Shown piece by piece: positions 1-28,431 of a DNA stretch of 28,431 nt. The position numbers and the translations under genes were made by a program. How positions within the stretch are numbered: the stretch's first letter is position 1; every line of letters begins with the position of its first letter. The stretch lies in IMG/VR virus record IMGVR_UViG_3300033571_010163, positions 1 through 28,431 of that record; one strand, written 5' to 3'. Under the pieces are notes generated by a model. That model did no database searches and was not told where the DNA came from. It worked only from the letters and a program-made list of their open reading frames with translations. This stretch comes from a virus.

Positions 1-1886
1 GCGAAGAAACTAGTCATCGCTTCTTCGCCGTCGTTGTATCGGTCTTCAGTTGAGAAGCCAATAGTCTGACGTTCGGCATCCTTAGCACCAAGATTAGAAG
101 TCATAATTAAAATAACATTACGACAATCAGCAACCTTACCATTTGATCCAGTGACTTGCCCATTATCCATTAGTTGGAGTAGAATGTTGCTAACATCTGG
201 ATGAGCTTTTTCAATTTCGTCAAGAAGTAGAACACAATGTGGATGTTCTTGTACTTTTGTAATCAACATGCCTGCGTTTTCTTCGTATCCGACGTAACCT
301 GGAGGTGATCCAATCAGTTTAGCAACAGAATGCTTTTCCTGGTATTCGCTCATATCAAAGCGAATTAAGTTTACAGCAAGATTATCTGCTAGTTGCTTTG
401 CTGTCTCGGTCTTACCGCATCCAGTTGGGCCAACAAACAAGAAACTACCAATTGGTTTAGTAGGATCTTTAAGTCCTGCACGAGCAATAAAGATCTTGTC
501 GAGGACATCATCAATAGCCTTGTCCTGTCCAAATACTTTATGCTTCATGTTAGTTTCAAGATTGCTAAGTCCTTCACTCTCTGTTTCTGCAACAGCTTCA
601 ACAGGAAGTTTAACCATCTTGCTTAGTTCAAATTCGATACTCTTCTTTGTAACAATTCGTTCTTTAGAAGCATCAAGTTTAAATCTGGAACAAGCAAGAT
701 CGATAAGATCGATAGCCTTATCTGGCAACTTCTTGTCTGTGAGATATTTAACGGAAAGTTTAACAGCGTCCTCGATAGCAGCATCTGTAATCTCTGCCTT
801 GTGGAATTTTTCGTAATACTTTTTAATACCTTTAATAATATCTATAGAAACTTCTGCTGTTGGCTCATCAACAGTTACTCTTTGGAATCGACGCATTAGA
901 GCACGATCCTTTTCAAAGTGCTTGCGATATTCTTCCCAAGTAGTTGAAGCAATTACCTTAATAGCACCTTTGCTGAGAGCAGGTTTCAGCATATTAGCCA
1001 TATCATTTGGATTGTTATTACTTGAACCAGCACCACTCATCATGTGAGCTTCGTCAATAAATATAATTGCTTTACCTTTACGTTCGATAGCCTTAAGGAC
1101 TGCTTTGAGTCTTTCTTCAAACTCACCACGATATTTTGAACCAGCAAGCATAGCACCGATGTCTAAGTTATAAAGTGTGTGATCCTTAATAAACTCTGGA
1201 ACCTCACCATTAACAATTTCAAAAGCAAGTCCTTCTGCGATAGCAGTCTTACCAACACCTGGATCACCAACAAGAATTACATTAGCCTTGTTACGACGTC
1301 CGAGGGCAAGGATGATACTTTCAATTTCTACTTCACGACCAATAACAGGATCAATCTTATTTTTCTGAACCTGTTGATTCATATTAGCTGTAAATTGTGA
1401 GAGAAGTTTATCGATACCATCGGATCCTATGTTTTCGTCATCAACTTGAATAGTTTCTTCTTCAACATAATCTGCAAATTTTTCTTTTGTAAAGTTTGAT
1501 TTATTAAGATAATAAATTGCATAACTTTTCTTTTCAGAAAGGATACTTAAAAAAAGATCATTTAATTCTATTCTTTGTCTACCATTAAAAAGAACTTGAG
1601 TAAAAGCACGATTTAAACATCTTTCAACTGTTTGAGTTTTTTGTGGTTTAGTCTTTCTTCCAGCACAAACAATATCTTTTAAATTATTTTTAATAAAGTG
1701 TTCTAGATTTATTTTGGTATAATTTAAATCGCCAGGATAATCATTTAGAAAAGTCAAAAATTTATCATTAGTTATCATAGCCAAAACAAGATGTTCAAGA
1801 GTAAGATATTCGTGTTGGTGATTTACTGCAATTGCAACAGCCTTATCATACACAATCTGTAATTCTTCGCTAGGCTCTAAAATCAT
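1..1886 (-). CDS. clpA: ClpA-type AAA+ unfoldase (3' end cut by window edge)
   Basis: Hsp100 ATPase that unfolds substrates and, in bacteria, feeds them to the ClpP protease. The frame is open from an ATG at 1886 to the left edge: 628 codons are visible and roughly 100 or more C-terminal residues are missing compared with E. coli ClpA (758). Seen in order: a Clp N-domain with a typical LTLEHLVLAM segment (residues about 1-140); D1 Walker A GDPGVGKT near 207-214 and Walker B IIFIDEAH near 274-281; D2 Walker A GPTGCGKT near 486-494 (Cys where Val is usual) and Walker B VLLLDEIEKAH near 553-563. The short N-domain/D1 linker without a ClpB coiled-coil middle domain, and an IGF tripeptide at about 609-611 (bases 54-62), favour ClpA over ClpB. 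The start overlaps the deformylase stop as ATGA (1883-1886), implying translational coupling. No clpP or clpS gene is in the window. Confidence 0.93.
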   Translation of the reverse strand, partial: MILEPSEELQIVYDKAVAIAVNHQHEYLTLEHLVLAMITNDKFLTFLNDYPGDLNYTKINLEHFIKNNLKDIVCAGRKTKPQKTQTVERCLNRAFTQVLFNGRQRIELNDLFLSILSEKKSYAIYYLNKSNFTKEKFADYVEEETIQVDDENIGSDGIDKLLSQFTANMNQQVQKNKIDPVIGREVEIESIILALGRRNKANVILVGDPGVGKTAIAEGLAFEIVNGEVPEFIKDHTLYNLDIGAMLAGSKYRGEFEERLKAVLKAIERKGKAIIFIDEAHMMSGAGSSNNNPNDMANMLKPALSKGAIKVIASTTWEEYRKHFEKDRALMRRFQRVTVDEPTAEVSIDIIKGIKKYYEKFHKAEITDAAIEDAVKLSVKYLTDKKLPDKAIDLIDLACSRFKLDASKERIVTKKSIEFELSKMVKLPVEAVAETESEGLSNLETNMKHKVFGQDKAIDDVLDKIFIARAGLKDPTKPIGSFLFVGPTGCGKTETAKQLADNLAVNLIRFDMSEYQEKHSVAKLIGSPPGYVGYEENAGMLITKVQEHPHCVLLLDEIEKAHPDVSNILLQLMDNGQVTGSNGKVADCRNVILIMTSNLGAKDAERQTIGFSTEDRYNDGEEAMTSFF

Positions 1887-2386
1887 CTTTTACCCTTTCG
1901 CATCTTTTTAATAGCTAGATCTAATTTTGTTTTACCTACCCTATTAGTATAACATATTCCGTGAAGATGATCAAATTCGTGTTGAAAGCATTTTGCCATA
2001 TATCCTTCAACTTTAATTTCGTTCCATTTCTGGTCAATGTCCTGATAAGCAGCAATAATCCATGAAGGGCGATCAACATTAAGCCATAATCCTGGAAAAC
2101 TTAAACATCCTTCTTTATCTAAAGTTCTTTCTTCACTAACTTTCAGAATTGTTGGATTGATGAATATTGTAGGTTTTATAAAGCCGTCTATAAAATCGTT
2201 CCCCATAACAAACATTTGATAAGGAACATTAACTTGATTTGCGGCAAGGCCGATGCCTTTATTTTTACGCATTGTATCTATCATCAGGGTCTCTAATAGT
2301 TTAGTATCCTGATCAAAATCGTATTTTGCTACAGGCATATGTAACAACGGAAATGGTTCGTATTGAAGTTCTAATGTGTCTACCAT
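1883..2386 (-). CDS. def: Peptide deformylase
   Basis: Removes the N-formyl group from nascent proteins; a cytosolic metalloenzyme. At 167 residues it is of normal length for the family. All three signature motifs are visible: GIGLAANQ at 44-51, EGCLS at 92-96 (Cys94 is a metal ligand) and HEFDH at 136-140 (two His ligands and the catalytic Glu). It lies between dnaJ (38-base gap) and clpA (4-base ATGA overlap), in one minus-strand unit. The chosen ATG has only a weak purine-rich stretch (AGAG) in front of it, so coupling to dnaJ translation is possible. Deformylases are recurrent in marine phages. In cyanophages they are linked to turnover of the photosystem II D1 protein, but no photosynthesis gene is seen here, so a general role in processing phage proteins is more likely (inference). 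Confidence 0.96.
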   Translation of the reverse strand: MVDTLELQYEPFPLLHMPVAKYDFDQDTKLLETLMIDTMRKNKGIGLAANQVNVPYQMFVMGNDFIDGFIKPTIFINPTILKVSEERTLDKEGCLSFPGLWLNVDRPSWIIAAYQDIDQKWNEIKVEGYMAKCFQHEFDHLHGICYTNRVGKTKLDLAIKKMRKGKR

Positions 2387-2424
2387 GTCTCTAATATAAT
2401 TTACTTCTTGGTATAAATCAACAT

Positions 2425-3297
2425 TTATTCTTTATTCTTTCTTATTTGAGATGCTAAATCTTTTACCAGTTTTATCAAATGTGCATCTTTTACAGCAGGA
2501 GTTTCAACAATAACTTGTATTATAAGATCTCCCTTTACATTATTAAATTTAAGACTTGGAAAACCTAATCCTCTACAAGCAAATTTTTGTCCATTTTGTG
2601 TTCCGGGACTAATATGAAATTCAACTTCTTTATTGTCGATATTTTTTATAGGTTTTTTACAACCGAGCATAGCATCAAATATATCAATATTAATTTTTGT
2701 AATTAAGTGTATGTCTTCTCTACTGAAGTTTCTATCTTTATCAACATCGATATATATTATTAAATCACCTCTAGGTAATTCTGAAATGCTATCATCTCCC
2801 ATTCCCCCCATTTTCATTTGTTGTCCAGCAGCTATTCCTGGCGGAATAGTTATTTCTAATGTTTGATTTTTTCCACTTGGTAACGGATAATCGATAGTCA
2901 TTGTTTTTCCTAGATAACTATCTTTTAGACTTATCTTAACTTTTATCTGCAAGTCACTGTTTTTAGGTTGAGGTCTATTTCCTCTAAATCCGAACCCAAA
3001 CTGTGTAAAAATGTCTTCAAAAGGACTACCAAAAGGATCGCCACTTTGGAACGGATGTCCACTGTGAAATTCATGAAATCCGTTTGGAAACGGATTACCC
3101 CGTTGGCCACCGCCGTGATCGTAAAATTCTTTTTTATCAGGATTGATTAAGTTTTCGTATGCTTCTGTGATAGTTTGAAACTTTTTCTGATCACCACCTC
3201 GATCGGGGTGATGCTTCATAGCAAGTTTGCGATATGCTGCTTTGATTTCTTCTGGTGTCGCAGATTTTCCTACGCCTAATGTATCATAATAATTCAT
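2425..3297 (-). CDS. dnaJ: DnaJ/CbpA-like J-domain co-chaperone
   Basis: Hsp40 co-chaperone expected to deliver clients to host DnaK (Hsp70) and stimulate its ATPase. The protein has 290 residues. The N-terminal J-domain (about 1-65) has the essential HPD at 30-32. A Gly/Phe-rich linker follows (about 62-110, with repeated GNPFPNG- and GDPFGSP-like segments), then two beta-rich client-binding domains (about 115-290). The Cys-rich zinc finger of canonical DnaJ is absent, so this is a class B (CbpA-like) protein. It is the first of a dnaJ-def-clpA unit. A late-type octamer AATAAATA lies about 32 bases upstream at 3329-3336, overlapping the stop of the preceding gene, which suggests late expression. 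The Shine-Dalgarno is weak (AGGGA, far from the ATG). Confidence 0.95.
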   Translation of the reverse strand: MNYYDTLGVGKSATPEEIKAAYRKLAMKHHPDRGGDQKKFQTITEAYENLINPDKKEFYDHGGGQRGNPFPNGFHEFHSGHPFQSGDPFGSPFEDIFTQFGFGFRGNRPQPKNSDLQIKVKISLKDSYLGKTMTIDYPLPSGKNQTLEITIPPGIAAGQQMKMGGMGDDSISELPRGDLIIYIDVDKDRNFSREDIHLITKINIDIFDAMLGCKKPIKNIDNKEVEFHISPGTQNGQKFACRGLGFPSLKFNNVKGDLIIQVIVETPAVKDAHLIKLVKDLASQIRKNKE

Positions 3298-3328
3298 GAT
3301 AATACTTATTCCCTAAAATATGTGGAGA

Positions 3329-3336
3329 TATTTATT
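3329..3336 (-). promoter_or_regulatory. Late-type promoter for dnaJ-def-clpA
   Basis: The minus strand reads AATAAATA, one mismatch from the T4 late consensus TATAAATA, which is read by the phage sigma factor gp55. It overlaps the TAA stop of the upstream gene (3332-3334) and lies about 32 bases before the dnaJ ATG. The octamer recurs upstream of several other genes in the window, which supports it, but a single AT-rich match is weak alone. Confidence 0.5.
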
Positions 3337-4063
3337 TTAGGAGGTTGAAAACTATTACAGAGTTTTCGTTTTCAAAAACAAAATGATCTCCATACTTTGT
3401 AATATTGTAATTACCGAAGTACTTTGTCAACCACATTGTTTCACTCATTGAACTTTCATCAACACGGATCTTACCTGCAAGATTATTTAAAATATCAGTT
3501 CTTGTACCGTATTCTAACATCTGCATTTTTACGGGATTAGCAAATGGACGTTTAAATGTAATTGTATTTCCTTCAGCAGTTAAGTAATCAAATCTACTTC
3601 TACGGAAGAAGTGACGCATTTCACTTTCAAAAATCTCACCCATCTGTGCTTGATAATCTTCTGATGAACTAGGAATATTACCTATCTCATGTAAAGGTTT
3701 GCTATGATAATCTTTATAATATCTAAATTTCCAATCTTCGCAACCTGTAAGTTCGCTAATGCCATACATCATTTCACTGATCTGACGACCAATTTTACGA
3801 TTACGTTCAATTTCAACAAATACTTTATATCGACCGTTTTCGTCTTCGCCTTGACTTACATCAGCATCGAGGACAAAGTCATATCCTTTTTCGATGAAAT
3901 CTGCAAAATCCAGAGCTGCTTGATGACTGGTAACTTCAAATGCAAGAACAACTACACTTTCGTCTTCTCCCATCTTACTTTTATATGAGTCAACCTCAAA
4001 TACCGACTTAACAAGATCTTTTAGATCTTCTGATTTAAGTCCTTCACATAGGTGCTGTTGCAT
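3332..4063 (-). CDS. Uncharacterised phage protein, 243 aa
   Basis: I do not recognise this protein. It has 243 residues, is acidic to neutral, and has no signal peptide, membrane segment or nucleotide-binding motif. Residues about 30-125 are rich in alternating hydrophobic and charged residues (VVVLAFEVTSHQAALDFADF, then KVFVEIERNRKIGRQISEMM), suggesting an alpha/beta domain. A middle segment carries a basic FFRRSRFDYL stretch. The C-terminal part (about 200-243) ends in beta-like segments. Its start overlaps the end of the preceding gene by 20 bases, so the two are almost certainly co-translated, and it is followed by dnaJ. The position among late-promoted genes suggests a virion-assembly or late-function protein (inference). 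Confidence 0.85.
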   Translation of the reverse strand: MQQHLCEGLKSEDLKDLVKSVFEVDSYKSKMGEDESVVVLAFEVTSHQAALDFADFIEKGYDFVLDADVSQGEDENGRYKVFVEIERNRKIGRQISEMMYGISELTGCEDWKFRYYKDYHSKPLHEIGNIPSSSEDYQAQMGEIFESEMRHFFRRSRFDYLTAEGNTITFKRPFANPVKMQMLEYGTRTDILNNLAGKIRVDESSMSETMWLTKYFGNYNITKYGDHFVFENENSVIVFNLLK

Positions 4064-4601
4064 TTATGTCTCCGGCTACAGGCTGTTCGTTTGCAGGGGT
4101 TTCTACAGATTCTTCGCCCATGTTTTGTTCTGTATCTATATTAGAATATAGACTTTCTAAATCAACTGAGTTCTCTTTTTGACCACGTATAGATCCCTTA
4201 AAAATCTCATACATTAATTCTTTAGGCATTTTAATAGTAACTATCCAAATAGGATGTTCGTCTATAATACCTTTTTTACTACCTGGTCGATAATCACTAG
4301 GTTCGTCTATTTTACGAGGCTTCCTAAAAATACTTTCTTCGTAAGAAACTTTACAGTTATAATCTAATAATCTTTTGCCTCCCATAGGATCCGGCATATC
4401 TTCTTTAGGCCACATAAAAGAACATTCTACCCAATGACGACTTACTTTAGGCCCAGCTACAAGTTCACCATTTTCCCAATTTTTAAAAACATAGAGATTT
4501 AATTCGTCTATAACACGTTCAAAATCCTTCAAAACTCTTAGGCTTGTATTGCTATCATAGATAGTAGAAATATTGCGTATAACGTCTTTTTCATCGGTCA
4601 T
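4044..4601 (-). CDS. Uncharacterised phage protein, 185 aa
   Basis: No function is recognised. Residues about 1-130 form a compact region with many aromatic and charged residues (for example WENGELVAG, SRHWVECSFMWPKEDMPDP, HPIWIVTIKMPKELM). The last 45 residues are low-complexity, acidic and Ala/Pro-rich and probably disordered. It is the promoter-proximal gene of the minus-strand set that continues into the 243-residue gene and dnaJ-def-clpA. A late-type octamer GATAAATA lies 25 bases upstream (4626-4633) and an AGGAC ribosome-binding-like element precedes the ATG. The 20-base overlap with the next gene suggests that the two products act together. Confidence 0.86.
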   Translation of the reverse strand: MTDEKDVIRNISTIYDSNTSLRVLKDFERVIDELNLYVFKNWENGELVAGPKVSRHWVECSFMWPKEDMPDPMGGKRLLDYNCKVSYEESIFRKPRKIDEPSDYRPGSKKGIIDEHPIWIVTIKMPKELMYEIFKGSIRGQKENSVDLESLYSNIDTEQNMGEESVETPANEQPVAGDINATAPM

Positions 4602-4625
4602 TTTAAGGGTCCTGTTCGTATTAGT

Positions 4626-4633
4626 TATTTATC
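4626..4633 (-). promoter_or_regulatory. Late-type promoter for the 4044-4601 gene
   Basis: The minus strand reads GATAAATA preceded by C, matching the same CGATAAATA form found before three virion genes at 12321-12328, 17182-17189 and 17953-17960. It is 25 bases from the ATG and sits in the divergent region shared with phoH. Confidence 0.6.
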
Positions 4634-4654
4634 GCTTCAAAACTTAATATATCC

Positions 4655-4663
4655 TGTTATGAT
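4655..4663 (+). promoter_or_regulatory. Extended -10 promoter for phoH
   Basis: TGTTATGAT fits the bacterial sigma70 extended -10 form (TGN followed by TATNAT). No good -35 is present (TTCAAA at 4636-4641 is the nearest candidate), as is common for extended -10 promoters. Transcription would begin near 4670 and leave a leader of about 80 bases that carries two hairpins. This suggests early, host-polymerase expression of phoH, unlike the divergent late gene. Confidence 0.45.
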
Positions 4664-4689
4664 TTTGTCGTAAGTCTTAAATACTTGTG

Positions 4690-4725
4690 TAGGACGCATG
4701 TCCTAGGGTTAGGATATGCTATCCT
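4690..4725 (+). promoter_or_regulatory. Two tandem hairpins/dyads in the phoH leader
   Basis: The first is TAGGAC-GCAT-GTCCTA (4690-4705), a perfect 6-bp stem. The second is AGGATA-TGC-TATCCT (4711-4725), also a perfect 6-bp stem. They share the TAGGA/TCCT core and their centres are about 20.5 bp apart, close to two helical turns. They could be RNA hairpins in the phoH leader or paired operator half-sites for a DNA-binding dimer. The second ends 14 bases before the ribosome-binding site. Confidence 0.5.
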
Positions 4726-4739
4726 GCAATATTAATTGT

Positions 4740-4745
4740 AAGGAG
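4740..4745 (+). promoter_or_regulatory. phoH ribosome-binding site deciding a TTG start
   Basis: AAGGAG at 4740-4745. The first in-frame TTG (4748) is only 2 bases away, too close for initiation. The next in-frame TTG (4754) is 8 bases away, an ideal spacing, so 4754 is chosen. Confidence 0.7.
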
Positions 4746-4753
4746 TTTTGCGT

Positions 4754-5491
4754 TTGTCCAGACAAAGAGCACAAAGAAAAGCACAACAGAACCACAATCA
4801 TAGAAATAATAATGTAATAGATTTACAAGAATATATTCCAGAAAAGAAAAAATCAGTACGAATCGTACCCCGCAACAGAGCACAAGAACAATATTTCCTA
4901 AAATTACAAGATCCTAATAATAGCGTATTATTTGCTGTAGGACCAGCAGGAACAGGTAAAACCCTACTTGCTACTCAAACAGCAATTAAACTATTAAAGG
5001 AAAAAGAAATAGACAAGATCATTGTTACTCGCCCTGCTGTATCAGTTGATGAACAGCATGGCTTTTTACCAGGTGATCTTAATAAAAAAATGGAGCCGTG
5101 GACGAGACCAATATTCGATGTGTTTGCGGAATATTATTATGCTAAAGAAATTCAAAACATGCTCATAGAGGGTGTAGTTGAAGTTTCACCATTAGCATAT
5201 ATGAGAGGGAGAACGTTTAAGAATGCTTTTATAATTGCAGACGAAATGCAGAATGCTACACCTAACCAGATGAAAATGCTACTAACTCGAATAGGCGAGA
5301 ATAGTAGAATGGTAGTCACTGGCGACCTTAAGCAGGCTGACCGCATTGAGGATAACGGTTTGATCGAATTTATCAGACTTCTCAAGAGCAAAGAGAACCT
5401 AAAGTATGTTGACATAGTCAATTTCGGACAAAAGGATATTGAGAGACATCCAGCGGTTAAGGAGATACTGGACATATACGGAGACTTTTGA
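4754..5491 (+). CDS. phoH: PhoH-like P-loop ATPase
   Basis: The PhoH family is a cytosolic P-loop NTPase group linked in bacteria to phosphate starvation and RNA metabolism; its role in phages is unsettled although it is very common in marine phages. From the TTG at 4754 the protein has 245 residues, typical for the phage form. Seen: a basic, Gln/Asn/His-rich N-terminus (about 1-20, possibly nucleic-acid binding), Walker A GPAGTGKT at 63-70, a TRPAV segment, Walker B-like IIADEMQN and a sensor-like VVTGDLKQAD. It is one of only two plus-strand genes here. It has its own extended -10 promoter and tandem leader hairpins, and its stop codon lies inside a hairpin shared with the convergent gp44 gene. 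Confidence 0.96.
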   Translation: MSRQRAQRKAQQNHNHRNNNVIDLQEYIPEKKKSVRIVPRNRAQEQYFLKLQDPNNSVLFAVGPAGTGKTLLATQTAIKLLKEKEIDKIIVTRPAVSVDEQHGFLPGDLNKKMEPWTRPIFDVFAEYYYAKEIQNMLIEGVVEVSPLAYMRGRTFKNAFIIADEMQNATPNQMKMLLTRIGENSRMVVTGDLKQADRIEDNGLIEFIRLLKSKENLKYVDIVNFGQKDIERHPAVKEILDIYGDF

Positions 5492-5520
5492 GAGTAAGGG
5501 TGAAAGCCCTTACTTCTCAA
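5488..5520. terminator. Convergent hairpin holding both stop codons
   Basis: Left arm TTGAGAGTAAGGG (5488-5500) and right arm CCCTTACTTCTCAA (5507-5520) pair over 13 bp with one bulged base and a 6-base loop. The structure contains the phoH TGA (5489-5491) and the gp44 TAA (5510-5512, minus strand). No U-run follows on either strand, so it is not a textbook intrinsic terminator. It may stabilise both mRNA ends or halt convergent transcription. Confidence 0.6.
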
Positions 5521-6436
5521 CTAGGTTAGCAATACGTATCATAGTTGCTGCAAGATTTATTTCAGAATCGGCAACTAATGTATGATCTACTAATCCTTGT
5601 TTAATTATAAGGATAGCCTTATCTTGGATACTTTCGTCACTACTAATTAAATCTAGATTGTCGTATAACCAGCGATAAATATCTTCCATTTCTGCTGGTT
5701 GAGCACTTTTACAAACAAGTTTTCTTGCTTCTTGAATCTTCCCTGATTTAAATAATTCAACCATTTGAAGTTGCCAATCTGAAGTAGCTTTATCACTTTT
5801 ATTTGGCGCTATAAGTTTTCCTGTAGTTGAATTTTGTTGAACAAGGTTAATACATTTTCTTAAATCGGGATAAGTTGCTTTAACAAAGGTATCAAGTGTA
5901 TCTAGATCTAAATCAATATTTTCATTCACAAGAATAGTAGCGACTCGAGCAGTAAACTCATCCTTGTCAACAGTTTCAATATGAAATCCTTGACAACGAG
6001 AATGTAATGCAGGAATAATTTTATGTGGATAATTGCAAGTTAAAATAAATCTTACAACGGAATGATATTCTTCCATTACTCCACGCAATGCTGCTTGGGC
6101 ATTATGTGATAGATAATCAGCCTCGTCTAATAAGATAATTTTAAGATGGCCAAACGCCATAATTTGAGAAAATTGAACAATTCTATCTCGTACATCATCT
6201 ACGCTATTTGTTCTTGATGCATTTATCTCTAATACATCAAACTCATTAACATCTAAAGCATTAATTAACATTTTAGCAAGTGTTGTCTTGCCTATTCCGG
6301 CGCCTCCCGAAAAGATTAAATGAGGAATACTTTTTTCTTTTATCCATGACTCAACCATTGTTCGTTGACTATTGTCTCGGAATACATAATCTTTGATTTC
6401 GATCGGACGATATTTTTCTACCCAAAGATCTTTCAA
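5510..6436 (-). CDS. 44: Sliding-clamp loader ATPase subunit (T4 gp44-like)
   Basis: AAA+ small clamp-loader subunit, which with gp62 loads the gp45 sliding clamp for phage DNA replication. It has 308 residues; T4 gp44 has 319. Seen: LWVEKYRP at the N-terminus (RFC box II style), Walker A GGAGIGKTT at 44-52, a Walker B DEAD box at 104-107, sensor-1-like LTCNYP at 132-137 and the SRC motif at 146-148, where the Arg is the finger acting on the neighbouring subunit. The start is a TTG at 6436, supported by a strong GGAGGAG at 6445-6451 with 8-base spacing. It is the last gene of its cluster and converges on phoH; gp62 and gp45 are not next to it, unlike the 45-44-62 order of T4. Confidence 0.95.
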   Translation of the reverse strand: MKDLWVEKYRPIEIKDYVFRDNSQRTMVESWIKEKSIPHLIFSGGAGIGKTTLAKMLINALDVNEFDVLEINASRTNSVDDVRDRIVQFSQIMAFGHLKIILLDEADYLSHNAQAALRGVMEEYHSVVRFILTCNYPHKIIPALHSRCQGFHIETVDKDEFTARVATILVNENIDLDLDTLDTFVKATYPDLRKCINLVQQNSTTGKLIAPNKSDKATSDWQLQMVELFKSGKIQEARKLVCKSAQPAEMEDIYRWLYDNLDLISSDESIQDKAILIIKQGLVDHTLVADSEINLAATMIRIANLVEK

Positions 6437-6444
6437 TTTACTAT

Positions 6445-6451
6445 CTCCTCC
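6445..6451 (-). promoter_or_regulatory. Strong ribosome-binding site for the gp44 TTG start
   Basis: The minus strand reads GGAGGAG, 8 bases before the TTG at 6436. No ATG occurs at a suitable distance, so this site fixes the start. It abuts the TGA of the upstream hydrolase gene (6453-6455). Confidence 0.75.
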
Positions 6452-6452
6452 A

Positions 6453-7250
6453 TCAACACTGATTAAGTTTTTCTGTTATGTCATTATAAGATATTTGATA
6501 GAATTTTTCTGCAAAATTCTTTTGAGTATTAGGGCCATGATGTATATTATCTCTAGCATAATCAACAACAGTGTGATCGAAAACATATTGTTTTATTCTT
6601 GGAAAATTTATATTCGTAAAATCATAATCATCATCATAAGAATAAAATAAAAAGGTACTATTCCATCTTTCTAATAATAAATTTAATACAGAAAAATTTT
6701 TCTCTGTTTGATAAATTACATATCTTTTTTCGTAAAGAACATCTGACTTCGAATTTTTTTCAACGTATTGCTTCCAGGGTCCCCATTGATCAGTATCCCA
6801 TCTTTCTCTTCTAATAACATGTGGTAATAATGATATTATTATATTAGGTCTCAATAAATCTCCATAATGAATTAAGTATCTAACTAAATGATCTAATCCG
6901 GTTCCGCCTGCTGCTATATTCCAAAATGGAATTTTTTGATTTAGATCGTTACAAATTTTTTTATGAAATACATTAGCCCATGTATCCTCAATAGGTAATC
7001 CTATACCTTCAGTATGACTACACCCAGCAAATACTATTCTAGTAGAATGTCTCTTCCATGATTCGAATTCATCAGACCTAAACCCTTGACTATTATATTT
7101 GTAAGATATATCAGTTGGTCCATAAGGAACTAACTTTTTTACTTTGTTATAATTTTCTTCAGTATCGGGAGAAAACCAATCAAAGACTTTATTAGAAAAA
7201 TATTTTCTAGGAGTTGCTAAAAATTCATTTTCTGTAATATTGTTATTCAT
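6453..7250 (-). CDS. SGNH/GDSL-like hydrolase
   Basis: Likely a serine esterase or acyl hydrolase of the SGNH fold; the substrate is unknown. It has 265 residues. Visible blocks are IVFAGCSHTEGIGL near 70-84 (candidate nucleophile Ser in the GxSxxxG-like block I), WNIAAGGTGLDHL (block II/III-like, with Gly and Asn), and a C-terminal DNIHHGPNTQKNFAE near 234-248 that supplies the expected DxxH pair. No signal peptide or membrane segment is seen, so it may act in the cytosol or on the virion. It is 6 bases downstream of the 92-residue gene, and its stop abuts the gp44 ribosome-binding site. Similar small hydrolases occur in marine T4-like phages. The nearby adenylate-forming enzyme hints at acyl-group chemistry (inference). 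Certainty is good for the fold, low for the substrate. Confidence 0.72.
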   Translation of the reverse strand: MNNNITENEFLATPRKYFSNKVFDWFSPDTEENYNKVKKLVPYGPTDISYKYNSQGFRSDEFESWKRHSTRIVFAGCSHTEGIGLPIEDTWANVFHKKICNDLNQKIPFWNIAAGGTGLDHLVRYLIHYGDLLRPNIIISLLPHVIRRERWDTDQWGPWKQYVEKNSKSDVLYEKRYVIYQTEKNFSVLNLLLERWNSTFLFYSYDDDYDFTNINFPRIKQYVFDHTVVDYARDNIHHGPNTQKNFAEKFYQISYNDITEKLNQC

Positions 7251-7256
7251 AATAAG

Positions 7257-7535
7257 TTAGCGCATCATCTCCATAGATATAATTCTAGTTAGGCTTTCAC
7301 TAAAATTTTGATCTGCCGAAATAATATACATCTTGGAACTATTACGATCCTTATATTCATCATACTTGCGGAACTCAACAATATGTCTACCAGTAGCAGC
7401 CCATACGTTAACATTCATTCCGTCGGTTGCAAGTCTGTTAGAAGTACGTATTTCGTTACAAGGTACTACTGTAGGTCTGTCGGACATTACCGCACTATCG
7501 AGTCTACGTTGTAACCACATAAAAAATTTGTTCAT
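7257..7535 (-). CDS. Uncharacterised phage protein, 92 aa
   Basis: A small protein of unknown function, basic near its N-terminus (FMWLQRRLDSAV), with a predicted beta-rich middle (MNVNVWAATGRHIVEFRKYD) and an alpha-helical end (FSESLTRIISMEMMR). There is no membrane segment. Its ATG overlaps the stop of the 52-residue membrane ORF as ATGA (7532-7535), and an AGGAG lies upstream inside that ORF, so the two are probably translated together. It is followed after 13 bases of stop and spacer by the SGNH-like hydrolase gene. Confidence 0.82.
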   Translation of the reverse strand: MNKFFMWLQRRLDSAVMSDRPTVVPCNEIRTSNRLATDGMNVNVWAATGRHIVEFRKYDEYKDRNSSKMYIISADQNFSESLTRIISMEMMR

Positions 7536-7690
7536 TTACGATTCTCCTGACCAATCCCTGTTAATATTAATGTAACATAAAGAATAGGCCAACCCCAACC
7601 ATTAAGATAACCTAATATGTGTAAAGTCATAAGAGTTATACCAGTAACTCCTACAGTACTCAACCCCGAAGGAGCAGTAGGTAATTTCAT
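7532..7690 (-). CDS. Small membrane protein, 52 aa
   Basis: This ORF runs from an ATG at 7690 to a TGA at 7532-7534. It abuts the mazG stop (TAA then ATG) and overlaps the next gene by ATGA. An AAGGAAGG element lies about 10 bases upstream. The product has a short polar N-terminus and two hydrophobic stretches, about residues 10-29 and 35-47, separated by an aromatic NGWGWP turn, then a charged QENRK tail. This fits a hairpin membrane protein or one long membrane span. Packing, ribosome site and codon-perfect junctions on both sides make it a likely real gene. Function is unknown; a holin-like or membrane-anchor role is conceivable, but its place in a metabolic/replication cluster argues against lysis. 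Confidence 0.75.
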   Translation of the reverse strand: MKLPTAPSGLSTVGVTGITLMTLHILGYLNGWGWPILYVTLILTGIGQENRK

Positions 7691-8125
7691 TTAGAGATCG
7701 CCTTCCTTACGGTTCTCACTATAGAAAGCATCAAATTGTCCACCTGGATACCTTGCTTCAAGTTTGCGAACATTCTCTGCAATGACATCGTTTGGATCAA
7801 GACGTAGCGCATTACAAGCATTAATCCAATACCACATAATGTCACCGAGTTCTCGCTTCATATGAAACAGTGTATCTTCATTAAGTGGTTTACCTTGAAA
7901 AAATATTTTCTTTGGAATTTCACAAAATTCGCCGCATTCTGCTGCCATTCCGATAGCCGCAGTTAACACTAACGGAACATTTATATCAGGACCGTGAACA
8001 CCATCTCCGATATAATTTCCATCAACTTCATCTAGTCGATTCATAAAGGTAGTAAGGTCTTTACTTTCTTTACTAGTAACAGTTTCAACAAAATCTTTAT
8101 ATTTGTTAAGATCAATATTTTTCAT
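7691..8125 (-). CDS. mazG: MazG-like nucleotide pyrophosphohydrolase
   Basis: An all-alpha NTP pyrophosphohydrolase. Phage MazG enzymes hydrolyse (d)NTPs to monophosphates and have been proposed to alter (p)ppGpp or recycle nucleotides in infected cells. The protein has 144 residues, a single-domain phage-type length. The metal-binding signature is visible: E63xxE66 in AAECGEF and E92xxD95 in RELGDIMWYW. Its first 14 bases overlap the end of the adenylate-forming enzyme gene, and its stop abuts the small membrane ORF. It is part of the compact minus-strand cluster that ends with gp44. Confidence 0.92.
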   Translation of the reverse strand: MKNIDLNKYKDFVETVTSKESKDLTTFMNRLDEVDGNYIGDGVHGPDINVPLVLTAAIGMAAECGEFCEIPKKIFFQGKPLNEDTLFHMKRELGDIMWYWINACNALRLDPNDVIAENVRKLEARYPGGQFDAFYSENRKEGDL

Positions 8126-9575
8126 TATTCATATGCCTTATATGTTTTAGTAATCTTTCTCTATCTGGTTTAATACCAGTAACAAAATCATGTATATTTT
8201 CGATATAAATTATATCATTTAGCTCTATTTGGTTGTTGTAAAACATTCGGACATCGTCCTTGATTTTATTAGAAAAAGAAAGCATTTCTAATTTATCTGT
8301 TACAATATACAGTTTTTTATATATTTCGTCAACTAATACTATCTGATTAACAAACTCAATATTTTCAAAATATTTACTAGCCATACCTCTAATCACAAAT
8401 AAATTAATTTCGATATCATTTAGCCTATATGCTTTTTTCTTTCCCTCAAAAATAAAACCTTCTTCGGTATCTCTTAATGAATCTTCAGTATTGATTGTTA
8501 CGCCATATGTTGGAATCGTTACGTTTAAAGTTTCATTTATAATCTTAATATCATGAAATCCTTCTACAGGTTTTCCTAACAAATATGGATTAAAGTTTTC
8601 AGTATTTTTATCAATAAAAGGTAAAAATAGAGGTCCCGATGTTTCACTACACCCAAATATACTTACAATTTTTTTTAATTTTCCTGTTCTAACAGCATTT
8701 AACCATTTAGGATTTATAAATGAAAGAACAAAGATTGTTAACTCTGGACATCCTAATTCTGAATTTTCAATAGCTGAAATCATATAATCTGTACAATGAT
8801 CAAAAGGGCTTTGAACTTTAGTAATTTTATTTCTTTGACAAAAATTTATAAAATTTTTGTAATTTTCGTCTGTGAATGATGTAACTTCAAAATTTTTCAC
8901 TCCAAAGTAGTGCCATTTACATTTATATAATGATGGTAAAAAGAATATACCCAATGATGAACCATGATTAAATGTTACTAGATGTAATATACGATCTTCT
9001 TCGGTAAATTCTAAAGGTTCCCAATTATATGAACATAATTCATAAAAGAATTCGTGAGAATGGTTTATTAGTTTTGGAGTGCCTGTACTTCCGCTACTTG
9101 TACATAATAGGCAAGTATCTGTTGGTGTAGAGTAGATCTTCTTAACATTTTCTTCATATTTTTCATCAAGAGAAAAATTATATCCTATTCTTTTAACTTC
9201 CACAGATTGTTTAGAATTTTTGGTATAATACTCTCTTAAGTCCGGGAAAAGTTTTTCAGAAAATCGATCAAGAAAAACAAAATCTAAAGGAAAATAAATT
9301 GTAAATTTTGGTTGTCTAGCATCTTCGCGATTATTAGGTTTTATTAATATTGTTAATTTTAATCCTAATTCAAAAGATGCAAATAGTATAGCAATATAAG
9401 AAATATCCATATGAGTTACTGCAAACCCTATTTTATCTCCTGGACTAGCATTTTTGTCTATTAATATTTTTTTCCAATAATCTATAACATGAAAAAGGTA
9501 TTCGCGAGATATTCCTCTCTCTTCTGTGCAAAAATGAGCATTTTTATTAATCCATTCCCTAGATATGATTTTCAT
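8112..9575 (-). CDS. ANL-family adenylate-forming enzyme (acyl-CoA synthetase/ligase-like)
   Basis: ANL enzymes activate a carboxylate with ATP to an acyl-adenylate and then pass it to CoA, a carrier protein or another acceptor. The protein has 487 residues, slightly shorter than the usual 500-600 but complete at both ends. Motifs in order: an N-terminal region of the GDKIGFAVTHMDISY type, A3 phosphate loop TSSGSTGTPK near 155-165, A5-like FGCSETSG near 307-315, an A7/A8-like region TEDSLRD followed by FIFEGKKKAYRLND, and an A10-like TGIKPDRERL near 464-474 that keeps the catalytic Lys. Catalysis therefore looks possible. Its ATG overlaps the groES stop by ATGA and its end overlaps mazG by 14 bases. 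No acyl carrier protein or CoA-pathway gene is seen, so the substrate is unknown. This is an unusual gene for a T4-like phage and probably host-derived (inference). Confidence 0.88.
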   Translation of the reverse strand: MKIISREWINKNAHFCTEERGISREYLFHVIDYWKKILIDKNASPGDKIGFAVTHMDISYIAILFASFELGLKLTILIKPNNREDARQPKFTIYFPLDFVFLDRFSEKLFPDLREYYTKNSKQSVEVKRIGYNFSLDEKYEENVKKIYSTPTDTCLLCTSSGSTGTPKLINHSHEFFYELCSYNWEPLEFTEEDRILHLVTFNHGSSLGIFFLPSLYKCKWHYFGVKNFEVTSFTDENYKNFINFCQRNKITKVQSPFDHCTDYMISAIENSELGCPELTIFVLSFINPKWLNAVRTGKLKKIVSIFGCSETSGPLFLPFIDKNTENFNPYLLGKPVEGFHDIKIINETLNVTIPTYGVTINTEDSLRDTEEGFIFEGKKKAYRLNDIEINLFVIRGMASKYFENIEFVNQIVLVDEIYKKLYIVTDKLEMLSFSNKIKDDVRMFYNNQIELNDIIYIENIHDFVTGIKPDRERLLKHIRHMNNEKY

Positions 9576-9901
9576 ATTTCGGCTGCGAAATAGGCATCCT
9601 CTGGTTTTACTTCACTTATTGCCATAACAGCTTTTGCCTCAACTCTACGAACTATAATTGAGGTGCCATCATTCTGATCTAACTTAATTCCTCTAGTCCA
9701 ACGTCCGTGTTCGACAAGTACCCATTCACCTATTTTCACTTCTTCTTGTTTAGGACCAACAGCATAGACTTTCCCCCATCTAGGTTTAATTCCATGCTGT
9801 TTCCCGTCATCATCTATAATAATGATTCCACTTCTAGTTTTTTGTTCACCGAATTCCATATCTTGTACAATTATATGATCAAGAATAGGTCTTATTTTCA
9901 T
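9572..9901 (-). CDS. 31: GroES/gp31-like co-chaperonin
   Basis: A lid co-chaperonin that caps host GroEL; in T4, gp31 replaces GroES so that the capsid protein can fold. The frame stays open upstream to 9961, but the internal ATG at 9901 is chosen: it has GAGG at a good distance, avoids a long overlap with the preceding gene, and gives MKIRPILDHIIVQD, a normal GroES N-terminus. The product has 109 residues, against 111 for T4 gp31. A mobile-loop-like EQKTRSGIIIID (IVL-type hydrophobic triplet) and beta-barrel segments GKVYAVG and GEWVLVEHGRW are visible. The end overlaps the adenylate-forming enzyme gene by ATGA. With dnaJ, clpA and def it forms the phage proteostasis set. Confidence 0.9.
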   Translation of the reverse strand: MKIRPILDHIIVQDMEFGEQKTRSGIIIIDDDGKQHGIKPRWGKVYAVGPKQEEVKIGEWVLVEHGRWTRGIKLDQNDGTSIIVRRVEAKAVMAISEVKPEDAYFAAEI

Positions 9902-9911
9902 TTTAAACCTC

Positions 9912-10163
9912 TTAATTAGAATTAGAATTTTTTGATACAGTTGCGTTTGTAAATACTTCATCTTTAACAGAATTAGGATCTGATGTATAATAATCTGCTA
10001 CAATTTCTTCTCTTCTACGAACAATTTTTCCTCCAGGGCCTAATTCGTCTCCTCGAGCATTAACTCGAACATTACCAATAGCCGGAGTTAGCTCATTAGC
10101 CTTGCCCAAAAGCTCCATATCTACAACTCTTCCCATCATACTTCTATAAACTCTTTTAGCCAT
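9912..10163 (-). CDS. Uncharacterised small phage protein, 83 aa
   Basis: An 83-residue basic protein without recognised function. The N-terminal half has MAKRVYRSMMGRVVDM and NELTPAIGN. A central Gly/charged stretch VNARGDELGPGGKIVRRREE looks conserved-like, and the last 25 residues are Ser/Asn-rich and probably disordered. AGGAG lies 8 bases before the ATG. Ten bases separate its stop from the groES start, so the two are likely co-expressed. Confidence 0.85.
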   Translation of the reverse strand: MAKRVYRSMMGRVVDMELLGKANELTPAIGNVRVNARGDELGPGGKIVRRREEIVADYYTSDPNSVKDEVFTNATVSKNSNSN

Positions 10164-10173
10164 ATTATTTCTC

Positions 10174-10713
10174 CTATTTTAGAAATTCATTAATATTCAA
10201 CTCGTATTTAATCGAATCAACCTTATGAATACCGAGAAGATAGAGACAATAACTAGCCACGCTGGACCCTCTACCTACACCCCATAATATATTATTTTCA
10301 CGCATTTTATCAACCAAAAATTTTAAAAATTGTAATAAAAGAATCATATCATGCTTTCTAAAAAGATTTAATTCTTCTTCTACACGTTTTTTTTCTTGAA
10401 CAGTTACACAAAGCGATTGAATATATTCTTGAATATCAAAATTTTTATATTCCTTTGGCATATACCAATTACTCTGCATATACTCGTCGTGGTTTTCTAT
10501 CGTTCTTCCTTCATCAAAATATGGTTCAGGTACAGGCCAATCGCTTAAATTATTTTCTGTAATAAATTCAACATATGATAGATAATCTATATCTGTATTA
10601 CATTCAACTTTAGATTTTGAAATTAGACCTAGATTGCCTTTGTATATTTCTTTGAATAGATCAGAAGAAGAAAATATTGGTTCTCCTACGTTATTCAGTA
10701 TCACCTCTACCAC
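10174..10713 (-). CDS. DnaE-like (Pol III alpha) palm-fragment protein, 179 aa
   Basis: The last 36 residues (WGVGRGSSVASYCLYLLG, then IHKVDSIKYELNINEFLK) match the conserved palm segment of bacterial DNA polymerase III alpha (GPGRGSAAGS, then DPLxxxLxFERFL), preceded by a helical EELNLFRKHD stretch as in DnaE. The protein ends exactly where DnaE would continue to its catalytic PDxDxD motif, so a polymerase active site is absent. The first 100 residues are not recognised. The start is a GTG at 10713; an in-frame GTG at 10704, with an AAAGGTGG element in front of it, is an equally plausible start. It overlaps the upstream gene by 23 bases. It may bind DNA or nucleotides as a repurposed fragment (inference). 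Confidence 0.75.
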   Translation of the reverse strand: MVEVILNNVGEPIFSSSDLFKEIYKGNLGLISKSKVECNTDIDYLSYVEFITENNLSDWPVPEPYFDEGRTIENHDEYMQSNWYMPKEYKNFDIQEYIQSLCVTVQEKKRVEEELNLFRKHDMILLLQFLKFLVDKMRENNILWGVGRGSSVASYCLYLLGIHKVDSIKYELNINEFLK

Positions 10714-11335
10714 CTTTAATAATTTTAAATCTGTGAGCTTTAGTATTCATGTTTTCTGCTTCTTTTAAATCTTCTTCAAAATGTTGATTCCAATCAAAGT
10801 CTCCAACAAATATATTGTCGCCTTCTAATATTTTATCATATGTAGCTGGGTCGGGTCTTAACCACCAAGGTCCGGAAGTAATTTCCTTATTATCCCACCA
10901 AGACTCCTTATCTGGTAGTAATGCATTTATTTCTGGAGAATTATTATCTATAGTATATCTAATATTCTTCCCCAATTCACTAGATAATTTTATATATTCG
11001 ATGATTAAATCTTCTCCAACTAGTGCAGAAAGTTTTGCAAAAATAACACAACCTAAAGTTTGGTCATTTAATAAATCAGGCAATTCTAAATAATTATTTG
11101 TAAAATTAAAATCGTGTTGGTTAAAATCAGTTTTTGTTATAATAATTGAATTATTCATTAATATATCAAAAAACATTTGAACTTTTTCAAAAGCAATATC
11201 GTGAAGAATTGGATTTATACTAGAAGTATCAAATCCAACTTCTATATCATACTCGTTAATTAAAAACAAGTCATCAACAAAGACAATACATTTAGCTTTA
11301 GTAGACCATGAATGAGGTACAATGTTATCTGTCAT
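10691..11335 (-). CDS. Uncharacterised phage protein, 214 aa
   Basis: No family is recognised. The 214-residue product is acidic with a basic tail. The N-terminal part has a beta-strand-like KCIVFVDDLFLI followed by an alpha/beta pattern (AFEKVQMFFDILMNNSIIITK, split by turns). A middle segment is Trp-rich (SWWDNKEITSGPWWLRPDP), and the end is charged (FEEDLKEAENMN, then KAHRFKIIKGGRG). There is no membrane segment. It is the first gene of the minus-strand cluster and overlaps the DnaE-like gene by 23 bases, suggesting that the two work together. The ribosome-binding site is weak. Confidence 0.82.
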   Translation of the reverse strand: MTDNIVPHSWSTKAKCIVFVDDLFLINEYDIEVGFDTSSINPILHDIAFEKVQMFFDILMNNSIIITKTDFNQHDFNFTNNYLELPDLLNDQTLGCVIFAKLSALVGEDLIIEYIKLSSELGKNIRYTIDNNSPEINALLPDKESWWDNKEITSGPWWLRPDPATYDKILEGDNIFVGDFDWNQHFEEDLKEAENMNTKAHRFKIIKGGRGDTE

Positions 11336-11346
11336 AATAACAGTTT

Positions 11347-11370
11347 ATTATAGAAATAGGATTTAGTCAA
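11347..11370 (-). promoter_or_regulatory. Possible promoter of the 11335-to-5510 cluster
   Basis: A perfect TATAAT (11347-11352, minus) lies 12 bases before the ATG. A TTGACT (11365-11370) is upstream, but the 12-base spacer is too short for an ordinary sigma70 promoter. It could reflect an activator-dependent phage promoter. Evidence is weak apart from the perfect -10. Confidence 0.3.
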
Positions 11371-11599
11371 CTTTAATAAGTCCATCGAAAGAAGAATCTT
11401 GATTATCAATAGCTTTTTTTTGTTTTTCAATTATTCTTCTTTGTTGTTCCCATCTATAACCCTCTATCATCATAGAAACTTGTTGAGCAGCACCTGGAAC
11501 AAATCTTATAGCTTGGAAATATTTTTTAGTAAGCTCTGTTATTTTGTTCTCAAGTTCCTGATCAGTAAGTCCGGTTATATCGGATTGTAATGGATGCAT
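11363..11599 (-). CDS. Uncharacterised small phage protein, 78 aa
   Basis: A 78-residue, mostly alpha-helical protein (TDQELENKITELTKKYFQAI, then VSMMIEGYRWEQQRRIIEKQ) that looks able to form a coiled coil. Function is unknown. Its ATG overlaps the stop of the preceding tail-type gene as TAATG, so it is co-translated with that virion gene. It could be a tail-assembly factor or chaperone (inference). It is the last gene of the late minus-strand block. Confidence 0.84.
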   Translation of the reverse strand: MHPLQSDITGLTDQELENKITELTKKYFQAIRFVPGAAQQVSMMIEGYRWEQQRRIIEKQKKAIDNQDSSFDGLIKVD

Positions 11600-12291
11600 T
11601 ATGGAGAGACCGTAAATTGTCCTAAATAATTACAAAGAACTGTATACCCGCTATCGTATGTCCAAAATTCAAATATTATTGGACTTACTGTGTGGTTAGT
11701 TTCTGTCTTTTGAATTGAGTTTGATGGAATATTATAGCCAGGTTGTCCGCTAGTTGTTCCTGAAGGATTTGTACTTAATATAATTGGGTCTGGAAAGTTT
11801 TTTCCTAACAGTACCGTTCCGGCACCGACTAAAGAAAAGTTAACAGTTACGTCCCCAGTAAAGGATAATCCTTTATATAATTGAACTGTAATTTTTGCCA
11901 ATTTGCCTTGGTTTTGATCTGGAAATCCTGTGATTGTAAATTGTAATGTACCAGTAGCCGGATTTACAGTAAATACCTGATAAGGGCCATTTGAAAATTC
12001 AACCAATGTTGTTGAACTAACACCAGGATTATCTTCACCTTGTGCTAATCCTCCTAAATATGCTTCTTCAGTAAAATTTACTAAATTAAAATTAGATAGG
12101 TTGTTTTTTCCAAAATCGTTTGAATCGTCTAATCTAGCACTATTGAGCTGCAAATCGTCTATTTCGCTCTTTGCAGCTTCAAAGTTATTCCTGATAACAG
12201 AAAAATTATCACGAAATCCTTGGCTATCGTTGTCACGTCCTGCAATTGGAAAAGTTTCATCTATACTGTTAAAATTAATGTTACTAGCCAT
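11599..12291 (-). CDS. Virion/tail-associated protein, 230 aa
   Basis: A probable structural protein. The N-terminal 45 residues (INFNSIDETFPIAG, then GFRDNFSVIRNNFEAAKSEI) share the RxxFxxIxxNF signature with the starts of the 244- and 2346-residue tail proteins upstream, suggesting a common attachment module. The rest is Gly/Thr/Asn-rich beta-strand sequence, typical of fibre or collar proteins, with no enzymatic motif. Its start overlaps the end of the 1625-residue gene by 8 bases. A GATAAATA late-type octamer lies inside that upstream gene (12321-12328), about 30 bases from the ATG, so it can be transcribed independently late in infection. Confidence 0.78.
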   Translation of the reverse strand: MASNINFNSIDETFPIAGRDNDSQGFRDNFSVIRNNFEAAKSEIDDLQLNSARLDDSNDFGKNNLSNFNLVNFTEEAYLGGLAQGEDNPGVSSTTLVEFSNGPYQVFTVNPATGTLQFTITGFPDQNQGKLAKITVQLYKGLSFTGDVTVNFSLVGAGTVLLGKNFPDPIILSTNPSGTTSGQPGYNIPSNSIQKTETNHTVSPIIFEFWTYDSGYTVLCNYLGQFTVSP

Positions 12292-15200
12292 TTATAATCT
12301 CTCTTGCTGCAAATGCGATGTATTTATCGCCGTCATCACCCTTAACCGAGTCAATTATGACTCGATCAACAGTAAAATCTATACTTTTAAAATCAATACC
12401 TAAATTTTTGATATTATTAACAATGGTATCACCGTACCCTGGTTTAGCGTAGCAAAGTAGTATACCTTTAGTAAATCCTTGCTCTATACCACTAAATGAT
12501 TGTGGAGTTCTCATCCATAAGGGGAGGAAATTTCTTTCTGTCTCTCCTATTTTTTCTATATTTTTTCTAATATTTGTTGTACTATTTCCGAAGAGAGATC
12601 GATAATTGATATCTCCAACAGTTTGACCATTATAGTCGGCAGTCATAACTTTATCTTGAACTAGTATTCTTGATAAATCATCTTTATCGAATCTAATCTG
12701 CGTATTTGCAGGAATAGATGAAATTAATGGTTTGCTTATAACTATTGTATTAGAGTCCTTATCTATTGATAAAATTGCTGTTTCTTTTTGGAAATAGGAA
12801 CCAATAGCTGACGTTATTAAATCATTTACTTCTATATTATAAATTGAATTTATAGTTAATGTAGATGAGCCAATAGATGCACTTAATTTATTATAAAATA
12901 TAGTATTTGAAGATACATCCCATAAATCTCGTTTTCCTTGATTAACTTTAATTTTTGTTTCTAAAGGATTAGTACCGTTATCTGGATCTTTACGAGTAGG
13001 ATCTTTACCTATCTTTACTTTAAATGATGTAGGAATGCTTCCCTTGTCATTTTCCATATTATCTATAACTTCTATATAGACTGCTTCATAGACAACATTA
13101 TTTGTTCCTGGAGATTTAGCAATAGCCTTTTTAACTGAACCAAATCGATATCTCTTTCTCGAACTTCTTCCTAATGCAGCAACGTATTCGGAAGCTACTT
13201 TAGTTTCAATTCCGGCATACATTAACATTTTCAATTCTGTCTGTACGCCAAAAGATTGATCACTAGGTCTATAAAGCATAGTATGAGTAAATATTTCAGG
13301 ATTAGTAAAGAAGTCTGTAAGCTCTAATCTCTTATTAGTTTTTAAGAATGGCTTTACATAGATATTGCTGTAAAGCAAATCATTAGGAGTTGTTATACTA
13401 ATTGTAAAGTTTTTAGTTATAGCACTTAATTTAAATTGATCTTGTGCAAGAACAATAAATTTATAATCTCTATCAATAGTTGTATTGGATTTATCGAGAG
13501 TAAAATCATTTTGATCAAATATAGTTAAACCTCCTGATTGATCAATATATACATCCCATGTTTCGTAACTAAAAGTTTCAGAATTATTTGGAGAAGTTGC
13601 TATATAATAATTGTCTTCATATCTAACAATATCGTTTATAAAATATGAAATAAAAGGTCTCCAATAAGATTTAAAAATTCCATCAGGAAACTGATAATAT
13701 TCAATCCATTGATTGAGATTAAAAGAACTTTCTTCACTTGGAACGGTAGCTATATAATACTTGTCATTATATAATACAATATCGTCTATAGCATATACAC
13801 GGTATGCTTTCCAAAAAGATCTATAAATTCCTTCACTAAATTGTTTAACTTTTCCTTGAATAGTTCCGTCGCCGATTAGGTTTAATCCGGGAGGTAATCT
13901 TCCGCCTATTAATGTGTAATTGAGTACAGCATTAGTTACAGTACTTGTTGCTTCTACTTGTAAACTGCTTATGAAGTTTGCAGGTATCTCGCCAAGATCT
14001 CCTTCAGTAATAAATCTAATTGTACTGTCGATTTCACCTATGATGTCTAATGTAAATGTTTTAGCAGAACTTACAACATAACTAAATGTAAATCTTGTTC
14101 CACTTGGGATAGTATTTTGTATATTTGTACTTAATGTTACAGTTTTACTTCCTTCATCGATTGATGTAATAACTGTTCCAGGTATTATATAGTTATTACC
14201 TTGTGAAGATGTTACTAAACTGTCTATTCTTAAATTTAGAACAGAATCTAATTTTAGTGCATTTTGACCCACACTATTCACACTCGAAGTAAATTTTTCA
14301 TAGCCATATAATGGATTGTCGGGATCGTATCTAATTGCACGAACAGTAAATTTATATGTTTTTGTTACAGCTGGTTGATAAGGAACATCTCCGTACAATT
14401 CTCCTGATGTTTGATCTAAAATCATACCAGGAGGTAGTCTACTTATAGATCCGTCGTCATTGACAGGATCTAAAACATATCCTAATGCTCCTCTTAATGT
14501 ATTAACATCATATACATCTAAAAACATTGTAATATAATTGTTAGCTCTTCTTTTTCCTAGATAAGATGGAGTCAACCAAAATGGCTTACGTATTGGGGTA
14601 ATATCTGCGGTATAAATTCTACTACCAACTTCCATAATAGTTGTATCGGAACGAAACATATCGTCTCCAATAACAAATATTCTAAATCTTCTATCTTCGT
14701 AATATTGTCCGTCAAATGCTCTAACAATAAAAGAATAATAACGATTTAATTTTCTAGGGTTTCGTACCAAGTCACTATAATCAAATATAGTATTGTCATA
14801 TAAGAAACTATCAAAACCATTATACGGTCTTACACCGTAGTCATATGCATATCTGTCATAAAGTTGCATATCATAATTACCATTATATTCGCCCGCGTCA
14901 TTGAGTATAATGGGCTCGGCGAATCCAGATATAATACCATCTAATGATAATGATAATCCTGGCGGTAATTCGCCTCCTCTCGGTGGAATATAATAAGTTA
15001 GTTTTTGTCCAGTAGCTAAATCTTGATCAATAGCACTTAATTGATAGTTTACATAATCGCCGTCAACAACAAATAGATTTACATGACGATAAGTTGATGT
15101 AAATCTTAATCTAGTACCCCAAGGTATTTCACTAATAACAGGTTTGCTTAATGATACTGTTTTACTTATAGTATCTATAGAAGTAATTTGTGTATTACTT

Positions 15201-17161
15201 GCAAATGGATTAGATGGTAAATGACTAAAAGTAAATCGTATACCAGACGGTAAAGTCTTTAGTAGAGAATGACTCATAGTTATAATATTTGTAACAAAGT
15301 TTATATCGATTATAGTAGTTGCATTTGATGGTAAACAATTACTACCTTGGGGAGGAATAATATAGCTACCAAGTTTTAAATCCGATACAGAGTCTACTTT
15401 TAAAGTGTTTGACCCGATATTATTAACTCCTGATGTAAATTTTACTATATTATTTTCTTTTACTGATATAATACTATTTTTTAAAACATTTTTAACAGAT
15501 GTTAATTTTAAAATATAATTTCCTTCATTGGCTTGTTCAGCTAATGTCCTATCAACAAAATTAGATCTATCTCCACTTGTTCCTATTTCTAGATCCCCCG
15601 AAGGAGTAACCCATATAGGTTTGTCTGCACCTTCTATAGTAATATCATATGTTCGATCGGATAATCCTGTTGCATTTGTTGCTCTTAACACAAATCTAAA
15701 ATTTTTCTCTGTAGGAACTTCAAAAGGTGTTCCTACAATGTTAAGGTCTTCTATTCGTAACCCTGGAGGTAGTTGACCTGAAATTAAATCTAAAGATATA
15801 TCACCAGGGAAAATAAAAGATCCATTTGGTAATAACGGTTCATTATAATATGTTGGTCCTAAAATATAAGGATATCTTGGAAGATAAGTGTCATTTGGAT
15901 CAACAGTTACAAAATAAGCATATGTTCCTCTTGGATATTCCGGAGTAACACAATTTCGACCATTGCATTTATCTAAATCTCCAAACGCAATAATATATTC
16001 ATAATCTTCAATATAAGTTCCATCTGGTATGGTACCACTATATCTCTGTGTTTCTTTAAGTCTATAACTAGAACGCATTACGTTATATAATTCTGTAGGC
16101 AATGTTTCTCTCCAATGAGAATCTATATTTGGAGAAGGAAAATTATAAGTATCTTCTGGACGATCTTTATCGTATGTAAAACTATCTAATTCTTCAGTAA
16201 GAATAAAATAAGTATCATTGAATCTAACTATATCGTTTACTTTATAGCTATATCTAATGTTACTAGTTGTATATATTGCAGTCTCTATATTTCTAACATA
16301 TTCTAGCGGGAAAAAACGAATTATGCTTGAATTTAGAGTTAAATCGTTATATAAAACATTATATCCTTGATTGTCGGTATCTACAATTTCACCGAACACC
16401 CATCTATCATGAGATTCCAAATAAACTGATGCCGTTCTAGTATAAGTAGAAGACCAATCTCCAATAAAGGAATTAGAATACCCATAAGGTCCGTATATAG
16501 GATTACCGTCAAATGCATAACCTATAATAGGACTGTGTTTTGTAGGATCTTTTTCGTAAAGAAATCTTGGGTCAGTAATATAATGAAATCTACGATCCGA
16601 TCTAATTATACCTGACCCGTCACTAAATGGCCCCCAAGGATCTGTGCTATCATCTTGATATGACTGTATTGGATAAAGAGCAGAATTTTCTGTATACTGC
16701 TCACCTCCGATATCTGCGATTATTCCCGAATTAGGACTTCTAAAAGGAACACCGTCTATAGCAACTCCAAAAAAACCTTCGGTACTAGTGTTGCTTAATT
16801 TACGTGGAAAACCTGCTGTAGTTTTACCGTCTATAGTTCTTTCTTCTCTAGGAAGTTTAAAAACATATCTTTGTGGAAGAGGAGTATATGCATTAACGCT
16901 TTGTGGTTGTCCTAGCCACGCCGTTTGTGGCATTCCTGTACTTTTAATCCAAAAAAATTCTGCATTGCTATAAGTAGGTAACAACGTAGAATCTACAGAA
17001 TTATCAAATATTCTAGTTTCAGGAGAACTTTGATCTTCCTTATCATAAACAATAATTGGTATTGTTACAGTTGTTCTTTCACTAAATGGCTCAATTGTAT
17101 TAGTAAGAGGATTAGTTCCTAAATTATAATTTGATGCATAAGCCCAGCTAGGTATTCCCAT
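12284..17161 (-). CDS. Giant modular tail/fibre protein, 1625 aa
   Basis: A probable adhesive virion protein. Four putative-Ig (He_PIG/cadherin-like) signatures of the form LPPGLxxxxxGxxxG occur near residues 461, 726, 906 and 1083. Three carbohydrate-binding-like segments with aromatic NDIVxYxxxYYxA patterns lie near 301-349, 1116-1157 and 1164-1205; the last two are tandem. A degenerate module of about 75 residues, ending in (I)PSGTRFTF, is repeated near 572-648, 955-1029 and 1420-1496, with a partial copy after the first. The last 90 residues contain a separate domain. No signal peptide is seen, as expected for a cytosol-assembled virion protein. A clear AGGAG and a GATAAATA octamer precede the ATG at 17161. 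Receptor or glycan binding is inferred from the domains; the exact tail position is unknown. Confidence 0.82.
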   Translation of the reverse strand: MGIPSWAYASNYNLGTNPLTNTIEPFSERTTVTIPIIVYDKEDQSSPETRIFDNSVDSTLLPTYSNAEFFWIKSTGMPQTAWLGQPQSVNAYTPLPQRYVFKLPREERTIDGKTTAGFPRKLSNTSTEGFFGVAIDGVPFRSPNSGIIADIGGEQYTENSALYPIQSYQDDSTDPWGPFSDGSGIIRSDRRFHYITDPRFLYEKDPTKHSPIIGYAFDGNPIYGPYGYSNSFIGDWSSTYTRTASVYLESHDRWVFGEIVDTDNQGYNVLYNDLTLNSSIIRFFPLEYVRNIETAIYTTSNIRYSYKVNDIVRFNDTYFILTEELDSFTYDKDRPEDTYNFPSPNIDSHWRETLPTELYNVMRSSYRLKETQRYSGTIPDGTYIEDYEYIIAFGDLDKCNGRNCVTPEYPRGTYAYFVTVDPNDTYLPRYPYILGPTYYNEPLLPNGSFIFPGDISLDLISGQLPPGLRIEDLNIVGTPFEVPTEKNFRFVLRATNATGLSDRTYDITIEGADKPIWVTPSGDLEIGTSGDRSNFVDRTLAEQANEGNYILKLTSVKNVLKNSIISVKENNIVKFTSGVNNIGSNTLKVDSVSDLKLGSYIIPPQGSNCLPSNATTIIDINFVTNIITMSHSLLKTLPSGIRFTFSHLPSNPFASNTQITSIDTISKTVSLSKPVISEIPWGTRLRFTSTYRHVNLFVVDGDYVNYQLSAIDQDLATGQKLTYYIPPRGGELPPGLSLSLDGIISGFAEPIILNDAGEYNGNYDMQLYDRYAYDYGVRPYNGFDSFLYDNTIFDYSDLVRNPRKLNRYYSFIVRAFDGQYYEDRRFRIFVIGDDMFRSDTTIMEVGSRIYTADITPIRKPFWLTPSYLGKRRANNYITMFLDVYDVNTLRGALGYVLDPVNDDGSISRLPPGMILDQTSGELYGDVPYQPAVTKTYKFTVRAIRYDPDNPLYGYEKFTSSVNSVGQNALKLDSVLNLRIDSLVTSSQGNNYIIPGTVITSIDEGSKTVTLSTNIQNTIPSGTRFTFSYVVSSAKTFTLDIIGEIDSTIRFITEGDLGEIPANFISSLQVEATSTVTNAVLNYTLIGGRLPPGLNLIGDGTIQGKVKQFSEGIYRSFWKAYRVYAIDDIVLYNDKYYIATVPSEESSFNLNQWIEYYQFPDGIFKSYWRPFISYFINDIVRYEDNYYIATSPNNSETFSYETWDVYIDQSGGLTIFDQNDFTLDKSNTTIDRDYKFIVLAQDQFKLSAITKNFTISITTPNDLLYSNIYVKPFLKTNKRLELTDFFTNPEIFTHTMLYRPSDQSFGVQTELKMLMYAGIETKVASEYVAALGRSSRKRYRFGSVKKAIAKSPGTNNVVYEAVYIEVIDNMENDKGSIPTSFKVKIGKDPTRKDPDNGTNPLETKIKVNQGKRDLWDVSSNTIFYNKLSASIGSSTLTINSIYNIEVNDLITSAIGSYFQKETAILSIDKDSNTIVISKPLISSIPANTQIRFDKDDLSRILVQDKVMTADYNGQTVGDINYRSLFGNSTTNIRKNIEKIGETERNFLPLWMRTPQSFSGIEQGFTKGILLCYAKPGYGDTIVNNIKNLGIDFKSIDFTVDRVIIDSVKGDDGDKYIAFAAREIING
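12321..12328 (-). promoter_or_regulatory. Late-type promoter inside the 1625-aa gene
   Basis: The minus strand reads GATAAATA preceded by C, the same CGATAAATA form as three other sites in the window. It lies within the last codons of the giant gene, about 30 bases before the ATG at 12291. Confidence 0.55.
12675..12903 (-). repeat. Protein-level repeat module, copy 3 (giant tail gene)
   Basis: Encodes a segment of about 75 residues with IGSSTLTINSI, then AILSIDKDSNTIVISKP, then IPANTQIRF. It aligns by eye with the segments at 14075-14298 and 15220-15447. Boundaries are approximate. Confidence 0.6.
14075..14298 (-). repeat. Protein-level repeat module, copy 2 (giant tail gene)
   Basis: Encodes VGQNALKLDSVLNLRI, then VITSIDEGSKTVTLS, then IPSGTRFTFSY, the clearest form of the module. 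Boundaries are approximate. Confidence 0.65.
15220..15447 (-). repeat. Protein-level repeat module, copy 1 (giant tail gene)
   Basis: Encodes IGSNTLKVDSVSDLKLGS, then LPSGIRFTFSH. A partial copy (TQITSIDTISKTVSLSKP, then IPWGTRLRF) follows directly at about 15080-15200. Boundaries are approximate. Confidence 0.62.
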
Positions 17162-17181
17162 TCTTAAAAGCTCCTATGCAA

Positions 17182-17189
17182 TATTTATC
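17182..17189 (-). promoter_or_regulatory. Late-type promoter of the 1625-aa gene
   Basis: The minus strand reads GATAAATA preceded by C, about 21 bases before the ATG at 17161, with AGGAGC between the two. The intergenic gap is only 38 bases and the octamer is its main feature. Confidence 0.65.
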
Positions 17190-17199
17190 GCAAAAAGAG

Positions 17200-17934
17200 T
17201 TAAACGAAAGGACCTCCGTCTATTCCTATAGATGAAGGACTTGCTATAGATCCCATATCTATACCAGTAACATGTAGTAACCAAGATATAGGAGAGGTGA
17301 ATTCTGTATATATAGGTCCAAAATCAAAAGTTAAAAATTGATTCTGTATATCCCTAACATCAATACCATAGATTAATCCTGTTACATTTCCAGTTAAATT
17401 ACCGTTAACATTTCCAGTTAAATTACCGTCAAATAAATTTGCACTAATAGTAGAACCCGATCCGCCAATAATATTAAATCCATTGAGATCTAAATCTCCA
17501 CCTAATTTAGGAGAGGTATCTGTTTCTATGTTATAGTTAGACCCAGTAATAGTAAGTGTATTACCAACAATTGCTGTTGATATTCCTGTGCCTCCGACGA
17601 TATTAATAGCTTGATCCACAGTTGACGCTATTAAAGATCCGGTATTAGCATTTACTCTAACTAAAACATTACGATTATTATCAATAAGTATTTCGTTTGG
17701 GTTGTTCGTAAGGGTTACACCAGAACCTGCAACTAAACTCTTTAACCTTAAATCTACGCCAATTTTTTCTTTATATATTCCTATACCGGTTCCGACATTG
17801 TGAATAGTATTAGCTTGACCACCTTGGAGTTCTAATTCGTCAAAATTAGCATTAATTTTAGAAAATGCTGTTCGAAGATCGTCACCAGTTCCGTCATTTG
17901 GGACAAGTCCAACATTAATAGTTTGTAAAGCCAT
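17200..17934 (-). CDS. Tail fibre-type structural protein, 244 aa
   Basis: A probable fibre or baseplate-linked structural protein. It starts with INVGLVPNDGTGDDLRTAFS followed by KINANFDELE, a module also seen at the start of the 2346-residue fibre and, in weaker form, of the 230-residue protein. The body is Gly/Asn/Thr-rich beta sequence with LGGDLDLNGFNI, a common phage-fibre motif, and a GNLTGNVN repeat pair encoded by a tandem 24-base repeat. GAGGA precedes the ATG and a GATAAATA octamer lies 19 bases upstream. It sits between the two giant tail genes with gaps of 35-38 bases, each holding a late-type promoter. Confidence 0.82.
   Translation of the reverse strand: MALQTINVGLVPNDGTGDDLRTAFSKINANFDELELQGGQANTIHNVGTGIGIYKEKIGVDLRLKSLVAGSGVTLTNNPNEILIDNNRNVLVRVNANTGSLIASTVDQAINIVGGTGISTAIVGNTLTITGSNYNIETDTSPKLGGDLDLNGFNIIGGSGSTISANLFDGNLTGNVNGNLTGNVTGLIYGIDVRDIQNQFLTFDFGPIYTEFTSPISWLLHVTGIDMGSIASPSSIGIDGGPFV
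17384..17431 (-). repeat. Tandem 24-base repeat, two copies
   Basis: 17384-17407 and 17408-17431 are identical except for one base. On the minus strand they encode GNLTGNVN followed by GNLTGNVT in the 244-residue tail protein. The copies stay in frame, so repeat number could change without breaking the gene. Confidence 0.85.
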
Positions 17935-17952
17935 AGATTTATTCCTCTGTAG

Positions 17953-17960
17953 TATTTATC
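17953..17960 (-). promoter_or_regulatory. Late-type promoter of the 244-aa tail gene
   Basis: The minus strand reads GATAAATA preceded by C, 19 bases before the ATG at 17934, in a 35-base gap between two virion genes. Confidence 0.65.
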
Positions 17961-17969
17961 GAGCTATGG

Positions 17970-20900
17970 TTAATGTTTACCAACCATAACTTCGATTATT
18001 CCTACATGATCTGAATCATAATTTTGTAATGCCTTACCAATTATGCTTCCTGGCTTTGGATCCGTAGATGCCATAGCAACACCTGGAACAACACCAACCA
18101 CCATTAAGTCGCCTTTAGATATCTTACCAATAACCTTACATGGTACTCGACCTTGTAATGCTATTAGATTCTTCTCACCAGGACAACTACCATTCATTAT
18201 GTAGGCTGCTTGAGTACTTACAACGCCCGCAACTTTAGTAGTTCCTGCTCCAGAAGCTTGTATTACATCAAACTCCCCTCCGATCATTAAAACAGTACCA
18301 GGCTCATAAATCTTATCACCTTGATAATACTCTGCAATATCTGCTGCGTATGTTGCTTCTAATGTTGCGCCAGTTCCTAATGTCCAAGAACCTTGTACTC
18401 TTGTTGTACCTGATCTAGAATCTAAGAATAAATTACCTTGTGGAGAGTAAAATTCTAAATACTGATTTGGAGAAGTTCCACTACTTCCTATTGCTTTGTT
18501 GCCGCTAACATTAAATTGAGTAGTTGCATTTATTATAGATCCACTGAAACCACCATTTCCACTATCTCTTAATACTAAAGTTCCTTTATCAGCAGCAACA
18601 CTTTCGTTATATGTGCTTTGATATGCAACGGTAGTGTAAGTATTAGAACCAGTTCTAACAAGAGCTCCGTTAGTTGTAAATAGGCTATTATAAATACCTC
18701 CGCCTTCTTGTACAACTGTAGCAAATGTAACTGCCGCAGGTGTTGCAGTTGAAGCACTACTATTACCTAAAACTGTATCAGTTCCTATTTGCGGTAGATT
18801 TGATAAAGAAATACCATTATTTTTAAGAGTAACAAAACCGTCAGTTATTGTAAATGCACTACTATCAAAACTTGCAACACCACTTGATGCCTGTTTTGTT
18901 TCAGGTGTTCCTGTAGGAGCACTTGCTCTAGTAGTAGCTAAAGATAATTCTAATTTGCTTTGAGCAATAGCTGCGGTAAGACTTACATCGGAGTTAACAA
19001 TTACACCCGGCTGTATTGCTGAAGTAAGAGTATTTGTTGCTAATGTAAATAGAACATCACCTGCTTGAGCGCCCCAAGTAAAGTTTGTACCATTAAACAC
19101 AAACAATGAATTATTTGTAACATTAGTAATTGGATTTGGAAGACTTACTCCTCCTAATTCTCTAAGTTCATTCTGTGAAGAAGTTAAATCATCTACATAT
19201 TTCTTTGTAGCGGCATGCATATTACTTGTTGGATCGGAGTGAAGTGTAATAAATCCAAGCATTGTTCCGCCGGCAAGAGCTAATTTTGTATCTGCATAAG
19301 ATTTTGTTGCAGCGTCACTTCCGGTTGTTGGATCTAACATGTTTACAATTTTATAGCTACCCATATTCATGTTAGCTTTCATTTGTAATTGTCCGTCTAA
19401 ACTCATAAATCCAGAATTAATACTAGGAATTAGTCTACCAGTTGCAGGATTAATTACTGCACCATTATGTGTTAAACCTAATCGACGATCAATATAAGAA
19501 CGAACTGCTTGTTCTGTTGGAACACTATCTGTGGCATTATCAAACATACTATCATCGACAGAAAATTCAGCAATAGCAACACCGCGTTTAAATCCAAGAC
19601 CGTCTAGATTACTAATAGCAATAGAACTAGAGAATGTAACAGTACCAGTACCTTGGTCGACCTTGAAGAACTCGCCAACTTTAAAGTTACCATCTTGGTC
19701 AGTTGATGCATAGAATACACGCCCCTTACCGATTTCTTGAACTTCTGCGGCAGTATCTGAATCTCTGTCTGGTCTTCCAAAAATAGTATTTGGGAAATTG
19801 GTTGAAGAATAACTTCCTGTACCTACTTCCAACATATCATGCCCAGTACAACGTACTGTTGAAATCATAACTGTAACATTACCAGGACTGTCTGCAGGCA
19901 GAACTGCTTTAAGATTTGGATTACTGTCAAATCCTCCTTCTAGTAATCCAATTGGATAAGCAAGTCCACCAGTGGCTGGATATTCTGGAGTTACTACACC
20001 TAGATTGTCTAATTCAAGAACAGCATATAATGTTCCATTATCTTCACTAGAAATGTATCTTGAAATTTTATGAACTCTACCATACCAACCAACTAGCATA
20101 ATAAAACCTGTTTCAAAACTATTAAGAATTCTTTCTTCATCTAATGTTGAAATATCTCTAATAGCAACTTTATAACTTCCAGGAACACCCCATGTATAAT
20201 AGCTAGATCCTACTATTTGAGTAGTACCATATATTATCGTAGTAGAATCACTTAAAGATTTAACAGGGCCTTGGAAGGTATCGGAAATAGTAAACTTAGT
20301 GTCATCGTCTACAGTTTTAACCCAATATTCTACTCCTCCTGTAATACCTCCTGCAGATGCTGTAAAGATTATTTTTTGATCTGCAATTAAGTCTCCCACA
20401 CCTAACGTAGAAATTTGGTCTGTAGAAGAGAATATTCTATTAACAGTTACAGTAAATGGTTGACACTGTTGATCGTTTGAATCGTAGTACGATGTCATAA
20501 TAATAGAACGGAATGGTTCTTTTAATTGTGTTTCACATTCACCGTTAGCAGCACCCCAAGTAACGGATCCCGAAGAGAAAATGTCTGTATTAACTACAAT
20601 AACAGTAAAGCTATCTGGATCAATAATTGTGTCAACAAAATAATATCCTCTGCTAGGATTACCATTAGTTCCTGCTAAAAATACGAGATAAATCTCGTCA
20701 CCAGCATTTAATAAATGTGCTTCAGAAGTAACAGTTACAGTTGTAAGATTCCATGTAAATGTTCCAACCTTTGCTGAAAGATTACTAATAGCGATAACTC
20801 TATTGACATAATTAGGAGATTCATACATTACAAGAGCAGTAGACGGTCTTGTAGCAGTCTCTCTGTTAATATCATATATTAATAGTGAGATATGTTGACG

Positions 20901-23900
20901 AACAGTAATTTTTTCCCCATCAGGAATGGCTTCTAAAATTCCTGTTCCGGCGCCAGCGCCTAGTCCACCACTTGCTAAATTAACTCTATAAATTTTTCCA
21001 TTTGCCGGTGTTGGAAGATCTCCTGTATCTATAATTTCTTGAGCATTATTAACAAGATATCTAAAAACCTGTCTATTCGGAGCATTGCCAAAGAATACTT
21101 CTAGTTCACTACTATTAGCAAGGGTATATTCGGTTGTTAATTCATGAATATATAAAACAATATCATCTGCTCTATTATAATACTGATTAATAGGAGCACC
21201 GTCTGGTATACTTCCTGTATATGTGAATGTAGTTATATTGCCGCTGCCGCCTATACCTGTAACTGTAATAGTTAAATCGTTTATAGTTATTAATCCGCCA
21301 AATACAGTTCCTAATATAACAATTTGATTTCCTGGAGCATATCCACTACCATTGGAAAAAATTGTTACAATATAAGATGTTTCGTTAACAGTAATGTTAA
21401 ATTTTGCACCTGAACCAGACCCTGATAAATTCGTTCCGCTAATTTCAGTATACTGATCAAATGGTGAATATATTGTTGCACCAATAACCATATCTTCTAG
21501 TAGATAAACGTCATCTGGAATTTCTAATGGATATGCACCTTTAGCAACAAGAGCAAAAGAACCGTGTGCCGAAGATCCGCCAACTGATCTAATTTGTCCT
21601 CCTGTGTCAGAAAAATATGAAATTTGATTGTAGTATGTAAAGACACCTACAGCTTCTAATAATCCACCATTAATAGCAGCAAGACCGTATCCCAAATCAT
21701 TTAATTGAGTATAATCATTACAAAGCATAGAGTTATTACCACCGGAAAGGAACTCAATGCTTGTACTTGGCATGAATAATCTTGTTGAATCTTCAATTAA
21801 GGTGTATTCTGGATCATCCGGAGTTGCAGGATTAATATGTATTAATGCTGTTCCAGCTTCCTGATCCCACGCAGTAATCAGATCAACTTGGAATCTAACA
21901 CCATTGATATAAAATGCACAGGGAAGATTTGGTAAACGGATATTTAATCCATCTACTTCTATAGTTGTATCATTTATTCTGCTAGTGACTTCTGCTGGAA
22001 CATTTCCAGCAAAAGCATCAACAAGCATACCACCTGCAAATATTCTTTCATTAGTACTTTTACTAAATGAAGATGATGTTTGAATATATGGGGATTTATT
22101 GAGAATTTGACCAAGTGGGTCAAGAACACACATAAATCCACCGTGTTCTTGACATGAAATTGAACGTAGTATTGTTGCTTCATTCATTAAGAATACATCA
22201 AGATTATTATTATCCTTTGGTGGATTTACAGAAGCATCTTGATTTATAATATCTAACATAAATTGAACAAGATCGGCAACAGCATTAACTGACCCCGCTT
22301 CTGGAACTTCGGTCATATTTCTTACTTGAGATATTCTTACACTTGCTGGATAAGCATTTTGATAAAGAGTAAGCGGAGGTAATTTTTGTACTACTCTTTG
22401 ACTTATAGTTGAAATATATTCTATCGCAGCCGCTGTTTCAGTTAATTGAACTGTAATTGCTTTGTATGCACTTGCACTAATAAAGTATTCATTAGCAGCT
22501 TCTAAAGACCTATAATATCCCCCATAAAATAAATCATAGGCTAGTGCATCAACAATTAATCCTACGTCTCTCTTACAGAGTGTTTCGTCATATATAAAGA
22601 ATGCACCGTTAATAAAATCGATGATGCTATTTTGTAATGATACACTCGATGTAGTCATTGTTGTATAATCGGTAACAAGTTGAGAATCAACTGATATTAA
22701 ACTTGGGGTTATTGCTGCTGGAAGACTACCATTATTTTGTAAAGCATATCGTACTACGTCAACTAATGCTTCTATCTGATATCCAACTGATGCTGTACTT
22801 GTTATACCGCCTATTCTAGGGATTGCAGTTTGAAAACCACCGTACGTTTCTCCTACAGTAATTGTATACATTAGTGTTTTTAATTGAGCATAAGCAGCTA
22901 ATGTAGGTGCTAATTCGTTTGTTCCTATAATCTCTGTTCCAACTAGATAATAAGCACTCGCAGCATCTCTTGTTTGTAAATTTCCTCCATAAGTAATATC
23001 ATAACAAATAGCATCAACAATCAATCCTACGTCTCTAGCACAAGCTTCTCCGCTTATAGCAAGTTCATACCAAATACTAGTAGATGTTGCATTTGCTATT
23101 TGATAATCAATCCATGCAACAATTTCTGCCTGGATGTAATCTCTATTATTAATAAGCAAATTCTTTGCGTCTATAAATTCTTCCGGTCTTCCAGAAGTTG
23201 CAGGCCATACATAATCTGGAATATTATTGAGACCGTTGTCGATGATATCGATCATTATAGCAATATTATCTGTAATCGATGTTTGAGAAACAGTACTCAC
23301 TACTAATGCATTTAATAAATCTTTTAATTCTTCTAATGCTTCTAGGGTAGCAGTTTTATCAGCACCTAAAACAGCCGCAGCTTGTGTTCCTCTGTAGTAT
23401 GCACGAGCTGCTGCTATTGAATTAAAGTTACTTCCAAAAACCACATCATATGCTAACGCGGTAATAATAAGATCAGTATCTCTTTTACATTTTACTTCGT
23501 CATACTGAAGTCCTCTTAATTCTTGATTTACAAATCCTATTACTTCTTCTTGTATAAATTCTCTATTCTGTAGAAGTATAGATGAAGCATTTATTAAATC
23601 TCCCGGATTATTAATTGATCCATTATATAAACTTCTGCTTGTATTTGTAAGATAATGATAACCATAGATTCTATCAGTTGCCGGCAGGTCTGTATCAAAA
23701 AATTGATCTCTACGGAAGTAGGTATCGATAGCCCAACTTGCTGATCTTCCTTGTCTTGGACGAATAAGTGTTCTTCTTAATTCATCTCCTATAATCGATG
23801 TATTTGGTGGGACGCGAATTGGATAATGTTCATAATAATTTCCAGTTTCGACAAATATAGATATTTGTATATCTTTTACCGGATTTCCAAATTCTAAATA

Positions 23901-25010
23901 TTCTCCTCCTAATGTTGTTATGAGAGGAGTATCTGTTATATATTCTACTTTATATGATTCTGTGTTTCCTACAATTCCATCTATTACTTCTAATATTCTA
24001 ACAATAGATTTACTAGTTTTACCTCGTATCAACTGTCCAGGTCTAATATCAGATGCATCTCTAGCATCAGTTGGAGAGCCGTTGTTAGATATTGTAAGAA
24101 CTAGATAAGTTCCTGCGTCTACTACTGATATAACTTGAGATACAAGATCACCGTCATCATATGTTAAATCTTTAATAGTGACTGATATAGTGAAAGGAGA
24201 ATTTTCTATAATTGATTCAGCATATCTACAAGCATTACTTATAGTTTTAAAACCATAAGCCATTGATCTACCGCGAAGCTCTACAGGAATATCAAATTGA
24301 TCATCGTCACCATTTGTATTTACATAAAGATTAACTTGACTAGTATAACTACCTAAATCAACATATTCTTTTGTTGCAGCAATTAATGGATTATCTGTGT
24401 TTTGTATTTTCCTTTCAAGAATTAAAGGACCTTGCATTTGAGTTGCAGTACCTCCTGCTCTTAAAAGAGTTTCTTGAGCTTGGGGTACTTCAGCACCTGA
24501 AGCACCGGCAGGAACATTAAGCATTCCGGTCATTGTATCACCGGATGTGTTTACATAGCGACTATCTGCATATCCTTTATTGATAGCAAAGCTATCTATA
24601 GTAGTATTATATGCAGCAGCAACTGATGTGTTTGGATTAGCAACTCGTAAAATATTAAATCCAGTTATATCTAAATGATTAGATAACGACGGATTCGGGT
24701 CACCAGATAATGATGCCGAGGCTGAATTTATAATCAATTTCGATGGATCTGAATTAACAATCTCAATTCCACCTGATCCTTCGATTGTTTTTGATACGTA
24801 TTGGCTTCCATCTTCATTTGCTATCAAAATAGTATTAGGTAAAACTTCATCTGGCCCTTCTTCAAGAGAAGTTATAGATATACCGTCTCCTTTACCGAAC
24901 GCAGAATAAAGTTCGTTGAAGTTTTCGTTTACTTTACTAAATGCTTCTCTAATAGGATCACCAGAAGCATCATTACCTTCAACACCTATATTAATAACCT
25001 TTTTAACCAT
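17970..25010 (-). CDS. Giant tail fibre protein, 2346 aa
   Basis: A probable long tail fibre or adhesin, the largest gene in the window. The N-terminus (INIGVEGNDASGDPIREAFS, then KVNENFNELY) matches the attachment-like module of the 244-residue protein. A helical region holds three related modules near residues 480-540, 620-690 and 790-845, each with a C/A-K/RDxxLIVDAxxYDxxYGG core followed by AAxxYY. Later parts contain fibre motifs such as GDTMTGML and AATKxYxD. The last 125 residues (YAADIAEYYQGDKIYEPGTV onward) resemble the C-terminal domain common in marine T4-like fibre proteins, where it may help trimerisation or self-processing (family knowledge, function inferred). GGAG precedes the ATG. 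There is no promoter directly in front: it is probably read from the late promoters upstream of the Fe-S carrier gene. Confidence 0.88.
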   Translation of the reverse strand: MVKKVINIGVEGNDASGDPIREAFSKVNENFNELYSAFGKGDGISITSLEEGPDEVLPNTILIANEDGSQYVSKTIEGSGGIEIVNSDPSKLIINSASASLSGDPNPSLSNHLDITGFNILRVANPNTSVAAAYNTTIDSFAINKGYADSRYVNTSGDTMTGMLNVPAGASGAEVPQAQETLLRAGGTATQMQGPLILERKIQNTDNPLIAATKEYVDLGSYTSQVNLYVNTNGDDDQFDIPVELRGRSMAYGFKTISNACRYAESIIENSPFTISVTIKDLTYDDGDLVSQVISVVDAGTYLVLTISNNGSPTDARDASDIRPGQLIRGKTSKSIVRILEVIDGIVGNTESYKVEYITDTPLITTLGGEYLEFGNPVKDIQISIFVETGNYYEHYPIRVPPNTSIIGDELRRTLIRPRQGRSASWAIDTYFRRDQFFDTDLPATDRIYGYHYLTNTSRSLYNGSINNPGDLINASSILLQNREFIQEEVIGFVNQELRGLQYDEVKCKRDTDLIITALAYDVVFGSNFNSIAAARAYYRGTQAAAVLGADKTATLEALEELKDLLNALVVSTVSQTSITDNIAIMIDIIDNGLNNIPDYVWPATSGRPEEFIDAKNLLINNRDYIQAEIVAWIDYQIANATSTSIWYELAISGEACARDVGLIVDAICYDITYGGNLQTRDAASAYYLVGTEIIGTNELAPTLAAYAQLKTLMYTITVGETYGGFQTAIPRIGGITSTASVGYQIEALVDVVRYALQNNGSLPAAITPSLISVDSQLVTDYTTMTTSSVSLQNSIIDFINGAFFIYDETLCKRDVGLIVDALAYDLFYGGYYRSLEAANEYFISASAYKAITVQLTETAAAIEYISTISQRVVQKLPPLTLYQNAYPASVRISQVRNMTEVPEAGSVNAVADLVQFMLDIINQDASVNPPKDNNNLDVFLMNEATILRSISCQEHGGFMCVLDPLGQILNKSPYIQTSSSFSKSTNERIFAGGMLVDAFAGNVPAEVTSRINDTTIEVDGLNIRLPNLPCAFYINGVRFQVDLITAWDQEAGTALIHINPATPDDPEYTLIEDSTRLFMPSTSIEFLSGGNNSMLCNDYTQLNDLGYGLAAINGGLLEAVGVFTYYNQISYFSDTGGQIRSVGGSSAHGSFALVAKGAYPLEIPDDVYLLEDMVIGATIYSPFDQYTEISGTNLSGSGSGAKFNITVNETSYIVTIFSNGSGYAPGNQIVILGTVFGGLITINDLTITVTGIGGSGNITTFTYTGSIPDGAPINQYYNRADDIVLYIHELTTEYTLANSSELEVFFGNAPNRQVFRYLVNNAQEIIDTGDLPTPANGKIYRVNLASGGLGAGAGTGILEAIPDGEKITVRQHISLLIYDINRETATRPSTALVMYESPNYVNRVIAISNLSAKVGTFTWNLTTVTVTSEAHLLNAGDEIYLVFLAGTNGNPSRGYYFVDTIIDPDSFTVIVVNTDIFSSGSVTWGAANGECETQLKEPFRSIIMTSYYDSNDQQCQPFTVTVNRIFSSTDQISTLGVGDLIADQKIIFTASAGGITGGVEYWVKTVDDDTKFTISDTFQGPVKSLSDSTTIIYGTTQIVGSSYYTWGVPGSYKVAIRDISTLDEERILNSFETGFIMLVGWYGRVHKISRYISSEDNGTLYAVLELDNLGVVTPEYPATGGLAYPIGLLEGGFDSNPNLKAVLPADSPGNVTVMISTVRCTGHDMLEVGTGSYSSTNFPNTIFGRPDRDSDTAAEVQEIGKGRVFYASTDQDGNFKVGEFFKVDQGTGTVTFSSSIAISNLDGLGFKRGVAIAEFSVDDSMFDNATDSVPTEQAVRSYIDRRLGLTHNGAVINPATGRLIPSINSGFMSLDGQLQMKANMNMGSYKIVNMLDPTTGSDAATKSYADTKLALAGGTMLGFITLHSDPTSNMHAATKKYVDDLTSSQNELRELGGVSLPNPITNVTNNSLFVFNGTNFTWGAQAGDVLFTLATNTLTSAIQPGVIVNSDVSLTAAIAQSKLELSLATTRASAPTGTPETKQASSGVASFDSSAFTITDGFVTLKNNGISLSNLPQIGTDTVLGNSSASTATPAAVTFATVVQEGGGIYNSLFTTNGALVRTGSNTYTTVAYQSTYNESVAADKGTLVLRDSGNGGFSGSIINATTQFNVSGNKAIGSSGTSPNQYLEFYSPQGNLFLDSRSGTTRVQGSWTLGTGATLEATYAADIAEYYQGDKIYEPGTVLMIGGEFDVIQASGAGTTKVAGVVSTQAAYIMNGSCPGEKNLIALQGRVPCKVIGKISKGDLMVVGVVPGVAMASTDPKPGSIIGKALQNYDSDHVGIIEVMVGKH
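22484..22642 (-). repeat. Fibre helical module, copy 3
   Basis: Encodes a SLQNSIIDFING lead-in, then CKRDVGLIVDALAYDLFYGG and an AANEYF end. It is related to copies at 22946-23150 and 23394-23575. Boundaries are approximate. Confidence 0.65.
22946..23150 (-). repeat. Fibre helical module, copy 2
   Basis: Encodes NNRDYIQAEIVAWIDYQ, then CARDVGLIVDAICYDITYGG and an AASAYY end. Boundaries are approximate. Confidence 0.68.
23394..23575 (-). repeat. Fibre helical module, copy 1
   Basis: Encodes NREFIQEEVIGFVNQ, then CKRDTDLIITALAYDVVFGS and an AARAYY end. The lead-in (NRxxIQxEIxxxI) is shared with copy 2. Boundaries are approximate. Confidence 0.68.
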
Positions 25011-25024
25011 TGTGGCTCCAATCC

Positions 25025-25351
25025 TTATACTGCAAAACTAGTGCCGCATCCGCAGCTTGAAATAGCATTTGGGTTTTCGAAAACAAAATTACTTCCAAAA
25101 ATTTCTTTTTTATAGTCTAATTTTGTACCTAAAACGTATATTAAACTCATACCGTCAATAACAAATTTTCTTTCATTTATATGAAAAACTTCATCATTTT
25201 CCTCTAATTCAGTTTCATTATTAAGAAACGCCCAATCATAAGTAAATCCAGCGCAGCCGCCACCTTTAACAGATAGTTTAACGCCCCATTTATTATTATT
25301 TTCGCATAGCTCTCTTATTTGATTTTTAGCAGAATCTGTAATAGAAATCAT
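25025..25351 (-). CDS. A-type Fe-S carrier (IscA/SufA/ErpA, HesB family)
   Basis: A-type carriers hold or pass iron-sulfur clusters or iron to target proteins in the cytosol. At 108 residues it is of normal length. The three conserved cysteines are present: Cys33 in GGGCAGF and Cys100/Cys102 in SCGCGT. The core pattern KLSVKGGGCAGFTYDW and the SSCGCGTSF tail are typical. TAGGA lies 6 bases before the ATG. Two late-type octamers are upstream at 25372-25379 and 25382-25389. Only 14 bases separate it from the giant fibre gene, so the two appear co-transcribed. Delivery of a cluster to a phage protein, possibly a virion component, is an inference. IscA, SufA and ErpA cannot be separated from sequence alone. 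Confidence 0.93.
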   Translation of the reverse strand: MISITDSAKNQIRELCENNNKWGVKLSVKGGGCAGFTYDWAFLNNETELEENDEVFHINERKFVIDGMSLIYVLGTKLDYKKEIFGSNFVFENPNAISSCGCGTSFAV

Positions 25352-25371
25352 GTTTTTCCTATAATTTAATG

Positions 25372-25389
25372 TATTTATTAGTATTTATA
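25372..25389 (-). promoter_or_regulatory. Double late-type promoter for Fe-S carrier and giant fibre
   Basis: On the minus strand TATAAATA (25382-25389) is a perfect T4 late consensus, and AATAAATA (25372-25379) follows 2 bases later. They lie 21-31 bases before the Fe-S carrier ATG and face the plus-strand octamer at 25392-25399. Confidence 0.65.
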
Positions 25390-25391
25390 TT

Positions 25392-25399
25392 AATAAATA
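25392..25399 (+). promoter_or_regulatory. Late-type promoter for the basic protein gene
   Basis: AATAAATA on the plus strand, 21 bases before the ATG at 25421, with AAGGAG in between. It is divergent from the minus-strand pair only 2 bases away, so the two directions are probably expressed together. Confidence 0.55.
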
Positions 25400-25420
25400 T
25401 TCCTACCAAAGGAGACAGAT

Positions 25421-25711
25421 ATGTTTGGATGGTTAAAGAGTTTATTTGGAAGTGAAACAGCACAAGAAATAGTTGTGCCCCCGCTACCAAAAGTAAAAAA
25501 AGTTGTTAAAAAGGTTACAAAACCAACTGTTAAAGAAGTTTCTAAAAAACTAGCTTTAAAAACAAAGGTTAATAAGACACCTAGAAAGCAGAAAGAAACA
25601 GTTACTCCGATAGAGCCCGTTTTTTCATCTGATAATACGGTTGTAGAGTCTGGAATAGTAGAAGTTAAGTTAAAGAAAAAAGGTGGTCGTCCAAAGAAGA
25701 GTAATATTTAA
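25421..25711 (+). CDS. Basic Lys-rich protein with AT-hook-like tail, 96 aa
   Basis: A very basic small protein. Residues about 24-58 are a Lys/Val/Thr/Pro-rich stretch (PKVKKVVKKVTKPTVKEVSK), which is low-complexity and similar in style to histone-H1-like proteins. The C-terminus KKKGGRPKKSNI holds the GRP core of an AT-hook flanked by Lys, a minor-groove AT-DNA binding motif. The N-terminus MFGWLKSLFG is amphipathic and could touch membrane or another protein. A good AAGGAG and a late-type promoter precede it. Its stop overlaps the convergent methyltransferase stop (25708-25711). A DNA-condensing or packaging-associated role in an AT-rich phage is an inference; no named family is recognised. 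Confidence 0.82.
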   Translation: MFGWLKSLFGSETAQEIVVPPLPKVKKVVKKVTKPTVKEVSKKLALKTKVNKTPRKQKETVTPIEPVFSSDNTVVESGIVEVKLKKKGGRPKKSNI

Positions 25712-26658
25712 TTATTGTTTTCTTCAAAAAAATTTGATATATCTCTAGGGGATGATTTAGTCTTTTTATGATTAGGTATTTCTCCTCTTTCTTTTAGACT
25801 TTTATCTTTCCCTTCTAGAGCTAATTTGGCATCTAATGCAGCTGAAAAATCTTTCATGATTTCGTTTTGTATTCTATCTTCAGCTATCTTACAATAGTCG
25901 GCACTTAAATCTATTCCTAGATATCTACGTCCAGTTCTTTCAGCAACGAATGTAGTTGTTCCTGCACCATTAAATGGATCTAATATAACATCGTTTTGAA
26001 ACGAAAAAAGTTTTAATGCTCGGTAGGCTAATTCTACAGGAAACATTGCAGGGTGTCCGTATGTTTTCATATTTCTTTCAGGAGCAATATTCCATTTAGC
26101 GTCACACCAAGTTTTAAATTCATTACCGGTTATATCAGCTAATTTAGAATCTCCTTTATGTAGAATCTCTCCTTTACAAAATACTTCCAGAAATTCCCAA
26201 GTATATTTTAGATAAGGCCCGCTCGGACTCTTCCAAGAGCCCCATGCGGTGTAAGCACAATTACGATGATTCTTTTCCCACAATATTTCAGCCTTCCATA
26301 TAAGCCCTCTATCTAAAAGACCCTTGCTGATTATATGATGACTAGGAATATACTCGCTGAATAATGGTTGTGTGTTTATTATTATTCTTCCACCATGTTT
26401 TGTAACTCTAATACATTCGTCGAAGATTTCCCAAAGCATTTCAAAGTATTTAGGCCAATCGGTTTTATCATCATGTGTGTCATATCCCATACCAAAGTTA
26501 TATGGCGGGCTTGTAAAAACTAAATCTACACAATTATCAGGAAGATTTTTTAATATTTTTAGACTATTATCGTTAATGATTTTATTCTCATAATTCTTTG
26601 GAAAAATATTATTTGTTTTAGAAAAATCTTTAGTGTATGCCTTATATCCCTCTGCCAT
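25708..26658 (-). CDS. Beta-class DNA methyltransferase, probably N4-cytosine
   Basis: Transfers a methyl group from S-adenosylmethionine to an exocyclic amino group in DNA. It has 316 residues. The catalytic motif IV TSPPY (49-53, in VDLVFTSPPYNFG) precedes the SAM-binding motif I DPFNGAGTT (about 227-235), giving the beta-class order. An SPPY core is typical of N4-methylcytosine enzymes while DPPY is typical of N6-adenine, so m4C is favoured but not certain. The C-terminal 50 residues are charged and less ordered. AAGGA precedes the ATG. A sigma70-like promoter TTGACT-17-TATAGT lies directly upstream. The nuclease-like gene upstream on the same strand suggests a restriction-modification pair; the recognition sequence is unknown. 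Confidence 0.93.
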   Translation of the reverse strand: MAEGYKAYTKDFSKTNNIFPKNYENKIINDNSLKILKNLPDNCVDLVFTSPPYNFGMGYDTHDDKTDWPKYFEMLWEIFDECIRVTKHGGRIIINTQPLFSEYIPSHHIISKGLLDRGLIWKAEILWEKNHRNCAYTAWGSWKSPSGPYLKYTWEFLEVFCKGEILHKGDSKLADITGNEFKTWCDAKWNIAPERNMKTYGHPAMFPVELAYRALKLFSFQNDVILDPFNGAGTTTFVAERTGRRYLGIDLSADYCKIAEDRIQNEIMKDFSAALDAKLALEGKDKSLKERGEIPNHKKTKSSPRDISNFFEENNN

Positions 26659-26677
26659 AATTGTTCCTTAAAAATAT

Positions 26678-26706
26678 ACTATAATACAAATTTCATATAA
26701 AGTCAA
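26678..26706 (-). promoter_or_regulatory. Sigma70-type promoter of the methyltransferase
   Basis: Minus strand: -35 TTGACT (26701-26706), an exact 17-base spacer, -10 TATAGT (26678-26683). Each box differs from consensus at one base. The TGA stop of the nuclease gene (26703-26705) lies within the -35 box. The methyltransferase can thus be expressed on its own, early, by host polymerase. Confidence 0.7.
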
Positions 26707-27563
26707 AAGGTATCTGAAATATAAAAGCCGTTAGAATCTATAATACTTCTTAATTTTAGTCCTTTTGACTCTGCTTTTGTTATGTTTAAAAAGTCATCAG
26801 GAGTTTTATTTGAAAGATAATTAACACAGAGGTCCTCAACCATTTTAAATCTTTGATAGTTTAATGCTGGGTATTGAACTATTTTTTTATTATTTCCTCT
26901 CTGTATAACTATTGCCGATCCTTCTTCCCAAACAGCGTTAACATCAGCATCTGTAGATACTGAAAAATTATTATCAGTAATAGCAAAACAACGAATATTA
27001 GGATTCATTTTTCTAAAATCGCTAAAAATACCTCTGACATTTTTTGTAGTTGTTTTACAGAAATGTCCTCCCTTAACTTCTCCAACAATAATAGGGAAGA
27101 TATATCTTTGAAAGGAATTTTTAGAAATAATACCTAGTCCAATATCAACATCTTTATTTTCTGGATATCCTTTAGATGGAAAGTATTGCACAACTTCATC
27201 GTCTTGAAGATTTACTAATTCTATATCTGGGTATTCTGCCCAAACTTTCTCCATTTTATTTTTAATTCTTTCAAAAACAGGAAACCATAATTGTTCCAAC
27301 CAGCTAGGTCCCACTTTAATTTTAGCATAAGCATAGATGTTTTCTTTATCTCCTTTATGAGATTGTTCCCAATAAAATTGATCATAAGGTGTAATAGACG
27401 TTATGTAACTACTATAGTCACTATTAGAAACTAAATCAAGTTGTGCCAGTTCAACTGTTGGATAAATTTTAAGTGCTTGCTCAACAAGTAAAAAATCTTT
27501 TTCTTTTCTTTCATATCCAGTGTTGGTATTCTTAACTAGATTAATATGTCGATGTAGATTCAT
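26703..27563 (-). CDS. Putative PD-(D/E)XK restriction endonuclease, 286 aa
   Basis: Probably the nuclease partner of the adjacent methyltransferase. It has 286 residues, typical for a type II restriction enzyme. A candidate active site of the PD-(D/E)XK fold is visible: Asp140 in KDVDIGLG, then about 20 residues later Glu162-Val-Lys164 in IIVGEVKGGHF, with an upstream Glu90 in a SWLEQLWFP helix. Core strands (RYIFPIIVGEVK and IRCFAITDNN) fit the fold. No Walker or helicase motif is present, so it is not a type I or III subunit. AGGA precedes the ATG, and a promoter-like TTGACA with AT-rich -10 candidates lies upstream. A named family is not recognised; a non-restriction phage nuclease remains possible. 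Confidence 0.68.
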   Translation of the reverse strand: MNLHRHINLVKNTNTGYERKEKDFLLVEQALKIYPTVELAQLDLVSNSDYSSYITSITPYDQFYWEQSHKGDKENIYAYAKIKVGPSWLEQLWFPVFERIKNKMEKVWAEYPDIELVNLQDDEVVQYFPSKGYPENKDVDIGLGIISKNSFQRYIFPIIVGEVKGGHFCKTTTKNVRGIFSDFRKMNPNIRCFAITDNNFSVSTDADVNAVWEEGSAIVIQRGNNKKIVQYPALNYQRFKMVEDLCVNYLSNKTPDDFLNITKAESKGLKLRSIIDSNGFYISDTF

Positions 27564-27584
27564 AATTTATTTCCTGTTAGAATT

Positions 27585-27614
27585 ATATAATAACATTTTT
27601 ATAAGATATGTCAA
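27585..27614 (-). promoter_or_regulatory. Possible sigma70-type promoter of the nuclease gene
   Basis: The minus strand has a perfect -35 TTGACA (27609-27614), which contains the TGA stop of the UV endonuclease gene (27611-27613). The -10 is uncertain: TTATAT (27585-27590) at an 18-base spacing, or TATAAT (27582-27587) at 21 bases, which is long. Confidence 0.45.
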
Positions 27615-28431
27615 CTAATAGATTTAGCTTTTTCGAATAAAGCAAAACTGGCTAGATTTTTAGCCTTGCTCTCACAACAAATATCAAAATTAGGCCAAAA
27701 TCCTAAAGCCCATTCGTTAGCAGCATCGTTGTAATAGTAATCAGAATGTGCTCTTAATTTCTGTTTTTTGTATCCATTCTCTAATAGTTCATTGAGATCT
27801 AAAAGAGTAACATTGTTACGAACAATGTTCTCATGTAAGTGTTCTTCGCGACTCAATGAATAATGCATAGTTGGACGCACACCGCGCCAGCTATCTATGA
27901 CACGTTTAACGCGATCATCATTAGGATTGATATACTCACCAGTCTTAACCCAGTGGTGATGTATGTCCATAACAATAGCACAATGTTTCTCTAATGATAG
28001 AACATCATCTAATCCGAAAGTAATTTCTTCGTTCTCTATGGTAATAAGGTTACGAGCTTCAGTGCTAAGATGGGGGAGAATATTAATAATGCCAGCAGCA
28101 CCACGCCTACCAGCGATATGCACATTAATTTTAAAACCTTCATCGTGGAAGTATTTACCGTAACCCATCCAACGGGCCATATCTACATGGTACTCGAATT
28201 CTTCTATTGAGCGCCTGACAACATCATCATTGCTACTCGCCAAAACACAAAATTGACCTGGATGAAAACTAATACGAACGCCGAGCGCACGAGCCAGTTC
28301 GCCCACCTCGGCAAAATGTTTCTCCGCGTAAGAGCGAGTATCGTTCTGCTGCCAAAAATAACTAAAACTAGGCTCAGTATAGACAGGGAGGATGTCGCTA
28401 GATAACCGTACCATACGCAACTGTTCATTTA
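27611..28431 (-). CDS. uvsE: UV-damage endonuclease, UvsE/UVDE family (5' end beyond window)
   Basis: Nicks DNA 5' to UV photoproducts and some other lesions, starting excision repair. The frame is open through the right edge: codons for N-E-Q lie upstream of the TTG at 28420, and the visible sequence begins in the family's RLSSDILP region, normally about residue 70-80. The gene is therefore cut by the window and the TTG is not the true start. Metal-ligand motifs of the TIM-barrel fold are all visible in order: FHPGQF, NVHIAG, ITIENEE, MDIHHHW, MHYS and CESKAK. The stop TGA sits inside the -35 box of the next gene. Such enzymes occur in several sunlit-water phages, which fits the marine setting. 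Confidence 0.94.
   Translation of the reverse strand, partial: NEQLRMVRLSSDILPVYTEPSFSYFWQQNDTRSYAEKHFAEVGELARALGVRISFHPGQFCVLASSNDDVVRRSIEEFEYHVDMARWMGYGKYFHDEGFKINVHIAGRRGAAGIINILPHLSTEARNLITIENEEITFGLDDVLSLEKHCAIVMDIHHHWVKTGEYINPNDDRVKRVIDSWRGVRPTMHYSLSREEHLHENIVRNNVTLLDLNELLENGYKKQKLRAHSDYYYNDAANEWALGFWPNFDICCESKAKNLASFALFEKAKSIS

Follow-up and report, generated by a model that had tools for sequence, protein, structure and literature searches.

A phage gene pair encoding a BbvCI-like nuclease and a methyltransferase, and depletion of CTNAG in phages that carry related nucleases

The window analysed here is the whole stretch of 28,431 nucleotides of the virus record IMGVR_UViG_3300033571_010163. 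Two genes lie next to each other on its minus strand, both with an ATG start: R (26703..27563), encoding a PD-(D/E)XK nuclease of 286 amino acids, and M (25708..26658), encoding a beta-class amino-methyltransferase of 316 amino acids that is predicted to act on N4 of cytosine. The intergenic gap is 44 bases long (26659-26702), so that the coordinates, shared strand and spacing given by a first-pass annotation of this DNA were correct. Just upstream of R is a gene for a UvdE-type UV endonuclease (27611-28429) that runs off the window, and a lysine-rich ORF of 96 amino acids on the plus strand (25421-25711), assigned to no family, shares four bases at its 3′ end with the end of M. Host-like genes elsewhere in the window encode a peptide deformylase (1883-2386), DnaJ (2425-3297), an AMP-binding enzyme (8112-9575) and an A-type iron-sulphur assembly protein (25025-25351).

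Sigma70-like promoters are found on the minus strand before R (27587..27614; TTGACA-16-TATTAT, 11 of 12 matches) and between R and M (26678..26706; TTGACT-17-TATAGT), in an AT-rich region where the total number of promoter-like sites is not above chance. Sequences comparable by eye occupy the R-M gaps of four other viral contigs (L008, L009, L010 and L012), with a weaker one in L023. Given the promoter in the gap and its counterparts in other pairs, M probably has its own transcription start.

A longer IMG/VR contig, 3300032298_001311 (G001, 128,772 bp), is identical to the window over the aligned 2.8 kb of the R-M region and includes additional stretches of it; its one PF01555 gene is M itself, and a DAHP/KDO8P synthase and a PTPS protein are among its further host-like genes. 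The clamp loader of this phage is 55% identical to that of Pseudomonas phage PA5oct, and the baseplate families match. A search for Gp23 in the 128.8-kb contig, run without a positive control, gave no match, and the earlier description of the phage as T4-like is unproven.

In M, motif IV (TSPPY, residues 49-53, 26500..26514 on the minus strand, invariant) precedes motif I (DPFNGAGTT, residues 227-235, 25954..25980 on the minus strand), which is the order of the beta class. The protein matches PF01555 (E 5.3e-38, 131.6 bits for a cut-off of 26.7) and the PADLOC type II methyltransferase family (E 5.8e-62), with 2zie and 8s9n as PDB matches. Motifs, order and family all agree with the beta-class assignment first made from the two motifs. 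The SPPY motif and the closest relatives suggest m4C as the predicted product. The methyltransferase class of Bpu10I systems probably differs from that of M.

R proved far more divergent. On its own it retrieved nothing from Pfam, NCBIfam, PHROGs, PADLOC families or PDB sequences, it gave no match to Pfam RE_Bpu10I (PF09549) at E<1, and tblastn of R and its homologues against phage and plasmid records gave no match either. The best PDB sequence matches of the R profile, MAT1 and putidaredoxin, were spurious. Profile-profile comparison linked R to the RE_Bpu10I nuclease cluster (E 2e-6) over a catalytic core of 68 residues only, where the ExK of R aligns with the ECK of RE_Bpu10I members. AlphaFold models were built from five sequences (pLDDT 72.2, pTM 0.78) and from seven (pLDDT 81.5, pTM 0.85), and the modelled structure has the alpha-beta-beta-beta-alpha-beta core expected of PD-(D/E)XK nucleases, with D140 within strand E135-147 and with E162 and K164 at and just past the end of strand E156-163. 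With both models, all seven PDB matches found by Foldseek at E<0.001 were BbvCI subunits, the match extending over the full length of R (E 9e-7, probability 1.00, TM about 0.55). A confident match to a non-nuclease family, which would have spoken against the first-pass annotation, was therefore not among the Foldseek results, as the confident matches are all restriction enzymes.

The catalytic residues lead to the same conclusion. K137, D138, D140, E162, K164, G166, H167 and C169 are invariant across seven R sequences; the codon of D140, in the KDVD motif, is at 27144..27146 and those of E162-V163-K164 at 27072..27080, both on the minus strand. The D...ExK core that had been read from the sequence thus belongs to a genuine PD-(D/E)XK nuclease, as judged by residues and model, and its three residues hold in all seven homologues. 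Their invariance despite an overall identity of 23-48% points to purifying selection on catalysis. The layout of R, KDVD140-X21-E162-V-K164, resembles that of BbvCI R1, E139-D140-X26-E167-V-K169 (PMC6326814). In contrast to the BbvCI/Bpu10I group, with which it shares 12-15% identity, R falls below the Pfam RE_Bpu10I model and has a conserved GHxC just past the ExK, and whereas BbvCI has two subunits, R is a single gene. The profile-profile and fold matches together make R a divergent relative of the BbvCI/Bpu10I enzymes; it is not filed as an RE_Bpu10I member because homology was detected by these two means only. From sequence comparison, it appears to be an undescribed, apparently new family of restriction enzymes.

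R lies directly upstream of M in five further viral contigs (L008, L009, L010, L012/L013 and L023), which argues that the arrangement is not due to chance, and the linked inheritance that the first-pass annotation had proposed to look for was indeed found. The surroundings of the pair vary among these contigs. Compared with the window, R is 23-48% identical across related contigs and M about 81-82%; other viral contigs hold M relatives of 72-85% identity. R is intact in six contigs carrying both genes, the window phage counted, and in G003 (L022, pieces L199-L201), a 45.8-kb fragment with an R homologue and no PF01555 methyltransferase, while L014 has M and no R. Overall, a PD-(D/E)XK nuclease with a cognate-looking methyltransferase supports the proposal of a complete type II restriction-modification (R-M) pair.

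Relatives of M that are 57-66% identical occur in many bacteria and archaea. Their neighbours include RE_Bpu10I nucleases at six loci, which match BbvCI by sequence (E 5e-31), and at 48 loci a cluster of 237-aa PADLOC type II nucleases (PDLC03499) that is related to RE_Bpu10I (E 3.9e-6). These loci resemble the window in having a close M relative and, for RE_Bpu10I, a nuclease related to R. They differ in gene order, since M usually comes first and the nuclease follows it, in some cases encoded on the other strand, and in that the kinship of the nuclease to R is detectable by sequence at the catalytic core only. A tree was inferred by a quick search and without bootstrap; in it, the window-type M proteins of viruses group in a clade of their own (SH-aLRT 99), and those of cyanophages lie on a separate long branch. 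This supported clade, together with a genome scan with R that found no bacterial relative, disfavours the suggestion of a captured host cassette, at least as a recent event.

Nor is a paired nuclease unusual in phages, as had been supposed. Within the M family, an MjaI-type nuclease precedes M at 43 viral loci, and a window-type nuclease is present at 20, several of the latter being repeat fetches of one contig. R-M pairs are already annotated in the cyanophages S-CAM3, S-H9-2, S-RIM32, Syn19 and ACG-2014j, so this kind of system is known in T4-like cyanophages. The MjaI-type pairs of S-CAM3, S-H9-2 and S-RIM32 are similar to the window pair in that the nuclease gene immediately precedes that of an M with 53-54% identity, but their nuclease is of the unrelated PF09568 family (CTAG), their genes overlap and their M proteins are those of the separate long branch.

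Candidate targets were drawn from the literature. BbvCI (CCTCAGC), Bpu10I (CCTNAGC), Bsu36I (CCTNAGG) and BlpI (GCTNAGC) all contain CTNAG within their sites (PMC6326814). According to an archaeal survey, one group of m4C methyltransferases acting on CTNAG is fixed in Methanoregula/Methanospirillum (PMC10609329), the lineage in which the M family adjoins RE_Bpu10I; this link to M is suggestive because AGCT and GTAC m4C methyltransferase groups also occur there (PMC10609329). A search with M of plasmids for MthZI gave matches of 25-33% only.

In the window phage, CTNAG occurs 115 times for 288 expected over 128.8 kb (0.40), and its four central-base versions are depleted about equally. The signal is moderate in this phage alone, since CTNAG ranks third in depletion, AGCT (0.52) and TGCA (0.63) having lower z-scores, and since bacterial loci average 0.65-0.70. 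Among related contigs with R, CTNAG observed/expected is 0.23 in G002, 0.06 in G005, 0.36 in G009, 0.53 in another and 0.51 in the R-only G003; G006, which has both genes, shows no depletion (1.04). PA5oct is at 0.86. CTAG had been considered as a target of R since the cyanophage relatives of M pair with MjaI-type nucleases, and was rejected as first choice because its frequency is close to normal, at 0.84 in the window phage and 0.97-1.06 in the larger relatives G002, G003 and G009. R probably targets CTNAG, as judged from its kinship to BbvCI/Bpu10I and from genome composition, and the partial loss of the site in the window phage would fit a nuclease with a partner methyltransferase.

A search of BFVD with the R model retrieved an unannotated 202-aa protein of cyanophage S-CAM1, assigned by its length to SXBG_00019 (NC_020837, L209:32715-33323). 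Similar unannotated lone Bpu10I-like nucleases are encoded by S-CAM3 (NC_031906 64085-64684) and by marine virus AG-345-P14 (MH319765 41370-41930); the S-CAM1 and S-CAM3 proteins match the Bpu10I-like profile, and tblastn located SXBG_00019-type nucleases in these three phages only. CTNAG is nearly absent from the carriers (observed/expected 0.01): 2 observed for 239 expected in S-CAM1, 1 for 119 in S-CAM3 and 1 for 96 in AG-345-P14. Eight other T4-like cyanophages, in which the profile found no such nuclease, have normal values (0.84-1.10). Among 64 split palindromes CTNAG alone clearly separates carriers from non-carriers, and this separation is unique to the carrier triple among the 165 possible triples of the 11 phages, in a comparison that arose while following the data, covers 50-100 kb per phage and is uncorrected for phylogeny, although S-CAM1 is not of the same genus as S-CAM3.

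CTAG in carriers of MjaI-type nucleases, whose enzyme is a known one, served as a positive control. It is depleted in all four carriers (S-CAM3 0.16, S-H9-2 0.19, S-RIM32 0.03 and S-SM2 0.00) and in none of the seven phages without such a nuclease (0.80-1.12), a pattern produced by one of 330 quadruples. In S-SM2 (NC_015279, L217:147-674) the MjaI-type nuclease is also alone: the genome has no PF01555 methyltransferase, and CTAG is found 0 times for 87 expected in the 50 kb examined. S-CAM1 likewise has no PF01555 methyltransferase. Two other features of composition were seen in these cyanophages, namely a depletion of both GANTC (0.49) and GTNAC (0.57) in S-RSM4 (L215), and an absence of CCGG in 10 of the 11 pieces examined.

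The explanation that we favour, with a probability of roughly 0.7, is that the phage encodes a functional type II R-M system in which R cleaves CTNAG sites that lack the modification, in the DNA of the host or of rivals, while M protects the phage. R would act as a homodimer-type PD-(D/E)XK nuclease of the BbvCI/Bpu10I superfamily, probably cutting the palindrome CTNAG, and M would probably form N4-methylcytosine within that site. Having its own putative promoter, M would methylate the DNA made during infection, so that virion DNA would enter the next cell protected; R would then attack unmethylated CTNAG in the chromosome of that host and in unmodified competing phages. Gene pair, nuclease fold, catalytic conservation, linked occurrence and a CTNAG depletion that tracks related nucleases are computed results, from which we infer cleavage by R, its exact target, m4C, timing and the destruction of host DNA as the purpose. 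That R destroys host or competing phage DNA, as first suggested, is still our best guess as to function, and the site imprint lends it indirect support. Counting against this explanation are the undepleted G006, the partial depletion in the window phage itself, the restriction of the profile match to the core, the failure of R to match Pfam RE_Bpu10I and the presence of R without M in G003; avoidance of CTNAG could also reflect host enzymes.

The same functional pair might instead be a selfish or superinfection-exclusion module, in which R spares the host and mainly cuts incoming DNA of competing phages, or in which the pair persists by post-segregational-type addiction. Mobility of R-M cassettes, the differing gene contexts of the pair and the far faster divergence of R than of M are in keeping with such a role, which we nevertheless consider rather unlikely: R would also cut the chromosomes of hosts that lack a CTNAG methyltransferase, so that sparing needs extra assumptions, and addiction cannot explain the lone nucleases of S-CAM1 and S-SM2, with their purged sites, because no PF01555 methyltransferase is present there. 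We give similarly low credence to a different target for the pair, such as CTAG, AGCT or a longer sequence containing CTNAG, with the CTNAG depletion of the window being background or host-driven. The lower z-scores of AGCT and TGCA, the CTAG-type partners of cyanophage M proteins and the normal value in G006 would all fit, but CTAG is close to expectation both in the window phage and in G002, G003 and G009, R is kin to BbvCI/Bpu10I and not to MjaI, and depletion is even over the four central bases. Orphan methyltransferases are common in phages and a related M without R exists in L014, so M could in principle be an orphan anti-restriction enzyme beside a degenerate R; the intact R genes of seven contigs, with catalytic residues invariant in spite of their divergence, make this very improbable.

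With somewhat less confidence than for the R-M system itself, we think it likely that aquatic myoviruses wield restriction-type nucleases against host or rival DNA, protecting themselves interchangeably by a partner methyltransferase or by near-complete loss of the site. If so, the window phage would represent the methyltransferase route, with partial site loss, and S-CAM1 (CTNAG) and S-SM2 (CTAG) the site-loss route, and a missing palindrome would reveal the specificity of a phage's own nuclease. Site avoidance in phage genomes is usually interpreted as evading host enzymes; our results suggest that it can also mark the phage's own nuclease. This would offer a cheap prediction of specificity for uncharacterised phage nucleases and evidence of the offensive use of restriction enzymes, and R would add to phages an undescribed enzyme family with a specific predicted target. 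The imprint is the most interesting outcome of this work and, like the R family, appears new; a limited literature search found no prior report of phage-encoded nucleases with purged sites, which does not prove novelty. By analogy, the closest functional precedent for the pair would be the R-M systems of chloroviruses, such as CviAI and CviAII of PBCV-1, said to protect viral DNA and to allow degradation of host DNA (PMC7248222, PMC12700378). Unlike the pair described here, CviAI and CviAII belong to a virus of eukaryotic algae, involve m6A at GATC and CATG, and have nucleases that are packaged in the virion.
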